Positions 1 through 64,000 of a stretch of 64,000 nucleotides of DNA are shown in pieces. The notes under the pieces were generated by a model. The model ran no database searches, was not told the DNA's origin, and saw only the letters and a list, made by a program, of their open reading frames with translations. The position numbers and the translations under genes are program-made. Each line of letters begins with the position of its first letter. The first letter of the stretch is position 1. Source of the DNA: Microvirga sp. ACRRW (lineage in GTDB: Bacteria; Pseudomonadota; Alphaproteobacteria; Rhizobiales; Beijerinckiaceae); assembly GCF_022346925.1 (NCBI RefSeq), contig NZ_JAKRNJ010000001.1:620001-684000 (forward strand), given 5' to 3'.

Positions 1-36
1 TGAAAAGGGATCCGGTTTTTCCGAAGTGACGATGCC

Positions 37-699
37 CTATCGCACCGCCGGAACCGCGATCTCGCCCGCGCGGCATCCGTCGCGGTCGACCTCGGGGCAT
101 TGGCGGAAATTGCGCAGGTCCTTGTCGAGGCAGATCCGAACTTCCTGGAAGATCCGACGTCCGCAGGAGACTGCGATCATATCCCGACGAAGACCTGGAT
201 TCACGCTCATGAAAGCCTGCTCGATCTCGCTCGGCAGAACCTTCGAGCGGTCGCCCATGGCCTTGAAGCTGTCAGGAACGCGCACCCGCTCCTTGGCGCG
301 CTGAACGGCATTGAAATAGCCGCTGGGGCTCTCGCCCGTGCAGGTGCCGTGCTTGCGCCACTGATAACGGGCGAGATTGTCTTCAGGGAAAAGGCCCTTG
401 GCCTCGGTCAGCACGCTCGAGGGAACGAAGCGTCCGTTCGGCTCGCAGAAACTCGGATAGCCCTGCTCCTTCTGAGGCCAGAGGCCATGCACGACGAAGG
501 AGAGGCCGCTGCCGCTATCGCACTGGCGGCTCTTGCGGCCGCTGGCCTCGCAATAGCCGGGGGACCAGGAAAGAGCGAGTACATAGAAATCGAATTGCCC
601 CATGGGGGCTCCCCTCGCCTCACGCGGCGTCTGCGCCGCGCCAGGGAGAGAAAACAGAAGGCACGCGCCCGCGAGGGCGAGAGACCATTTCAGGATCAA
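37..699 (-). CDS. Secreted ribonuclease T2 family protein
   Basis: Endoribonuclease of the T2 family, expected to cleave RNA in the periplasm or outside the cell. A hydrophobic signal peptide (LALAGACLLF) precedes the mature domain. Both family signatures are present: CAS I as FVVHGLWPQ and CAS II as QWRKHGTC, each supplying a catalytic histidine. In CAS II the usual glutamate (EWxKHG) is a glutamine. I place the start at a TTG (699) that overlaps the upstream gene's TGA and follows an AGCAGG; a TTG at 717 is also possible but lacks a visible ribosome site. It is the second gene of a two-gene unit with the secreted protein at 696-1148. Confidence 0.85.
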   Translation of the reverse strand: MILKWSLALAGACLLFSLPGAAQTPREARGAPMGQFDFYVLALSWSPGYCEASGRKSRQCDSGSGLSFVVHGLWPQKEQGYPSFCEPNGRFVPSSVLTEAKGLFPEDNLARYQWRKHGTCTGESPSGYFNAVQRAKERVRVPDSFKAMGDRSKVLPSEIEQAFMSVNPGLRRDMIAVSCGRRIFQEVRICLDKDLRNFRQCPEVDRDGCRAGEIAVPAVR

Positions 700-1148
700 G
701 GGGCAGCCTGCTTGCAATGAGGGGCGTAGGCATAGCTGCGGTCGAAGCCGTCCACGCAGGAATCTGTGCTCCAGCCAACGCCGATGAAGCCAAGATCTTC
801 ACGGATCGAGAAGTTCACCTTGTGCCGGTAGCCATCGGAGACGATGACCGTGCCCGTGCAGAAGCGGCGGGGGATATAGTCGAGGCCCCAGGGACGCCAC
901 GCGACCTGACGAACCTGTTCGAAGCCAAGGATCTGGGCGGTGGAGTTCCAGAACCGGCGCTCCTTGTTCTCGAAATTCACGGCAACGTTGTTGAGAACGG
1001 CCGGGTCCTCGCAGGCGGGAAGACCGGCATCGTACTGCCTCAGAGACAGCTCGTGCGGCTTCTCCCGACGCTCGGCGGGAGTTATCTCACGCGAGAACGC
1101 GGGTGCGCTCAACACCATGCAAGAGATAAGAGCCGCCAGCCACTTCAT
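696..1148 (-). CDS. Secreted protein of unknown function
   Basis: A protein of about 150 residues with a clear N-terminal signal peptide (MKWLAALISCMVLSAPAFS). The mature part has four cysteines (ACED, FCTG, DSCVDG, HCKQ), suggesting two disulfides in the periplasm. I do not recognise a characterised family. The ATG at 1148 is preceded by GGAG at good spacing, so it is preferred over a start 13 codons upstream. The stop overlaps the start of the RNase T2 gene, so the two are probably co-translated; a role in extracellular RNA use or protection is only a guess from this neighbour. Confidence 0.7.
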   Translation of the reverse strand: MKWLAALISCMVLSAPAFSREITPAERREKPHELSLRQYDAGLPACEDPAVLNNVAVNFENKERRFWNSTAQILGFEQVRQVAWRPWGLDYIPRRFCTGTVIVSDGYRHKVNFSIREDLGFIGVGWSTDSCVDGFDRSYAYAPHCKQAAP

Positions 1149-1233
1149 TCTACTGCTCCAAGGAATAGAGACCGATTTATGTAACATCGACCATGTGGGC
1201 GATGGGTGAGAAGGTCAAGGCTCCGCTCACGGT

Positions 1234-2313
1234 TTAATAGGCAGCGTGGCGGTTCAGCACCAGGGGCTGCCCCGCCGATGAGCGCATGGGTGCCGCAGGG
1301 GGCCTCGGCGGCGCGTAGGTCTGCTGGGGCACATAGGTTTGCTGAGGCGCTTGGCTGACATAGCCCGGAGGCGGCGGAGGCGTATAGAGCTCGGGAGCCG
1401 CGTTGCCGGAATACCCGGAATTGCCGGAATAGCGCGGCATAGCTGGAGGCGGCACGGGCGCGGCGACCACGGGCGGCGCCATGGGCGCTCCCATAGGCGC
1501 TCCCCTGGGGATATCCGCAGAATAGCCGGCATCCGCGCTCTCCGCAGGCACGTCCTGCTCCATCTCGGCGGAAGGCAGCTCGCTCTGGGCGCTCACGCTC
1601 TGGAGGATCTCGCGGCTCCGCTCGGGGTCGATTCGCGGCTCGAACTTGAGGATCGGTTTGCAGATGCGGCGGTCGCCGCGCGCATCGTGCCGCGCCAGAT
1701 CGATATGGAAATGATCGTAATGGAAGGCATCGGCGCCGGGGCCCAGCACCGTGTTGAAATAGCGGCAGGCTCCGACGAAAGCCTCGCGCAGGAAGTCCTG
1801 CTCGACGGGGCTTGCCTTCCAGCCTTTCACGACCGTGATCTCGCGCCCGTCGGCCAGGACGAACGCCATTACGTCGAGCGCATTGCCGAAGGAATGCTCG
1901 GAGAGCTTGGCGCCGCGCTGGTTGTTGCGCGGGCGGCAGGAATAGGAGCCCGCTTTGATGTCTACCAGCGGAACGCCGAAATACATCAGGGCAGCGGGCT
2001 TCACGATCTCGTCGAGCCAAGTATCGATGCGCGGAATGATCGGGCAGGCCAGGGTCACCTTGGATTTCAGGCCCACTTCGCCGTTGTTGAACGCGGCCAC
2101 TTTGAAGGGATATTCCATGCCACAGACGCCGGGGCCGTCGATCTTGGACGACATGGACATATAGGCGGAGGGTTGCACGAGGCGCTGTGCCAGGCAGGCT
2201 TCCTCAGCCTGCGCGCGCCAGGGTTCGCGCTGTTCGAAACGAAACAACCCGCAACCGGTCAAACCGAGCCCAACAAGCGATAGGGCAACAAACGCAACTA
2301 ACCCACGACGCAT
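1234..2313 (-). CDS. Extensin-like C-terminal domain lipoprotein (M15-like fold)
   Basis: An envelope lipoprotein: residues 1-21 form a lipoprotein signal with lipobox LTGC. The central 190 residues match the bacterial extensin-like C-terminal domain, related to zinc D-Ala-D-Ala peptidases: SEHSFGNALDV and HYDHFHIDL supply the His/Asp/His metal-binding pattern. Cysteines are spaced as in the family. The C-terminal 120 residues are low complexity, rich in Pro, Ala, Tyr and Gln, like a wall-spanning tail. Likely acts on or binds peptidoglycan, by family inference only. It is transcribed away from the CtrA-type box at 2490-2504, which might also affect it. Confidence 0.8.
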   Translation of the reverse strand: MRRGLVAFVALSLVGLGLTGCGLFRFEQREPWRAQAEEACLAQRLVQPSAYMSMSSKIDGPGVCGMEYPFKVAAFNNGEVGLKSKVTLACPIIPRIDTWLDEIVKPAALMYFGVPLVDIKAGSYSCRPRNNQRGAKLSEHSFGNALDVMAFVLADGREITVVKGWKASPVEQDFLREAFVGACRYFNTVLGPGADAFHYDHFHIDLARHDARGDRRICKPILKFEPRIDPERSREILQSVSAQSELPSAEMEQDVPAESADAGYSADIPRGAPMGAPMAPPVVAAPVPPPAMPRYSGNSGYSGNAAPELYTPPPPPGYVSQAPQQTYVPQQTYAPPRPPAAPMRSSAGQPLVLNRHAAY

Positions 2314-2609
2314 GGCTCGACCTTAGCCGGCCTCCGGTAAACATCCCGTCAACGCTCACCCCGCCCTTCGAATCGCCCCCTGGGTCGAGAGTGAGAAGCA
2401 AAACACCATGCTGGCGACGGGCGAACATGCAGGTCTTCAAAAATTTTCTGCTTTGATGGGCGCGTATCTTCCCTTGGCATGGCAAGGGGTTAACCATCTG
2501 TTAACCATGTTGGCGGCTTAATAGTAGTATTTATAAGGCTTTGCCCGGACTTTTCAGGCCGCCGCGCTTCTGGTACGTTCCCTATCTATTCAGACAGGGG
2601 ACCTTTTGC
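2314..2609. other. Intergenic region holding a divergent promoter zone
   Basis: About 296 bases without a large gene. The right part holds the CtrA-type box (2490-2504) followed by an AT-rich stretch with TAGTAT and TTATAA, plausible -10 elements for the small gene at 2610. Nothing coding was seen in the left part. Confidence 0.5.
2490..2504. promoter_or_regulatory. CtrA-type box, TTAA-N7-TTAA
   Basis: TTAACCATCTGTTAA is an exact TTAA-N7-TTAA match, inside two copies of GTTAACCAT repeated 11 bases (one helical turn) apart at 2489-2497 and 2500-2508. This is the known binding consensus for CtrA, the essential cell-cycle response regulator of Alphaproteobacteria. It lies about 105 bases before the small gene at 2610 and about 175 bases from the divergent extensin-like gene. 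Confidence 0.7.
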
Positions 2610-2711
2610 ATGTACCTGACGTCGAATTCCGATTGGACCGCCAAGCTCAACATTGCAGCGGCCTGCATTTCCTTCTCCTTCATTTGCGCGATCGTTGTCG
2701 GGATCGTCTAA
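2610..2711 (+). CDS. 33-residue membrane peptide
   Basis: An ATG preceded by AGGGG at eight-base spacing opens a 33-codon frame ending in TAA. The product starts with a short polar segment (MYLTSNSDWTAKLN) followed by about 19 hydrophobic residues ending at the C-terminus, so it looks like a single-pass inner-membrane peptide. A strong terminator hairpin follows 37 bases later, so this is a self-contained transcription unit with its own ribosome site, terminator and upstream CtrA-type box. I do not recognise the family; function unknown. Confidence 0.65.
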   Translation: MYLTSNSDWTAKLNIAAACISFSFICAIVVGIV

Positions 2712-2748
2712 GACGGCCCGTTCAAAGCAACCGAATTCCATTGTTCTC

Positions 2749-2776
2749 AACGCCGCCTCATTCGGGCGGCGTTTTT
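2749..2776 (+). terminator. Rho-independent terminator after the small membrane peptide
   Basis: AACGCCGCC pairs perfectly with GGCGGCGTT across a seven-base loop and is followed by a run of T. It closes the transcription unit of the gene at 2610-2711. Confidence 0.85.
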
Positions 2777-3012
2777 CATGTCACCGGGCACGGTTTGGGC
2801 GAGATGATCCAGGACATCACGTTGATCGCCATGTCGCATTGGGCGAGGCGCGGCCCGTCCGCCGTCTTCAGGCAGATCGTTTCGCCTTCCGCATAAAACC
2901 GGCCTTCGGCGCGGCAATAGCAATCGAGAGGATTGTGCCCGGGCGCCTGCGCCAGTTGGACGTTGGCGGGATCACCGGACATAAGAGCGAGAAAGACCAG
3001 GATGCCGGGCAT
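2776..3012 (-). CDS. Small secreted protein of unknown function
   Basis: A 78-residue protein with a short hydrophobic N-terminus (PGILVFLALMSGDPANVQLA) that may act as a signal peptide. It holds four cysteines, including a CYC and ICLK, so a disulfide-bonded periplasmic product is likely. The ATG is preceded by CGGAGG at good spacing. Family not recognised. It lies downstream of moaE on the same strand, separated by about 75 bases. Confidence 0.6.
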   Translation of the reverse strand: MPGILVFLALMSGDPANVQLAQAPGHNPLDCYCRAEGRFYAEGETICLKTADGPRLAQCDMAINVMSWIISPKPCPVT

Positions 3013-3087
3013 GGATGCCTCCGCTTGCGATCTTCAACGCTATGATCCTCCCGGCGGCAGACCGGGTCAAGAATGGCAAGCCGCCGA

Positions 3088-3540
3088 TCAGCTCCACCGC
3101 TCCATGGCGGCATCGTCCGCAGCTCTCGTCTCGACCCAGGCCCCGACCGTCCCGTCCGTCAGATGCTCGCGCTTCCAGAACGGGGCGCGGGTCTTCAGGT
3201 AATCCATCATGAAGGAAGCGGCCTCGAAGGCGGCGGCACGGTGAGCACTTGCCGCCAGCACGAGGACGATAGGCTCGCCGGGCCGGATCTGGCCGAAGCG
3301 GTGGATGATGGTGAGCCCCAACAGAGGCCAGCGCTCTTCTGCCTCTCGGGCGATGCGGGCCATCTCGGCCTCGGCCATGCCTGGATAATGCTCGAGCTCT
3401 AGGGCAGAGAGACGCCCCCCCTCGTCACGGCAGAAGCCGGTAAAGGCGATCGTGGCTCCAATGTCGCCGCGGCCTGAGATGAGAGCAGCCGTCTCGGCGG
3501 CGGTGTCGAAGGGCTCGGCCTGGATGCGGATGTCGGCCAT
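3088..3540 (-). CDS. moaE: Molybdopterin synthase catalytic subunit MoaE
   Basis: Large subunit of molybdopterin synthase, which inserts two sulfurs from MoaD thiocarboxylate into cyclic pyranopterin monophosphate to make the molybdenum cofactor dithiolene. The 150 residues match the family length and show the typical GATIAFTGFCRDE start, LELEHYPGMAE, a RFGQIRPGEPIVLV core, and FWKREH near the C-terminus, where the catalytic lysine sits. It follows moaD by six bases, in the order uvrC-pgsA-moaD-moaE that is common in Alphaproteobacteria. Confidence 0.95.
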   Translation of the reverse strand: MADIRIQAEPFDTAAETAALISGRGDIGATIAFTGFCRDEGGRLSALELEHYPGMAEAEMARIAREAEERWPLLGLTIIHRFGQIRPGEPIVLVLAASAHRAAAFEAASFMMDYLKTRAPFWKREHLTDGTVGAWVETRAADDAAMERWS

Positions 3541-3546
3541 GGCGGC

Positions 3547-3798
3547 CTACCCGCCGGTCATGGGCGGGAAGAAGGCGATTTCCCGCGCGCCGGCAATCGA
3601 GGCCTCGGGCTTTACATGCACATGGTCGATGGCAGCACGGACGATTGCCTCGTTCTCAAAGGCGTACTCGTATTCCTCGCCCTGTGTCTTCAGCCAGCGC
3701 ACGAGATCGGCGATTGTCGCAATCGTCTCGGGCAGCTCGATAGTCTCGTCCGTTTTGCCGATCCGCTCGCGCACCCAGGCGAAATAGACGAGCTTCAT
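3547..3798 (-). CDS. moaD: Molybdopterin synthase sulfur carrier subunit MoaD
   Basis: Small ubiquitin-like sulfur carrier of molybdopterin synthase, 83 residues. It ends in the FPPMTGG tail whose terminal glycine becomes the thiocarboxylate. N-terminal MKLVYFAWVRERIG is typical of alphaproteobacterial MoaD. The ATG at 3798 lies downstream of an AGGA that overlaps the pgsA stop, so translation is coupled to pgsA. A longer reading frame upstream exists but runs through pgsA and is not real. Confidence 0.95.
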   Translation of the reverse strand: MKLVYFAWVRERIGKTDETIELPETIATIADLVRWLKTQGEEYEYAFENEAIVRAAIDHVHVKPEASIAGAREIAFFPPMTGG

Positions 3799-3803
3799 GA
3801 GAT

Positions 3804-4400
3804 CTAATCCTCGTCCACGAGGTGATGGATGCCGGTCCTGAGATAGTCCCATCCGGTATAGAGGGTCAGGATCGCGGAAACCCAGAGGAGCGTGAGACCG
3901 ATCATGGTGTTCCCCGGCAGCACCGTGTCCCCTGCCGGTCCCGCGACCAGGAAACCGAGAGATAGAAGCTGGAATGTGGTCTTCCACTTGGCGACGCGGC
4001 TCACCGGCACGCCCACCTTCAACTCCGCCAGGAACTCGCGCAAGCCCGAAACCAGAATCTCACGGCAGAGAATGACGAGAGCGGCCCAGATGTGCCAGCC
4101 CTGGATCGTCTTGTCGGCGACCAGCATGAGCAGGCAGGCGGCGACCAACAGCTTGTCGGCAATGGGATCGAGCATGCGGCCGAGAGCCGATTGCTGCGCG
4201 AAGGCGCGTGCAATGTAGCCGTCGAAATAATCGGTGATGGCGGCGAGTGCGAAGACGGCGAGCGCGAACCAGCGCGACCAGTGATCCTCGGGCCAGAACA
4301 TCAGGCCGACCAGGACCGGCACGGCCACCAGCCGGCCATAGGTCAGCATGTTGGCGAGGTTGAAGGCCTTGGACCGGCGCATGGGACGTACAGTGCTCAT
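3804..4400 (-). CDS. pgsA: CDP-diacylglycerol--glycerol-3-phosphate 3-phosphatidyltransferase
   Basis: Inner-membrane enzyme that makes phosphatidylglycerol phosphate from CDP-diacylglycerol and glycerol-3-phosphate, the first committed step to phosphatidylglycerol and cardiolipin. The CDP-alcohol phosphotransferase signature D-x2-DG-x2-AR-x8-G-x3-D-x3-D is visible as DYFDGYIAR followed by GRMLDPIADK. There are several hydrophobic segments and the length (198) is normal. The N-terminus is basic (MRRSKAFNLANMLTYGR). It lies between uvrC and moaD. Confidence 0.95.
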   Translation of the reverse strand: MSTVRPMRRSKAFNLANMLTYGRLVAVPVLVGLMFWPEDHWSRWFALAVFALAAITDYFDGYIARAFAQQSALGRMLDPIADKLLVAACLLMLVADKTIQGWHIWAALVILCREILVSGLREFLAELKVGVPVSRVAKWKTTFQLLSLGFLVAGPAGDTVLPGNTMIGLTLLWVSAILTLYTGWDYLRTGIHHLVDED

Positions 4401-4474
4401 GAGTCAGGCAGGAAGCATGTCTCGACGATGTCCGTCAACCATGGGGAGGCCCACATTGCCGTTATCGCCGAGCC

Positions 4475-6487
4475 TTACCCCCGTTCGTGGAAGAAATCGT
4501 ACACGGCCCGCGCCGTGGCGGCGTTCACCCCGGGAGCCTTCATGAGGTCCTCCAGGGCCGCGCGCTGGATTGCCTTCACGGTTCCGAAATGGTGCAGGAG
4601 CGCCCGTTTGCGAGTGGGTCCAATGCCGGCGATCTCGTCTAGCGGGTTCTTGACCATCTCGCGCTTGCGCTTGGCCCGATGCGTGCCGATGGCGAAGCGG
4701 TGCGCCTCGTCGCGCAGGCGCTGCACGAAATAAAGAGCCGGATCCCGCGGGGGCATCTTGAACGGGGGCTGGCCGACCTTGAAGAAGGTCTCGCGCCCCG
4801 CATCGCGGTCCCGTCCCTTGGCGATGCCAACGAGGGTCACGTCGTTCTCGCTCACGCCCACATCCGCAAGCGCCTGACGGGCCGCTTCGAGCTGCCCCTT
4901 GCCGCCGTCGATGAGAACTAGATCGGGCCATACGGGAAAACCATCGTCGGAGCCTGACTGCGCACCGGCCTCCTGATCGGACGTTCGCGGCTCCTCCTTC
5001 ACGAGCCGCGCGAAACGTCGCTGCAGCATCTCACGCATCATGCCGTAATCGTCGCCGGGCTTCAGGTCTTCCGACTTCATGTTGAAGGTGCGGTAATGCT
5101 GCTTCATGAAGCCGTTCGCGCCCGCCACCACCATGGCGCCCACCGCGTTGGTACCCATGATGTGCGAGTTGTCGTAGACCTCCACGCGCTTCGGCGCTTT
5201 GTCCATGCCGAAAGCCTGGCCGAGCGAGATGAGCAGCTTCTGCTGCGAAGCCGTGTCCGCCAGACGGCGGCCGAGCGCTTCCTTCGCATTACGCAGAACA
5301 TAATCGATGAGCTGCCGCCGCTCACCACGCTGCGGTGCATGTATCTCTACGCGCGTATCGCCCTTCGTCGAGAGCGCCGCCGCCATCAGCTCCGCATCTT
5401 CGATCTCATGAGAGAGAAGGATGAGACGCGGCGCGGGCTTGTCGTCATAGAATTGCGCGAGGAAAGAACTCAGCACCTCGTCCGGCGTCATGGACTTGTC
5501 CGCCTTCGGGAAATAGGCGCGGTTGCCCCAGTTCTGCCAGTTGCGGAAGAAAAACACCTCCACGCAGAACTGCCCCGCCTGCTCGTCGATGGCGAATACG
5601 TCGGCCTCTTCCACCGATTGCGTGTTGATGCCCTGCACGCCCTGAATGGCGGAGAGCGCGGCGAGCCTGTCGCGGCAACGCGCGGCGCGCTCGAATTCAA
5701 GCTCTTCCGCGGCCGTTTGCATCTCTTCCGTGATGCGCTGCTTCACGGCATTGGACTTGCCGGACAGGAAGCCTCGCGCTTCGTTCACGAGGCCTGCATA
5801 TTCCTCGGACGAAATCTCGTTGGTGCACGGACCGGAGCAGCGCTTGATTTGAAACAGCAGGCAAGGCCGCGTGCGGTTTTCGAAATAACTGTCGTTGCAC
5901 GAGCGCAGAAGGAACGCGCGCTGCAGCGCGTTGATCGTGCGGTTCACCGCCCACACGCTCGCAAACGGTCCGTAGTAATCGCCCTTGCGCTTGCGCGCAC
6001 CGCGATGCTTCACGAGCTGGGGCGCGGCGTGATCGGCGGTGAGCAGGATATAGGGCAGAGACTTGTCGTCCCGCAGAAGCACGTTGTAGCGGGGCTTGAG
6101 CTGCTTGATGAGATTGGCCTCGAGCAGCAGCGCCTCGGTCTCCGTCGCCGTGGTGACGAACTCCATCGAGGTGGTTTCGCCGATCATGCGGGCGATGCGG
6201 TTCGAATGTGCTTGGCCGCGCGCATAGGAGCCCACGCGGTTCTTCAGACTCTTGGCCTTGCCCACATAAAGCACGTCGCCCTTCGCATCGAACATGCGAT
6301 AGACGCCCGGCGAGTTGGGCAGCGTCGTCCAGAACCGGCGGATGACCTCCGTGCCGCGCTGGACGGAATTGGGGTTCGCCTCAAGGTCGAACTCGACATC
6401 CGAGCCGCTCTCGACGGCTACGTTGTCATCGTCCTCCTCATTGTCCAGGATATCCGGCGGAACGTCGTTATAGGTATTGCGACTCAT
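4475..6487 (-). CDS. uvrC: UvrABC system protein C
   Basis: Nuclease subunit of nucleotide excision repair; with UvrB it makes the 3' and 5' incisions around bulky lesions. Domains in order: GIY-YIG nuclease near residues 55-135 ([22 protein letters not shown]), cysteine-rich part ([13 protein letters not shown]), UVR motif near 230-260, RNase H-like endonuclease domain ([20 protein letters not shown]), and C-terminal helix-hairpin-helix ([14 protein letters not shown]). The 670-residue length is slightly long because of an acidic N-terminal extension of about 43 residues. It heads the uvrC-pgsA-moaD-moaE unit; pgsA starts 74 bases downstream. Confidence 0.97.
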
Positions 6488-6568
6488 GAAGAAGATTTAA
6501 GCATTCACGAGTCGACAGGAAAGGGCCTTCTGCATAGGTCCCCCTTCCTGGTCTTTTGCCCCATGCCC

Positions 6569-8914
6569 CTAGATCACCTGGAAGTCTAGGTAGCTCATGG
6601 TCTTGAGCTTGGGCTGAAGCTTGGCAATGATCTCGGAAGCCCCCTTTCCGGAGCCATCTGCATCATAGCGCAGGTAGCCGGTCTTGGTGTCGTACAGGAT
6701 ATAGTCTTTGGCATCCTTGGCTACAGAGCCGAAGGTGAAGAATGCCTTCTTCAGCGTGCCGGCCTTGGAGCCCAGTCTCCGGAAAATGGCATTCTCGAGC
6801 TGGATCGTGTCGTCCTTCATATTGAAGTCGGTGATTCGGTCCAGATCGTTTTTCCGATGCGGCTTCGTACTGAACACGAAGACATCTCGCCCGGTGCCAC
6901 CCGTCAGCACATCATTGCCGGTGCCTCCTGAGAGCTTGTCTTTACCGCCTCCACCATTGAGAGTGTCGTTGCCGCCTCTGCCCTGGAACGTATCATTGCC
7001 CGATCCTCCAACGAACTTCTCATGAGCGGCAGCACCCAGGACATTCTCTGTATGGACATTCCCGATACCGATCATCAGATCCATCTCGACAGAAAGAGTA
7101 TGCTGTTCAATGACGCTGCCGCTGTCGGTGACCCTGACTTTAATCGTATGGGAACTTGCCTGCTCGTAATCCAGCAATCCTCCGTTCACGACGACAATTT
7201 TCCAAACGTTCCCTTCCTTGACGGCTTTGAAGCGCCCGCCCGCGCCTCCATTGAGAACCTCATACGTGAACTGCCCCGTCCGGTCGGGATCCATCGCCGA
7301 TAGAGTGCCTACCGTCGATCCCGTCGCGCTCGCTTCAAGAACAGATACTGTGCTCAACCGTATGCCGAACGGAGCTTCGTTGACATCGTTGATATAGACC
7401 TTGATGCTCTCTTCGATGGACGAAGCTCCACCTTGAACTGTCTCGCGAGCCTGCACTTTGACGAGGAAGTATTTTCTTCCATCGGCTTCGGAAAGCAGAT
7501 TGGGCTCGTTCTCGAAATCGACGGCGCCTGACATGGTGATCTTGCCGCTCGCATCGACCGAGAACCGATTGCCCGGGTTGGCCGTCAGAACATAGGAAAG
7601 GGGATTGGTTCCTGCCGATTTGACAATTGCCACAAGGGACTGTGTGCCCTCGTTCTCATCGACGGAAGCAACCGCGCCCTGGACCTCAGGCTTGGTTGGA
7701 GGAGAGGACGGAAGGTCGAGCGTGTAGCGTTGCTGATGAATGTCTTGACGAGAAATGCCTGCATCGAAATCGAGGAAAGAGCTTTTCCAGCTGATCACCC
7801 AGCTCCCATCCGCCAAGGCGGCAACGCTCGGATCCATGACGATATCCGGCGAAAAGCTGACTTGCTGATCCGTGGTATAAAGAGCATTTCCATCCCGATC
7901 GTAGACCTGCTGATAGATCGCATCGCCCACAGGATTGTCCCATGTCCCATGGATGCTGCTGCCCTTCCATGTCACGACCCAACCTCCATTGGCCAGAGCT
8001 GCGATGCTGGGGGCTAAATCCTGATAATCCACAGTACGGCTGACGAGCAGATCGGCTTCATAAAGCGCCTTCCCTTCCCGATCATACCTTTGCAAGAAGA
8101 CATCCCCGTCACTGGATGAAACCCAGGCAACAACCCAACCTCCATCGTCGAGCGCTGCCGTGGTCTGCATAACCTGGTCGTTGTGGGCCGCTGCGCCGAC
8201 TTTGATTTCGGAGCCGATCGACCGACCACTCGCATCATATCGCTGCTGATAGATGTCAGATGCTGACGTGCTTGCGTCGAGCGATCTCCAAGTGACGACC
8301 CATCCCTTGTCGGATAGAGCAGTCGTGATGGGCTCGTCCTGAGTATCGTATGTTTGTGTATTGACGAGGCGCTCAACCTCGTACAGGGCCTGGCCGCTCC
8401 GACTGTAGCGCTGCTGATAGACATCGCCACGCCATTGATCGATTCCGATATCCTTCATGCATGTCCATGTCACGAGCCAGCCGCCATCCTCCATGGCGAC
8501 GACGTTAGGCTGATATTGCGTTTTGAGGACGATTTGATTGACGCGAACCTCACCGCCGATGGGTTGGCCGCGAGCATCAAAGCGCTGCTGATAGATGTTC
8601 CCGTGCAGGCCCTCATCGGCATACGATGTCCATGTGACAAGCCAGCCGCCATCGGCCAAGGCAATGGCACTGGCGTCATGCTGCTGGCTTGCTCTTTGAG
8701 TGTTGACGATTTGCTCGACCTCATAAACGGCTAGACCGCTCCGATCGTAGCGCTGCTGGTAAACATCCGTGCCGGAGCCATCGTAGCGATCGCTCGACCA
8801 GATCAACAGCCAGCCCCCGTCGGCCAAGGCTGTGATCTCAGCATCATCGCGCGAGCCTTGGGCAATGAGGTTCACCTCTTGGTCGACGCCTATTTTTTTG
8901 ATCGGCTTCGCCAT
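6569..8914 (-). CDS. RTX-family secreted protein with tandem YQQRY repeats and cadherin-like domains
   Basis: A 781-residue protein without a classical signal peptide. Residues about 20-400 are seven repeats of roughly 55 residues with the core ALADGGWLVTW and YQQRYD. Residues about 400-620 look like two cadherin-like modules (DFENEPN, INDVNEAPFG). Residues about 636-685 are RTX nonapeptides (GGSGNDTF, GRGGNDTL, GGTGNDVL) that bind calcium. The last 100 residues resemble a type I secretion tail. Probably an exported adhesin or matrix protein. No type I secretion genes are near. Codon use is noticeably more AT-rich than its neighbours, suggesting transfer. Confidence 0.8.
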   Translation of the reverse strand: MAKPIKKIGVDQEVNLIAQGSRDDAEITALADGGWLLIWSSDRYDGSGTDVYQQRYDRSGLAVYEVEQIVNTQRASQQHDASAIALADGGWLVTWTSYADEGLHGNIYQQRFDARGQPIGGEVRVNQIVLKTQYQPNVVAMEDGGWLVTWTCMKDIGIDQWRGDVYQQRYSRSGQALYEVERLVNTQTYDTQDEPITTALSDKGWVVTWRSLDASTSASDIYQQRYDASGRSIGSEIKVGAAAHNDQVMQTTAALDDGGWVVAWVSSSDGDVFLQRYDREGKALYEADLLVSRTVDYQDLAPSIAALANGGWVVTWKGSSIHGTWDNPVGDAIYQQVYDRDGNALYTTDQQVSFSPDIVMDPSVAALADGSWVISWKSSFLDFDAGISRQDIHQQRYTLDLPSSPPTKPEVQGAVASVDENEGTQSLVAIVKSAGTNPLSYVLTANPGNRFSVDASGKITMSGAVDFENEPNLLSEADGRKYFLVKVQARETVQGGASSIEESIKVYINDVNEAPFGIRLSTVSVLEASATGSTVGTLSAMDPDRTGQFTYEVLNGGAGGRFKAVKEGNVWKIVVVNGGLLDYEQASSHTIKVRVTDSGSVIEQHTLSVEMDLMIGIGNVHTENVLGAAAHEKFVGGSGNDTFQGRGGNDTLNGGGGKDKLSGGTGNDVLTGGTGRDVFVFSTKPHRKNDLDRITDFNMKDDTIQLENAIFRRLGSKAGTLKKAFFTFGSVAKDAKDYILYDTKTGYLRYDADGSGKGASEIIAKLQPKLKTMSYLDFQVI

Positions 8915-9068
8915 CGGTTTGTCCTTATATTACTCTAAAAATATGGAATCGTGATAACGTTACTTTAATATGGCTCTATTCTTCCCTGCTCAACATTTTC
9001 AGGGAGTGTATTTTGTCGCAGGCTCCACTAACCGGCCATCTGTTCCAGAACTTCCGTTCGGGGCTAAA

Positions 9069-9111
9069 CGCATGAACATGCGCTTGTAGCGTCCCTGCAT
9101 AAACCGGTTTA
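9069..9111. promoter_or_regulatory. Two palindromic elements upstream of the BenE-type gene
   Basis: CGCATGAACATGCG at 9069-9082 (CGCATG inverted around AA) and the perfect palindrome TAAACCGGTTTA at 9100-9111 lie 60 and 31 bases before the ATG at 9142. They look like operator sites for a dimeric regulator; the regulator is not adjacent. Confidence 0.4.
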
Positions 9112-9141
9112 AACAGCAGAGCTTCTTTCTGGGATTCAGCC

Positions 9142-10302
9142 ATGCGCCTGTCGATCATCACATCAGCCGTCGTCGCGGCCCTTGTGGGCTTCGGCAGCAC
9201 GATTGCCATCATCATCGCGGCGGCTCAGGCCGTGGGTGCGGATGCAGCGCAGACCACGTCCTGGGTCGCGGCGCTTTGCCTGGCGACGGGTGCCACGAGC
9301 GGCTTTTTGAGCGTTCGTTACAAAATGCCCGTGGTCGCAGCCTGGTCGACGCCCGGTGCCGCGCTGATCGCATCCTCCAGCGGCATATCCATTCATGCGG
9401 CCGTGGGCTGCTTTCTGCTGGCCGGTTTCCTCATCGTGCTGGCGGCTTTCGTGAAGCCGTTCGGCCGCTTGATCGAGAAGATTCCGGCCTCGATTGCCGC
9501 CGCGATGCTCGCGGGGATCCTGATCCAATTCGTGATTGCGGTTTTCGTGAGCGCGCAGGTAGCGCCGGGCCTCGTGCTGCCCTTGGTCGGGATTTTCCTC
9601 GTGGTCCGGCTGTTCAATCCGGCGCTTGCCGTGCTGGCGGTCCTCTTCGTGGGCTTGGGAATCGCCTTCGGCGGCGGCCTCGCCCGTCCCCTCTCCTCCG
9701 ATTTCAGCATCTCGTCGCTGACCTTCATCGCTCCATCCTGGGAGCCCATAGCCCTCATCGGCCTCGGCCTGCCGCTCTTTCTGGTGACCATGGCGTCCCA
9801 GAACCTCCCGGGCTTCGCGGTGCTGCGGGCCTCCGGCTACACCCCTCCGACTCGTCCGATTCTCGCGGTGACGGGATTGGCCTCCATGCTGACCGCGATT
9901 TTCGGGGCCCATACCAGCAATCTCGCGGCCATTTCCGCCGCTATCTGCACGGGGCCCGATACCCATCCCGATCCGGGCAAGCGTTGGATGGTCGGGCCTT
10001 TCTACATGCTGAGCTATGTAGTCATCGCTGCTTTCAGCGCCGCCCTCATCGGCTTGATGGCGGCCCTGCCGCCGGAACTCATCAAGACCGTTGCGGGGCT
10101 CGCCCTCATGGGAGCTTTCGCGGGAGCCCTAGGCTCAGCCCTGTCGGATGAGCCCAAGCGCTTCCCCGCCGTGCTGACCCTGGCCGTCACGGCCTCCGGC
10201 ATCACTCTTTATGGAATCGGCTCCGCCTTCTGGGGATTGGCCGCAGGCCTCATTGCACTAGCCCTCGACGCCCTGATCGTCCAGCTCCGCAAGCGTGGCT
10301 GA
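9142..10302 (+). CDS. BenE-family transporter (benzoate/H+ symporter family)
   Basis: A 386-residue polytopic inner-membrane protein with about 11-12 hydrophobic segments. It shows BenE family features: the N-terminal AIIIAAAQAVGA stretch, MPVVAAWSTPGAALIASS, and FGAHTSNLAAISAAICTGPDTHPDP in the second half. BenE members import benzoate with protons, but many alphaproteobacterial members have no linked aromatic pathway and unknown substrate. No benzoate catabolism genes are nearby, so the substrate is open. Transcribed alone from a region with two palindromes. Confidence 0.85.
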   Translation: MRLSIITSAVVAALVGFGSTIAIIIAAAQAVGADAAQTTSWVAALCLATGATSGFLSVRYKMPVVAAWSTPGAALIASSSGISIHAAVGCFLLAGFLIVLAAFVKPFGRLIEKIPASIAAAMLAGILIQFVIAVFVSAQVAPGLVLPLVGIFLVVRLFNPALAVLAVLFVGLGIAFGGGLARPLSSDFSISSLTFIAPSWEPIALIGLGLPLFLVTMASQNLPGFAVLRASGYTPPTRPILAVTGLASMLTAIFGAHTSNLAAISAAICTGPDTHPDPGKRWMVGPFYMLSYVVIAAFSAALIGLMAALPPELIKTVAGLALMGAFAGALGSALSDEPKRFPAVLTLAVTASGITLYGIGSAFWGLAAGLIALALDALIVQLRKRG

Positions 10303-10364
10303 TCTGGACGGCGGCTCCCGCTACGGTTAATGTTTCATTACCGATAAGAAGAACGGGAGCCTTC

Positions 10365-10868
10365 ATGGCCGGGACGAAACACTGGGGGCGGCTTGCCGCA
10401 ATCGCGATGACGATGACTTTGGGCGCCTGCCAGGGCTCCCTCGTGAGCGGCTCACCCGAAGGCGTACCGGTGGCGGTCGAGAGCATCGATGGAGCCCCTG
10501 CCCCGGTCCAGACGGCCCTGCTGGGCGAGCTGACGAATGCGGCCTCCGACCGCAAGGTCGAGCTCGTCGGCACCGGCGCCCAGGCCCGGTACCGGGTCCG
10601 CGGCTACCTCTCCACGACCACCGAAGAGGGGGAAACCAAGGTTTCCTACGTCTGGGACGTATTCGACGCTCAGAAGCGCCGCGCGAAGCGGCTCGAGAGT
10701 TCGCGTGCCGTCACCCTCGCCTCCGGCTCGATCTCGGCCATCGACAAGGGAACCTTGGCCAAGCTCGCCCAGTCCAGCATGGACGAGATCGCCGAGTTCC
10801 TGAGCAATTCGAAATCCGTCCAGACCGCTGAAGTCACGGACGACGACAGCTCAGTGGCCCTGCAGTGA
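10365..10868 (+). CDS. Lipoprotein of unknown function
   Basis: A 167-residue protein with an N-terminal signal and lipobox (LGAC at about residues 19-22). The mature part has a short alternating hydrophobic pattern (ARYRVRGYLSTT, KVSYVWDVFDA) suggesting a small beta-rich domain, then an acidic Ser/Asp-rich tail. The start is an ATG after GGGAG. It is transcribed alone between the BenE-type gene and prs. I do not recognise a characterised family. Confidence 0.7.
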   Translation: MAGTKHWGRLAAIAMTMTLGACQGSLVSGSPEGVPVAVESIDGAPAPVQTALLGELTNAASDRKVELVGTGAQARYRVRGYLSTTTEEGETKVSYVWDVFDAQKRRAKRLESSRAVTLASGSISAIDKGTLAKLAQSSMDEIAEFLSNSKSVQTAEVTDDDSSVALQ

Positions 10869-11021
10869 CCGCATGGCCGCACTTCCAGATTGCGGCACTT
10901 CTTCAACACGACTCGTATTGTGACGGTTTGATATCGCTGCTAAGAGCCTTGCGCCTGACCGCGCAAAGGTCGAAAGATGCGCAGTGGGCTCGACCAGTCA
11001 CTCAAAGCTAGAGTTGCTTGC

Positions 11022-11954
<933 letters not shown>

Positions 11955-11979
11955 GCAAAAAAGCAAGTCGCGTCTCTTC

Positions 11980-12013
11980 AAAAAACACTTCGGTCACCAC
12001 CGAAGTGTTTTTT
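11980..12013 (+). terminator. Terminator after prs
   Basis: AAAAAACACTTCGG and CCGAAGTGTTTTTT form a perfect 14-pair stem with a six-base loop. The A and T tracts make it usable on both strands. Confidence 0.9.
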
Positions 12014-12072
12014 GTTTTCCGGCACAGTAGCATCGGCGAAGCCTCTTGCCGTCACGCTCGAAGAGGCTTCCC

Positions 12073-12723
12073 ATGGATCACACGCCTGCACCGAACATTC
12101 CGGTCCACCGGATCATCGACCCACCCGTGCTGTATTTCGGCACACCTGTCGTCCTGCTCACCACTCTCAACTTGGACGGGTCGCCTAATATCTCGCCCAT
12201 GTCCTCCGCCTGGGCTTTGAATGACAGGATCGTTCTGGGCCTGGCCACCAATGGCCAGGGCAGCGAGAATGCCGTCCGAGAAGGCGAATGTGTCATCAAC
12301 TACGCCCCGGCGAGCCTTTGGGAGAAGGTGGAGCGGTTGGCCCGCACCACCGGACGCAATCCGGTGCCGGAATACAAGGCTGCGGGAGGTTACTATTACG
12401 AGCCCCACAAGTTCGATGCCGCCGGGCTGACGCCTCTTCCCTCCGACATCGTAGGTCCTCCGCGCATCGCTGAATGCCCGTTCCAGATCGAAGCCCGGAT
12501 CGTCGCGGCCCACGCAAGCGACGGGCATCCCTGGACCATCGGCTGTGAGCACGCCTTCGCGATCATCGAGGCTCAAGCCCTGCGCGTTCATGCCCATGAG
12601 GAGGCCACTTTGGCGGGCACGGACCACGTAGATGTCAGTCGCTGGAAGCCCCTTCTCTACGTTTTTCGCCACTATCTCGAGGTCGGGCGGGACTTGGGCC
12701 GGACCTTCAAGGCTACAGCCTGA
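12073..12723 (+). CDS. Flavin reductase-like FMN-binding split-barrel protein
   Basis: A protein of 216 residues with the flavin reductase-like split-barrel pattern: a strand with LTTLNLDGSPNISPMSSAW, then IVLGLATNGQGSENAVREG, and CVINYAPASLWEKVERLA. Such proteins bind FMN and either reduce free flavin or use it on a small substrate; the exact role is not deducible here. The ATG at 12073 follows AGAGG at seven bases and is preferred over one nine codons upstream. It is transcribed alone after the prs terminator. Confidence 0.75.
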   Translation: MDHTPAPNIPVHRIIDPPVLYFGTPVVLLTTLNLDGSPNISPMSSAWALNDRIVLGLATNGQGSENAVREGECVINYAPASLWEKVERLARTTGRNPVPEYKAAGGYYYEPHKFDAAGLTPLPSDIVGPPRIAECPFQIEARIVAAHASDGHPWTIGCEHAFAIIEAQALRVHAHEEATLAGTDHVDVSRWKPLLYVFRHYLEVGRDLGRTFKATA

Positions 12724-12740
12724 GAACCCCTGTCAAAGAG

Positions 12741-12769
12741 TTGCATTTCAAGGCCCTTTCCCCTATAAG
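12741..12769 (+). promoter_or_regulatory. Probable sigma-70 promoter of the rplY-pth-ychF unit
   Basis: TTGCAT and TATAAG are separated by exactly 17 bases. The predicted transcript would carry a leader of about 115 bases before the rplY ATG. Confidence 0.6.
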
Positions 12770-12893
12770 CCGCCTCGCGCCCGCTCGACACCCTTGGAGG
12801 CACGGGCGCGGACCTCATGGCCGCCGGTAGATTTCCTTGATGGAAGCCTGGGCGGCCATCGGTTTTCTAATCACCCTTTTAAGGACCACGACC

Positions 12894-13505
12894 ATGAGCG
12901 AAATTAAGCAAATCAAGGCCGTGGCGCGCGACCGGAGCGGCAAGGGGGCCGCCCGGGCCGTTCGTCGCCAAGGCCAAGTTCCTGCCGTTATCTACGGCGC
13001 CGGTCAGCCCGCCCAGGCGATTGCTCTCGACTTCAACCAGACGAAGCAGCTGATCTTCGCTGGCCACTTCCTGACCACGATCTTCGACATCGACGTCGGC
13101 GGCAAGACGGTCCGCGCCATTCCGCGCGACTACCAGCTCGACCCGGTGCGCGACTTCCCCGTGCACATCGACTTCCTGCGTGTCGCCAAGGGCCAGACCA
13201 TCAAGGTCGTGGTTCCGGTCCACGTTGTCGGCCAGGAGAAGAGCCCCGGCGTGAAGCGCGGCGGCACGATCCAGATCGTCGAGCACTCGGTTGAGCTCGC
13301 GGTTTCGCCCGACGCGATCCCCGACTTCATCGAGGCTTCGGTCGAAGGCCTCGACATCGGCTCCTCGGTTCACCTGAACGACATCAAGCTGCCGAAGGGC
13401 GCGAAGGCCACCTCCTCGGAGAACGCCACCCTCGTCACCGTCGTGGCCCCGACCGGCCTGAAGGAAGAAGAGGCTGCTCCGGCTGCTGAAGGCACCGCTG
13501 CCTAA
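12894..13505 (+). CDS. rplY: 50S ribosomal protein L25/general stress protein Ctc
   Basis: Binds 5S rRNA in the large subunit. The 203-residue form has the N-terminal L25 domain (SGKGAARAVRRQGQVPAVIYG) plus the C-terminal beta domain (VDFLRV..., EHSVELAV..., GLDIGSSVHLNDIKLPKG), that is, the longer CTC type usual in Alphaproteobacteria. The ATG follows AAGGA. It stands directly before pth and ychF, a common translation-related cluster. The alanine- and glutamate-rich tail (EEEAAPAAEGTAA) is typical. Confidence 0.95.
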   Translation: MSEIKQIKAVARDRSGKGAARAVRRQGQVPAVIYGAGQPAQAIALDFNQTKQLIFAGHFLTTIFDIDVGGKTVRAIPRDYQLDPVRDFPVHIDFLRVAKGQTIKVVVPVHVVGQEKSPGVKRGGTIQIVEHSVELAVSPDAIPDFIEASVEGLDIGSSVHLNDIKLPKGAKATSSENATLVTVVAPTGLKEEEAAPAAEGTAA

Positions 13506-13544
13506 TCAGCTTTGATCGGGCGTTCTAGCCCATCGATCGGCTTC

Positions 13545-13573
13545 AACGCTCCGACCGCAAGGCCGGAGCGTTT
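13545..13573 (+). terminator. Intercistronic hairpin between rplY and pth
   Basis: AACGCTCCG pairs with CGGAGCGTT over ten bases, followed by only three T. It may be a partial terminator or processing hairpin that lowers pth expression relative to rplY. Confidence 0.5.
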
Positions 13574-13593
13574 CATTATGAGAAGACCTTGCG

Positions 13594-14217
13594 ATGCGCC
13601 TTTTCGTCGGCCTTGGTAATCCCGGTTCGCGCTACGCCAGAAACCGCCACAATATCGGTTTCATGGCTGTGGACGAGATTGCGCGCGTTCATAACGCGGG
13701 TCCTTGGCGCAAGCGTTTTCAGGGCGAGACGGCGGATGCGGTGATCGGCGGCGAGAAGGTGATGCTGTTGAAGCCTCAGACCTTCATGAACCTATCAGGC
13801 CAATCGGTGGGAGAAGCGCAGAACTTCTTCAAGATCCCGCTGAACGACGTGACGGTTTTCTACGACGAACTCGATCTTCCGCCCGCGAAATTGCGCGTGA
13901 AGATCGGCGGCGGCAATGCAGGCCATAACGGCCTGCGCTCGATTTCCGCCCATTGCGGCAACGATTATCGTCGCGTGCGGCTCGGCATCGGCCATCCCGG
14001 CCACAAGCCGCTCGTGCAGCACCATGTGCTGGGCGACTTCGGAAAAAGCGAAGAGGCATGGGTCGAAGACCTATGCCGCATCATCGCGGACAATTCTGCT
14101 CTCCTCGCCAAGGGTGAGGACGGAAGTTTTCAGAACAAGGTCCACCTCGCCATGGAGGCGAGAGGCTGGACGGACGTGAAACGGCCTGGAGAACAGGCCG
14201 CCTCAAAAAAGGAGTGA
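13594..14217 (+). CDS. pth: Peptidyl-tRNA hydrolase
   Basis: Frees tRNA from peptidyl-tRNA that drops off the ribosome. The family signatures [21 protein letters not shown] (catalytic histidine in RHNIGF), [13 protein letters not shown] and [11 protein letters not shown] are present. It is 207 residues, slightly longer than the E. coli enzyme owing to a C-terminal extension seen in relatives. It lies between rplY and ychF; ychF begins five bases after its stop. Confidence 0.96.
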
Positions 14218-14221
14218 GGCC

Positions 14222-15319
14222 ATGGGCTTCAAGATGGGCATCGTCGGCCTGCCGAACGTGGGCAAGTCCACCCTCTTCAACGCGCTGACGCAGACCGCTG
14301 CGGCGCAGGCTGCGAACTATCCGTTCTGCACCATCGAGCCGAATGTGGGCGACGTGGCCGTGCCGGACGACCGGCTCGATCAGTTGGCCGGCATCGCGGG
14401 CTCGGCGCAGATCATTCCGACGCGCCTCACCTTCGTGGACATCGCCGGCCTCGTGCGCGGCGCGTCGCGCGGTGAAGGCCTCGGCAACCAGTTCCTCGCC
14501 AACATCCGCGAAGTCGACGCCATCGCTCACGTGGTGCGCTGCTTCGAGGACACGGACATCACGCACGTCGAAGGCAAGATCGACCCCATTGCCGACATCG
14601 AGACCATCGAGACCGAGCTGATGCTCGCCGATCTCGACAGCCTCGAGAAGCGCGTCACCGCGCTCGAGAAGAAGGCCAAGGGCAACGACAAGGAAGCGAA
14701 GGAAACGCTCGACCTCGTGAACCGCTGCCTACCGCTTCTGCGCGACGGCAAGCCTGCCCGTATCGTGGAGCGCAAGCCCGAGGAAGAGCGCCTGTTCCAG
14801 ATGCTCGGCCTTCTCTCCTCCAAGCCAGTTCTTTACGTCTGCAACGTGGAAGAATCCTCCGCCGATAAGGGCAACGGCTTCTCCGCCAAGGTGTTCGAGC
14901 GCGCGAAGGAAGAGGGCGCGAAGGCCGTCGTGGTTTCCGCCAAGATCGAAAGCGAGATCGCCGTTCTGCCGCCCGAGGAGCAGAAGGAATATCTCGAAGC
15001 CGTCGGCCTTGAGGAACCCGGCCTCAACCGCGTGATCCGCGCGGGCTACGAGCTGCTCGGCCTCATCACCTACTTCACCGTGGGCCCGAAGGAAGCACGT
15101 GCCTGGACGATCACCAAGAGCACCAAGGCTCCCGGTGCCGCCGGCGTGATCCATACGGATTTCGAGAAGGGCTTCATCCGCGCCGAGACCATCGCCTACG
15201 CCGATTACGTGTCGCTGAAAGGCGAAGCGGGCGCACGCGATGCGGGCAAGCTGCGGCTCGAAGGCAAGGAATACGTCGTCCAGGACGGCGACGTGATGCA
15301 CTTCCGCTTCAACACTTAA
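14222..15319 (+). CDS. ychF: Ribosome-binding ATPase YchF (Obg family)
   Basis: A 365-residue OLA1/YchF protein: a TRAFAC-class NTPase that prefers ATP and binds 70S ribosomes, linked to stress responses. G1 is [12 protein letters not shown]3 [20 protein letters not shown]; the NKxD motif is replaced as usual in this subfamily (YVCNVEE), which explains ATP preference. A C-terminal TGS domain ([27 protein letters not shown] region) is complete. It is the last gene of the rplY-pth-ychF unit. Confidence 0.95.
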
Positions 15320-15333
15320 AAATCTGTCGGAAT

Positions 15334-15363
15334 CCTGAACGCGCTCTTTTCAGTGCGTTCAGG
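15334..15363 (+). terminator. Inverted repeat after ychF
   Basis: CCTGAACGC and GCGTTCAGG form a perfect nine-pair stem with a 12-base loop but have no T tract. It may stabilise the 3' end or act as a weak terminator. Confidence 0.45.
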
Positions 15364-15401
15364 CACATCCTGCTTTGATGACTGTATGGAGAATATGTCC
15401 C

Positions 15402-15566
15402 ATGCAGAATGTTTTTGAAAACGCCATGGCAACGTTTGTTTTACCCGGTCTCGGAACCGCCGAGTTTTTTGTCGCGATCCTCGTGGCCTGCGGCCTCGCC
15501 ATGATCGCCATTTCGTCCCTGCTGCCGAAGAGCACTGCCGACGAATTGGAATGGTGGGAGCGCTAA
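15402..15566 (+). CDS. Small single-pass membrane protein
   Basis: A 54-residue product with one hydrophobic segment (FFVAILVACGLAMIAISSLL) and an acidic C-terminus (ADELEWWER). The ATG at 15402 follows GGAG at ten bases; an earlier in-frame ATG at 15375 has no visible ribosome site. Function unknown; the family is not recognised. Confidence 0.55.
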   Translation: MQNVFENAMATFVLPGLGTAEFFVAILVACGLAMIAISSLLPKSTADELEWWER

Positions 15567-15582
15567 GCTCTTCGCTGAGTTC

Positions 15583-16065
15583 TTAAGGTAGCCGCAAAGC
15601 TTTTGGGCCGATGCCGAGCCCGATTTGTAGGCTCTCCGCGATGCGCTGCGCGCGGACGATGAAGAACTCCGCTGCATCGGGCTCGAAGATCTCCCGCGCC
15701 GTCTTCTCGAACAGATCGAGCCAGCGCGTGAACAGCTCAGGTGTCAGCGCCAAACCGAAATGCGCCGCCTGCGGCTTGCCGCTGTAGCGCGCCGTCCTCA
15801 AGGCAATCGAGGACCAGAAATCCACCATGATCGCCAGATGCTCGCTCCATCGGCTCGACAGGGCATTGTGAAAGATGGGACCGAGTTCAGGGTCTTTCAG
15901 CACACGGTCGTAGAACGTGACGACAAGCTCACGGATCATCTCTTCCGTCACGCCCTCGGCGGGCGCGATGAGGGGAATGCTGCGGCCTGTCGGAATGTGC
16001 TGAGTCAAAGAAACCTCTCCTCTTCGCAGAACGGGATGGAAAGCAGATGCTCCCATCCCGGTCAA
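15583..16065 (-). CDS. Group III truncated hemoglobin
   Basis: A small 2-on-2 globin of the group III type, likely binding O2, NO or related ligands. Visible are the helix pattern VTEEMIRELVVTFYDRVLKDPELGPIF, H at SSRWSEHLAIMVDFWSS and the proximal-histidine region KPQAAHFGLALTPELFTRWLDLFE. The frame allows an ATG at 16065, but a TTG at about 16008, directly behind GGAGAGG, would remove about 19 poorly conserved residues and may be the true start. It lies just downstream of a polytopic membrane protein on the same strand. Confidence 0.85.
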   Translation of the reverse strand: MTGMGASAFHPVLRRGEVSLTQHIPTGRSIPLIAPAEGVTEEMIRELVVTFYDRVLKDPELGPIFHNALSSRWSEHLAIMVDFWSSIALRTARYSGKPQAAHFGLALTPELFTRWLDLFEKTAREIFEPDAAEFFIVRAQRIAESLQIGLGIGPKALRLP

Positions 16066-16120
16066 ATGTCTTTGCTGAAGATCAAACCAGATCGCTCATA
16101 GCGGCCTGGCTTGAGGTTGG

Positions 16121-17275
16121 TCAGTGATGGCTGTGAGGAGCAACTTGGACAGCCTGAGATCCGTGCGGGTGCTCCTTGTTGGGAGTGTGGGTACTCAGCT
16201 CCGTGGGCTGATAGTCCGCTCCCTCCAAACCATAGAACACGCCGTGCAATCCCCAATAGCCGGTGACGAACACCACGAGAGCAACCGCGAGACCGGCGGG
16301 AACCGAAGCCATGTTGCCGAAGCGGGGCAGCGTGCGCGGCATCTTCACGGCAACGACCTTAGCCTCGCGGCAGGGATCGGCGGCGACAAGGAAGAGCGAC
16401 GCCATGATCATGGCGTGACCGACAAGGTCGATGCGGCCAAACGGATAAACCGCGGTGAAGAAGATCAGCAGCAGCGACACGGCCGAGAGACGACGCACCA
16501 TGGGCGTCCAGAGCAGGCCGAAGCCGAGGGTGAACTCAGACACGCCGGCCATGGGGATGAACACATCGCGCGGCATGCCGAAGGTCAGGAAGGGCTTCTC
16601 CTCGACGAGCGGATAGAACCAGTCCGGATAGGCGAATTTCTCCAGGCTCGACCACATGAGAGCAATCGCAATGCCCCAGCGCAGAGCCATGAACCGGCGC
16701 GCATGCCACTTCGGGTTATCCGTCGAGGCCATCACAAGATAAGCAGCAACGCCAACGCCGAGCGCGAGATAGTCGAGCAGGTGGAAGAGATCGTACTCAC
16801 GCAGGGCCACAACCCAGAGAGCGATGATGCCAGCCGCCGCAATCGGCATGGTCCGGCGCGAGAACACGCAGATCGCAATCAGCAGCTGCGCCCAGGAGAT
16901 GAGTTCCGAATTCGTCTTCAGGTCGGGTGTGAGATAGATGCCGCCCACCGCGAAGATGGCGACGAAGAAACCGCCGATGGCGACGCGCATGAAATCGTCG
17001 CCACGGTTCCAGAGCGGCGCACTGATACGGTCAAGCCCGGACAGGACACCGCGACCGATGAAGGTGCGCTCGACCGCGAGCGTGGCCAGGAAGAAAGCGA
17101 GCACGAGGCCGATGCCTGTCCAGAACCAAGTGTTTGTCAGGGTCGCGCTGATCGGCTGCGGGGTCGCATCGACAATGTAGGGAGCAAACCACTTCACATG
17201 CGCTTCGGCGGGAAGCGCCCAGATTGCCGCTCCGAGAGCGGCAAGAACTCCGCCAACTCGCTTCGTATTCGTCAT
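16121..17275 (-). CDS. Polytopic membrane protein with signal peptide and His-rich tail
   Basis: A 384-residue protein with an N-terminal signal peptide ending near LPAEAHVKW, then about eight to nine hydrophobic segments, and a histidine-rich C-terminus (HTPNKEHPHGSQ, APHSHH). Motifs such as MALRWGIAIALMWSSLEKFAYP and GVSEFTLGFGLLWTP recall DoxX-like membrane proteins, but the match is loose. The start (ATG at 17275) follows AGGA at five bases. It is followed by the truncated hemoglobin gene, suggesting a role in respiration, gas ligands or metal handling. Function not established. Confidence 0.65.
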   Translation of the reverse strand: MTNTKRVGGVLAALGAAIWALPAEAHVKWFAPYIVDATPQPISATLTNTWFWTGIGLVLAFFLATLAVERTFIGRGVLSGLDRISAPLWNRGDDFMRVAIGGFFVAIFAVGGIYLTPDLKTNSELISWAQLLIAICVFSRRTMPIAAAGIIALWVVALREYDLFHLLDYLALGVGVAAYLVMASTDNPKWHARRFMALRWGIAIALMWSSLEKFAYPDWFYPLVEEKPFLTFGMPRDVFIPMAGVSEFTLGFGLLWTPMVRRLSAVSLLLIFFTAVYPFGRIDLVGHAMIMASLFLVAADPCREAKVVAVKMPRTLPRFGNMASVPAGLAVALVVFVTGYWGLHGVFYGLEGADYQPTELSTHTPNKEHPHGSQAVQVAPHSHH

Positions 17276-17489
17276 GATATCCTCGTGACTCGGGTACAAA
17301 TCTTTTCAGGTCGCGAGGGAAATACTCCTGCATCGGAATAACGGAAATTCAGATCAAGTGCCTAAGGGATTCCCCTATAAGGCCAGAGGCTTGGCCATTG
17401 GCGTGGCATTTTGCCCTTCCCTCTCTAACATCTTCTGAGGATCGTTCGCCTACCTTGAGCGTTGAGCTTTGAAGGCATTCTTCATTCCC

Positions 17490-18167
17490 ATGCATCTTAT
17501 TCGCCGCCATTCCTGGGATCTCACCCCTTCCGAAGCCATCACCCTTCAGCAGGAGCTGAGGCGAGAAGTCGTGGCCGACCGGCCCATCGATCTCGATGCA
17601 GTCAAGCTCGTGGCGGGGGTCGATGTGAGCGTGAAGAACGAACAGTCGCAGGCCGCCATCGTCGTCGTGACCTATCCTGGCTTTCTGCACGTCGAGACGG
17701 TGCTGGCGCAGCGCCCGACGCCGTTTCCTTATGTGCCCGGCCTGCTGAGCTTTCGCGAAGGGCCGGTGCTTGAGGAGGCGTTCGAGAAACTGAAGTCAGA
17801 GCCGGACGTGTTCCTTTTCGACGGCATGGGTATTGCACACCCGCGCCGCATCGGCATCGCGAGCCATATGGGCCTGTGGCTGCAGCGCCCCACCATCGGC
17901 TGCGGCAAGACCCTGCTCTGCGGTCGCTACAAGGATCTCGGCGAGGAAAAGGGGTCGGCCGCACCCCTCATCGACCGGAAGGAAACCATCGGCGTGGCGC
18001 TCCGCACCCGCACGGCCAAGAATCCGATGTTCATCTCGCCCGGGCATTTGGCGGATATTCCCACCGCGGCTGAACTCGTGCTGCGTTGCTCTCCAAAGTA
18101 TCGCTTGCCCGAACCGATCCGCCTGGCGCACAACGCAGCTGGACAGTTCAGTCCCCTACTGGTCTGA
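17490..18167 (+). CDS. nfi: Endonuclease V (deoxyribonuclease V)
   Basis: Cleaves DNA one nucleotide 3' of deoxyinosine and other deaminated bases. The catalytic core is visible: GVDVS (first Asp), PYVPGLLSFREGP (Glu), FDGMGIAHPRRIGIASHMG (Asp and His) and the lysine in GCGKTLLCG. Length is about 225 residues, normal for the family. I prefer the ATG at 17490; a TTG seven codons upstream is also open. It is the first gene of a plus-strand pair with the MaoC protein 32 bases downstream. Confidence 0.93.
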   Translation: MHLIRRHSWDLTPSEAITLQQELRREVVADRPIDLDAVKLVAGVDVSVKNEQSQAAIVVVTYPGFLHVETVLAQRPTPFPYVPGLLSFREGPVLEEAFEKLKSEPDVFLFDGMGIAHPRRIGIASHMGLWLQRPTIGCGKTLLCGRYKDLGEEKGSAAPLIDRKETIGVALRTRTAKNPMFISPGHLADIPTAAELVLRCSPKYRLPEPIRLAHNAAGQFSPLLV

Positions 18168-18199
18168 GTCCAAGCGCAGAAACCCGCATAGAGCGAGCC

Positions 18200-19216
18200 A
18201 TGCCCCGTTACGCTTTCGAAGACCTCACGCCCGGCACCACGCAGATGCTTGGCCCCGTCACCATCACGAAGGAAGCGCTCCTTGCCTTCGCGCAGGAATA
18301 CGACGCGCAGCCTTTCCATGTGGACGAGGTGGCGGCCAAGGACAGCTTCATTGGCACGCTCATCGCCTCGGGCTGGCACACCTGCTCCATCAACATGCGG
18401 CTGATCGCGGATGATGTGATCCTCGATTCCACGTCCCTCGGTTCGCCCGGCATTGAGGAAGTGAAGTGGCTCAAGCCCGTGCGGCCCGGCGACAGCTTAC
18501 GCTCGCGCATGACGATCCTGGAAAGCCGACCCTCAAAGAGCCGACCCTCCCTTGGCCTCGTGCGCTTCCAGTTCGAGATGCTCAATCAAGCGGATGAACC
18601 CGTTTTCACGCAGAAGAACTGGATCATGTTCGGACGCCGCGATGCGGAGCCGGTCAAGGGGTCGGGGCCCAGTGTTCTGGCCGCCGCCGCATCCGACATG
18701 CCGGACAACACGCCGAAACGCGAGCTACCGCACATTTCATCCAATCCGTATTTCGAGGATCTGGTGATCGGCGAGACGGAGGTGCTTGGCTCTTACAAAT
18801 TCGAGCCTGACGACATCATCGCATTTGCCAGGCAATTCGATCCGCAGCGTTTCCATGTGGATGCGGAGGCTGCGAAGGACAGCCTGTTCGGCGCACTCTG
18901 CGCTTCCGGTTGGCATACGGCGAGCGTCTGGATGAAGCAGATGGTCGGCTATCGCCACCGCATCCGCGAGACTGCGCTCGCGCAGGGCGCGCGGCCCGCA
19001 CGGCTTGGCCCCTCCCCCGGCTTTACCAATCTGAAGTGGCTCAAGCCCGTCTATGCGGGCGACACCATCACCTACCGTTCCACAGTGACAGGAAAGCGCG
19101 CGTCTAACTCGCGCCCCGGCTGGGGCCTCGTGTTCCACCACAACAGCGGCATCAACCAGCATGGAGATGAGGTGTTCTCCTTCGAGGGCATGGTGTTCTG
19201 GGAGCGGCGCTCTTGA
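18200..19216 (+). CDS. Tandem MaoC-like hot-dog dehydratase
   Basis: A 338-residue protein made of two homologous MaoC-type halves. Residues 1-150 carry YDAQPFHVDEVAAKDS and GTLIASGWHT; residues 185-338 carry FDPQRFHVDAEAAKDS and GALCASGWHT. Both halves keep the Asp-x4-His pair of R-hydratases, and both have a WLKPV motif. The fold normally works as a dimer of single domains, so this is an internal dimer. Likely an enoyl-CoA hydratase or related thioester enzyme; substrate unknown. The ATG at 18200 follows GAGCGAG. Confidence 0.85.
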   Translation: MPRYAFEDLTPGTTQMLGPVTITKEALLAFAQEYDAQPFHVDEVAAKDSFIGTLIASGWHTCSINMRLIADDVILDSTSLGSPGIEEVKWLKPVRPGDSLRSRMTILESRPSKSRPSLGLVRFQFEMLNQADEPVFTQKNWIMFGRRDAEPVKGSGPSVLAAAASDMPDNTPKRELPHISSNPYFEDLVIGETEVLGSYKFEPDDIIAFARQFDPQRFHVDAEAAKDSLFGALCASGWHTASVWMKQMVGYRHRIRETALAQGARPARLGPSPGFTNLKWLKPVYAGDTITYRSTVTGKRASNSRPGWGLVFHHNSGINQHGDEVFSFEGMVFWERRS

Positions 19217-19227
19217 CTGCATAAAAG

Positions 19228-19331
19228 CGTCATCCCGGACGAAGCGCAGCGGAGATCCGGGATCATTTGCAGGATGGGGCGCTTATATCGTCACGCGATC
19301 CCGGCTTCCGCTTCGCGGCCCCGGGATGACG
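19228..19331. repeat. Composite palindromic intergenic repeat, copy A
   Basis: Two imperfect palindromes, CGTCATCCCGGACGAAGCG...ATCCGGGAT and GCGATCCCGG...CCCCGGGATGACG, separated by about 25 bases. The outer ends CGTCATCCCGG and CCGGGATGACG are inverted repeats. It fills the gap between the stops of two convergent genes. An inverted relative lies at 29103-29246. Confidence 0.8.
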
Positions 19332-19337
19332 CGCTTG

Positions 19338-19940
19338 TTAAAGGCGCTTCTGTTCAGCCCTCGCACGCGTCTCCTCATCGAGTCTCGCGCGCGTCTCCTC
19401 ATCGAGAATAGCGCGGATCTGCGTGAGCAGCGGATGTGCGGATGTCTGCTTCTGCCCGTAGCCGAGATTGAAGGCGTAGTCGAAATCCGCGGGGTTCTTG
19501 CCTTGAACGTGCTGGAGAATGGTCTCCAGCTTGTCGAGCCCCTTAGCGAGAACGGCCTCGGGCGTTTGAGCGGCCTCGTACTCTTCCCACAGCGCCAAAA
19601 TCTCTACACACTTTTCAGCATGAAGCGACTTCGTGAGCAGCTCAAGATCCGCTCTTTCCTGAGCAGATTTGCTACTGCCTTCCGTCTGCATGATGGCGGG
19701 AATATCGCCGCTCAATGCCTCGCCGAGATCGTGCACGATGCAGAGCTTGATGAGGTGAAGAAGGTCGATGCCTTCGAATTCATCCGCGAAGACGAGCGCC
19801 ATCAGGCAGAGACGCCATGTATGCTCCGCTGTGCTCTCGGGCCGCCCATCGGATGTGAAACCACTGCGCAGGGTGCATTTCAGCTTTTCCGCTTCGCGCA
19901 GGAATTCAAGCGTTCCCAGGATACGATCAGCCGACGCCAC
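19338..19940 (-). CDS. HD-domain hydrolase (YfbR/HDDC2-like)
   Basis: A 200-residue HD-superfamily phosphohydrolase. The metal-binding pattern appears as STAEHTWRLCLMALVF, then CIVHDLGEALSGDIPA, and KGLDKLETILQH. This arrangement resembles 5'-deoxynucleotidase YfbR/HDDC2 proteins that dephosphorylate deoxynucleoside monophosphates. The C-terminus ends in a doubled LDEETRAR octapeptide, encoded by a 24-base tandem repeat. It sits beside apt, so a nucleotide-salvage role fits, by inference. Confidence 0.8.
   Translation of the reverse strand: MASADRILGTLEFLREAEKLKCTLRSGFTSDGRPESTAEHTWRLCLMALVFADEFEGIDLLHLIKLCIVHDLGEALSGDIPAIMQTEGSSKSAQERADLELLTKSLHAEKCVEILALWEEYEAAQTPEAVLAKGLDKLETILQHVQGKNPADFDYAFNLGYGQKQTSAHPLLTQIRAILDEETRARLDEETRARAEQKRL
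19366..19413. repeat. 24-base tandem duplication inside the HD-domain gene
   Basis: CGCGTCTCCTCATCGAG occurs at 19366 and again at 19390, two units of 24 bases, encoding LDEETRAR twice. Being in frame, it can vary without destroying the gene. Confidence 0.75.
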
Positions 19941-19952
19941 GAGCGCTGCTCC

Positions 19953-20498
19953 TCAGTGCCCCTCGAAGCTCACGAGGCTGCGCACCTCGACGCCGAGATC
20001 GCGCAGCTTCTTCGCACCGCCGAGGTCCGGCAGGTCGATGATGAAGCAGGCGGCGACGATGTTCGCGCCCATCTGGCGGAGCAACTGCGTGGCCGCCACC
20101 GCCGTGCCGCCCGTGGCGATGAGATCGTCCACCAGGATGACGCGCTCGCCCTGGCCGATGGCATCCGTGTGAATCTCCATCTCGTCCACGCCGTATTCCA
20201 GCGAATAGGCGATGCGCACCGTCTCGTGCGGCAGCTTGCCCTTTTTACGGATCGGCACGAAGCCCGATGAGAGTTGGTGCGCGATAGCACCGCCCAGAAT
20301 GAAACCGCGTGCTTCGATTCCGGCGACCTTGTCCACGCGTCCACCCGCGAAAGGATGCACAAGCTCATCCACCGAGCGTCGGAAGGCGCGAGCATCGCCG
20401 AGCAGGGTCGTGATGTCGCGAAACACAATGCCAGGCTTCGGATAATCTGGGATCGAGCGGATTGCTGCTTTCAGGTCGGTGAGGAGACGCTGGTCCAT
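19953..20498 (-). CDS. apt: Adenine phosphoribosyltransferase
   Basis: Salvages adenine with PRPP to AMP in the cytoplasm. The signature [17 protein letters not shown] binds PRPP, and [18 protein letters not shown] is the typical N-terminus. I prefer the ATG at 20498 ([10 protein letters not shown]) behind GCAGG at seven bases; another ATG lies five codons upstream. It ends 12 bases before the HD-domain gene on the same strand, and mtnP, which releases adenine from methylthioadenosine, lies nearby, so adenine salvage genes are clustered. Confidence 0.95.
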
Positions 20499-20550
20499 GT
20501 TTGAGCCTGCCATAAGTGAAAAGCGGTAAGGTTATCCGAGGAGCTTAGCC

Positions 20551-20742
20551 ATGGCCGAACACCCCTCTCGAACCGTCGTGACCGATATCGATATTCCCTT
20601 TGGAAGCCTAGTTCTGTTCTTCGTCAAGGCCTCCCTCGCCGCAATCCCGGCCGCGATCATCGTCATGTTCATTCTTGCTTTCATCAGCTGGATCTTCGGT
20701 GCGATCTTCGGCTTAGGTCATATGGGCTGGATGATGAGCTAG
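20551..20742 (+). CDS. Small membrane protein
   Basis: A 63-residue product with a polar N-terminus (MAEHPSRTVVTDIDIPFG) and one long or two short hydrophobic segments (LVLFFVKASLAAIPAAIIVMF, ILAFISWIFGAIFGLG). The ATG follows GAGGAG at good spacing. It sits on the opposite strand between apt and mtnP and its stop overlaps the mtnP stop by four bases. Function unknown, but similar small proteins with the DIxIPFGSLVxFxVK pattern are likely conserved in relatives; a homologue search would tell. Confidence 0.7.
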   Translation: MAEHPSRTVVTDIDIPFGSLVLFFVKASLAAIPAAIIVMFILAFISWIFGAIFGLGHMGWMMS

Positions 20743-21623
20743 ATCTCCGACGCCTTCAAAACCCGCGCAGCAACCGCTTCGAGCTTTTTCAGAAGCTCAG
20801 GGTCGCGTGCCGATGGGGCCGTCATGATGGCGCCGTCGAGCGCCCGGTCGGACTTTGCAGGGCAAAGCTCGTGCTCGGCGGGAAAATCGCGCGCGATACG
20901 GGCGACGAGGCGAGCTACCTTCGTGGCGTTCTGCTGGGCCACGGCCACGACGGAAGCCACGTCCACATCGTCATGCTCGGGATGCCAGCAGTCGTAATCA
21001 GTCACCATGGCGATAGTGGCGTAAGTGATCTCGGCCTCGCGGGCGAGCTTGGCCTCGGGCATCGCCGTCATGCCGATCACGTCATAGCCCAACTCCTTAT
21101 AGGTGATGGATTCGGCATAGGTTGAGAATTGCGGGCCCTCGATGCACACGAGCGTGCCGCCCACCGCAAACGGGATGCCCTCCGCTCCGGCGGCGCCCGC
21201 GATCCTCTGCTGCAGCAACGGGCCGACAGGATGAGCCATGGGCACATGCGCCACACAGCCCTTTCCGAAGAACGAGTTCTCGCGCTTGTGCGTGCGGTCC
21301 ACATACTGATCCACCAGCACGAAGAAGCCGGGATAGTACTCCTGCTTGAAGGAACCGCAGGCGGAGACCGAAATGAGATCGGTTACCCCTGCTCGCTTCA
21401 TCGCGTCGATATTGGCGCGATAGTTAATGTCGGACGGCGAAAGGCGATGGCCTCGGCCATGGCGGGGAAGAAAGACAATCTGCGTTTCGCCGATGCGACC
21501 CGTGCGCAGCACGTCGGAGGGCTCACCCCAGGGTGAATCGATACGCAATTCGCGCATATCCTCGATGCCCGGCAGGTCGTAAACGCCCGATCCGCCGATG
21601 ATCCCCAGAACTGCCTTCGTCAT
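20739..21623 (-). CDS. mtnP: S-methyl-5'-thioadenosine phosphorylase
   Basis: Phosphorolyses methylthioadenosine to adenine and methylthioribose-1-phosphate. MTKAVLGIIGGSGVYDLPG opens the protein; the phosphate-binding and purine-binding signatures LPRHGRGHRLSPSDINYRAN, CIEGPQFSTYAES, and GMTAMPEAKLAREAEI are present. The ATG at 21623 follows GAGGA; longer frames upstream have no support. At 294 residues it has the usual length. Adenine released here can be reused by the nearby apt product. Confidence 0.95.
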   Translation of the reverse strand: MTKAVLGIIGGSGVYDLPGIEDMRELRIDSPWGEPSDVLRTGRIGETQIVFLPRHGRGHRLSPSDINYRANIDAMKRAGVTDLISVSACGSFKQEYYPGFFVLVDQYVDRTHKRENSFFGKGCVAHVPMAHPVGPLLQQRIAGAAGAEGIPFAVGGTLVCIEGPQFSTYAESITYKELGYDVIGMTAMPEAKLAREAEITYATIAMVTDYDCWHPEHDDVDVASVVAVAQQNATKVARLVARIARDFPAEHELCPAKSDRALDGAIMTAPSARDPELLKKLEAVAARVLKASEI

Positions 21624-21737
21624 CTTCGTCCTCGCCTGCTTGGGCTCTCTCGTCCCTGTCATAGCCGAAGGCGAAGCCTGCCCCAAGCCTGAGCTCACAT
21701 TCATGGACCTTCGGGGCGTCAGCCCTCGGCCTAATCA

Positions 21738-22346
21738 TCAGCGTAAGGGAAATGCCGCCATCTCGTCCGTTTCGAGGCAAGGGAAGAGCGTTTCGCGAAC
21801 GAGCCGGATCTGCTTCACGGGCGCCGTAATCGCGACGGGCAACGCCTCGACGCGCTCGACCACATCCTTCGGGATCGCGGCATCCGTCCGGTAGCGCGCC
21901 AGGGTCGAATGGATCAGATCATAGATGATCGGCTTCTGGCCGGGAGGCGACGGAACCTCGCGAACGATCCTCTCCCGGATGGCTTCAATCAAGCCGGTTT
22001 CCTCGGTCGCGGTCGCGATGATGGCCGTATCGGTGACCTTGAGGCGGGAGAAGCGCAGCTCCAAGGCACGATGGCCGACGCATAGGTCATTCAGGATGCC
22101 GCGGCACTGCGGCTCGATGCTCTGCCAATAGACCTCCTTGTCGTAGCCTTCCTTCACGGTCGCCAGCGGGTAGATAGTGACATGCAATCCGTGCCCCGGC
22201 CCGAGATGCAAGGGTTCCGGCCAAAGCTTGTCGAAAGCCTCCTGCACCTTCGCAAAGGCGCTTCGGGTTTCGGGCTCCAGGCTGGGTTGTACGTGGTAGG
22301 CGAGGCACGGCTGGGCCCAAATGGCGTCGGCGATGGTCTGTAACAT
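21738..22346 (-). CDS. 2H phosphoesterase-like protein
   Basis: A protein of about 202 residues with the two H-x-T/S-x motifs of the 2H phosphoesterase (2'-5' RNA ligase) superfamily: LHVTIYPL and IHSTLARYR. Members open 2',3'-cyclic phosphates or 2'-5' bonds. The ATG at 22346 has AAGG upstream and gives a start at MLQTIADAIW. Substrate unknown. It follows the small gene at 22418-22696 on the same strand. Confidence 0.65.
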   Translation of the reverse strand: MLQTIADAIWAQPCLAYHVQPSLEPETRSAFAKVQEAFDKLWPEPLHLGPGHGLHVTIYPLATVKEGYDKEVYWQSIEPQCRGILNDLCVGHRALELRFSRLKVTDTAIIATATEETGLIEAIRERIVREVPSPPGQKPIIYDLIHSTLARYRTDAAIPKDVVERVEALPVAITAPVKQIRLVRETLFPCLETDEMAAFPLR

Positions 22347-22417
22347 GAAAACCGCCTTAAGGTCGCCTGCCGGCAAAGTCATCCGAAAAGAAAGGGCTCC
22401 GATGGAGCCCTCTGAAC

Positions 22418-22696
22418 TTATGCGGATTCCTTGAGAGCCAGCCAGTCTTCCCAGCAATGCTCAGGATCCACATCGTCATAACCGCGCTCCTCAGCCAGCT
22501 TCTCAGCGGCTTTGGGGGAAACACGCATGGCTTGGGGCAAGAAATGATCGCGGATCTTCTCGACCTCTTCCTGGTTCAGGGGCGATCCCTTGCGCTCTTC
22601 CATTTGCGTGAGAATGGCAACGAGAGCAGGAACGAAGACAAGGACCTCCTCATTAGAAGTATTTTTCTGCTTCTTTCCAAAAAAATTCCAGATCAT
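22418..22696 (-). CDS. Small cytoplasmic protein of unknown function
   Basis: A 92-residue charged protein: N-terminus MIWNFFGKKQKNTSNEE, a short hydrophobic helix (VLVFVPALVAILTQMEE), and an acidic C-terminus (DDVDPEHCWEDWLALKESA). Probably cytoplasmic or membrane-associated through the N-terminal helix. I do not recognise a family. It lies downstream of the petABC terminator and upstream of the 2H phosphoesterase-like gene on the same strand. Confidence 0.6.
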   Translation of the reverse strand: MIWNFFGKKQKNTSNEEVLVFVPALVAILTQMEERKGSPLNQEEVEKIRDHFLPQAMRVSPKAAEKLAEERGYDDVDPEHCWEDWLALKESA

Positions 22697-22736
22697 CTAC
22701 AAAACCTATTCTTATGTTCCTCTGGGCCACCAAAAG

Positions 22737-22764
22737 AAAAAGGCCCCGGAAACCGGGGCCTTTT
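22737..22764 (-). terminator. Terminator of the petABC operon
   Basis: AAAAGGCCCCGG and CCGGGGCCTTTT pair perfectly over 12 bases with a three-base loop. It lies directly beyond the petC stop on the minus strand and works in both directions. Confidence 0.9.
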
Positions 22765-22769
22765 CGATT

Positions 22770-23654
22770 TTAAGGATTGTGGGTCATCGGAGGCGTTGCG
22801 TGGCCTTCGACCTCGCCGCCCACTCGGGCCCAGACCTTTTTCTTCGTGAAGTAGAGCAGACCCGAAAGCACCAGCAGGAACAGCATGACCTGGAAGCCGA
22901 GGCGCTTGCGGGCCTCGAGGTGCGGCTCGGCCGACCACATGAGGAAGGCCGTCACGTCCTTGGCGTATTGCTCGATGGTCTCCGGAGCCTGAGACTGGCC
23001 GGCCTCATTCTTCGGATACTCCACCTGACCGTCGCTCAGCGGCTTCGGCATGGCGATGATGTGGCCGGGGAAGTAGTGGTTGTAATGACCGCCTGTCGGA
23101 ACCTGGAAACCTGCAGGGGCCTCCTCGTAGCCGCGGAGCAGCGCCACGAGGTAATCGGCGCCGTTCTCGGAATACTGGCTGAACACGTCGGTGATGAACC
23201 AGGGGAAGCCGCGCTCGTAGGTGCGAGCCTTCGCCATCAGGGACAGGTCCGGCGGAGCCTTGCCGCCGTTGGCCGCAGCCGCCGCGTTCTCGTTCGGGAA
23301 CGGAGACGGGAAGCGGTCAGCCGGACGGCCGGGACGCTGGAACATGTCGCCCGAGTCGTTCGGGCCGTCCGTGATCTGATACTCGGCGGCGAGAGCCTTG
23401 ACCTGCGCCTCGGAGAATTCCGGGCCGCCTTCTTCAGCGAGGTTGCGGAAGGCAACGTAGCTCAGGCCGTGGCAGGAGGCGCAGACCTCGCGGTAGACCT
23501 TGAAGCCGCGCTGCAGCTGAGCACGATCGAACTTGCCGAAGGGGCCTTGGAAGGTCCACTTCTGCTGCGGCGGGACCGGGGTCTCGCCGGCAGCGAAGGC
23601 CGGAGCAGAGAAGCCGAGGATGGCTGCTGCGATGAGAAGAGTACGCTTCATCAT
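22770..23654 (-). CDS. petC: Cytochrome c1 of the bc1 complex
   Basis: Heme c subunit of ubiquinol-cytochrome c reductase. A signal peptide (MKRTLLIAAAILGFSAPAFA) leads to the periplasmic heme domain with CASCHGLSYVAFRNL; a methionine ligand lies further on near HIIAMPKPL. A C-terminal membrane anchor (VMLFLLVLSGLLYFTKKKVW) is present. Passes electrons from the Rieske protein to a soluble or membrane cytochrome c. Last gene of petABC, 24 bases after petB. Confidence 0.95.
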   Translation of the reverse strand: MMKRTLLIAAAILGFSAPAFAAGETPVPPQQKWTFQGPFGKFDRAQLQRGFKVYREVCASCHGLSYVAFRNLAEEGGPEFSEAQVKALAAEYQITDGPNDSGDMFQRPGRPADRFPSPFPNENAAAAANGGKAPPDLSLMAKARTYERGFPWFITDVFSQYSENGADYLVALLRGYEEAPAGFQVPTGGHYNHYFPGHIIAMPKPLSDGQVEYPKNEAGQSQAPETIEQYAKDVTAFLMWSAEPHLEARKRLGFQVMLFLLVLSGLLYFTKKKVWARVGGEVEGHATPPMTHNP

Positions 23655-23678
23655 TGTTCTGTTTCCTCTACTCTCGCA

Positions 23679-24959
23679 TTAGCCCTTGGAGTGCGGCTCG
23701 GGATTGGCACCGGCCGGCACGCCAGCTCCACCCTTCTGCACGCCCATCACGGATTCGAGGATCGAATTCGGCAGCGGCAGCGGACGCTCGACGAAGCCGA
23801 GCACCGGCAGGACGATGAGGAAGTGGGCGAAATAGTACACGGTGCAGATCTGCGACGCGATCACGTACCAGCCTTCAGCCGGACGGGAGCCAAGCCAGCC
23901 GAGGATGAAGCAGACCACCACGAACAGCCAGAAGAACTGCTTATAGAGCGGGCGGTAGGCAGTGGAGCGCACCTTCGAGGTGTCGAGCCAGGGCATGAAG
24001 CACCAGATCACGATGGCAGCGCCCATGGCGATGACGCCGCCGAGCTTGTCGGGAATGGCGCGCAGGATCGCGTAGAAGGGCAGGAAGTACCACTCGGGCA
24101 CGATGTGCGCGGGCGTGACTGCCGGATTCGCAGGGATGTAGTTGTCCGCATGGCCGAGATAGTTCGGCATGTAGAACACCCAGTAGGCGAAGAAGAGCAT
24201 GAACACGACGACGGCGAAGATATCCTTGATCGTCGCATAAGGCGTGAACGGAACCGCGTCCTTGCCCGACTTGATCGGAATGCCGGTCGGGTTGTTCTGG
24301 CCCGGCACGTGCAGAGCCCAGATATGCAGGCCGACGACGCCGGCGATCATGAAGGGCAGCAGGTAGTGCAGGGAGAAGAAGCGGTTGAGCGTCGGGTTGC
24401 CCACCGAGTAGCCGCCCCAGAGGTAGCTGACGATGGTGTCGCCGACGACCGGGATCGCCGAGAACAGGTTGGTGATCACGGTGGCGCCCCAGAAGCTCAT
24501 CTGGCCCCAGGGAAGCACGTAACCCATGAAGGCGGTGGCCATCATGAGAAGGAAGATGATCACGCCCAGAATGTAGAGCACTTCACGCGGCGCCTTGTAG
24601 GAGCCGTAGTAGAAGTTGCGGAAGATGTGGACATAGACGGCGACGAAGAACATCGACGCGCCGTTGGCGTGCAGATAGCGGATGAGCCAGCCGTAGTTCA
24701 CGTCGCGCATGATGTGCTCGACGGACTGGAAGGCGAGATTGGCATTCGGCGTGTAGTACATCGCCAGGAACACGCCCGTCACGATCTGCGAGACGAGCAT
24801 GAACGCCAGAATGGCACCGAAGGTCCAGAAATAGGTCAGGTTCCGCGGCACCGGGAAAGCGATGAACGAGGAATGGACGAGGCCTGCGATGGGCAAGCGG
24901 CTCTCGAACCACTTACCGAAGGCGCTCTTGGGAACGTAAGTCGTGGAATGCTGGCTCAT
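23679..24959 (-). CDS. petB: Cytochrome b of the bc1 complex
   Basis: Central membrane subunit of the bc1 complex, holding hemes bL and bH and the quinol oxidation and quinone reduction sites. At 426 residues it has eight expected helices; the quinol-site motif PEW(Y) appears as [16 protein letters not shown], and histidine ligands lie in helices around [11 protein letters not shown] and [20 protein letters not shown]. It lies between petA (25 bases upstream) and petC. Confidence 0.97.
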
Positions 24960-24984
24960 GGATATGCCTGATCGTCGCTGTCAG

Positions 24985-25548
24985 TTACGCCGTGGCTTCT
25001 TGGCCGATGATGATCTTCGTGTCGGACGCGAAGGAATAAGGCGGGATCGGCAGATTGATCGGCGCCGGGCCGCCGCGGACGCGGCCGGAGGTGTCGAAGA
25101 CCGAACCGTGGCAGGGGCAGAACCAGCCATGATACTCACCCTGCTGGCCGAGAGGCACGCAGCCCAGATGGGTGCAGTTGCCGTAAACGATGAGCCACTG
25201 GGCCTTGCCTTCCTTCACGCGGGCCGAGTCGGCCTGCGGATCGCGGAGCGAAGCCACGTTCACGTCCTCGGCGGCCTTGATTTCCTCAGCCGTACGGTGA
25301 CGGATGAAGATCAGTTTGCCGCGCCAGAAGACCTTCACGATCTGCCCTTCGGCGATCGGGGACAGGTCCACTTCGACGGGGGCGCCGGCAGCCACCGTCG
25401 CCGCGTCGGGCGCCAGGGACTGGACGAAGGGCCATACCAGGGTAGCTCCGCCGACAACGGCGGCTGCGCCCGTGGCGATGTAAAGGAAATCGCGCCGTGT
25501 CGGCTCAGCGACATGAGTGGTGGTCTCGGCCACGTGGCTCTCCAGCAT
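24985..25548 (-). CDS. petA: Rieske iron-sulfur subunit of the bc1 complex
   Basis: Carries the high-potential 2Fe-2S cluster that takes the first electron from ubiquinol. The N-terminus has a twin-arginine export motif (TRRDFLYIATGAAAV) that also serves as the membrane anchor. Cluster ligands lie in CTHLGC and CPCHGS, with the conserved cysteines for the disulfide. At 187 residues the length is normal. First gene of the petABC operon; an inverted repeat sits just upstream (25577-25599). Confidence 0.97.
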   Translation of the reverse strand: MLESHVAETTTHVAEPTRRDFLYIATGAAAVVGGATLVWPFVQSLAPDAATVAAGAPVEVDLSPIAEGQIVKVFWRGKLIFIRHRTAEEIKAAEDVNVASLRDPQADSARVKEGKAQWLIVYGNCTHLGCVPLGQQGEYHGWFCPCHGSVFDTSGRVRGGPAPINLPIPPYSFASDTKIIIGQEATA

Positions 25549-25576
25549 TGATCAAAAACGAGAACCGCGCATCTTC

Positions 25577-25599
25577 AATGCCTTGCGAGACAAGGCATT
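25577..25599. promoter_or_regulatory. Inverted repeat upstream of petABC
   Basis: AATGCCTTG and CAAGGCATT form a perfect nine-base inverted repeat around CGAGA, 29 bases before the petA ATG. No T tract follows in the operon direction, so an operator or leader hairpin is more likely than a terminator. Confidence 0.5.
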
Positions 25600-25742
25600 T
25601 CGGCATGCCAGTTCCTACAATAAGGAACAAGCATACGCGTCAACGCGCACGCAATGCGACTGGGAGTCGCCGCGCGGTGGCTCTTTGGCACGGCCAAGCC
25701 CCGCTGTCCATAGCCGGATTGGAGTTGTTCCAACCTGATGCC

Positions 25743-27608
25743 TTATAAAGACACCGCTTCCGGGGAGGTATTTCCCTCCCCCGCTCCTAGGAAGCCGCCC
25801 GACTGCCGGCGCCAGAGTCGGGCATAAAGACCGCCTGCTCGAAGCAGCTCCGCATGGCTCCCCTCCTCCAGGATGCGCCCTTCCTCGAGCACGATGAGCC
25901 GGTCGAGGGCCGCGATGGTGGAGAGGCGATGGGCGATGGCGAGCACGGTCTTGCCCTCCATGAGGGTGGAGAGCGATTCCTGGATTGCCGCCTCGACCTC
26001 CGAATCCAGGGCGGAGGTCGCCTCGTCGAGCACCAGGATCGGGGCGTCCTTCAGGATCACCCGGGCGATAGCGATGCGCTGGCGCTGTCCGCCGGAGAGC
26101 TTCACGCCCCGCTCGCCGACATGGGCGTCATAGCCCCTCCGGCCCCGGTGGTCCTCCAGACCCATGATGAAATCGTGGGCATGGGCGAGCTTTGCCGCCT
26201 CGATGATCTCCCGCTCCGTGGCTCCGGGCCGCCCATAAGCGATGTTGTCCCGGATCGAGCGGTGAAGGAGCGAGGTGTCCTGGGTCACCACGGCGATGGC
26301 GGAGCGCAGGGAATCCTGCGAAACCCTGGCGATGTCCTGCCCGTCGATGAGGATGTGCCCGCCCTCCACGTCGTGAAGGCGAAGCAGCAGCGAGGTGATG
26401 GTGGTTTTGCCCGCGCCGCTGGTGCCCACGAGCCCCACCTTCTCGCCGGCTCGGATCGTGAGATCGAGCCCTTCGATCACTCCCTCTTCCTTACCGTAAT
26501 GGAAGGACACACTCTCAAAGCGGATCTCGCCGCGGGCCACCTTCAGGCGCGGAGCCTCGGACACATCCACCAGCCCGTGCGGACGGGCGATGGTCTGCAT
26601 GCTCTCCTGCACCGTGCCGATATTCTCGAAGACGTCGCGGACCGTGTGCATGACCCAGCCGGACATGGCGAGGATGCGCATGACGAGGGCCAATCCCGCC
26701 GCTGCCTCGCCACTGGTCATGGCGCCCCGGCTCCAGAGCATGACGGATAGGGCTCCGGTGGAGGCCAGGAGCAGGCTGTTCATGAAGGAAAGGATGCCCG
26801 CGACGGTGGTGTTCAGCCTCAAGGACCGGAGGAAGGCATCCGTATTGGCCCCTACGGCTTCCCTGACGGCCGAGCGCTCCTCGTCGGACCGGGCGAAGAG
26901 CTTGACCGTGAGAATGTTGGTGTAGCTGTCCACCACCCGGCCCACGAGGGCCGAGCGGGTATCGGCCACTTTCAGGGACCGCTCCTTGGCCCGCGGCACG
27001 AAGAACCACAGCAATAAGGCATAGGCCGCGACCCAGATTCCCATGGGCATAGCGAGCCAGGGGCTGATGCTGGTAAAGACGCCGAGCGCCGTAATCGCAT
27101 AGATCACCACATAGAGCAGCGTATCGATCAGGGTGACGGCAATGCTGCGGATCGCGCCGCCGCCCTGCATGACGCGGTTGGCGAGGCGGCCGGCGAAATC
27201 GGCCTGAAAATAGCTCACCGCATGGCCCAGCGTGTAAACATGGGTCCGCCAGCGGATCATGTTGGTGCTCTGCGGGATGATGACCTGGTTAGAGATCAGC
27301 TCATGCGCGAAGTTCAGGATAGGCCTGACAAGGACGACAAGGGCCGCCATTCCGAGAAGCGTGGTGCCGTGATCGACCCAGATCCGGTCCGGCGTGGACT
27401 TGGTCAGGATGTCCACCAGCCAGCCCAGCAGGATGTAGAGGGACGATTCGAACAGGCCGACGACCAGCGCCACGATGAAGAGGATGACGAGCCAGAAGCG
27501 GACCGGCTTGAGATAATGCCAGGTAAAGCCGCTTACCGTATTGGGCGGGGTCTCGCTCTCATTGAACGGAGCAAAGGGATCGACCCTCTTTTCAAACCAC
27601 CGGAACAT
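25743..27608 (-). CDS. ABC transporter, fused permease and ATPase (exporter type)
   Basis: A half-transporter of about 621 residues with an N-terminal six-helix membrane domain (residues about 40-330) and a C-terminal ATPase: Walker A GTSGAGKTT, signature LSGGQRQRIAIAR, Walker B ILVLDEATSALD and the switch histidine in AIAHRLSTI. Exporters of this type move drugs or lipids as homodimers. The C-terminus is a short low-complexity tail. I prefer the ATG at 27608 (MFRWFEKRVDP). It is transcribed divergently from trmL. Substrate unknown. Confidence 0.88.
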   Translation of the reverse strand: MFRWFEKRVDPFAPFNESETPPNTVSGFTWHYLKPVRFWLVILFIVALVVGLFESSLYILLGWLVDILTKSTPDRIWVDHGTTLLGMAALVVLVRPILNFAHELISNQVIIPQSTNMIRWRTHVYTLGHAVSYFQADFAGRLANRVMQGGGAIRSIAVTLIDTLLYVVIYAITALGVFTSISPWLAMPMGIWVAAYALLLWFFVPRAKERSLKVADTRSALVGRVVDSYTNILTVKLFARSDEERSAVREAVGANTDAFLRSLRLNTTVAGILSFMNSLLLASTGALSVMLWSRGAMTSGEAAAGLALVMRILAMSGWVMHTVRDVFENIGTVQESMQTIARPHGLVDVSEAPRLKVARGEIRFESVSFHYGKEEGVIEGLDLTIRAGEKVGLVGTSGAGKTTITSLLLRLHDVEGGHILIDGQDIARVSQDSLRSAIAVVTQDTSLLHRSIRDNIAYGRPGATEREIIEAAKLAHAHDFIMGLEDHRGRRGYDAHVGERGVKLSGGQRQRIAIARVILKDAPILVLDEATSALDSEVEAAIQESLSTLMEGKTVLAIAHRLSTIAALDRLIVLEEGRILEEGSHAELLRAGGLYARLWRRQSGGFLGAGEGNTSPEAVSL

Positions 27609-27707
27609 GCCTTTTCCCGAATCTTGTCCTGAAGTCCCCCTCGTTAACACAAGGAGGATCGGAAGCGTTCACTTGACGAGAGCCCATCCTGCGCCGATGA
27701 CGGAACC

Positions 27708-28187
27708 ATGCCTCGTCTCGCCATCTTCCAGCCGGATATCCCGCAGAACACCGGCACCATGCTGCGCCTCGCCGCCTGCCTCGGCGTGCCCGTGGACATC
27801 ATCGAGCCCGCGGCCTTCGACGTCTCGGACCGGAACTTGCGCCGCTCGGGCATGGATTACCTCAACAGCGTGACGATCACACGTCACATTTCCTGGAGGG
27901 CCTTCGAGGAATGGCGCCGCGATAGCAAGAGCCGGCTGGTGCTCGCCACCACCAAGGGCGCGATGCCCTATACGGATTTCCAGTATCAGCCCGACGACAT
28001 CATCCTCGTCGGGCGTGAATCGGCGGGCGTACCGGATGATGTGCATGTGGCGGCCGACGCTCGGATCATTATCCCCATGCAGACCGGCATGCGTTCGCTC
28101 AACGTGGCCGTAACAGCCGCCATGATTCTCGGCGAAGTCTTGCGACAGACAGGTTCCTTCCCTATTCCCTCCAGCACCGAAGCCTGA
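27708..28187 (+). CDS. trmL: tRNA (cytidine/uridine-2'-O-)-methyltransferase TrmL
   Basis: A SPOUT methyltransferase of 159 residues that modifies the wobble base of tRNA-Leu. The typical features are [20 protein letters not shown] at the N-terminus, [12 protein letters not shown] in the knot region, and [16 protein letters not shown] near the C-terminus. It precedes hemF by ten bases, so the two are probably co-transcribed. Confidence 0.93.
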
Positions 28188-28197
28188 GGCGACAGCC

Positions 28198-29094
28198 ATG
28201 ACCGACAAAGCCGATATCGAGCGCCTGCAGATCGAAGCGCCGCTCTGGTTCGCCTCTCTCCGCGACCGGATCTGCGCCGCCTTCGAGCATTTGGAGGACG
28301 AGGTCACAGCTCCCCTCCCCTCCGAGGCTTTGCAAGCTGGCCGTTTCGAGCGCACGCCCTGGGAACGCAAGGATCACAGCGACGCGCCGGGCGGCGGCGG
28401 CGTGATGTCGATGATGCGCGGGCGCGTATTCGAGAAGGTCGGCGTCCATGTCTCGACGGTTCACGGAGAATTCGCGCCGGAATTTCGCGGCCAGATTCCA
28501 GGCTCCGATCAGGATCCGCGATTCTGGGCCGGCGGCATTTCGCTGATCGCTCATCCGTGGAACCCGAACGTGCCCACGGTTCACATGAACACGCGGTTCG
28601 TGGTGACGACGAAAGCGTGGTTCGGAGGCGGAGCCGATCTCACGCCCGTGCTCGACCGCAGACGCACGCAGGATGATCCCGACACCATCGCCTTTCATGC
28701 GATCATGGAAGAAGCCTGCAGCCGCCATGCGCCGGAAGGTTCTTACGAGAAGTACAAGAAGTGGTGTGACGAGTATTTCTATCTCAAACACCGCCACGAA
28801 CCGCGCGGCATCGGCGGCATTTTCTACGATTACCATTGGACCGGAAATCCGGACGAGGATCTCGCCTTTACCAAGGACGTAGGAGAGGCATTTCTGAAGG
28901 TCTATCCCGAAATCGTGCGCCGCAACGTGTTCGACAAATGGACCGAGGCAGACCGCATCGAGCAGCAGGTGCGGCGTGGACGCTATGTGGAGTTCAACCT
29001 GCTCTACGATCGCGGGACGATCTTCGGCCTCAAGACCGGCGGCAACATCGCATCGATCCTGTCATCCATGCCGCCAACGGTGCGGTGGCCCTGA
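28198..29094 (+). CDS. hemF: Oxygen-dependent coproporphyrinogen-III oxidase
   Basis: Converts coproporphyrinogen III to protoporphyrinogen IX with O2 in heme synthesis. Conserved stretches include [19 protein letters not shown]-like sequence (here [16 protein letters not shown]), [34 protein letters not shown] and [15 protein letters not shown] with FGLKTGGN. At 298 residues it has the normal length. Co-directional with trmL. It supplies heme for the cytochromes and globin encoded elsewhere in the window. Confidence 0.96.
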
Positions 29095-29102
29095 GCGAGT
29101 GG

Positions 29103-29246
29103 CGTCATCCCGGGGCTGCGGAGCAGAACCCGGGATCGCATGACGAGTATGGCGCGAGAGCAACCCCTATCCCGAATGGGAGAGGTATTCCCGTGCCTTA
29201 TCCTGCTTGCGATCCCGGATCTGCGCTGCGCTTCGTCCGGGATGGC
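29103..29246. repeat. Composite palindromic intergenic repeat, copy B (inverted relative of copy A)
   Basis: The left half CGTCATCCCGGGGCTGCGGA matches the reverse complement of the right half of the element at 19228-19331; the right half, ending CTTCGTCCGGGATGGC, matches the reverse complement of its left half. The two halves are about 70 bases apart here. Again it lies exactly between two convergent genes. Confidence 0.8.
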
Positions 29247-29255
29247 ATGCTGGTG

Positions 29256-30503
29256 TCAGTCCTGCGCGGAGACACGCTCCAGCAAATCCTTCGCGTAAGC
29301 CTCGTCCGTGCGGCACCCCTCCGCAAGCCAAGCCTGACGTGCTTGCGCAAGAATCTCACCCACTCTCGGTCCTTTCGGGATTCCCCGTGCGATGAGATCG
29401 GCTCCGCGCAACGGAAAAACCGGCACCGCCTCCGCACCGCTCCGATAAAGGGCGAGAACCTCGATAGCCTGCTTCTCGACGACAGGCGAAGGCTCGCCTT
29501 CGATGGCAGCGAGAGCGACGCTCAGCGTTTCCACGCCATGATCCGCCACGAGGCGACGTATAGCGATCGCATCGAGCGGCAAGGGCCAGGTTTTCAGGAT
29601 CACGAGCAGCCGCGCATAAGTCGTGAGCTTCTTGTGCTCGTCGTTGGACAATCGCAGATGCTCGCGCAAGCGGTCCGCATCCTGCTCGACCATCATGGCA
29701 AGGGCCGCAAGCCTCCATGTGGCACCTGGATCATCCTTGTCGAACGCAGCAATCCGGCTGAAGCGTCCAAACTCGGCAGCGCCTGCGAGAAGCCATGTGA
29801 GAAAGCCGTGATCACCTAAAATTCGAAGCGTCTCTTCCGCGCGGCGCGCGACGAGGAGCCTGAGCAATTCGTGCCGGATTCTCTCCTTCGAGAGAATGGC
29901 CATTCCCTGTCGCTCGGCGCCCGATGCGGCAAGTCCCTCTGCATCTGGATCCCCTTGCGCGTATTCCGCGTGGAAGCGGAAGAAGCGCATGATGCGTAAG
30001 AAATCCTCGCGAATGCGCGTACGCGCATCGCCGATGAAGCGCACACGCCGCGCGCTCAAATCGGCAATGCCATCGGTATAGTCGTAGAGCTGCCCGTCGA
30101 GGCCGAGCGAGAGAGCATTGATCGTAAAATCGCGCCGCTTGGCATCAAGCACGAAGTCGCGCCCGAAATGTACGACCGCATAGCGTCCGTCCGTCTCTAC
30201 ATCCTCGCGCAGCGTCGTGACCTCGAAGGGCTCGCCATCGACGATCACGGTGATGGTGCCGTGGTCGATGCCTGTCGGAACGGATTTGAACCCCGCCGCA
30301 TTCGCCCGCTTCACCATGGAATCCGGCAGCATGGTGGTGGCGCAATCGACTTCCGTGACGGGGCGCCCGAGCAATGCGTTGCGCACCGCGCCACCCACGA
30401 TGCGCATCTCTTCGCCATCGCCATTGAAGACGTCCAGCAGGCGGCGCAGCTGCGGGCGTTCGAGCAAGGCTTTCAGCGCCGTATGATCGAGAGTGTCACT
30501 CAC
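29256..30503 (-). CDS. CCA tRNA nucleotidyltransferase / poly(A) polymerase family
   Basis: Adds or repairs the 3' CCA of tRNA. Class II nucleotidyltransferase motifs: MRIVGGAVRNALLGRPVTEVDCAT (the DxD pair is VDCA here preceded by TE), RRDFTINALSL, RVRFIGDARTRIREDFLRIMRFFRF. It has about 415 residues. The start is a GTG at 30503 that overlaps the upstream gene's TGA by four bases (GTGA), so translation is coupled; the longer open frame upstream runs through that gene and is not real. It belongs to a four-gene minus-strand unit. Confidence 0.92.
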   Translation of the reverse strand: MSDTLDHTALKALLERPQLRRLLDVFNGDGEEMRIVGGAVRNALLGRPVTEVDCATTMLPDSMVKRANAAGFKSVPTGIDHGTITVIVDGEPFEVTTLREDVETDGRYAVVHFGRDFVLDAKRRDFTINALSLGLDGQLYDYTDGIADLSARRVRFIGDARTRIREDFLRIMRFFRFHAEYAQGDPDAEGLAASGAERQGMAILSKERIRHELLRLLVARRAEETLRILGDHGFLTWLLAGAAEFGRFSRIAAFDKDDPGATWRLAALAMMVEQDADRLREHLRLSNDEHKKLTTYARLLVILKTWPLPLDAIAIRRLVADHGVETLSVALAAIEGEPSPVVEKQAIEVLALYRSGAEAVPVFPLRGADLIARGIPKGPRVGEILAQARQAWLAEGCRTDEAYAKDLLERVSAQD

Positions 30504-30757
30504 TGAAATTGTCCCGGGACGACTCGCCCATTTTCGATATGCGTCGGCACGAAGGCACCGGTGTGATGATCCGTCATGAAACCCGTGACGACGAGCGAGG
30601 CGATGACCATAACAAGACCCGCGATCGTGAGCCAGAGAGATTGGTCGCTCCACGAGGACCAGGCCAAGGCATTGCGCCGACGGATGACGAGATACACCCC
30701 AAACAGAACGAAAGGCAGGAGAAACAGCACCAATCCCTGCAGGAACGCACGCGTCAT
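30500..30757 (-). CDS. DUF6111 family membrane protein
   Basis: An 85-residue protein with two hydrophobic segments (LQGLVLFLLPFVLFGVYLVI and LWLTIAGLVMVIASLVVTGF) joined by a basic and Trp-rich loop, and a hydrophilic tail. Its place between the CoA pyrophosphatase-like NUDIX gene and the CCA transferase, with four-base overlaps on both sides, is typical for the DUF6111 family in Hyphomicrobiales. Function unknown. Confidence 0.75.
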   Translation of the reverse strand: MTRAFLQGLVLFLLPFVLFGVYLVIRRRNALAWSSWSDQSLWLTIAGLVMVIASLVVTGFMTDHHTGAFVPTHIENGRVVPGQFQ

Positions 30758-31392
30758 ACCGTATAGAGCCTCTCATAAAGGTTGCGGATGATTCCCGCTG
30801 TTACGCCCCAGATATAGCGCCCTTCATAGGGCATCGCATAATAACGCCTGAGCTTCCCCTTCCATTCACGGGAATGAAGCTCGTGTCGCTCCGGGTCCAT
30901 CAGAAAGCTCAGCGGCACCTCGAAAACATCGGCCACCTCATTCGGATTGATGGCGAGCGTGTAGGATGGCGAAACCTGCGCCACAACGGGAATCACAAGG
31001 TAGTTAGTGGTCGAGAGATAGGCATCGAGATAGCCGATCAGATCAATGAAACGGCTGTCGAGCCCGATCTCCTCTTGGGCTTCGCGACAGGCCGCGGCCA
31101 GGATCGAGTCGTCCTCCGGATCGACCCGCCCACCAGGAAAGGCGATCTGCCCTGAATGCTGGCGCAGATGGGCGGAGCGCTCGGTGAGCAGCAAAGCAGG
31201 CTCCTCGCGCATCACGACAGGTACCAGCACGGCGGCCGGCTTCGGCTGGAGGGGATAGACCAGTGGCACGTTGTCGAGGGTGTGGTCCCCGCGCGGATTG
31301 GCCAGCGCGTCTTCCAGATGCGGCGGCTCGTGACGCAGGCGCTTCGCGGCAAGGGCCAGAAAATCCAGCACGTCCAGAGGGGCCGCCCTCAT
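30754..31392 (-). CDS. CoA pyrophosphatase-like NUDIX hydrolase
   Basis: A 212-residue NUDIX hydrolase. The NUDIX box is GGRVDPEDDSILAAACREAQEEIGL, and the preceding LLLTERSAHLRQHSGQIAFPG is the CoA pyrophosphatase (NudL-like) signature. Such enzymes cleave CoA to phosphopantetheine and 3',5'-ADP. Its start overlaps the end of the DUF1285 gene by four bases, and its stop overlaps the start of the DUF6111 gene. Confidence 0.88.
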   Translation of the reverse strand: MRAAPLDVLDFLALAAKRLRHEPPHLEDALANPRGDHTLDNVPLVYPLQPKPAAVLVPVVMREEPALLLTERSAHLRQHSGQIAFPGGRVDPEDDSILAAACREAQEEIGLDSRFIDLIGYLDAYLSTTNYLVIPVVAQVSPSYTLAINPNEVADVFEVPLSFLMDPERHELHSREWKGKLRRYYAMPYEGRYIWGVTAGIIRNLYERLYTV

Positions 31393-31991
31393 AAGAGATC
31401 CCCCAGCTCCGCGACATCAGCAATGGCAAAGAAGACCTGGCCCGCCGCGATCCCGAACACGGCCTTGCCCTCGACCTCCCGCTCCTCGACGAGCGCCATC
31501 AGATCCATGGTGAGCGCACGGGTGAGGAGCGCCCACAGCTCGCCGCGAACCTTCACATAGGGCTTCACGCCCCCATGCCCGTCCCGTTCAAAGCGCAGGG
31601 GATGACCCGGACCCACCTGCACGAGATCGTCCACATTGGTCCGCAACGCGATCTGGCGGCTGTCCCCCTCCCCCTCGACGGCCATCTCGACGGCAAGGAA
31701 CGGGGCATCATCAACGGTGATTCCCACCCGCTCCACCGGGGTCACCAGCACGTAGCGCTCAGGATCCTTGCGAAGAACCGTGGAGAACAGCTTCACGAGG
31801 GCAGGCCGGTTGATGGGCGAGCCCATGTAATGCCAGGAGCCGTCGGCGGCGATGCGCATGTCGATCTCGCCGCAATAAGGGGGGTTCCAGCGCTCCACCG
31901 GAGGCGGACCCTTGCGCTTGGCATCGGAGCCCAGCGCCTCCGTGAGGCGGGACAGGGCGCTGCCGGGGTTGGGGGCGTTGGAATCCGTCAT
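31389..31991 (-). CDS. DUF1285 domain protein
   Basis: A 200-residue protein matching DUF1285: VERWNPPYCGEIDMRIAADG, WHYMGSPINRPALVKLFSTVL, DPERYVLVTPVERVGI. Family function is unsettled. It is the first gene of a tightly overlapping minus-strand unit followed by NUDIX, DUF6111 and CCA transferase genes, and diverges from the MoxR operon. Confidence 0.85.
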   Translation of the reverse strand: MTDSNAPNPGSALSRLTEALGSDAKRKGPPPVERWNPPYCGEIDMRIAADGSWHYMGSPINRPALVKLFSTVLRKDPERYVLVTPVERVGITVDDAPFLAVEMAVEGEGDSRQIALRTNVDDLVQVGPGHPLRFERDGHGGVKPYVKVRGELWALLTRALTMDLMALVEEREVEGKAVFGIAAGQVFFAIADVAELGDLL

Positions 31992-32192
31992 GACGCAGGT
32001 GTGAACAGGAATGTGAAGTTGGGGGATCGACGTAAGGCAATCATCGGCTACTTCCTAAGCATAGAGTCCTCCGCTGCCACGTCCAATCTTTCGATCCCAC
32101 CCGCTGCGGCGCATCGACCCTTGCCACTCGATAGGCATCGAAGGCAGACTAGGTGTTTGGGGGCGTATGCAACGGAGAGGGAGAGTGACCTC

Positions 32193-33209
<1,017 letters not shown>

Positions 33210-33220
33210 GGATCGCTGTC

Positions 33221-34147
33221 ATGACCCGCGTCCGGGTCCTTCCCGAAAGTGCCCGCTCGCCGGGACGCCAGGAAACCGAGAACGCCCTCTCGCTCGCCCA
33301 TCGCATGCCGCGCCTCGTGCTCGAAGCGCGGCGCGTGGCGGCGAACCTTGCGCACGGCATCCATGGGCGCAGGCGCGCGGGTATCGGCGAAAGCTTCTGG
33401 CAATTCCGCCCCTTCGTGGCAGGCGAGTCTGCGCAGCGCATCGACTGGCGACGTTCCGGCCGCGACGACCGGCTCTACGTGCGCGAGCGGGAATGGGAGA
33501 CGGCGCAGAATCTGTGGATCTGGATCGACCGTTCCGCTTCCATGGGCTATGCCTCGGAACTCGCGCAGGCTCCCAAGATCGAGCGAGCCATCGTGCTGGG
33601 CTTCGCCCTTGCCGATTGCTTCGTGGAATCGGGCGAGCGTGTCGGCATGCTTGGCCTCATGGCTCCGCGCGCGACGCGGCGCATCGCCGAGACCATGGCG
33701 CAGACCCTGGTGACGGATCGCGCGTCGCTCGAAGAGGACATGCCTCCCGCCGCCCCTATCGCTCCGCAGCACGAGGCCATCCTGATCGGCGATTTCCTCT
33801 CTCCCGTGCGTGACATCGCCGCCACCGTGGAAGGCATATCCGCGCGCGGCGCACGCGGCCACCTCGTCATGATCGTCGATCCGGTCGAGGAGACATTCCC
33901 GTTCCAGGGCCAGGCGGTTTTGCACGATCTTGAGGATGGCCTGTCGCTTCGCATCGGCGATGCCGAAGCCTGGGGACGCGCCTATCGTGAACGCATCGGG
34001 GCGCATCGCGCCGAGTTGCAGGAACTCACGCACCGTCGCGGCTGGACCTTCACGATTCACCGCACCGACCGTCCAGCAAGCGAAGCGGCTTTGCGCCTCC
34101 TGACGCTGGTCTCCGCCGCGCGCGGCGCTAAGCTGGGAGGGCGCTGA
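33221..34147 (+). CDS. DUF58 domain protein (VWA-like)
   Basis: A 308-residue protein with the DUF58 core: RRAGIGESFWQFRPFVAGES, RIDWRRSGRDDRLYVREREWE. It contains a MIDAS-like DxSxS (IDRSASMGYAS), so it may coordinate metal as a VWA domain. It starts 11 bases after the MoxR stop; MoxR-DUF58 pairs are typical. The DUF4159 gene follows two bases after its stop. Confidence 0.9.
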   Translation: MTRVRVLPESARSPGRQETENALSLAHRMPRLVLEARRVAANLAHGIHGRRRAGIGESFWQFRPFVAGESAQRIDWRRSGRDDRLYVREREWETAQNLWIWIDRSASMGYASELAQAPKIERAIVLGFALADCFVESGERVGMLGLMAPRATRRIAETMAQTLVTDRASLEEDMPPAAPIAPQHEAILIGDFLSPVRDIAATVEGISARGARGHLVMIVDPVEETFPFQGQAVLHDLEDGLSLRIGDAEAWGRAYRERIGAHRAELQELTHRRGWTFTIHRTDRPASEAALRLLTLVSAARGAKLGGR

Positions 34148-34149
34148 TC

Positions 34150-36954
34150 GTGTTCGGTCTTCCCCTCACCTTCACCGTTCCACTGGTGCTGACCGCGCTC
34201 GCGGCCCTGCCCGCGATCTGGCTCTTGTTGCGCATCACGCCGCCGCAGCCGAAACGCGTGGATTTTCCGCCGCTCAAGATCCTCGCCGACTTACGCCCCG
34301 AACAGGAGACACCCGCGCGCACGCCCTGGTGGCTTCTGCTGATGCGTCTTCTGCTTGCGGCCTTCCTCATTCTCGCGGCGTCGGGACCGATCTGGAATCC
34401 GCTGGCGGAGGACAACAGCCGCGCGCCACTGCTTCTCGTCGTGGATAATGGCCTTGCCGCCGCCCACAACTGGCGTGACAGAATGAACCTCGCTTCCGAA
34501 CGCATCGAGGCGGCAGGCCGCGATGGACGCACCGTTGCCATTCTCGGCACGGCGGAAGCGCCCGCCGGGCTCGAACTGAGCAATCCGGCGGCCGCCCTGG
34601 AGCGCCTGCGTTCTTTGAAGCCGCAACCTCATCTGCAGGATCGCAGAGCTCACCTGGAGAACATCCAGCGCCTTCTGGAAAGCACACCCGATGCGCATAT
34701 CATCTGGATCAGCGATGGGGTGGCCGGCGTTGATGGGCAAGATTTCGTCAGCGGCTTGGCGCAGATGACGGATGATCAGCGTGTCACGGTTCTCAAATCC
34801 GACCGCGCCTCCGCGCTTGCGCTGGCAGGCGTCGAGAATGCGGGCGGCCGCCTGAATGCACGCGTCGTGCGCGCCGAACCCAATGGCCGCGATTCAGGAA
34901 CGCTCCGTGCGCTCGACCTGAGGAACCTGCCCCTTGCGGACATGCGCTTCAGCTTCGATACGAACGCGACCGAGACGAGTGTCGCCTTCGACCTTCCCAC
35001 CGAGATCAGGAATGCGATCACACGCATCGAGATCCTCGGCGAGAGTTCTGCCGGCGCGGTGAATTTGGTCGACGAGCGCGGCAAGCGGCGGCGTGTCGGC
35101 CTCGTCTTCGGCGGCACCGCCGACCAGACGCAGCCGCTTCTATCGCCGCTCTATTACATCGAGCGCGCGCTCTCGCCGTATTCGGAAATTCGCATGGGAC
35201 GCGGCGGCGTGGCGGATTCCGTGAACCAGCTGATCGATGAGCAGGTTTCGATTCTGGTGCTCGCCGATGTGGGCGGCCTCGACCGCGAGACCCTCGGCAG
35301 GGTCACGTCCTTCGTCGAGCAGGGCGGATTGCTTTTGCGCTTCGCTGGCTCGCGCCTTGCCGCCGGCAATGACGAACTCGTACCGGTGCGGTTGCGCCGT
35401 GGTGGCAGAAGCCTCGGCGGATCGCTCTCGTGGGATACGCCTAAGACCTTCGCACCCTTCACGCGCGAAAGTCCCTTCTTCGGGCTCGCCATTCCCGAAG
35501 AAATCGGCATCCGCCGTCAGATCCTCGCGGAACCCGACGGCGACCTTTCCTCGCGCACCTGGGCATCCCTTGCGGATGGGACGCCCATCGTGACTGCGGA
35601 CAGGCGCGGAGACGGCCTCATCGTACTCTTTCACGTGACAGCGGATGCCACTTGGTCGAACCTGCCGCTCTCTGGCCTCTTCGTCGACATGCTGCGCCGG
35701 ATCACATCTCTGGCCGGCGCTGCCAGCGATTTAACGAGCGAGGCGCGCAACGCAGAGATCGAGACGGTCGCGCCCCGCATGACGCTCGACGGCTATGGCA
35801 TGTCCACGACACCGCCAGCCAATGCACGCGCTATTCCTCGCACTTATGTCAGCCGTGCCACCGGGGACCATCCGCCCGGTTTCTACGGTCCAGTGGATTC
35901 CAGCCTCGCCGTGAATGCGCTCGTGCCGGGAGACACATTGGTGCCGCTCAATTTCGCTCCGCTCAATGCTCGCGTCGAACCTTTGGCGGGCGCTCAAACC
36001 GTCGATCTGCGCATGCCACTCTTCATGCTCGCCCTTCTCCTGCTTCTCGCAGACACCCTCGCTTCGCTGTGGCTCGGGGGCCATCTCTCCAATCTGTCGG
36101 GACGAGTGCGCAAGGCGGGCGCCGCGGCTTCCATCGTACTTGCATCGATGATGCTCTTCTCGTCGGGGTTCGATGCGAGGGCGCAGGATCTGATGTCTCG
36201 TCCGATCGACGAGAATGCCAGCCCCGCGCTCATCACGCGCCTGGCTTATGTGATCACCGGCGACGCCAATGTGGACGAGACGAGCCGTGCCGGGCTCTTG
36301 GGCTTGACGCAGATCCTGTCGCAGCGCACGGCGCTCACCCCCGGCGATCCCATCGGCATCGATCCGTCGCGAGACGAAGTCGCCTTCTATCCACTGATCT
36401 ACTGGCCCATTGTGGCGACGCAACCCATTCCATCCGAAGTGACGATCCGCAAGCTCGACGCCTTCATGAAAGGCGGCGGCACCGTGATCTTCGACACGCG
36501 CGATGCCTTTAACAACCGTCCTGATGGAGCCGTCAGCGCGGAGGGGCAATACTTACGCCGCATGCTCGCAACCCTCGACATTCCCGAATTGGAGTCGGTG
36601 CCCAACGATCACGTCCTGACGAAGACGTTCTACATTCTCGACACCTTCCCAGGGCGATACGCCACCGGCCAGACTTGGATCGAAGCTCTGCCGCCGCGGG
36701 CGGAGGGCGAGGAGAATCGTCCCGCCCGCTCCGGCGATGGCGTATCGCCGATCATCATCACCTCGAACGATCTGGCTGCGGCCTGGGCCGTCGGTCCACG
36801 CGGGGAATATCTCTTCCCCGTCGTCGGAAGCAATCAGCGCCAGCGTGAGATGGCGTATCGAAGTGGCATCAATATCGTGATGTATTCGCTCACTGGAAAC
36901 TACAAGGCCGATCAGGTTCACGTGCGTGACCTGCTCGAGCGGCTGGGGCAGTGA
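34150..36954 (+). CDS. BatA-like/DUF4159 membrane protein
   Basis: A 934-residue protein starting at GTG. The N-terminus is the BatA-type membrane anchor (two helices, FGLPLTFTVPLVLTALAALP and LLLMRLLLAAFLILAASGP), then a VWA-like domain with a degraded MIDAS (VVDNGLAAAHNW), then a glutamine-amidotransferase-like region (residues about 340-520), a further transmembrane pair near residues 620-690, and a C-terminal DUF4159 domain (RLAYVITGDANVDETSRAGL, FYPLIYWP). Large surface-facing domains are on the periplasmic side by the topology. Third gene of the MoxR operon. Confidence 0.88.
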   Translation: MFGLPLTFTVPLVLTALAALPAIWLLLRITPPQPKRVDFPPLKILADLRPEQETPARTPWWLLLMRLLLAAFLILAASGPIWNPLAEDNSRAPLLLVVDNGLAAAHNWRDRMNLASERIEAAGRDGRTVAILGTAEAPAGLELSNPAAALERLRSLKPQPHLQDRRAHLENIQRLLESTPDAHIIWISDGVAGVDGQDFVSGLAQMTDDQRVTVLKSDRASALALAGVENAGGRLNARVVRAEPNGRDSGTLRALDLRNLPLADMRFSFDTNATETSVAFDLPTEIRNAITRIEILGESSAGAVNLVDERGKRRRVGLVFGGTADQTQPLLSPLYYIERALSPYSEIRMGRGGVADSVNQLIDEQVSILVLADVGGLDRETLGRVTSFVEQGGLLLRFAGSRLAAGNDELVPVRLRRGGRSLGGSLSWDTPKTFAPFTRESPFFGLAIPEEIGIRRQILAEPDGDLSSRTWASLADGTPIVTADRRGDGLIVLFHVTADATWSNLPLSGLFVDMLRRITSLAGAASDLTSEARNAEIETVAPRMTLDGYGMSTTPPANARAIPRTYVSRATGDHPPGFYGPVDSSLAVNALVPGDTLVPLNFAPLNARVEPLAGAQTVDLRMPLFMLALLLLLADTLASLWLGGHLSNLSGRVRKAGAAASIVLASMMLFSSGFDARAQDLMSRPIDENASPALITRLAYVITGDANVDETSRAGLLGLTQILSQRTALTPGDPIGIDPSRDEVAFYPLIYWPIVATQPIPSEVTIRKLDAFMKGGGTVIFDTRDAFNNRPDGAVSAEGQYLRRMLATLDIPELESVPNDHVLTKTFYILDTFPGRYATGQTWIEALPPRAEGEENRPARSGDGVSPIIITSNDLAAAWAVGPRGEYLFPVVGSNQRQREMAYRSGINIVMYSLTGNYKADQVHVRDLLERLGQ

Positions 36955-36956
36955 TC

Positions 36957-39035
36957 ATGTCGGTGCTTTCCGTCAGCTTCTCGCCTCTCATTCCAACTTA
37001 CGCGCTATGGGTCATCGGCGCTGTTGCCGCGCTGCTCGCGCTTCTGGCCATCGTCTCCCGTGGCCCCATCGCCATCCTCCGAGCCATCGCCCTGGCGCTC
37101 TTGCTTCTCGCGCTCGCCAATCCCGCTCTCGTGCAGGAAGAACGCGAGAAGGTGAAGGACATCGTGGCCGTCGTCATCGACCGTTCCACGTCGCAGACGC
37201 TGGGCGACCGCGCCGCCATGACGGATCAGGTGCGAGCCGAGCTGGAGCGGCGCTTCGGCTCGCTGACGGATGTAGAGCCGCGCTACATCGCGGCGGACGA
37301 TCATGGCAACGATGAGGGAACGCGCCTGTTCACGGCGCTGTCCAACGGCCTTGCCGATGTTCCGCCCGACAGGCTGGCGGGCGTGATCTTCATCACCGAC
37401 GGCGTGGTGCACGACATTCCGCCTTCTTTCGATGCGCTCGGTTTCCGCGCGCCGCTTCATGCGCTCATCACTGGCCGTCCGGACGAGCGCGACCGGCAGA
37501 TCAAACTCATCGAGGCGCCCCGCTTCGGCATCGTCGGCAGGGAGCAGACCATCCGCGCGCAGGTGATGGAGCGCGGCGGCACAGGCTCCGCGCTTGTCAC
37601 GCTTCGTCGCGACGGTCAGGTTCTGTCGCGCCAGCAGGTGCGTGCCGACACGCCCTTCTCCCTGCAGGTGGAGATCGAGCACGGCGGCACCAACGTGGTC
37701 GAACTCGAAGTGGAAAGTCTGCCCAACGAGCTGACACTGGCCAACAACCGCGCTGTCATTCCCATCGAGGGGATTCGCGAGAAGCTGCGCGTGCTGCTCG
37801 TTTCCGGGGAGCCCCATGCGGGCGAACGGACATGGCGCAACCTTCTGAAGTCCGATGCCAATGTGGATCTCGTGCACTTCACCATTCTTCGACCGCCGGA
37901 GAAGCAAGACGGCACGCCGATCAACGAATTGTCGCTCATCGCATTCCCGACGCGAGAACTGTTCCAGCAGAAGATCAAGGATTTCGATCTCATCATCTTC
38001 GACCGCTACACGAACCAAAGCATTCTGCCATCGAGTTATTTCGAGAACATCGTGCGCTATGTGCGCGAGGGCGGCGCGATCCTCGTGGCGGCGGGACCGG
38101 AATTCGCAAGCTACGGCAGCCTCGCGCAGACGCGACTTGCACCCGTCATCCCCGGCATTCCCAACGGGCGCATCGTCGAGCAACCCTACAAGGCCAGCAT
38201 CACCGAGACCGGCAATCGCCATCCAGTCACGCGCGAGCTTCCGGGCTCGGAGACATCGCCGCCGTCCTGGGGCGAGTGGCTGCGCATCATCGGCTCGGAC
38301 GTGCAATCGGGCTCCACGCTGATGTCGGGCGCGGACAACCTGCCGCTGCTCGTTCTGCGCCGCGAGGAGAAGGGCCGCGTCGCACTGCTTCTCTCCGATC
38401 ATGCATGGCTCTGGGCGCGCGGCTATCAGGACGGTGGCCCGCATCTCGACCTGCTGCGCCGCCTCGCCCATTGGCTCATGAAAGAGCCGGCGCTCGAGGA
38501 AGAAGCCCTGCGCGCGTCCGCCAATGGCCGCACCATCCGCATCGAGCGACAGACGATGGCGGATACGGCGGAACCTGTAACCCTCGTGGCACCGAGCGGT
38601 GTCGAGCGAAGCCTTCTGCTGAAAGAGAGCCGCCCGGGCCTCTTCACTGCCGATGTTGAAGGCAGGGAACTCGGTCTTCACATGGTGCGCTCGGACGATC
38701 TGATCGCTTTCGTGAGCATCGGCCCGGCCAATCCGCGCGAGTTGATGGACGTGTTCAGCAATACGGAGGCGCTCACGCCCATCGCGGAAGCGACGGGCGG
38801 CTCCGTGCGGCGCGTGGCCATGGCGGGTGACCGCAGCACCGTGGTGCCGCGCATCCTTGCCGTGCATTCCGGCTCGCGCTTTTCCGGCGGCGACTGGATC
38901 GGCATCAAGCCCAGTGAGAGCGCCGTCGTACGCGGCGTCTCCGTCTTTCCGCTGGCTCTCGGCTTCATCGGCCTCGCCCTGCTGATCGGCGCAACCCTCG
39001 CCGCGTGGCTGACGGAAGGCCGCCGCAGGACGTGA
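36957..39035 (+). CDS. Membrane protein with VWA-like and amidotransferase-like domains
   Basis: A protein of about 692 residues: two N-terminal transmembrane helices, a VWA-like domain keeping DxSxS (VVIDRSTSQTLGD), an Ig-like stretch, a class I glutamine amidotransferase-like domain (LRVLLVSGEPHAGERTWRN... LVAAGPEFASYG) lacking the catalytic cysteine at the elbow, and a final helix (LALGFIGLALLIGATLAAWL). The ATG at 36957 is preferred over a GTG at 36951 that overlaps the previous stop. Last gene of the MoxR operon; function unknown. Confidence 0.85.
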   Translation: MSVLSVSFSPLIPTYALWVIGAVAALLALLAIVSRGPIAILRAIALALLLLALANPALVQEEREKVKDIVAVVIDRSTSQTLGDRAAMTDQVRAELERRFGSLTDVEPRYIAADDHGNDEGTRLFTALSNGLADVPPDRLAGVIFITDGVVHDIPPSFDALGFRAPLHALITGRPDERDRQIKLIEAPRFGIVGREQTIRAQVMERGGTGSALVTLRRDGQVLSRQQVRADTPFSLQVEIEHGGTNVVELEVESLPNELTLANNRAVIPIEGIREKLRVLLVSGEPHAGERTWRNLLKSDANVDLVHFTILRPPEKQDGTPINELSLIAFPTRELFQQKIKDFDLIIFDRYTNQSILPSSYFENIVRYVREGGAILVAAGPEFASYGSLAQTRLAPVIPGIPNGRIVEQPYKASITETGNRHPVTRELPGSETSPPSWGEWLRIIGSDVQSGSTLMSGADNLPLLVLRREEKGRVALLLSDHAWLWARGYQDGGPHLDLLRRLAHWLMKEPALEEEALRASANGRTIRIERQTMADTAEPVTLVAPSGVERSLLLKESRPGLFTADVEGRELGLHMVRSDDLIAFVSIGPANPRELMDVFSNTEALTPIAEATGGSVRRVAMAGDRSTVVPRILAVHSGSRFSGGDWIGIKPSESAVVRGVSVFPLALGFIGLALLIGATLAAWLTEGRRRT

Positions 39036-39111
39036 TGTGTGAAGAGCGCGATCCCAGGGTTCCGCTGCAAAAAGCCGGAACTGCGCGCAGGATGGAGTGC
39101 CGCCGCCGTTT

Positions 39112-39822
39112 CTATGCAGGCAGCACGACCACCTTCGTCTTGACCGGCGTGTGGTCGTACAGGTGCATCATATCCTGGGTGAGGAGGCCGACGCAGCCGC
39201 TGGTGATGCCGTTGCCAATCGATTCCGCGTCGAGGCTGGCGTAGATCGTGTAGAGGGTGTAGGCGCCATTCTGATAGAGATAAAGCGTGCGTGCGCCGAG
39301 TGGATTATCGAGACCGCCCGGCATGCCGCCAGCGTATTTGGCCGCCTCAGGCTGGCGCTTGATCATCTCCTTAGGCGGGGTCCAAGTCGCCCATTCACCC
39401 TTGCGCCCGACATAAGCGTCACCGCTCCACCGGAACCCGTCGCGGCCAACATTGGCACCATAGCGGGTGGCCATTCCGTCTTCCTCGATGCGGTAGACGT
39501 AGTAATTGCCGGGATCGACGATGATCGTACCAGGCGCTTCCTTGGTCTCGTAGCGAACGGTCCGGCGATAATATTTCGGATCGACCTTGCTGACATCGAT
39601 TGCCGGGATCGGGAACTTCTCTTCAGGCACCGGCCCGTAGAGCTTCGCCGCATCGGCAGCGCTCATGCCGTCGGATACGCAACCGGCCAGTCCCAGAGCA
39701 CCGACACCAGCGGCCGATCCGACCAGAAACGACCGGCGGGTGAGAAGCCCCGTCTGACGCTCAAGCAAAGTCGCCTCGTCCGTCACGCCGGCATCGGCAT
39801 TTCTACCGTTCATGATCGTCAT
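39112..39822 (-). CDS. L,D-transpeptidase-like (YkuD) lipoprotein with altered active site
   Basis: A 236-residue envelope protein. Export signal has twin arginines (LTRRSFLVGSAAGVGALGLAGC) and a lipobox at C48. The YkuD domain spans residues about 95-235 with the catalytic-type cysteine C210 in ITSGCVGL. The upstream HGT motif is replaced by YAS (194-196) and the arginine after the cysteine by Gly212. Either a diverged L,D-transpeptidase or a non-catalytic peptidoglycan binder. Transcribed alone, convergent to the MoxR operon. Confidence 0.8.
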   Translation of the reverse strand: MTIMNGRNADAGVTDEATLLERQTGLLTRRSFLVGSAAGVGALGLAGCVSDGMSAADAAKLYGPVPEEKFPIPAIDVSKVDPKYYRRTVRYETKEAPGTIIVDPGNYYVYRIEEDGMATRYGANVGRDGFRWSGDAYVGRKGEWATWTPPKEMIKRQPEAAKYAGGMPGGLDNPLGARTLYLYQNGAYTLYTIYASLDAESIGNGITSGCVGLLTQDMMHLYDHTPVKTKVVVLPA

Positions 39823-40016
39823 TTGACAGTTCCCTTATTCGAATGCCCGACGAGACAATGCTCCGGCATCCACCCGCTGAATGTCTTGTTGAGCTTGAGA
39901 TTGCCGCCACACGGCTCGATTGGCAAGCTCAGGCCTTTGGCGCACGGAGTTTGATAATGCTTGAAGCACATGCACCGCGTGTGTCGACGGCATGAACTGC
40001 CTAATAAGGAACCCGT

Positions 40017-40526
40017 TCACTCTGCCTTAGGGAGAGGCGTGACGATCCCCTTGGCGCGGGCCAAGGCCCCCTCCTCCAGCTCCAGGGCGAGGAAGCGGAT
40101 GGGATTGACGGGTCCCGGCAGTTGCAGAGGCTGGGGCGGAACGCGCTTAAAGCCGAAGCGGCTATAATAAGGCTCGTCGCCCACGAGAAGCACCAGCTTA
40201 TGCCCCTTCGCCTTCGCCGCCTCCAGCGACCGGCGCATGAGAGCGGCCCCTATGCCGCGATTCTCGAAAGCGGGCTCGACCGTCAGCGGCCCCAGCATCA
40301 GGGCAGGCACCTCGCCCGCCATCACGGGCGTCAGGCGAACGGAGCCCACCAACAGGGTGCCGACCATCGCAGTGAAGGAAACGTCGATGAGGTATCCGGC
40401 CCCTTCCCTTAAGCGGGAAGCGGTGCGGGCATAGCGGCCGGGGCCGAAGGCGCGCTCATGAAGGCGCTCGATGGCCTCGGAATCGATGGGCTGCTCGGAA
40501 CGAATGAGAAGGGAAAGCTCGGTCAT
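40017..40526 (-). CDS. GNAT family N-acetyltransferase (YhbS-like)
   Basis: A 169-residue acyltransferase. The acetyl-CoA loop is NRGIGAALMRRSLEAAKAKG, followed by LVLLVGDEPYYSRFGFKRVP, the pattern of the YhbS subgroup; LGPLTVEPAF precedes it. The substrate cannot be inferred. I prefer the ATG at 40526; a TTG four codons upstream is also open. Transcribed alone. Confidence 0.85.
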   Translation of the reverse strand: MTELSLLIRSEQPIDSEAIERLHERAFGPGRYARTASRLREGAGYLIDVSFTAMVGTLLVGSVRLTPVMAGEVPALMLGPLTVEPAFENRGIGAALMRRSLEAAKAKGHKLVLLVGDEPYYSRFGFKRVPPQPLQLPGPVNPIRFLALELEEGALARAKGIVTPLPKAE

Positions 40527-40680
40527 GGACGGACTCAAGGGCAGGACGACGGTGAAGGCGGCTGGACGGTAACGTCAGCCCTGTCGTCGTCGCTGAATCC
40601 GGATGATGGTCATGGCCGCTGTGTTTCCTCGAATATCCTGGCCATAGCAGCCTGAGGGGCTTGGCGCAAACCCTACTCTT

Positions 40681-41166
40681 CTACCAGGTTACTGAAAGCG
40701 GCTGTCCATCAAGGATCTCGGCCAGGCGGCGGCGGGTCGCCATCGTCGTGTCCTCGGGCAGTCGATCGAGGGGGAAGAAACCGGCCTCCGCGATTTCGCG
40801 GTCGGGCTGCTTTTCCCCCAGCACCGTGAAGCGGCGGATGACGTAGACCAGCACGTGATCGCGCCGGGAAGCCCGCTGGTTGAAGAACACGCCGGTCAGG
40901 GCAGGCTGCTCGTCGATGGCGATGCAGGCCTCCTCGCGCAGCTCACGCGTCAGGGCATCGAGCGCCGTCTCGCCCGTCTCGACTCCGCCTCCGGGCAGAT
41001 GCCAGCCGGGCACGTAGGTATGGCGGATGAGAAAGACGCGGCCCTGCCCGTCGAGGACGACGGCCCGCACGCCCAGGGTCATGCCCCTGGAAAAACGCCA
41101 GAACGTATGCAGCCCCCAATTCATGAAACGGGCGGCTTTGCTCGATGGCGGTAAGGCGGGCATCAT
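40681..41166 (-). CDS. NUDIX hydrolase
   Basis: A 161-residue NUDIX protein with the box GGGVETGETALDALTRELREEACI, preceded by RHTYVPGWHLPGG as in ADP-ribose or dNTP pyrophosphatase relatives. A short basic N-terminus (PPSSKAARFMNWGLHTFWRF) may form a helix. Substrate unknown. Transcribed alone, diverging from the small gene at 41297. Confidence 0.82.
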   Translation of the reverse strand: MMPALPPSSKAARFMNWGLHTFWRFSRGMTLGVRAVVLDGQGRVFLIRHTYVPGWHLPGGGVETGETALDALTRELREEACIAIDEQPALTGVFFNQRASRRDHVLVYVIRRFTVLGEKQPDREIAEAGFFPLDRLPEDTTMATRRRLAEILDGQPLSVTW

Positions 41167-41296
41167 TCGAATAGATCACAACAAGATTACGGGAAGATGA
41201 ACGGAGACATTCGTCCCATGCATAGCTGATCCATGGGAATAGCGCGTGACCTGCGTCCGACTAAGGTCTAATACGACGCCAACCAAAGGTGTTCCA

Positions 41297-41416
41297 ATGT
41301 TTCTCTCGCTGATCCTCTCCCGCATCAACCGCTCGGCTCGCTTCAGCTGGTCCCCGGCCCTCAACCTCGAGGACCGCACGATCTACTCGACCCTGATCCC
41401 GGGCGCCCAGTACTAA
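41297..41416 (+). CDS. 39-residue basic small protein
   Basis: An ATG behind AAAGG (seven-base spacing) opens a 39-codon frame (MFLSLILSRINRSARFSWSP, ending in IPGAQY). It has a short hydrophobic start and a basic middle (RINRSAR). A nine-pair hairpin with a short T run begins 20 bases after the stop. It is too short for routine annotation, but all expression signals are in place. Family not recognised. Confidence 0.55.
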   Translation: MFLSLILSRINRSARFSWSPALNLEDRTIYSTLIPGAQY

Positions 41417-41436
41417 ACCTGCATCCGCAGCTTATT

Positions 41437-41463
41437 AAGCCAAGCCTTACCCGCTTGGCTTTG
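41437..41463 (+). terminator. Terminator after the 39-residue gene
   Basis: AAGCCAAGC and GCTTGGCTT pair perfectly over nine bases with a seven-base loop, followed by a short T-rich tail. Confidence 0.65.
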
Positions 41464-41654
41464 TCTCGTCTTTCTCATCGAGACCCACTTGAATGGACGG
41501 AGCGCGAGGCTATCGCGCTCACCGTTCCCGGCGAAGAGGATTCCAGCGGCTAGCGCTTCGCAGCCCGCCTTCGCCTCTGATTTCCCCATCGGCCATGCTT
41601 GACGGCGCACGCGTGCCGGGCGAACTCTCGCCTGCTCATCTCAGTTAGGCCGTT

Positions 41655-42569
41655 ATGTTTCGCATTGCTCACCTCACCGATCCTCATGTAGGGCCCCTTC
41701 CCCGGCCCCGCCTGAAGCAGCTTCTGAGCAAGCGCCTGACCGGCTGGTACAACTGGCACCGCAGCCGGCAGGACCTGCACGACATGGAGCTGCTCGCGGA
41801 ACTCGTTGCCGACATTCACGCGCAGAAGCCTGATCACATCACCTGCACGGGCGACACCTGCAATATCGGCCTTCCCGATGAATGGGAAACCTCCCGCATC
41901 TTCATGGAAAGCCTCGGTGATCCATCGCGCGTGACTTTCGTACCCGGCAACCACGACGCCTATGTGCGCGGTTCGCTCGAAGGGCTGCTCAAGAAGATTT
42001 CCCCTTGGACGCGCGGCGATGACGGACGCGAAGGCGTGTTCCCCTACCTCCGCCGCTATGGAGACATCGCCATCATCGGCCTGTCCTCCGCCATTCCCAC
42101 TCTTCCGTTTGTGGCGAGTGGCCGTATTGGCTCGCAACAGACGAAGAATGCGGAGGAGATGCTGAGCGAATTGGGACGCGATCCGTCCTGCTTCCGCATC
42201 ATCCTCATCCATCATCCGCCGCATATCGGCGGAGCAGACCCGGGACGCAATCTCACCGATGCCAAACGCTTCGAGGGCATGATCAAACGTGTCGGCGCGG
42301 AGCTCATTCTGCACGGACACAACCACGTCGGTTCGCTCGCGCATCTCGACGGGCCGCGCGGCCCCGTCCCCGTCATCGGCGCGCCCTCTGCTTCGGCACG
42401 AGAAGGCACGCTCACGCATAAGGCAGGCTATCATCTCTTCACCATCGATCGCGATGAAACCGGTTTTCTGCTGAAAGCCGAACTGCGAGGCTTGAAGCCT
42501 GACGGTACGGTGGGCGGAATGGGAATGCTGTCGCTGGCGCGTATCCGCCAATCTCAAGAACAATCCTGA
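41655..42569 (+). CDS. Metallophosphoesterase
   Basis: A 304-residue calcineurin-like phosphoesterase of the class III cyclic-nucleotide phosphodiesterase type. Metal-binding motifs in order: HLTDPHVG, TGDTCNIG, VPGNHDAY, IILIHHPPH and LHGHNH. It could hydrolyse cyclic nucleotides or other phosphodiesters; substrate not deducible. A DUF4142 gene follows on the same strand after about 135 bases. Confidence 0.88.
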   Translation: MFRIAHLTDPHVGPLPRPRLKQLLSKRLTGWYNWHRSRQDLHDMELLAELVADIHAQKPDHITCTGDTCNIGLPDEWETSRIFMESLGDPSRVTFVPGNHDAYVRGSLEGLLKKISPWTRGDDGREGVFPYLRRYGDIAIIGLSSAIPTLPFVASGRIGSQQTKNAEEMLSELGRDPSCFRIILIHHPPHIGGADPGRNLTDAKRFEGMIKRVGAELILHGHNHVGSLAHLDGPRGPVPVIGAPSASAREGTLTHKAGYHLFTIDRDETGFLLKAELRGLKPDGTVGGMGMLSLARIRQSQEQS

Positions 42570-42703
42570 AACGATATCTTTTCCTTTTCTGGAACTGCTG
42601 AGACGCCTCTTCGTTGAAGGGGTGCAGCAGCCACACCCATGAGTTTTGCAAGCCTCGCGGGCTTTGCACGGTGTTCTGCGCTCCCAGAAACAGGAGTTTA
42701 CCG

Positions 42704-43522
42704 ATGAAGAAACACGTTGTTCTCGCGGCCTTGCTTGCATCGATTTCCGCACCGGCCTTCGCCCAGACGGTGATGGACAGCCAAACCTATCGCATGATGG
42801 CAGCCCAGTCCGATGCTTTCGAGATTGCATCAAGCCAGCTTGCCCTGCAGCGCTCCCGCAATCCCAATGTACGCCGCTTCGCTGAAGACATGATCAAGGA
42901 TCATGGCATGACCAGCCAAGCTCTGAATGGCGGTCGTGCAGTTTATTCCGCGACGGGTGAGTTCATTCCCGGTTCCGTCGGCGGCACTCTCGCAGGCGCC
43001 GGCATCGGCGCACTGATCGGTGGTCCTGTCGGCGCAGCGGTTGGTGCAGGCGTCGGCGCGACGGCCGGAGCGACGGCAGGCGCAGCAGCGACATCTCCGA
43101 ATGCGGCAGGCGGCACGGCAGCCGGTGCCCTGACGGGTGCGGGTGTCGGCGCCCTGGTTGGTGGCCCTGTCGGCGCGGCAGTCGGCGCAGGCGTTGGCGC
43201 GACCACTGGCGCCGCGGCGGGTGCTGCGGAAGTGCAGTCCACCGGCTCGGTGACGCCGGTTCGCGTCGGCGTTACGCTCAGCCCTGAAAAGACCGCGATG
43301 CTGAACCAGCTCGCCTCCACATCCGGGCCGCAATTCGACCGCCTCTACGGTCAGTATCAGCGCGCAGCTCACCAGGAAGCGCTGAACCTGCATGCGACTT
43401 ATGCTCAGGCCGGCGGCGACCCGTCGCTTCGCCAGTTCGCGGCTTCCGTGGTGCCGCATATTGAACATCACGCCGCAGAAGCGCGTCGCCTTCCCGGCGG
43501 CACGGCGAGCCGCCGCCGCTAA
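42704..43522 (+). CDS. DUF4142-like secreted protein interrupted by a glycine zipper
   Basis: A 272-residue protein with a signal peptide (MKKHVVLAALLASISAPAFA). Residues about 22-85 resemble the first helices of DUF4142 (SDAFEIASSQLALQRSRNPN, VRRFAEDMIKDHG). Residues about 90-195 are a Gly/Ala-rich zipper with two repeats of LIGGPVGAAVGAGVGAT-type sequence. Residues about 200-272 resume a DUF4142-like helical end (FDRLYGQYQRAAHQEALNLH, HIEHHAAEARRL). The glycine zipper suggests membrane insertion or packing. The ATG at 42704 follows CAGGAG. Confidence 0.75.
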   Translation: MKKHVVLAALLASISAPAFAQTVMDSQTYRMMAAQSDAFEIASSQLALQRSRNPNVRRFAEDMIKDHGMTSQALNGGRAVYSATGEFIPGSVGGTLAGAGIGALIGGPVGAAVGAGVGATAGATAGAAATSPNAAGGTAAGALTGAGVGALVGGPVGAAVGAGVGATTGAAAGAAEVQSTGSVTPVRVGVTLSPEKTAMLNQLASTSGPQFDRLYGQYQRAAHQEALNLHATYAQAGGDPSLRQFAASVVPHIEHHAAEARRLPGGTASRRR

Positions 43523-43549
43523 GCGACGTTAGCATGTCTTCAATGATTG

Positions 43550-43571
43550 CGGCGGGTCATTCGGCCCGCCG
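43550..43571. terminator. Bidirectional hairpin between convergent genes
   Basis: CGGCGGG and CCCGCCG pair over an eight-base loop between the stops at 43522 and 43575. T runs are short on both sides, so it is a weak candidate. Confidence 0.5.
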
Positions 43572-43574
43572 TTC

Positions 43575-44501
43575 TTATGCGTCCTGGAGAAAAGTTTCGA
43601 CCTTTGCGCGCTGAGGAATCGGCGCGACGGCCCCATAACCCAAAGTCGACAAAGCCGCAGCCGCATTGGCATAATTTGCAGCGCGGAACGGATCGCGGTG
43701 CACAAGCCATTCGGCAAGGAACGCACCGTCGAACGTATCGCCCGCGCCCGTCGCGTCGACGGCCTCAACAGGCTTTGCCGCAATCACCTCGAGCCGCTCC
43801 TTCGTCGCGACCATAGTGCCGTTCTTGCCCATGGTCAGCGCCACCACATCGCTGCCGAGATTGAGATAGAAAGCGCAGATCTCCTCCGGGCGATCCAGGC
43901 CGGTCAGCTGACGGGCATCGTCGAGGCCGGGCAACAAAATGTCCGATAGCGCGGATGCTCCATGGATGATCGCGCGGGCGCGTTCCAGAGGCCAGAGCTT
44001 CAGGCGCAGGTTCGTGTCATAGCTGACGACGGTGTCGTTTGCTTTCGCGTGATGGATCGCGGCGAATACCGCATCGGCGCAGCTTTCCGAGATCGCTTGC
44101 GTGATGCCCGACGCATGCAGGATGCGCGCCGAGGCGATCTGGATCAGCGGCAATTCCTCGGTCGTGATCAGGCTCGCAGCCGATCCCGCACGGGCATAGG
44201 AGAAGACATGCCCTTCCGCACCGTAGCTGATGAAATATGCACCCGTCCTTCCATCCTTGCGCAGGATGACGGAGGAACAATCGATGCCTTCCCGATGCCA
44301 GAGATCGAGAAAATCCTGCCCGAAGAAGTCACGCCCCAGCGCCGTAAAGATCCCAACCTTCGCACCCTGGCGCGCAGCGGCGACGGCGGTGTTGGAGACG
44401 TCGCCGCCGAAGCCCGGGAGATAGAGGCGTTCGCCATTGCGCTGCACCTCCGCAAATTCCATCATCGGCTCGCCGAAGGTGAGAAGATCGATGTTTTTCA
44501 T
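43575..44501 (-). CDS. PfkB-family sugar kinase (KDG kinase-like)
   Basis: A 308-residue ribokinase-type enzyme. N-terminal DLLTFGEPMMEF and GGDVSNTAVAAARQG, and C-terminal DATGAGDTFDGAFLAEWL (catalytic Asp and anion hole) define the family. The overall pattern resembles 2-keto-3-deoxygluconate kinases. The ATG at 44501 sits behind AAGG; a longer open frame upstream has no support. The neighbouring FAD-linked oxidase is on the same strand. Confidence 0.85.
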   Translation of the reverse strand: MKNIDLLTFGEPMMEFAEVQRNGERLYLPGFGGDVSNTAVAAARQGAKVGIFTALGRDFFGQDFLDLWHREGIDCSSVILRKDGRTGAYFISYGAEGHVFSYARAGSAASLITTEELPLIQIASARILHASGITQAISESCADAVFAAIHHAKANDTVVSYDTNLRLKLWPLERARAIIHGASALSDILLPGLDDARQLTGLDRPEEICAFYLNLGSDVVALTMGKNGTMVATKERLEVIAAKPVEAVDATGAGDTFDGAFLAEWLVHRDPFRAANYANAAAALSTLGYGAVAPIPQRAKVETFLQDA

Positions 44502-44555
44502 GACGCACCTTGTTTGGGAAACACTACTTGAGGCAGATGCTACTCGAGCCAAATG

Positions 44556-46016
44556 CTACTTGGGCAAGGCCGCAGGCACATTGTCTCCGATGGAGACAAC
44601 TTTTCCCGGATTGAGGATGTTTTGGGGATCGAGCGCGCGCTTGAGGCTATGCATGAGGTCGATCGCCACCGCATCCTTGTAGAGTAGCAGTTCATCGCGT
44701 TTGATAAGCCCGACGCCATGCTCGGCGGAAATCGAACCATTCATGCCGTGAACGATGTCGTGCACGATGCGGTTGAAGCGCTCCCACTGACCGAGATACT
44801 CGGCCTTGTCCATGCCGACGGGCTGTGTGAGATTGAAATGAATGTTGCCGTCGCCGAAATGACCGAAGGCGCAGACGCGCACGCCCGGCATCTCAGCCTC
44901 GCAGGCCTTTGTTGCCACATCGATGAATTCGGCGACGCGTGAGACGGGCACGGCTACGTCGTGTTTGATCGAGCCGCCCTCCATGCGCTGAACCTCGGAG
45001 AGATTTTCGCGCAATGCCCACAGTGCCATGCTCTGTGCTTCACTCGCGCCTAGCACCGCATCCTGCACCAAGCCTTCCTCGAAGGCCTCTCCGAGCACGG
45101 CCTCCAGCTGGCTCTGCAAATCCGCATCCTTCTGCGGCGATGAAAGTTCGATCAGCGCATAGGAATTGTGCTTCTCGGCCAGCGGGCGCACGGAGCCGGG
45201 CATGTGCTTGAGGACGATCTCAACCCCGAACTCGGGGACATACTCGAATGCGGTGAGCTGATCGCCCGTTGCCTCGCGCAATCGCTGGAAAACCTTCAAA
45301 GCATCGTAGGGCGACTCGCACCCGATGAAAGCGGTCACTCGCGAATAAGGCTTGGGAAAGAGCTTCAGCACGGCAGCCGTGATGATGCCGAGCGTGCCTT
45401 CAGATCCAATGAAGAGATCCTTCAGGTCGTAGCCCGTATTGTCTTTGCGCAGGCCTTTCAAGCCATCCCAGATTCGCCCGTCGGCCAGCACAACTTCGAG
45501 ACCGAGGGTCAGATCGCGCATGTTGCCGTAGCGCAGAACAGCGGTGCCGCCTGCATTGGTGGCGAGGTTGCCGCCGATACGGCACGAGCCTTCCGAGGCC
45601 AGCGAGAGAGGAAAGAGATAACCGGCATCGCTCGCCGTATCCTGCACCGTCTTCAGAATGCAGCCCGCCTCGACGGTGATCGTTGCATTCACGGGGTCGA
45701 TCTCGCGGATGGCATCGAGACGCGTGAGCGACAGCACCACGCCGCCATAAGGAACACCACCGCCGACGAGACCCGTATTACCGCCCTGCGGCACGACCGG
45801 CACGCCCGCTTTTGCGCATTCCTGCAGAACGAACGCAACTTCGTCACGATCTTTTGGTCGCACCACCGCCAGGGCCTCGCCCCGGTACAGACCGCGCGCC
45901 TCGGTCAGATGCCCGTCGATGTCGCCCGCGGCTGTCAGCACATAGGGTTCACCGAGCCGCAACTTCAGGGTGTCAATGAGAGCCGTGCCAGAGCTGCCGA
46001 GTGCCGCCATCGTCAT
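44556..46016 (-). CDS. FAD-linked oxidase, glycolate/D-lactate dehydrogenase type
   Basis: A 486-residue flavoprotein of the GlcD/D-lactate/D-2-hydroxyglutarate dehydrogenase group. The FAD PCMH domain shows VVRPKDRDEVAFVL, VPQGGNTGLVGGGVPYGG and GGNLATNAGGTAVLRYGN; the C-terminal FAD-oxidase domain has FGHFGDGNIHFNL and GSISAEHGVGLIKR. The exact hydroxy acid is uncertain. It precedes the sugar kinase gene on the same strand. Confidence 0.88.
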   Translation of the reverse strand: MTMAALGSSGTALIDTLKLRLGEPYVLTAAGDIDGHLTEARGLYRGEALAVVRPKDRDEVAFVLQECAKAGVPVVPQGGNTGLVGGGVPYGGVVLSLTRLDAIREIDPVNATITVEAGCILKTVQDTASDAGYLFPLSLASEGSCRIGGNLATNAGGTAVLRYGNMRDLTLGLEVVLADGRIWDGLKGLRKDNTGYDLKDLFIGSEGTLGIITAAVLKLFPKPYSRVTAFIGCESPYDALKVFQRLREATGDQLTAFEYVPEFGVEIVLKHMPGSVRPLAEKHNSYALIELSSPQKDADLQSQLEAVLGEAFEEGLVQDAVLGASEAQSMALWALRENLSEVQRMEGGSIKHDVAVPVSRVAEFIDVATKACEAEMPGVRVCAFGHFGDGNIHFNLTQPVGMDKAEYLGQWERFNRIVHDIVHGMNGSISAEHGVGLIKRDELLLYKDAVAIDLMHSLKRALDPQNILNPGKVVSIGDNVPAALPK

Positions 46017-46122
46017 TCCTCATGTAGAGCCATCGTTCATGACGTCTTGTGGTGAGAACCGCAAGGTGTAGGAAGGGAGAAGACGACCCTGCCCTTTCAT
46101 CAGAAGGCTCTCGCGAACCATC

Positions 46123-46821
46123 ATGGCCTACGTCATCCCCACTCCCCCGATCCATGCTCTTCCGGTCGCCGGAACCGGCGATCTCTTTCCCGTGCGCCGC
46201 GTCTATTGCGTCGGCCGCAATTATGCCGCCCATGCGCGGGAAATGGGCGGAGACCCGACCCGGGAGCCGCCGTTCTTCTTCATGAAACCGGCCGATGCTC
46301 TCCAAGTCGTGCCGGAAGGCCAGATTGTCGATCATCCCTATCCGCCGAAGACCCAGAACTACCATTTCGAGATCGAGCTGGTGGTCACCCTCGCCAAGGG
46401 CGGCAAGGACATCCCCGTCTCCGAAGCACTCGGCCATGTGTTCGGTTATGCCATCGGTCTCGACATGACCCGCCGCGACCTCCAGGACGAGGCCAAGCAG
46501 TTGCGCCGCTCCTGGGAACTCGGCAAGGCGGCGGATTTTTCAGGCCCGGTCGGGCCGATCCATACGGCCTCCAAGGTCGGCCACCCGGCCAAGGGCGCCA
46601 TCTCGCTCTCCGTCGATGGCACGGCAAAGCAGAAGGCAGACCTCTCGGACATGATCTGGTCGGTCGCCGAGCAGATCGCCTATCTCTCGTCCTATTTCGA
46701 ACTTGCCCCAGGCGACGTGATTTTTGCCGGAACGCCGGAAGGCGTGGGGGCGGTCGCGCGGGGACAGACCATGGTCGGAGCCATTGAGGGCCTCGGCGAG
46801 ATCCACCTGCGGGTCGTATAG
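46123..46821 (+). CDS. Fumarylacetoacetate hydrolase family protein (fumarylpyruvate hydrolase-like)
   Basis: A 232-residue FAH-fold enzyme. It shows VYCVGRNYAAHAREMG, PPFFFMKPADAL, FEIELVVTL (metal ligands E/E/D), GYAIGLDMTRRDLQ and GDVIFAGTPEGVGAV. Length and sequence style resemble fumarylpyruvate hydrolases and acylpyruvases. No gentisate pathway gene is adjacent, so the substrate stays open. It precedes the binding-protein array on the same strand. Confidence 0.88.
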   Translation: MAYVIPTPPIHALPVAGTGDLFPVRRVYCVGRNYAAHAREMGGDPTREPPFFFMKPADALQVVPEGQIVDHPYPPKTQNYHFEIELVVTLAKGGKDIPVSEALGHVFGYAIGLDMTRRDLQDEAKQLRRSWELGKAADFSGPVGPIHTASKVGHPAKGAISLSVDGTAKQKADLSDMIWSVAEQIAYLSSYFELAPGDVIFAGTPEGVGAVARGQTMVGAIEGLGEIHLRVV

Positions 46822-46836
46822 CGCTTCGTTACACCC

Positions 46837-46867
46837 TTGCCTTTTTCCCGAGGCTGCTAGCTACTGT
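46837..46867 (+). promoter_or_regulatory. Candidate promoter of binding protein gene 1
   Basis: TTGCCTTTTTCCC followed 19 bases after the TTGCCT by TACTGT. The same arrangement (TTGCCTTTTTCC and TACTG at the same distance) recurs before gene 2. Confidence 0.45.
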
Positions 46868-46897
46868 GTTGCATGCGGCTACCGCCGCTTGCAACAA

Positions 46898-46918
46898 GGC
46901 TCGGCATCAGCACGAGCC
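46898..46918 (+). promoter_or_regulatory. Leader hairpin before binding protein gene 1
   Basis: GGCTCG and CGAGCC pair over a nine-base loop immediately before the AAGGG ribosome site. Genes 2 and 3 have hairpins at the same place. Confidence 0.5.
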
Positions 46919-46937
46919 GGTAACCAAGGGAATGGCT

Positions 46938-47783
46938 ATGAATCTCACGAAGACCCTCGGCTTGGCTCTCCTCGGCTCAGCCCTCGTCACCGGCGGCGCC
47001 TCCGCGCAGCAGAAGACTATCAAGATTGCTACGGAAGGCGCCTACGCCCCCTATAACTTCACCACCCCGGACGGAAAGCTCGACGGCTTCGAGATCGAGC
47101 TGGCCAAGGATCTGTGCGCGCGCATGAAGGTGAAGTGCGAGATCGTGGCTCAGGACTGGGACGGCATCATCCCGGCGCTCAATGCCAAGAAGTACGACGC
47201 CATCATGGCCGGGATGAGCATTACCGACGAGCGCAAGAAAGCCATCGACTTCGCCGGTCCTTACGGCGATTCCCCGAACGGCTTCCTCGTGGCCAAGTCG
47301 TCGCCCCTCGCCAAGATCCCGGGCACGGGAGAGTCCTACAATCTCGGCACCCAGCAGGCCGCCGCCGAGAAGGCCATCGAGTCGACCAAGTCCCTTCTGA
47401 AGGGCAAGACCCTCGCCGTTCAGGGTTCGACCATTCACTCGAATTATGCCGACAAGTACCTGAAGGGCACGGTCGACATCCGCGAGTACAAAACCACTGA
47501 AGCCCACGACCTCGACCTTGCCGCCGGCCGCGTCGACGTGGTTCTGGGCGATGCCACCAGCATCATCGGTACCCTCGAGAAGCCCGAGTTCAAGGATTAC
47601 GTCCTCGTCGGCCCCTCCATCACCGGCGGCATGCTGGGCCTCGGCGTCGGCGTCGGCCTGCGCAAGGAAGACCAAGAGCTGAAGAAGGCCTTCAACGAAG
47701 CCATCCAAGGCGCCATCAAGGACGGCACTCTCAAGACCCTGGCCGTCAAGTGGTTCAAGGTCGATATCACCCCCAGAAGCTGA
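46938..47783 (+). CDS. Polar amino-acid ABC transporter periplasmic binding protein 1
   Basis: A 281-residue periplasmic protein of the lysine/arginine/ornithine-histidine (HisJ-like) family. A signal peptide (LGLALLGSALVTGGASA) precedes IKIATEGAYAPYNFTTPDGKLDGF. The ligand-site motifs AGMSITDERKKAIDFAGPY and QGSTIHSNYADKYL are present. The ATG at 46938 lies seven bases after AAGGG; another ATG is two codons upstream. First of three tandem paralogues, with its own leader hairpin and terminator. Confidence 0.93.
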   Translation: MNLTKTLGLALLGSALVTGGASAQQKTIKIATEGAYAPYNFTTPDGKLDGFEIELAKDLCARMKVKCEIVAQDWDGIIPALNAKKYDAIMAGMSITDERKKAIDFAGPYGDSPNGFLVAKSSPLAKIPGTGESYNLGTQQAAAEKAIESTKSLLKGKTLAVQGSTIHSNYADKYLKGTVDIREYKTTEAHDLDLAAGRVDVVLGDATSIIGTLEKPEFKDYVLVGPSITGGMLGLGVGVGLRKEDQELKKAFNEAIQGAIKDGTLKTLAVKWFKVDITPRS

Positions 47784-47789
47784 TGGATC

Positions 47790-47815
47790 AAGGCGCGGCC
47801 CCGCCGCGCCTTTTT
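47790..47815 (+). terminator. Terminator after binding protein gene 1
   Basis: AAGGCGCGG and CCGCGCCTT pair over nine bases with a five-base loop and a T run. Confidence 0.9.
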
Positions 47816-47903
47816 CAACGGCTCTCCTCCGGCACGATTTAGCAAGCCCTGCCTTGGACTTAAGTCCCGTGCAGGCACCTGTGCAAGGTCATCCGGGCGG
47901 CTC

Positions 47904-47934
47904 TTGCCTTTTTCCGGAGATTGGCCGTTACTGC
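47904..47934 (+). promoter_or_regulatory. Candidate promoter of binding protein gene 2
   Basis: TTGCCTTTTTCC and TACTGC with the same 19-base spacing as before gene 1, pointing to duplication of the promoter together with the gene. Confidence 0.45.
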
Positions 47935-47941
47935 GTCCCGG

Positions 47942-47991
47942 CGCGGCCTCAAGAAGGCCGCGAGCAAAACAGGCTCGCGTGCATCCGAGCC
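47942..47991 (+). promoter_or_regulatory. Leader hairpins before binding protein gene 2
   Basis: Two stems: CGCGGCCT with AGGCCGCG (47942-47962), and GGCTCG with CGAGCC (47972-47991) just before the ribosome site. The second uses the same stem sequence as gene 1. Confidence 0.5.
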
Positions 47992-48009
47992 GATAAGTTT
48001 AAGGGAACG

Positions 48010-48858
48010 ATGATGAAATTCGTGAAGACTGTCAGCCTCGCCATTCTCGGCACCGCCCTTACGATGGGTGCGGCTTCGGCACAGGAAAAGACCATCAAGA
48101 TCGCCACGGAAGGCGCTTACGCTCCGTGGAACTTCACGGGCGCCGGCGGCAAGCTGGAAGGCTTCGAGATCGATCTCGCCAAGGATCTGTGCGCGCGCAT
48201 GAAGGTGAAGTGCGAGATCGTCGCCCAGGACTGGGACGGCATTATTCCCGCTCTCAATGCCAAGAAGTACGACGCCATCATGGCCGGCATGAGCATCACC
48301 GAAGAGCGCAAGAAAGCCATCGACTTCGCCGGCCCTTATGCCGCCGGCCCGAACGGCTTCCTCGTCGAGAAGAACTCGCCGCTCGCCAAGATCCCGGGTA
48401 CGGGCCAGGCTTATAACCTCGCCACCCAGAAGGAAGCCGCCGAGAAGGCTATCGATGCCGTGAAGCCGATGCTGAAGGGCAAGACCGTCGGCGTTCAGGG
48501 TTCGACCATCCACTCGAACTTCGCCGACAAGTACTACAAGGGCACGGCCGAGATCCGCGAGTACAAGACCACCGAGGCGCATGACCTCGACCTCGCCGCC
48601 GGCCGCATCGATATCGTGCTCGCCGACTCTACCGCCATCATCGGCACCCTCGAGAAGCCTGAGTTCAAGGACTATGTTCTCGTCGGCCCGTCCATCACCG
48701 GCGGCCTGCTCGGCGAAGGCGTGGGCGTGGGTCTGCGCAAGGACGATGCCGCACTGAAGAAGTCCTTCAACGAGGCCATCCAGGCTGCCGTCAAGGACGG
48801 CACCGTGAAGAAGCTCTCCGAGAAGTGGTTCAAGATCGACATCTCGCCGAAGGGCTGA
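48010..48858 (+). CDS. Polar amino-acid ABC transporter periplasmic binding protein 2
   Basis: A 282-residue paralogue of the gene at 46938-47783 with signal peptide (VSLAILGTALTMGAASA) and the same ligand motifs (AGMSITEERKKAIDFAGPY, QGSTIHSNFADKYY). Its ribosome site is AAGGGAACG. The first third shares an 88-base stretch identical in DNA with gene 3 (48095-48182). Likely binds the same class of cationic or polar amino acids as gene 1. Confidence 0.93.
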   Translation: MMKFVKTVSLAILGTALTMGAASAQEKTIKIATEGAYAPWNFTGAGGKLEGFEIDLAKDLCARMKVKCEIVAQDWDGIIPALNAKKYDAIMAGMSITEERKKAIDFAGPYAAGPNGFLVEKNSPLAKIPGTGQAYNLATQKEAAEKAIDAVKPMLKGKTVGVQGSTIHSNFADKYYKGTAEIREYKTTEAHDLDLAAGRIDIVLADSTAIIGTLEKPEFKDYVLVGPSITGGLLGEGVGVGLRKDDAALKKSFNEAIQAAVKDGTVKKLSEKWFKIDISPKG

Positions 48859-48878
48859 TTTCAGTCTCTCGACAATTC

Positions 48879-48905
48879 AAGGCGCGGCTATTGCCGCGCC
48901 TTTTT
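48879..48905 (+). terminator. Terminator after binding protein gene 2
   Basis: AAGGCGCGGC and GCCGCGCCTT pair perfectly with a four-base loop and a run of T. Confidence 0.92.
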
Positions 48906-49037
48906 GTATCAGAACAGGCAAGATGCGACGCAAAACATCATTCTGAACACCTTATTCGCCATGAAATGGGCTTGCACTGGCTCGGCTTTTGAATGTTAGT
49001 TTTGAGCGGCGGGCGGAAGGCTCCGTCCGGACAAGAT

Positions 49038-49052
49038 TCAGCTCAAAGCTGA
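49038..49052 (+). promoter_or_regulatory. Leader hairpin before binding protein gene 3
   Basis: TCAGCT and AGCTGA pair around CAA, ending two bases before AAGGGAACG. Different sequence but same position as the leader hairpins of genes 1 and 2. Confidence 0.45.
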
Positions 49053-49066
49053 CCAAGGGAACGACG

Positions 49067-49912
49067 ATGAAGCTATTGAAAACATTGGGATTGGGCCTGC
49101 TGGCCTCCGCTCTCGCCTTAGGCGGTGCTTCCGCGCAGGAGAAGACGGTCAAGATCGCCACGGAAGGCGCTTACGCTCCGTGGAACTTCACGGGCGCCGG
49201 CGGCAAGCTGGAAGGCTTCGAGATCGATCTCGCCAATGACCTCTGCGCGCGCATGAAGGTAAAGTGCGAGATCGTCTCTCAGGATTGGGACGGCATTATT
49301 CCCGCTCTCAATGCCAAGAAATACGATGCCATCATGGCCGGCATGAACATCACGCCGAAGCGCCTCGAAGCGATCAACTTCTCCCGCCCCTACGCCACCG
49401 GCTCCCATGGCTGGGGGGTCCTGAAGGATTCGCCGCTCGCCAAGCTCGCAGGAGCAGGCAAGCGCATCAACCTCGACAAGGATCCTGAGGCCGCCAAGGC
49501 GATGATCGAGGAATGGAAGCCGCTTCTGAAGGGCAAGACCATCGGCACGCAGAGCTCGACCGTGAACGGCGCGTTCCTCGAGAAGTACCTGAAGGACACG
49601 ATCACCATCCGTGAGTACAAGACCACGGAGCAGCACGACCTCGACCTCGCGGCAGGCCGCATCGACGCGATCTTCGCGGCCCATTCCTCGCTGAAGGCCT
49701 CGACCGAAAAGCCGGAATTCAAGGACATGCTGATCGCCGGCGGCGCAGTGGACGGCGACGTGCTCGGACGCGGCGTAGCGGTCGGCCTGCGCAAGGACGA
49801 TGCCGAGTTGAAGGGCATGTTCGACAAGGCGATCCAGGCCGCCATCGACGACGGCACCGTGAAGAAGCTCACGGAGAAGTGGTTCAAGATCGACATGGCC
49901 CCTCAGACCTGA
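49067..49912 (+). CDS. Polar amino-acid ABC transporter periplasmic binding protein 3
   Basis: A 281-residue third paralogue (signal LGLGLLASALALGGASA). Its first 90 mature residues are nearly identical to gene 2, but the rest diverges: the ligand region reads AGMNITPKRLEAINFSRPY instead of AGMSITEERK, and the lower-lobe motif is TQSSTVNGAFLEKYL instead of QGSTIHSN. So a different ligand is likely. It is followed by a GC hairpin without T run and then the permease genes. Confidence 0.92.
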   Translation: MKLLKTLGLGLLASALALGGASAQEKTVKIATEGAYAPWNFTGAGGKLEGFEIDLANDLCARMKVKCEIVSQDWDGIIPALNAKKYDAIMAGMNITPKRLEAINFSRPYATGSHGWGVLKDSPLAKLAGAGKRINLDKDPEAAKAMIEEWKPLLKGKTIGTQSSTVNGAFLEKYLKDTITIREYKTTEQHDLDLAAGRIDAIFAAHSSLKASTEKPEFKDMLIAGGAVDGDVLGRGVAVGLRKDDAELKGMFDKAIQAAIDDGTVKKLTEKWFKIDMAPQT

Positions 49913-49967
49913 TGAGGGTGATTTAAGACCGGTCGTGCAGCTTTGAACCGGGTGTGACATATGACGC

Positions 49968-49994
49968 CTCGCCCCGCACCGTGCGTGGGGCGAG
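49968..49994 (+). promoter_or_regulatory. Intercistronic hairpin between binding protein 3 and permease
   Basis: CTCGCCCC and GGGGCGAG pair over an 11-base loop without a T run. Such hairpins commonly stabilise binding-protein mRNA and lower permease levels. Confidence 0.5.
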
Positions 49995-50017
49995 CACATT
50001 CAGGAAAGTAGAAACGC

Positions 50018-50740
50018 GTGCAGCAACTGAGCTATTTCGAGCTCGTCGGATTCGGCCCCAATGGATGGGGATGGCTCCTCTTTGTGGCGACGGGAATGAC
50101 GATCGCGGTCGCGACATGCGGCTTCATTGCGGGCGCCGTCGTCGGCACCTTCGTGGCCTGGGGTAAGATCGGCGGCAATGCGCCGGTCCGTTGGGTCGCC
50201 GACGGTTACACGACCGTTCTTCGCGGCATCCCGGACCTGTTGGTCATCTATCTCTTCTATTTTGGCGGCAGCGCGGCGTTGGGCGCCATCGGCAGCCTGT
50301 TCGGCGCTGACGGTTTCATCGGCGTGCCCGCTTTCGTCACCGGCGCGCTAGCGATCGGCATCGTATCCGGCGCCTATCAGGCCGAAGTGTTCCGCGGAGC
50401 CTATCAGGTGGTGAGCCGGGGCGAGCTGGAAGCCGCGCGCTCTGTCGGCATGCATCGCTGGCTCATGTTCCGCCGCATCATCGCGCCGCAGGTGCTGCGC
50501 TATGCGATTCCTGGCCTCGGCAATACATGGCAGCTGGTGTTGAAGGAATCCGCGCTGATCTCGGTAACGGGTCTCGTCGAGCTTCTGCGCCAATCGCAAG
50601 TGGCTGCAGGCTCCACGCGCCGCCCCTTCGATTTCTACATCACGGCCGCGATCCTCTACCTGCTCATCACCTGGGTTTCGACCTATCTGTTCCAGCGTGC
50701 GGAGACTTATTCGTTGCGCGGCATGCGGAGGGCTTCCTGA
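50018..50740 (+). CDS. Amino-acid ABC transporter permease (HisQ/ArtQ type)
   Basis: A 240-residue inner-membrane permease with about five helices. The EAA loop appears as GELEAARSVGMHRWLMFRRIIAPQVLRYAIPGL. Start is a GTG at 50018 behind AGGAAAG. Its stop overlaps the ATG of the second permease by one base (TGATG). Confidence 0.92.
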   Translation: MQQLSYFELVGFGPNGWGWLLFVATGMTIAVATCGFIAGAVVGTFVAWGKIGGNAPVRWVADGYTTVLRGIPDLLVIYLFYFGGSAALGAIGSLFGADGFIGVPAFVTGALAIGIVSGAYQAEVFRGAYQVVSRGELEAARSVGMHRWLMFRRIIAPQVLRYAIPGLGNTWQLVLKESALISVTGLVELLRQSQVAAGSTRRPFDFYITAAILYLLITWVSTYLFQRAETYSLRGMRRAS

Positions 50741-51465
50741 TGGATTTCGCCTTCATGCAGGAAGCCTTCCTGCGTCTCATCACCGGCATTCCGCTCACGC
50801 TGAATCTCGCCTTCACGTCGATTGCCTTCGGCGCGATCTTCGCCATGCTGCTTGCACTCATGCGCATGTCGAACATCAAGCTGATCGACTGGCCTGCGCA
50901 GGCTTATGTCTTTGTGTTTCGTGGCACGCCGCTGCTCGTGCAGATCTTCTTGATCTATTACGGCCTCGGACAATTCAGGCCCACCTTACAGGAATGGGGC
51001 CTCTGGGGCTTCTTCCGCGAGCCCTATTGGTGTGCAGTGCTGGCGCTCACGATGAACACAGCCGCCTACGGCAGCGAGATCATTCGCGGCGGCCTTCAAT
51101 CGGTTCCGCATAACCAAGTGGAAGCGGCACGTGCCTGCGGCATGTCGGGCTTCCTGCTCTTCCGCCGCATCGTCTTCCCGATTGCCGTGCGCCAAGCCCT
51201 ACCGGCCTATGGCAGCGAGATCATTCTGATGGTGAAGGCGACGTCGCTTGCCTCCGTCATCACCATGATGGAAGTGACCGGGCTTGCGGCAAAGATGATT
51301 TCGCAGACCTTCCGGGCCATCGAAGTGTTCGTCGTGGCTGGTGCGATCTATCTCATCCTGAACTTCATCATCACGCGCATCATCATGGCCATCGAATGGT
51401 GGCTCTCGCCTCATCTGCGCCGTCCGCCGGCCATCAAGACGCGCCTGGAGGCAGTACATGTCTAA
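50740..51465 (+). CDS. Amino-acid ABC transporter permease (HisM/ArtM type)
   Basis: A 241-residue second permease. The EAA loop reads [33 protein letters not shown]. The ATG at 50740 follows GGAGG and overlaps the previous stop; the longer open frame upstream is not real. It ends inside the start of the ATPase gene (8-base overlap). Confidence 0.93.
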
Positions 51466-52252
51466 CGGAGTTGCATCCTTGTCTTCCAAGACTGTTCCCG
51501 CGGTTTCGATCTCGAACCTGCGCAAAAGCTTCGGCCCCCTCGAAGTGCTCAAAGGCGTATCCCTGAAGGCCAATGAGGGCGACGTGATCTCGATTCTCGG
51601 CGCGTCCGGATCCGGCAAGTCGACGATGCTTCGCTGCATCAACATGCTCGAAGTGCCCGATGGCGGCGATGTCACCATTGGCGGCGAGACGATCAAGCTG
51701 AAGCAGAGCCGCAAGGGCATGCTGCCTGCCGATCAGCGCCAGGTGGACCGCATCCGCTCGCGCGTGGCCATGGTGTTCCAGAGCTTCAATCTCTGGTCCC
51801 ACATGACGATCCTGGAGAACGTGATCGAAGCGCCCGTGCATGTGCAGAAGCGCCCGAAGGCGGAGTGCATCGCGGAAGCCGAGGAGTTGCTCGCGAAGGT
51901 CGGCATCGCCGACAAGCGCAACCAATATCCCTCTCACCTCTCTGGCGGTCAGCAGCAGCGCGCTGCCATTGCACGCGCGCTTGCCATGCGCCCGGATGTG
52001 ATGCTCTTCGACGAGCCGACCTCCGCGCTCGATCCCGAACTCGTCGGCGAGGTGCTGCGCGTCATGCGCTCTCTGGCTGAAGAAGGCCGCACCATGCTGG
52101 TAGTTACGCACGAAATGGGCTTTGCCCGTGACGTGTCGAACCGCGTGGTCTTCCTTCATAAAGGCGTCGTTGAAGAAGAAGGTCCGCCGGCTGAGGTGTT
52201 CGGCGCTCCGAAGTCCGAGCGCTTCAAGCAATTCATCTCAAGCCATCGGTAA
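51458..52252 (+). CDS. Amino-acid ABC transporter ATPase (HisP type)
   Basis: A 264-residue ATPase with Walker [17 protein letters not shown], signature [17 protein letters not shown], Walker [18 protein letters not shown] and switch [12 protein letters not shown]. The QxxNLW motif (QSFNLW) matches the HisP/GlnQ group. It energises uptake with the two permeases just upstream and, by position, at least binding protein 3. Last gene of the unit. Confidence 0.95.
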
Positions 52253-52286
52253 AACAAAAGCGCGGCACGAGCCGCGCTTTTGTTTT
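52251..52286 (+). terminator. Strong bidirectional terminator after the ABC ATPase
   Basis: AAAACAAAAGCGCGGC and GCCGCGCTTTTGTTTT form a perfect 16-pair stem with a four-base loop. The first two A belong to the TAA stop. The convergent gene on the other strand ends at 52293. Confidence 0.93.
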
Positions 52287-52292
52287 ATGCTG

Positions 52293-52682
52293 TCAGCGCC
52301 GTTCGATCCGGCGTGGCGGCGCTCCGGGAACAGGCGGATATTGCCCCGAAGCGTACGTCCCTCCGGAAGAGCCTTGCCACTGAGGATGCTGCTCGACAGG
52401 GTGTGCGCGCGGAAGGATGAACCCAATCACCGCTGGGACAGCAAGGATCAGCAGCGACACAGCGCCCCAGACGAACACGATGGCCCCTAACCCCAGGCTT
52501 CTCAGAACCGCAAGGCCCCATGAAAGCCATTCGACGGTCTCGGGATGATCGCTCACGATATCAGCGTTGCGGACGGCAACATCGCCGAAGAGATCGAGAA
52601 GGCCATAAGCTCCCCATGCGAAAAGGGACCAGAGCGCAACGCCGATCCAGGCGAGAACCCAAAGCAAGCGCCTCATCGTCAT
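52293..52682 (-). CDS. Two-helix membrane protein of unknown function
   Basis: A 129-residue protein with two hydrophobic segments (LLWVLAWIGVALWSLFAWGA and LRSLGLGAIVFVWGAVSLLI) and a Pro/Gly-rich basic tail. Its start overlaps the stop of the DUF4112 gene by four bases, so the pair is co-translated. Function unknown. Confidence 0.7.
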   Translation of the reverse strand: MTMRRLLWVLAWIGVALWSLFAWGAYGLLDLFGDVAVRNADIVSDHPETVEWLSWGLAVLRSLGLGAIVFVWGAVSLLILAVPAVIGFILPRAHPVEQHPQWQGSSGGTYASGQYPPVPGAPPRRIERR

Positions 52683-53116
52683 CGCTCCCCAACACGCACG
52701 GCTGTGCCCTCGATCTCCTTCGGTCCGCGCTTGGGCGTGCCGAGATGATCGTGGATGATGCGCATATTGCGCGCATTAGCCTTGAAGAAGACGTCGAACA
52801 CATCACCGGCCAGCGGAATGGCGCCGATGGCCGTATCCACGGCCACATTGCCGACCATGCGGGCGATCTTCCAACGCGGAAGACCGAGTCGGCGCGCTTC
52901 CCAGATAATGTAGCTCGCGAGAGCCGCCGACAGAACATCGCCAACGCCCGGCACCAAGCCCAGGACGGCATCGAAGCCGATCCTGCGGTTCAGACCGGGA
53001 ATGAGGAAGGCGTTGTCCATCAGCCTCGCCAAGAGCGTGATGCGCGCAAGGGAATCCTCCCGGCTCGGGCCGGCGGCCTTGATGGCTTCGAACAGGTCGC
53101 TACGGACAGCGGTCAT
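52679..53116 (-). CDS. DUF4112 domain protein
   Basis: A 145-residue protein matching DUF4112: LARLMDNAFLIPG, RIGFDAVLGLVPGVGDVLSA, and IGAIPLAGDVFDVFFKANARN. It has two hydrophobic stretches and is probably membrane-associated. The downstream two-helix protein is translationally coupled. Function unknown. Confidence 0.85.
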   Translation of the reverse strand: MTAVRSDLFEAIKAAGPSREDSLARITLLARLMDNAFLIPGLNRRIGFDAVLGLVPGVGDVLSAALASYIIWEARRLGLPRWKIARMVGNVAVDTAIGAIPLAGDVFDVFFKANARNMRIIHDHLGTPKRGPKEIEGTAVRVGER

Positions 53117-53450
53117 TCCAGTCTCCAGATGCCGATGTTACGGCTCGCAACATGATATGTGTATCGCTGCAGGAGGCTGCAAGGCCCGAAGAACTGTTAC
53201 ATATAACATTCAAACATGAAAAATTTTTCAGGCTAGAATGATTGCAGAATAAGGATTTCCGAAGAGATAACCCTTTTGATAACCCGCTTTCTCCTTGCAC
53301 CGCGCTTGCCACAACTAAGCCGCAGCTTAGGTACCTGAACCTAAGCAGCAAATGCGACCGCCGGTTTACTGGCCAATAATCATCATTGCCGTTGGGAGGA
53401 CTATCGACGCGGCGAGATCTTGTGTGGGGGCTCAGGACGGGAAGAAACCG
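53117..53450. other. Intergenic region with direct repeat and nested hairpins
   Basis: A 334-base gap, AT-rich in the left half. GATAACCC is directly repeated at 53266-53273 and 53278-53285. From 53315 to 53346 three segments can form two alternative hairpins. No coding region was seen. Confidence 0.55.
53315..53346. promoter_or_regulatory. Two mutually exclusive inverted repeats
   Basis: CTAAGC (53315), GCTTAGGT (53325) and ACCTAAGC (53339) lie in a row. The middle segment can pair with either neighbour, so two hairpins compete, as in attenuators; equally it could be a cluster of operator half-sites. It lies about 105 bases before the gene at 53451. Confidence 0.4.
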
Positions 53451-54122
53451 ATGAGCACCGAATTGAAAGCGGGGCGCACGCCTTGGCTTGTCTTCATCGC
53501 CGGCGTTTGTCTTGCGGGCATGTCGCCCAATCTGGCCAATGCTCAAAGCCTGCCTTCCGCTCCGACTGGAATCGTGATTCCAATCCCCATCTCCAACACG
53601 AGCGCTTCGCCTCCGATCGCCCCCTCTCCGAGAGCCCGGGCCAGAGCCAATGTCCTTCCCAGAGCGCATTCGAGAGACATTCCCAAAAGCGAGTACACCA
53701 GCCTTCCCACCAACGACCGCATTACCGATCCTGCCACGACCGGGAGCCTGCCCGACGCCGGCACGCTCGGAACGCGCACCCTTTCAGGTTTCGCGTCCCT
53801 GGTTGCAAAAGGCGCCATCACAGTACGCGACAGCGCTCCGAGCAATTGCCTGCCGGGTAATCTACGTGAGGTGGTTGCCGATGTTGCCAGTAAGTTCGGT
53901 CCTGTCAGCGTCGAATCCACACATCGGAGCACAGGCCGCAACTGGCGTGCGGGCGGTGCTCGCCATTCCCTGCACTTGTCCTGCCGCGCCATTGATTTCA
54001 GGGTTAGAACCCGTACAAGCGGCGTGATGGCCTATCTCCGCGGACGCCCAGAAGTCGGCGGCCTCAAGATCTATCGAAACGGCATCATTCATATCGACAA
54101 TGGCAGCCGCCGATCCTGGTAA
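53451..54122 (+). CDS. Secreted peptidase M15-like protein (YcbK/DUF882-like C-terminus)
   Basis: A protein of about 223 residues with a signal peptide (WLVFIAGVCLAGMSPNLANA), a Pro/Ser/Thr-rich linker of about 100 residues, and a C-terminal domain resembling zinc D-Ala-D-Ala carboxypeptidases: VESTHRSTGRN, HSLHLSCRAIDFRV and GIIHIDNGSRRSW supply a His/Asp/His pattern. Probably acts on peptidoglycan. I prefer the ATG at 53451 behind GGAAG; 33 codons of open frame upstream lack a signal sequence. Confidence 0.75.
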   Translation: MSTELKAGRTPWLVFIAGVCLAGMSPNLANAQSLPSAPTGIVIPIPISNTSASPPIAPSPRARARANVLPRAHSRDIPKSEYTSLPTNDRITDPATTGSLPDAGTLGTRTLSGFASLVAKGAITVRDSAPSNCLPGNLREVVADVASKFGPVSVESTHRSTGRNWRAGGARHSLHLSCRAIDFRVRTRTSGVMAYLRGRPEVGGLKIYRNGIIHIDNGSRRSW

Positions 54123-54234
54123 CTTCCCTTCAAGCAGGCGCGTCGGAATACTGAGGCATTCATGCCTCACAGGCAGCTCTCGTCTGCTTTCGTAGGGCTG
54201 GAGGCGCCGGTGGAAGTGTAAGACACTCCTGTCC

Positions 54235-55113
54235 ATGTTCGAAAACTTCACGCATCGCCTCGTCGAAACGTCAGGGGCTAACATCAATCTCCGTTACGGC
54301 GGAGAAGGCCCGCCTGTCCTGCTGCTGCACGGACATCCCCAAACCCATGTCATGTGGCATCGGGTGGCTCCGCGCCTGGCAGAAGACTACACGATCGTCT
54401 GCGCTGACCTGCGCGGCTACGGCGACAGCTCAAAGCCGCCTACGACATCCGATCACGAGCCTTACTCCAAGCGCGCCATGGCACGGGATATGGTCGAAGC
54501 AATGCAGGCTCTCGGCTTCGACCGCTTTGCCGTCGTGGGACATGATCGCGGCGGACGCTGTGCCTACCGCATGGCGCTCGATCACCCGGATCGCATCGTT
54601 GCCCTTTCCGTTCTCGACATCCTGCCGACCTACGAACATTTCGCTCGCACCGACATGGCATTCGCCATAGGCTACTGGCACTGGTTCTTCCTCGCGCAGC
54701 CGCATCCAATTCCTGAGACTTTGATTTCAGCTGATCCCGACACGTTTTATCTGCGGCGCGGGCGAGCGATGTTCGATCCGCAGGCATTGGCGGAATATCG
54801 GCGTTGCTACACCGATCCCGCGACGATCAATGCCATGTGCGAGGATTACAGAGCGGGCGCGACGATCGATATGCATTTGGACGAAGCCGACAAGCGGGCT
54901 GGACGGCGCATCGAATGCCCCATGCAAGCGCTATGGGGTTTGAGGAACGGCCTGGAACGCTGGTATGATGTTCTGGCGGTCTGGCGCGAGTGGGCAGATC
55001 ACGTTGAAGGCCATGGCATCGCGTGCGGTCATTATCTTGCCGAGGAAGCGCCCGATGAGACGCTCGCCGCACTCAAGCCTTTCCTCGCGAAAGCCTTCAA
55101 GGCCAGCGCTTAG
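54235..55113 (+). CDS. Alpha/beta hydrolase, fluoroacetate dehalogenase candidate
   Basis: A 292-residue alpha/beta hydrolase. It matches fluoroacetate dehalogenases closely: LLLHGHPQTHVMWHRVAP, DLRGYGDSSKP, VGHDRGGR with nucleophile D104 and carboxylate-binding R105 and R108, LDILPTYE with D128, halide-site H149/W150 and Y205, and catalytic H266 in CGHYLAEEAP. All line up at constant offsets with the Rhodopseudomonas enzyme as I recall it. Expected to hydrolyse C-F or C-Cl bonds of haloacetates. It converges with the methyltransferase gene (four-base overlap of stops). Confidence 0.85.
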   Translation: MFENFTHRLVETSGANINLRYGGEGPPVLLLHGHPQTHVMWHRVAPRLAEDYTIVCADLRGYGDSSKPPTTSDHEPYSKRAMARDMVEAMQALGFDRFAVVGHDRGGRCAYRMALDHPDRIVALSVLDILPTYEHFARTDMAFAIGYWHWFFLAQPHPIPETLISADPDTFYLRRGRAMFDPQALAEYRRCYTDPATINAMCEDYRAGATIDMHLDEADKRAGRRIECPMQALWGLRNGLERWYDVLAVWREWADHVEGHGIACGHYLAEEAPDETLAALKPFLAKAFKASA

Positions 55114-55853
55114 AGACGCCCTATCCGCAGAGATAATGGAAAGCGAATGGCACGCCGGAGCTGCGGATCGCCCCAAAGGGCCAGCAGATCGCGATGGAAG
55201 TGTTCAATGGGCTGGCGTCCTTGCGCTTTCTCAAGGCCGCGCACCGCCGACCATGTATCGGCATAGCCGATAAGGTCGGATGCCTGCCATTGAACCTCGA
55301 TGGCAAGCGGCGGCGCTGTCCATTCCTCAAAGGGGAAGGCGAAGGAGCGATAACCGTCCTCTACATGGCGACGTTCAGGCGGCCAATAAGGCCCCACAAC
55401 ATCCTTATAGAAGCGCTGAATAAGCGGATGGATGTCGGTATCCGCCTCGATCACGCCATAGGTGATGAGCGCCAACACCGCGCCTGGTTTTCCAATACGG
55501 CGCACTTCCGCGTAAAACGCATCGAGATCGAACCAATGAGCGGCCTGCGCCACCGTGATCATATCGACGGAGGCATCGGCAAGACCGCTCTTCTCCGCAG
55601 GCGCAATGCGATATTCCACGCGCTCATGAGGTTCTGCATTGTGGATCTGCTGCGCACTCGCATCGGTGGCGATCACATGCCTGAACCGCTCTGCCAGTAG
55701 CATCGAGAGCTGTCCCGTGCCGCAACCGACATCTAGCGCCAGCTCAGTCTGGCGGCAAACGCTCGCGAGATAATCAACGAGTTCTCGCGGATAAGTCGGG
55801 CGATAGGCTGCGTAATTGCCAGACTTTTCCGAGAAGTGATCCTTGAACGACAT
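55110..55853 (-). CDS. Class I SAM-dependent methyltransferase
   Basis: A 247-residue methyltransferase of the type-11 group. SAM-binding motif I is ALDVGCGTGQLSMLLAERF, with an acidic residue at the next strand (VIATDAS), followed by VEYRIAPAEKSGLADASVDMITVAQAAHWFD. The AAHWFD pattern is typical for the subgroup. Substrate unknown. It follows pxpA on the same strand by two bases, so the two are likely co-transcribed. Confidence 0.87.
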   Translation of the reverse strand: MSFKDHFSEKSGNYAAYRPTYPRELVDYLASVCRQTELALDVGCGTGQLSMLLAERFRHVIATDASAQQIHNAEPHERVEYRIAPAEKSGLADASVDMITVAQAAHWFDLDAFYAEVRRIGKPGAVLALITYGVIEADTDIHPLIQRFYKDVVGPYWPPERRHVEDGYRSFAFPFEEWTAPPLAIEVQWQASDLIGYADTWSAVRGLEKAQGRQPIEHFHRDLLALWGDPQLRRAIRFPLSLRIGRL

Positions 55854-55855
55854 AT

Positions 55856-56620
55856 CTATGCGCCGGAGAACGGAGCGATCGTGATGCCGTTGGCTTCGAG
55901 CTTCGCCCGCACCGTCCGCGCCATGGCAACCGCGCTCGGCTCGTCACCATGAACGCAGATCGTGTCGATCTCGATGGGAATGCGCTTTCCCGACGTGGTG
56001 ATGACGGCTTTGTCCTGGATAGTGCGCAGAACCCGCTCGGCGGCAGCATCTGCATCATGCAGAACGGAGCCGGGCTTCTTGCGGGAGGTAAGCGTGCCGT
56101 CATCCTCATAGGTGCGGTCGGCGAAGAACTCACGCGCAACCGGGACACCGATCTGCTGCGATGCCTTCTCCATCAAGAGACCCGGCATGCACACATTGAT
56201 GAGGCTTTGATCGACACCCTTAATGGCGCGCGCGATGGCAAGCGCCAGGCTCTCATCCTCGTTCGCCATGTTGTTGAGCGAACCATGGGCCTTAACATAA
56301 GTAACCTTATGGCCTGCAAGCGCCGCTACCGCCTGCATGGCGCCGATCTGGTAGGCTACCATGCGCTCGATCTCAGCGGGAGAATCGCCTCGGATCACGC
56401 GTCTTCCGAAACCGTGCAGATCGTTGAAGCTGGGATGCGCACCGACCGCTACGCCCTTGCGCTTCGCCGTCTCGGCAGTCCGGAACATGATCGACGGATC
56501 GCCGGCATGGAAACCGCATGCTACGTTTGCGGACGAGACGATATCGAGCATTGCCTCATCATCTCCCATTCGCCATGGCCCATAGCCTTCGCCCATATCG
56601 CAGTTGAGATCGATTCTCAT
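55856..56620 (-). CDS. pxpA: 5-oxoprolinase subunit A (LamB/YcsF family)
   Basis: A 254-residue LamB/YcsF protein. N-terminal [41 protein letters not shown] and [10 protein letters not shown] are the family signatures. With PxpB and PxpC it hydrolyses 5-oxoproline using ATP; those partners are not in this window next to it. The ATG at 56620 follows GAGGG; longer frames upstream run into pncB's end. It lies eight bases after pncB on the same strand. Confidence 0.92.
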
Positions 56621-56627
56621 GATACCC

Positions 56628-57920
56628 TCACACCAATACGGGTTGAGCGGTTTGCGAGCCCACATGGAACACGCGCTTATAGCGCTCGATCTGATCTTCC
56701 GGTCCCAAGGCTTTCGTCGGATTGTCGGAGAGCTTCACGGTCGGATGCCCGTCCGCCGAGATGACCTTGCAGACGATGGAGATGGGATCGAGCCCGCCAT
56801 CGGGAACAAGTCCACGGAAATCGTTCGTCAACAGCGTACCCCAACCATAGCCCATGCGCATGCGCCCACGGAAATGGCGGTGAATGCGTTCGATCACATC
56901 CACATCGAGGCCATCAGAAAAGATCGCGAGCTTCTCGCTCGGATCCTGTCCGCGCCTCTGCCACCACGCAATCGCTTCCTCGCCGCCTTCGATGGGGTCC
57001 TTGGAGTCGATGCGGATGCCTGTCCAGGACGGGACCCATTCGGGAGCATTCTGCAGGAAATTCGTCGTGCCATAGGTATCGGGCAGGATGACGCGCAAGT
57101 TGCCCTCGTAATCCTGCTGCCAATCGGCCAGCACGCGATAAGGCGACTTCGCCAGCTCTTCATCGCTTTCGGTCAACGCGGCATAAACCATGGGAAGCTC
57201 ATGGGCGTTCGTGCCGACAGCCTCCACCTCGCGCCGCATGGCGATGAGGCAGTTGGACGTGCCGAGGAAGGATGGACCAAGCCCTTCGATCATCGCCTGC
57301 ACGCACCAATCCTGCCATAGGAAGCCATGGCGGCGGCGCGTGCCGAAATCCGAAATGGAGAGATCGGGCAATGTCTTTAGACGCTCGATCTTTTCCCACA
57401 CCCGCGTCATGGCGCGTGCATAGAGCACCTGCAGCTCGAACTTGCCCATGCCCCTCAGCACGCCGCGCGAGCGCAGCTCGTTGAGAATAGCGAGCGCCGG
57501 GATCTCCCACATGGTGGTCTCGATCCACGGCCCGTGGAAGGTCAGTACGTACTGGCCGTCCTCCTTCTCCAGCAGGTATTCCGGGAAGCGGAAGGTCTCG
57601 AGCCAGTCCATGAATTCCGGCGAGAACATCTGCCGCTTGCCATAGAAGGTGTTGCCGCGAAGCCAGGTGGATTCGCCGCGCGTCAGCGACAGGCTGCGCA
57701 CATGGTCGAGCTGCTCGCGCAATTCGCCTACATCGATGATGTCGGCGAGGCGGATGCGTGTGGTGCGGTTATGGATGCCGAATGTGACCTGGACATCCCG
57801 GTGGCGACGAAAGATCGTCTGCGCCATCAGGAGCTTGTAGAAGTCCGTATCCAGGACCGACCTTACGATCGGGTCGATTTTCCAGGTGTGGTTATAGACC
57901 CTGGTCGCGATGTCCACCAT
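56628..57920 (-). CDS. pncB: Nicotinate phosphoribosyltransferase
   Basis: A 430-residue enzyme that converts nicotinate and PRPP to nicotinate mononucleotide for NAD salvage. Seen are [17 protein letters not shown] at the N-terminus, [44 protein letters not shown] and [10 protein letters not shown], all typical. First gene of a minus-strand unit with pxpA and the methyltransferase. Confidence 0.95.
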
Positions 57921-58011
57921 CGCCTGCTCCTAGCCGTTTCAGGAGGCAGGACAATAGCGAAGGCCGGAAGCCGGCGAAAGAGCGTGCGGCTCATACCCCC
58001 TCTGCCCTCCC

Positions 58012-58341
58012 TCAAGGAGGCAGTACATCCACTTGAATCGACGCATAATAGGCCGCCACATCGGCCATATCTTGGTCCGAGAGCTCTTTTGCGACAATGT
58101 TCATGGTCTCGTTCTGGCGGGCGCCTGACTTGTATTCTCCCAGAGACTTGATGAGATAACCCTCGATCTGCCCCGCCAGGTTCGGGGCCTCCGGGTTCTT
58201 CGACAGGCCGTCCAGCCCGTGGCAGGCCTGGCAGGTCGTGATCTTCTGCCGCCCCGCCTTGGCATCGCCCGCATGCCCGGAGACAGGCGCAAGACAGCCC
58301 AGAAAAGCCCCGAGAAGAGCCAAGGCATCGATCTCCTTCAT
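58012..58341 (-). CDS. Periplasmic class I cytochrome c
   Basis: A 109-residue protein with a signal peptide (LALLGAFLGCLAPVSGHA) and one heme site, CQACHG, followed by LDGLSKNPEAPNLAGQ and a methionine ligand candidate in NETMNIVAKELSD. It is a cytochrome c553-like electron carrier. It lies downstream of the PQQ-type sugar dehydrogenase on the same strand and could accept its electrons, though a terminator hairpin separates them. Confidence 0.88.
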   Translation of the reverse strand: MKEIDALALLGAFLGCLAPVSGHAGDAKAGRQKITTCQACHGLDGLSKNPEAPNLAGQIEGYLIKSLGEYKSGARQNETMNIVAKELSDQDMADVAAYYASIQVDVLPP

Positions 58342-58361
58342 GATTTCGCCTCTCAAGAAAA

Positions 58362-58387
58362 CAGGCGCGCCGCGATTGGCGCGCCTG
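58362..58387 (-). terminator. Terminator after the PQQ-type dehydrogenase
   Basis: CAGGCGCGCC and GGCGCGCCTG pair perfectly over ten bases with a six-base loop; on the minus strand a TTTTC run follows. Confidence 0.8.
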
Positions 58388-58398
58388 CAGCAACGGGC

Positions 58399-59661
58399 TT
58401 ATTGGCCTTCATAAGAGATACGGTAGATCGCCCCTGCCGTGTCGTCGGACACGAGAAGCGAGCCGTCGAGCAGCACGGCTACATCCACCGGGCGTCCGAG
58501 ATACTCACCGTTCTCGTTGAGCCAGCCTTCGGCAAAGACCTGCGGCTTGTCCGCAGTCCCATCCGGCTTGAGGGGCGTGAACATCACCCGCGCGCCCACA
58601 GGCTTGGTACGGTTCCAGGAGCCGTGCTGCGCCGAGAAGATGCCACCCTGATAAGCCGCGGGGAACATCTTGCCCGTGTAGAAGGAAAGCCCAAGATCGG
58701 CGGCATGAGGAGCCATCTCTGATTGCGGCTCGACGGTTCCGGCCGGAACCTGGTCGTCCTTGTATTCGACGGTGCGAACCGTGCCGCCGCCGTAATAGGG
58801 GAAGCCGAAGTTCTGGCCCATTTGAACGGCGCGGTTGAGTTCGCCAGGAGGCTGGTCGTCGCCCATGCCGTCGACTTGGTTATCGGTGAACCACAGAGAC
58901 TTGTCGGCCGGGTTGAAGTCGATGCCTACCGAGTTACGGATGCCGGTCGCATAAACCTCGCGGTTCTTGCCGTCCTGGTCCATGCGAATGACGCCGCCGA
59001 TACCGTTCTTTCGATAGAGCTCCATCTTGTCCTTCGGGGGCACATTGAACGGCTGCCCTAGGGCGATATAGAGCTTGTTGTCGGGCCCGACGCGGCATAC
59101 GCGCGCGGTGTGATTGAAGCTCTCCTCCGTTGGCGGGATCATCTCGCCCTGTTTCACGACGACACCGGCCGCCACATCGGGGCCCTCATAGAAGAATTCC
59201 GCCGCCGGAAACTGCAGCACTCGATTCTGCTCTACGACATAGAGCATGCCATCGCGTGAGAAGCAGACCCCGTTGGGAATCTTGAACTCGACTGATGGCG
59301 CGAACTGCTTCACCTCGTCCGCCACGCGATCCTTGTCACGATCCGTGATCACATAAACATTGTTCTTGCGCGTTCCGACAAAAACAACACCGGCGTTAGG
59401 GCCTACCGCCATGTGGCGCGCATCGGGAACGATGGCATAAAGATCGATCTTGAAGCCCGCAGGAAGCTTGATCTTCTCGAGATTCCTGCGGATGGCGTCG
59501 GCGCGACGGCCCTCCTGCGGAATCTGTTTGGGTTCAACGGTGCCCGTATTCTGAAACGTCTGGAGCTTCTCGAGATTGCTGCTCGGTTGATTGCTGGGCT
59601 GAGCAAGACTGGAAGATGCGAACACTACAGTGGAGACGGCGGCAAGCCAGATGGATTTCAT
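58399..59661 (-). CDS. PQQ-dependent sugar dehydrogenase (L-sorbosone dehydrogenase-like)
   Basis: A 420-residue secreted beta-propeller oxidoreductase. After a signal peptide (WLAAVSTVVFASSSLA) come propeller motifs: FVGTRKNNVYVI, PNGVCFSRDGMLYVVEQN, LYIALGQPFNVPP, GIRNSVGIDFNP, LWFTDNQVDGMGDD, GSWNRTKPVG and GRPVDVAVLLDGSLLVSDD. The set matches the soluble PQQ glucose/sorbosone dehydrogenase group. Substrate not deducible. A cytochrome c gene lies downstream. Confidence 0.87.
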   Translation of the reverse strand: MKSIWLAAVSTVVFASSSLAQPSNQPSSNLEKLQTFQNTGTVEPKQIPQEGRRADAIRRNLEKIKLPAGFKIDLYAIVPDARHMAVGPNAGVVFVGTRKNNVYVITDRDKDRVADEVKQFAPSVEFKIPNGVCFSRDGMLYVVEQNRVLQFPAAEFFYEGPDVAAGVVVKQGEMIPPTEESFNHTARVCRVGPDNKLYIALGQPFNVPPKDKMELYRKNGIGGVIRMDQDGKNREVYATGIRNSVGIDFNPADKSLWFTDNQVDGMGDDQPPGELNRAVQMGQNFGFPYYGGGTVRTVEYKDDQVPAGTVEPQSEMAPHAADLGLSFYTGKMFPAAYQGGIFSAQHGSWNRTKPVGARVMFTPLKPDGTADKPQVFAEGWLNENGEYLGRPVDVAVLLDGSLLVSDDTAGAIYRISYEGQ

Positions 59662-59797
59662 CCTTCCCTCCCTGGGAGCGCCCCCTGTTCTATCATTCTT
59701 CGGCCTGCAAATTGATCGCAGGCTTCTTTGCCTTATGGGCGCTCATCATACTCAAGCTGGCGTTCGAGAGAAAGAAACTAAAGAGGTATCACGAAAA

Positions 59798-59816
59798 AGG
59801 GCCGCGAAGCGGCCCT
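59798..59816 (-). terminator. Terminator after the stress-type FMN-binding gene
   Basis: AGGGCCGC and GCGGCCCT pair over a three-base loop; on the minus strand five T follow. It closes the gene at 59844-60350. Confidence 0.88.
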
Positions 59817-59843
59817 GATTGCTGTCACCTTGCTGAAGAAACA

Positions 59844-60350
59844 TCACCTTAAGTTGACCTTCGCCTGATCCCCCGGATCGGGCTGCTTCCCGGTCAGTAC
59901 GGCTTTCGCATAGCCGTAGAGATGGACGATCGTCGAGGACGGGCTATCCCAATACTCGCCTTTCGAGGGATGCACGCGTATCAACGCGATCTGCGGATCG
60001 TCCACGCCTTTTGGGAACCATGCCCGCAAAGGCTCCGACCATTTCTCCTCGATCTTTGCCTTGTCGCGCACGATCTCGGCCTTGCCGGCGACAGATACAT
60101 AAGTCTGGCTTCCAGGATCGCTGAAGCCAAGGTTCACTTCATTGTCGCGGGAGACTTCCGTGATCTTCGGCGACTGGATCTGCGTGAAGAACCAGAGATC
60201 GCCATGCTCATCGGCTTCCTGGTTATACATGGGGCGGCTGTGCAGCGTGCCATCCGTATCCACAGTGGTCATCATGGCGATCTTCACGTCTTTGATCAGA
60301 TCGTAAAGTTTTTTGGCATTCGGATCGTTATGGCCGTGCTGGTGCATCAT
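59844..60350 (-). CDS. Pyridoxamine 5'-phosphate oxidase-like protein (general stress protein 26 type)
   Basis: A 168-residue split-barrel protein. IKDVKIAMMTTVDTDGTLHSRPM, DLWFFTQIQSPKITEVSRDN and VSVAGKAEIVRDKAKIEEKWSEPLRAWFPKG are the GSP26 pattern. Such proteins bind FMN or FAD; the reaction is unknown. The N-terminus is His-rich (MMHQHGHND). Transcribed alone toward the PQQ dehydrogenase, and ends in its own terminator. Confidence 0.85.
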   Translation of the reverse strand: MMHQHGHNDPNAKKLYDLIKDVKIAMMTTVDTDGTLHSRPMYNQEADEHGDLWFFTQIQSPKITEVSRDNEVNLGFSDPGSQTYVSVAGKAEIVRDKAKIEEKWSEPLRAWFPKGVDDPQIALIRVHPSKGEYWDSPSSTIVHLYGYAKAVLTGKQPDPGDQAKVNLR

Positions 60351-60568
60351 CCTCTCCTAATATCTTCACAACGTCTCGGGTCGGCGATGCGCGTACGCGG
60401 CTGTCCGGTCGGCCGGACACGGCCCCCGAGGGATCGGTTGAACAACGGACAAGGTGGGTTTTGGTTCGGATATCGCCTATGACAGCCAGACAACGCCTTA
60501 ACGGACGGGCGCAGAGCCTATACATGAGACTCAAGCGAAGACCGATCCGAAGCTCAGGAGCCTCCATC

Positions 60569-61693
60569 GTGGCGATTACCCGTGAACATGTGTTGCAGGC
60601 GCTCTCGACCGTACACGTCGATGCCAGTGGAACCGACCTCGTGGCGTCAGGACGTCTCTCCGACATTCATATCGACGAAGCAGGCAGGGTGATGTTCTCC
60701 ATCGCAATCAGCCCATCCGAGGCGCAAGCCATGGAGCAGGTTCGTCAGACTGCCGCTGCCGCCGTGCAGGGCTTGCCCGGCGTTAAGGGAGTTTTCGCAA
60801 GCCTCACCGCCGATCGTCCTGCCGGGTCGGGCCCACCACCCTCCCCTGCGGCCGCGCAGCGCCCCCGGGCCGCTGCCCAGCCCCAGAACCAGCGTATCCC
60901 AGGCGTGAAGCACGTGGTCGCGGTGGCCTCCGGCAAAGGCGGCGTCGGCAAATCCACGACCGCATGCAATCTCGCCCTGGGCCTCAAGGCACAGGGCCTG
61001 AAGGTAGGCATTCTCGATGCGGATATCTACGGCCCTTCCATGCCCAAGCTCCTCGGCATTCACGGCAAGCCCAAGCTGCTCGAGAACCGCATCCTCGAGC
61101 CCATGGAAGCTTATGGACTGAAGGTCATGTCCATCGGCTTCCTCGTCGACGAAGAAGCCGCGATGATCTGGCGTGGGCCGATGGTCATGTCCGCCATCAC
61201 TCAGATGTTGCGCGAGGTCGCCTGGGGCGATCTCGACGTGCTCGTTGTGGACATGCCGCCCGGCACGGGCGATGCGCAACTCACCATGGCGCAGGCAACG
61301 CCGCTCGCTGGCGCCGTGATCGTGTCCACGCCGCAGGATCTGGCACTCATCGATGCACGGCGCGGCGTGTCCATGTTCAAGCGCGTGGAAATTCCGATCC
61401 TCGGCATCGTCGAGAACATGGCGACTTTCGTCTGCCCCCATTGCGGACAGACCTCGCATATCTTTGGCCATGGCGGCGCACGCTCGGAAGCCGAGCGCCT
61501 GGGCGTACCCTTCCTCGGAGAGGTGCCGCTCAACATGACCATCCGCGAGCTTTCGGATGCCGGGCGCCCCGTCGTAGCGACGGATCCGGATGGACCGCAT
61601 GCCAAGATCTACAAGGACATGGCACAGCGGATCTGGACTGCATTGTCCGGCGGAGACGCGGCTCGTCCCGCACCACGCATCGTGATCGAGTAG
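60569..61693 (+). CDS. apbC: Iron-sulfur cluster carrier protein Mrp/ApbC
   Basis: A 374-residue P-loop ATPase that carries Fe-S clusters. Domains: N-terminal MIP18/DUF59 (residues about 1-85, ITREHVLQALSTV, ISPSEAQAMEQVRQ), a Pro/Ala-rich linker, then the Mrp ATPase with deviant Walker A ASGKGGVGKSTTA, DADIYGPSMPKLLG, VDMPPGTGDAQLT and the cluster-binding CPHC in VCPHCGQTSHIFG. The start is a GTG at 60569 behind AGGAG. mobA and a tusA-like gene follow. Confidence 0.94.
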   Translation: MAITREHVLQALSTVHVDASGTDLVASGRLSDIHIDEAGRVMFSIAISPSEAQAMEQVRQTAAAAVQGLPGVKGVFASLTADRPAGSGPPPSPAAAQRPRAAAQPQNQRIPGVKHVVAVASGKGGVGKSTTACNLALGLKAQGLKVGILDADIYGPSMPKLLGIHGKPKLLENRILEPMEAYGLKVMSIGFLVDEEAAMIWRGPMVMSAITQMLREVAWGDLDVLVVDMPPGTGDAQLTMAQATPLAGAVIVSTPQDLALIDARRGVSMFKRVEIPILGIVENMATFVCPHCGQTSHIFGHGGARSEAERLGVPFLGEVPLNMTIRELSDAGRPVVATDPDGPHAKIYKDMAQRIWTALSGGDAARPAPRIVIE

Positions 61694-61700
61694 ATCTGCC

Positions 61701-62378
61701 GTGACGTCCCATCCGGCAACGTTAGGCGTGATCCTCGCCGGTGGGTTGGCGCGGCGCATGGGCGGGGGCGACAAGCCTCTTCTGAGACTTGGGAGCCAGT
61801 CTCTCCTTGCTCATGTGGCGCAGCGATTGGCGCCGCAATGCGAAAGTCTGATTCTCAACGCCAATGGCGATCCTTCGCGCTTTGCCATGTGGGATATGCC
61901 CGTGGTTCAGGATTCCGTTGCAGGGCATCCAGGCCCTTTGGCGGGCATTCTCTCTGCACTCGATTGGGCCGCTTCTGAGAAGCCTTCCATTGCATGGGTT
62001 CTCAGCGTTCCAGGTGATACGCCCTTCATACCTCTCGATCTGGTCATGCGCCTTCATGAAGCGCGAGAAAAAGCCAGGGCGCGCCTCGCCTGCGCTGAAT
62101 CCGGCGCGCATCGGCATTTCACCACGGGCCTGTGGCCGGTCGATCTGCGGCATGACATGCGCCGTGCGCTCACATCTGGGGACATACATCGCGTGGAGGA
62201 TTGGATGAGCTCTCATGGCTTCACGACAGCGGCTTGGCCAACTGAGCCGTTTGATCCCTTCTTCAATATCAACACTCCGGATGAGTTGATCGCCGCACAA
62301 GCCATTGCCGAGCAGCAGGCAACATTGCCACAACCCGGCTTGGGAGCAGCGGCAGAGACGGGAGAACGTGATGATTGA
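61701..62378 (+). CDS. mobA: Molybdenum cofactor guanylyltransferase
   Basis: Attaches GMP to molybdopterin to form the guanine dinucleotide cofactor used by many oxidoreductases. The nucleotide-binding start is GVILAGGLARRMGGGDKPLL, with DSVAGHPGPLAGILSALDW and VLSVPGDTPFIP further on, and FNINTPDELIAA at the C-terminus. The 225-residue length is normal. GTG start seven bases after the apbC stop. It joins moaD and moaE at the other end of the window in the same pathway. Confidence 0.95.
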   Translation: MTSHPATLGVILAGGLARRMGGGDKPLLRLGSQSLLAHVAQRLAPQCESLILNANGDPSRFAMWDMPVVQDSVAGHPGPLAGILSALDWAASEKPSIAWVLSVPGDTPFIPLDLVMRLHEAREKARARLACAESGAHRHFTTGLWPVDLRHDMRRALTSGDIHRVEDWMSSHGFTTAAWPTEPFDPFFNINTPDELIAAQAIAEQQATLPQPGLGAAAETGERDD

Positions 62379-62601
62379 GCTGGATCTGTCCGGTTTGAAA
62401 TGTCCGCTTCCAGTGCTGCGAACCCGCAAGGCGCTGCTCTCGATGAATCCAGGCGATCAATTGCGTGTGACCTGCACGGACCCGCTTGCGGGCATTGATG
62501 TCCCCAACCTTATCCGCGAACTCGGAGATATGCTGGTCGAGCAGTGTCAGGAGGAAAAGAGCATTACCTTCCTGATCGAAAAAGCAGACCAACCGGCATG
62601 A
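62371..62601 (+). CDS. TusA-family sulfurtransferase
   Basis: A 76-residue small sulfur-carrier protein with the active-site motif LDLSGLKCPLPVLRTRKAL, where the cysteine takes up persulfide sulfur. C-terminal residues form a TusA/SirA fold (LRVTCTDPLAGIDVPNL). The ATG lies inside the end of mobA (8-base overlap) with GGGAG upstream, so translation is coupled. Sulfur for molybdopterin or thio-modification is the likely use, by context. Confidence 0.9.
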   Translation: MIELDLSGLKCPLPVLRTRKALLSMNPGDQLRVTCTDPLAGIDVPNLIRELGDMLVEQCQEEKSITFLIEKADQPA

Positions 62602-62602
62602 G

Positions 62603-62630
62603 AAAGGCCCGGCTGAAGCCGGGCCTTTTT
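62603..62630 (+). terminator. Terminator after the TusA-like gene
   Basis: AAAGGCCCGGC and GCCGGGCCTTT pair over 11 bases with a four-base loop and T run. It ends the apbC-mobA-tusA unit. Confidence 0.92.
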
Positions 62631-62647
62631 GCGAAACATCATCTGGA

Positions 62648-62830
62648 TCAGGTGCTCTTACGCATGCTGTCCTTGATGCCGCCAATGGTGTTCTGGATCT
62701 TGCCTTCAGCCTTATCCATCTTGCCTTCGGTTTCCATCTTCGAGTCGCCGAGAGCTTTGCCGAGGCCTTCCTTCACACGACCCTTGATATTCTTCATGCT
62801 GCCTTCCGTACGATCAGGATCCATCATCAT
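62648..62830 (-). CDS. CsbD-family stress protein
   Basis: A 60-residue hydrophilic protein of the CsbD family: GSMKNIKGRVKEGLGKALGD and KMETEGKMDKAEGKIQN. Family members are induced in general stress and starvation; molecular function unknown. It may start at the third Met (MDPDRTEG). An AT-rich promoter-like region lies upstream. Confidence 0.85.
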   Translation of the reverse strand: MMMDPDRTEGSMKNIKGRVKEGLGKALGDSKMETEGKMDKAEGKIQNTIGGIKDSMRKST

Positions 62831-63173
62831 TCTCCTCAGTGTAAAACCTGGAGGGGAACGCCTGGCACATCGTTAGGTTTCAAGCCAAGCAGTAAATAAC
62901 ACCCGTTCATTCCACTATAAATCAGCGCATATCTTCACATTATCAATGAAATCATTCTAATTAATATAGATTATAAACCAAGTAGCAATTCGTTTATTGA
63001 AATAAAACTTCGTAGTTTGCCAATCTAAAATAAATCTTACTTCTAATTTTCTTAATTTTACATATTTTAGATACAACATTCCCTTTTGTCATATCTCAGA
63101 CATGGACAAGGCATCCATGCGCTCTAATTCGAGGCTCAGATCTAACGTTATACTCTTGTGACTGTGAGTTCTC
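62831..63173. other. AT-rich intergenic region upstream of csbD and the kinase gene
   Basis: A 343-base gap between divergent genes. From about 62895 to 63085 it is strikingly AT-rich against a GC-rich surround, with runs like TAATTAATATAGATTATAAA. It could hold promoters for both neighbours. No coding frame with ribosome site was seen. Confidence 0.6.
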
Positions 63174-63953
63174 GTGCCCTCAACCCAAAGGCCCCCTAGA
63201 AAGCCTACGAAGGCTGTGCACCCAACTTCTGTCCGGACCGGCGCAAAGAAAACGGCGCAGCCTCTGGACCGGATTGCTCTTCTCGCACACCAGCTCAGGA
63301 CGCCTCTTTCGGCCATCAACGCACTTGCTCAGGGCATGATGCGTCGGGCAGAGCGTATGAGCTCCGAAGATGTCAGGACCCGTGCCGAAAAGATCTGGCG
63401 CGCGAGCCTGCGCCTAGACGAGCTGATCGAGACGATCATGTCCTACACGCGGGCGAGCGCCGGCGGCATGCTTCTCAACCCCACCGAATTCAATCCCGAG
63501 TCTTTGATCAGGCGTGCCTGCAAGGAGCAGAGCAACCACGATCCCGAGCGCCCCTTCACCATCGACATTCAAAAACTTCCCGAGATCATCATTGGCGACC
63601 CCATCCTGCTGGAGCAGGCGCTTGTGATCGTGCTGTCCAACGCGATTAAGTATTCAGACTCCGATACTCCCATCAGCGTCAGGGCCCGTCCATCGAGGGA
63701 AGGCGTCATGGTCGTCGTGAAGGACGAAGGAATCGGCGTATCCGAGCGTGATCTACCATTCCTGATGCAACCCTTCTTCCGTGGTCACAATGCCAAGGAG
63801 ATAACCGGCACCGGCCTGGGTTTGAGTCTTGCCTGGCACATCATCATGCTCCATGGCGGCAGCCTTCACATCGCCAGCAAGGAAGGGCACGGAACGACCG
63901 TGACACTGACGATTCCGGAAAAGAACGTGACGGGAGCTTCAGGCGTGCTCTAA
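63174..63953 (+). CDS. Soluble histidine kinase
   Basis: A 259-residue kinase without membrane segments or a visible sensor domain. The phosphoacceptor box is LAHQLRTPLSAINALAQGM (H39); the ATPase has the N box VIVLSNAIKYSDSD, G1 VKDEGIGVSERDLPFLMQPF and G2 GTGLGLSLAWHIIMLHGG. The start is a GTG at 63174, as a stop lies just upstream in frame. No response regulator gene is adjacent. Its stop overlaps that of the partial gene at 63950-64000 on the other strand. Confidence 0.85.
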   Translation: MPSTQRPPRKPTKAVHPTSVRTGAKKTAQPLDRIALLAHQLRTPLSAINALAQGMMRRAERMSSEDVRTRAEKIWRASLRLDELIETIMSYTRASAGGMLLNPTEFNPESLIRRACKEQSNHDPERPFTIDIQKLPEIIIGDPILLEQALVIVLSNAIKYSDSDTPISVRARPSREGVMVVVKDEGIGVSERDLPFLMQPFFRGHNAKEITGTGLGLSLAWHIIMLHGGSLHIASKEGHGTTVTLTIPEKNVTGASGVL

Positions 63954-64000
63954 CGGATCAGAACAGCGCGAAAGTCGTTCACGTTGGTCAGTGTCGGCCC
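63950..64000 (-). CDS. C-terminal end of a glycerate kinase (MOFRL family), partial
   Basis: The last 16 codons and TAG of a gene that enters from the right edge. The peptide GPTLTNVNDFRAVLIR matches the conserved end of MOFRL-type glycerate 2-kinases (family ends in GPTxTNVNDxRxxL). Too short for certainty; the window cuts the rest. Confidence 0.65.
   Translation of the reverse strand, partial: GPTLTNVNDFRAVLIR

Follow-up and report, generated by a model that had tools for sequence, protein, structure and literature searches.

A short gene behind a CtrA-type box

What controls a gene of 33 codons that stands by itself between two oppositely oriented neighbors, and what might its product do? 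The question is raised by a locus in the 64-kb window (the whole stretch of DNA that was analysed), where an ORF for a predicted single-helix membrane peptide, reading MYLTSNSDWTAKLNIAAACISFSFICAIVVGIV, occupies positions 2610 to 2711 of the plus strand, stop codon included; the ORF list places it within a longer frame starting at a TTG at position 2541. It is preceded by the ribosome binding site AGGGG (2596 to 2600, plus strand), recognized from its sequence, and followed by an intrinsic terminator with a 10-bp stem and a T-run (2749 to 2773, plus strand; -17.9 kcal/mol, z -4.2). The original prediction of a 33-codon gene with ribosome binding site and terminator is thus borne out, the terminator being located slightly beyond the interval that it had covered. 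A terminator of like kind was found behind the peptide in 28 of 36 Microvirga loci, compared with 4 of 288 control windows. The peptide gene forms a unit by itself, having a promoter region and a terminator of its own. Its divergent neighbor (1234 to 2313, minus strand), an extensin-like gene (Extensin-like_C, PF06904), lies outside this unit; the convergent neighbor (2776 to 3012, minus strand) is a 78-codon ORF without a Pfam or NCBIfam family, which recurs beside the peptide gene in Microvirga as well as in some of the family's other genera.

The promoter region contains the CtrA-type box TTAACCATCTGTTAA (2490 to 2504, plus strand), an exact fit to TTAA-N7-TTAA and the only one in the window (mean of shuffled sequences, 0.05). 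The box is enclosed by two direct copies of GTTAACCAT (2489 to 2497 and 2500 to 2508, together 2489 to 2508, plus strand) that are 11 nt apart; both the exact fit and the doubling of a nine-base element one helical turn apart were therefore described correctly. For the 19-mer TTAACCATNTGTTAACCAT, no second match with up to three mismatches was found in the window, and none in shuffled sequences. Closer to the gene are a possible -10 hexamer, TAGTAT (2525 to 2530, plus strand; 18 nt past the second TTAACC), and a putative core-promoter-like element matching a loose pattern, CTTTTC ... TGGTACGTT (2550 to 2579, plus strand).

Conservation of the box in Microvirga and the case for CtrA

A CtrA box by itself is not rare in this genome, with 24 exact sites in 3.94 Mb versus 13 for a control pattern read backward. 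The weight of the present box derives from its conservation: 30 of 36 Microvirga loci have an exact box in the 300 bp preceding the peptide (Markov control: mean 0.3 of 36, maximum 4), and the remaining six have no exact box. These 36 loci exclude genome G005 and locus L203; the latter is a further Microvirga locus, which was also dropped from the f1 counts given below, and has an exact box as well. Only a spacing of 7 is enriched; other spacings from 0 to 15 reach at most five loci, and the remaining 97,410 bases of the same loci contain no TTAA-Nx-TTAA at any of these spacings. Among the 30 loci, the distance from box to start codon is 138 to 143 nt in 19, 117 to 120 nt in 8 and 44 to 45 nt in 3. 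The box is also present at -118 to -122 in all three genomes of genus g157, and genus g168 has an exact copy in three of four genomes and one with a single mismatch in the fourth; the single g170 genome has no exact CtrA box. The original prediction had been staked on conservation of peptide and box in relatives, and both are kept across Microvirga, the box also in g157 and g168. As a side observation, L025, L028, L030 and L203 carry their exact box 43 to 45 nt before the start, at the position of the core-promoter-like element of the others, and have no exact distal box, a possible case of binding-site turnover.

CtrA itself (NF045991, 424 bits, cut-off 350; 84% identical to Caulobacter CtrA) and CckA (NF046020 equivalog, 1168 bits, cut-off 1000) are both encoded in the genome. 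The identical 15-mer occurs just once elsewhere in the genome, 272 bp upstream of the first start codon of cckA (cckA, L265, 947 to 3487, minus strand; 15-mer, L005, 1501 to 1515). The available text of PMC9437464 gives the CtrA rule as TTAA-N7-TTAA and that of PMC7200025 a ChIP-seq motif of TTAA-N7-TTAAC; the portions available of PMC4433202 and PMC2877005 hold no usable box sequence. Literature searches retrieved no study joining CtrA, a TTAA box, a small protein and Rhizobiales, and nothing relevant on CtrA in Microvirga.

The box might instead be bound by another AT-seeking regulator or be an AT-rich promoter element. Such a reading would suit the position of the box, which in most loci is away from the usual -35, and the fact that binding of CtrA is a prediction. 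We nevertheless consider it unlikely, because the enrichment is restricted to the very spacing of the published CtrA rule and the identical 15-mer stands in front of cckA.

In the classical layout of CtrA-activated promoters the box covers the -35 region. Since 18 nt separate the second TTAACC from TAGTAT, the box of the window would sit on the -35, and the exact arrangement TTAACC-N18-TAGTAT is found in 5 of 36 Microvirga loci, all from the window's own subclade. Nearer to the gene, a CTTYTCAG...TTTGATAG-like element is present in 31 of 36 loci (a loose pattern, counted with no control); where both occur, the box ends about 45 bp upstream of it. No consensus sigma-70 site was scored in the promoter region. 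In view of these two layouts, CtrA may activate or modulate the peptide gene. The locus resembles the known CtrA regulon of Alphaproteobacteria in the exact box, the conserved spacing and the presence of CtrA and CckA, but differs from it in that the target is a micropeptide without a named family, that its control by CtrA is predicted, and that in most loci the box precedes the core-promoter-like element instead of covering it.

Many Microvirga 5' leaders (e.g., those of L013, L016 and L026) have an insert of about 22 nt consisting of a G-run, a C-run and a G-run, whose C-run has two potential pairing partners, the first G-run and the ribosome binding site. A conserved RNA switch is not claimed, as RNAalifold on 14 leaders from the 19 loci of the 138- to 143-nt class yielded four pairs and no compensatory changes.

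Spread of the peptide beyond the box

Within Microvirga the peptide was matched in 35 of 36 other genomes searched (E of 5.8e-5 or lower), the exception being G005 with no significant match, and all 26 named loci in which it was confirmed belong to Microvirga, the genus of the window. Its range is much wider: 39 of 149 genomes and 17 of 43 genera of the family (E of 0.01 or lower) and, with a 35-row model, 192 of 397 genomes and 76 of 142 genera of the order (E of 0.001 or lower). In a class-wide sample of 385 genomes, which includes at least four others from the window's order, the single match at E of 0.001 or lower was the window's own genome. The peptide has 33 residues in the window and mostly 23 to 30 elsewhere in the order. 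Pfam and NCBIfam matches stayed below the curated cut-offs, and no family could be assigned. The peptide thus represents an unnamed and order-restricted family, which adds an order-wide membrane micropeptide missing from both collections to the conserved small proteins. The original prediction is partly supported; what it missed is that the peptide extends far beyond the CtrA box and is preceded by a PhaR-type operator in many other families.

Orthology of the distant peptides is supported by a shared gene order. Among 40 loci from the order (L100 to L139), convergent downstream genes are metF in 21, metH in 20 and an ArsR-methyltransferase gene in 19; none of the 33 f1 loci, which are all the non-Microvirga matches of the within-family search, has them. 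An amidase gene is located upstream and co-directional in 9 of the 40 and 17 of the 33 loci, i.e., in 26 of 26 where it was found, and an extensin gene is divergent in 8 and 20, respectively (28 of 28). By tblastn count, no best amidase or extensin match had the other orientation. Some of this linkage may simply be an old arrangement that was retained, with no functional reason behind it.

A PhaR-type operator in other families

The 40 loci were chosen by hand for family spread, not at random, from 113 non-own genomes with a match. None has an exact CtrA box. The motif YGCRNYGCA occurs within 200 bp upstream in 27 of them, versus 145 of 2507 control windows, and at -105 to -75 in 20, versus 154 of 16,180 windows. 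At the latter position, permuted motifs reached a mean of 0.23 of 40 and a maximum of 9, with none of 300 attaining 20; Markov sequences over the 200 bp gave a mean of 3 and a maximum of 8 of 40. A further 20 loci, likewise selected and not random, from the order-wide matches, have the site in 18 cases within 200 bp and in 14 at -105 to -75, figures with no separate control. For the f1 loci the values are 12 and 10 of 33, respectively, 21 being without the site. Eight of eight added f24 genomes carry CGCA[AT]TGCAGCA at -80 to -83. The 13 of 40 loci lacking the site belong to f20 (6 of 6), f2 (3 of 7), f11 (2 of 5), f35 (1 of 3) and f52 (1 of 1), and two added f36 genomes have the peptide with no such site in 200 bp. 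In Microvirga the site is found in 0 of 36 loci at -105 to -75 and in 2 of 36 within 200 bp, the window's own not among them.

The motif corresponds to the PhaR/AniA operator reported for Bradyrhizobium diazoefficiens, TGCRNYGCASMA (PMC6201568), and for Sinorhizobium meliloti, YGCRNYGCRN (PMC12542648), as given in the accessible parts of these papers. Their accessible tables list annotated genes, and no entry was matched to the peptide. Searches for PhaR or Hyphomicrobiales together with small ORFs gave nothing relevant among the matches listed. The genome of the window also encodes PhaR. One of its five phasin matches carries a PhaR-type site immediately ahead of the earliest possible start codon; in the stretch examined, the remaining four and phaR have none. 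In comparison with the known PhaR/AniA regulon, operator-like sites of the same form precede the peptide in many other families and in S. meliloti, whereas the site is absent from the peptide promoter of Microvirga. Small PhaR-repressed ORFs of B. diazoefficiens (bsr4236 and others) were considered as orthologues.

The motif is short and is missing from 13 of the 40 loci, including all six of f20, which could indicate that it is a by-product of promoter composition and that no regulator was swapped. Composition is an improbable explanation, however, for a motif found in half of the loci at one position, where about 1% of the control windows and a fraction of one locus for permuted motifs were obtained, and for the recurrence of the f24 sequence in every added genome within 4 nt. 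An operator of PhaR type remains our preferred reading.

The box follows the peptide, not the extensin-like gene

In Microvirga the box is located between two divergent genes, and it might belong to the extensin-like gene, with the peptide as a bystander. The original prediction had likewise drawn this neighbor into the picture, as a wall-related gene diverging from the same region. In line with such a reading, the distance from the box to the inferred extensin start is alike (171 to 197 nt) in 17 of 28 loci measured, the full range being 135 to 972 nt. Where the extensin gene is displaced to 500, 635 or 972 nt from the box, however, the box is still 142 to 143 nt from the peptide. In g157 and g168 the extensin gene is 1.6 to 2.7 kb away, and the box (exact or with one mismatch) is kept at -118 to -122 of the peptide. 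Moreover, the gene preceding the peptide in the three displayed g168 loci encodes an amidase (PF01425 in the one locus scanned); it is co-directional with the peptide and its end lies about 165 nt away, so that the box there serves no divergent gene. Ownership by the extensin gene is consequently very improbable, and an extensin-linked control was set aside on the basis of box distances and gene order in the sister genera, as the box tracks the peptide more closely. The wall connection hinted at in the original prediction thus finds no support.

Farther along the minus strand lie a ribonuclease T2 gene (PF00445; 37 to 717) and an ORF of 163 codons (696 to 1187) that has no Pfam family. Of the 26 named Microvirga loci, 25 show both next to the extensin gene; the remaining one is truncated by the end of its contig.

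Nature of the peptide

The peptide is under purifying selection. Its ORF has 33 codons in 35 of 36 loci compared (the window's own and 35 others), and the 36th also reaches 33 via an upstream ATG; start codons of the orthologues were chosen by script. Usable dS values were obtained for 480 of 595 pairs, with a median NG86 dN/dS of 0.17; at codon positions 1, 2 and 3 the sequences differ pairwise by 0.25, 0.15 and 0.47 on average (35 sequences, without L041), compared with 0.65 to 0.70 in ungapped flanks. AlphaFold2 (21 rows) predicts one helix from residue 3 to 32 (mean pLDDT 84, pTM 0.40), and the 19-residue hydropathy maximum of 2.68 covers residues 15 to 33. Phe24, Ala27 and Gly31 are invariant in the 35-row alignment and mark a conserved helix face. 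We infer insertion into the membrane; with Lys12 ahead of the hydrophobic part and no charge behind it, an N-in, C-out orientation is likely. Single-pass small membrane regulators such as CydX, KdpF and AcrZ are similar in having one helix of about 25 to 35 residues and a short gene of their own, but the present peptide has no sequence family match and no partner operon.

Size, the single hydrophobic helix and the private terminator are also what one would expect of a type I toxin, i.e., a tiny hydrophobic peptide restrained by an antisense RNA. Such modules are typically mobile, unlike near-universal genes. The peptide is near-universal in its genus, has a conserved gene order and occurs as one match per genome (in 113 of 114 matched genomes of one search and in 191 of 192 of another); Rfam revealed no antitoxin RNA family at 2200 to 3100, one match being far under its cut-off. 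We consider a toxin very improbable. Very improbable, too, is a leader or non-coding transcript with no translated peptide, which would fit an ORF with neither a Pfam or NCBIfam family nor proteomic support here but conflicts with the low dN/dS, the most variable third positions and the fixed length, and which, given the terminator directly behind and the convergent next gene, would have nothing to lead.

A proposed exchange of the regulator

In a UvrC tree of 30 genomes, Microvirga groups with g170, g157 and g168 (support 100/99); the tree represents one gene with long branches, and the position of genus g155 in it is unsure. All three g155 genomes have a PhaR-type site at -84/-85 together with a one-mismatch CtrA box at -121/-122. 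Boxes with up to one mismatch are also found at -149 to -105 in 3 of the 40 other-family loci and in three unrelated-looking f1 loci (L180, L188 and L191). Because such boxes occur elsewhere and the three g155 genomes are closely related to one another, the g155 box by itself is weak, and g155 is suggestive only of an intermediate with both operators. The simplest reading of the promoters, and a likely one, is that a CtrA box was gained at about -120 and the PhaR-type site was lost.

The gene, its selection and conservation, both motifs and both regulators in the genome were established by computation; binding of CtrA, binding of PhaR and the swap are proposed as follows. The product would be a single-pass inner-membrane micropeptide. 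In Microvirga and two sister genera, CtrA would bind the box, mostly about 105 to 145 nt before the start, and time transcription; in many other families a PhaR-type operator about 75 to 105 nt before the start codon would take its place, and accumulation of polyhydroxybutyrate, by titrating PhaR, would relieve the orthologue of repression. The regulator would hence have been exchanged from carbon storage (PhaR) to the cell cycle (CtrA) with the peptide retained. Partner binding in the membrane is a common fate of such peptides, and this one, at a guess, probably sits at the side of a larger inner-membrane protein as a small subunit or regulator and contacts it via the conserved helix face. 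Taken as a whole, a CtrA-timed membrane micropeptide with a PhaR-to-CtrA swap and a partner-binding helix appears to us reasonably probable. The broader idea, in which the peptide is an effector in the membrane linking carbon storage with growth or division through two interchangeable inputs, is more tentative, and we give it somewhat less than even weight. The locus offers a bioinformatic case of regulator replacement, PhaR type to CtrA type, at one orthologous promoter.

A candidate in Sinorhizobium meliloti

In S. meliloti Ak57 (CP090106.1, L286, 6001 to 6078), a 25-codon candidate orthologue is flanked by a DMT transporter gene and metF and has CGCAGTGCAGCA 80 nt ahead of its start. No gene is listed at the site in a gene table that is itself incomplete. 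The record has 3.7 Mb and is labeled pSymB, yet is chromosome-sized. The plasmid collection gave six weak matches, all with E of at least 0.7, and the S. meliloti tblastn E-value is 2; the ORF was accepted because of gene order and operator, not score. The resulting prediction for a model organism is that the 25-codon ORF beside metF would be PhaR controlled.

The single paper retrieved for SEP6 in S. meliloti describes, in the part available, a protein of fewer than 30 amino acids with a predicted transmembrane helix that is conserved in Hyphomicrobiales and was found in the P100 fraction (PMC10117765). Size class, transmembrane helix and taxonomic range, compared by description only, fit the 25-codon candidate, and SEP6 may be the S. 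meliloti orthologue of the peptide. In that case translation of a family member would already have been demonstrated, and only the control by CtrA or PhaR would be new.
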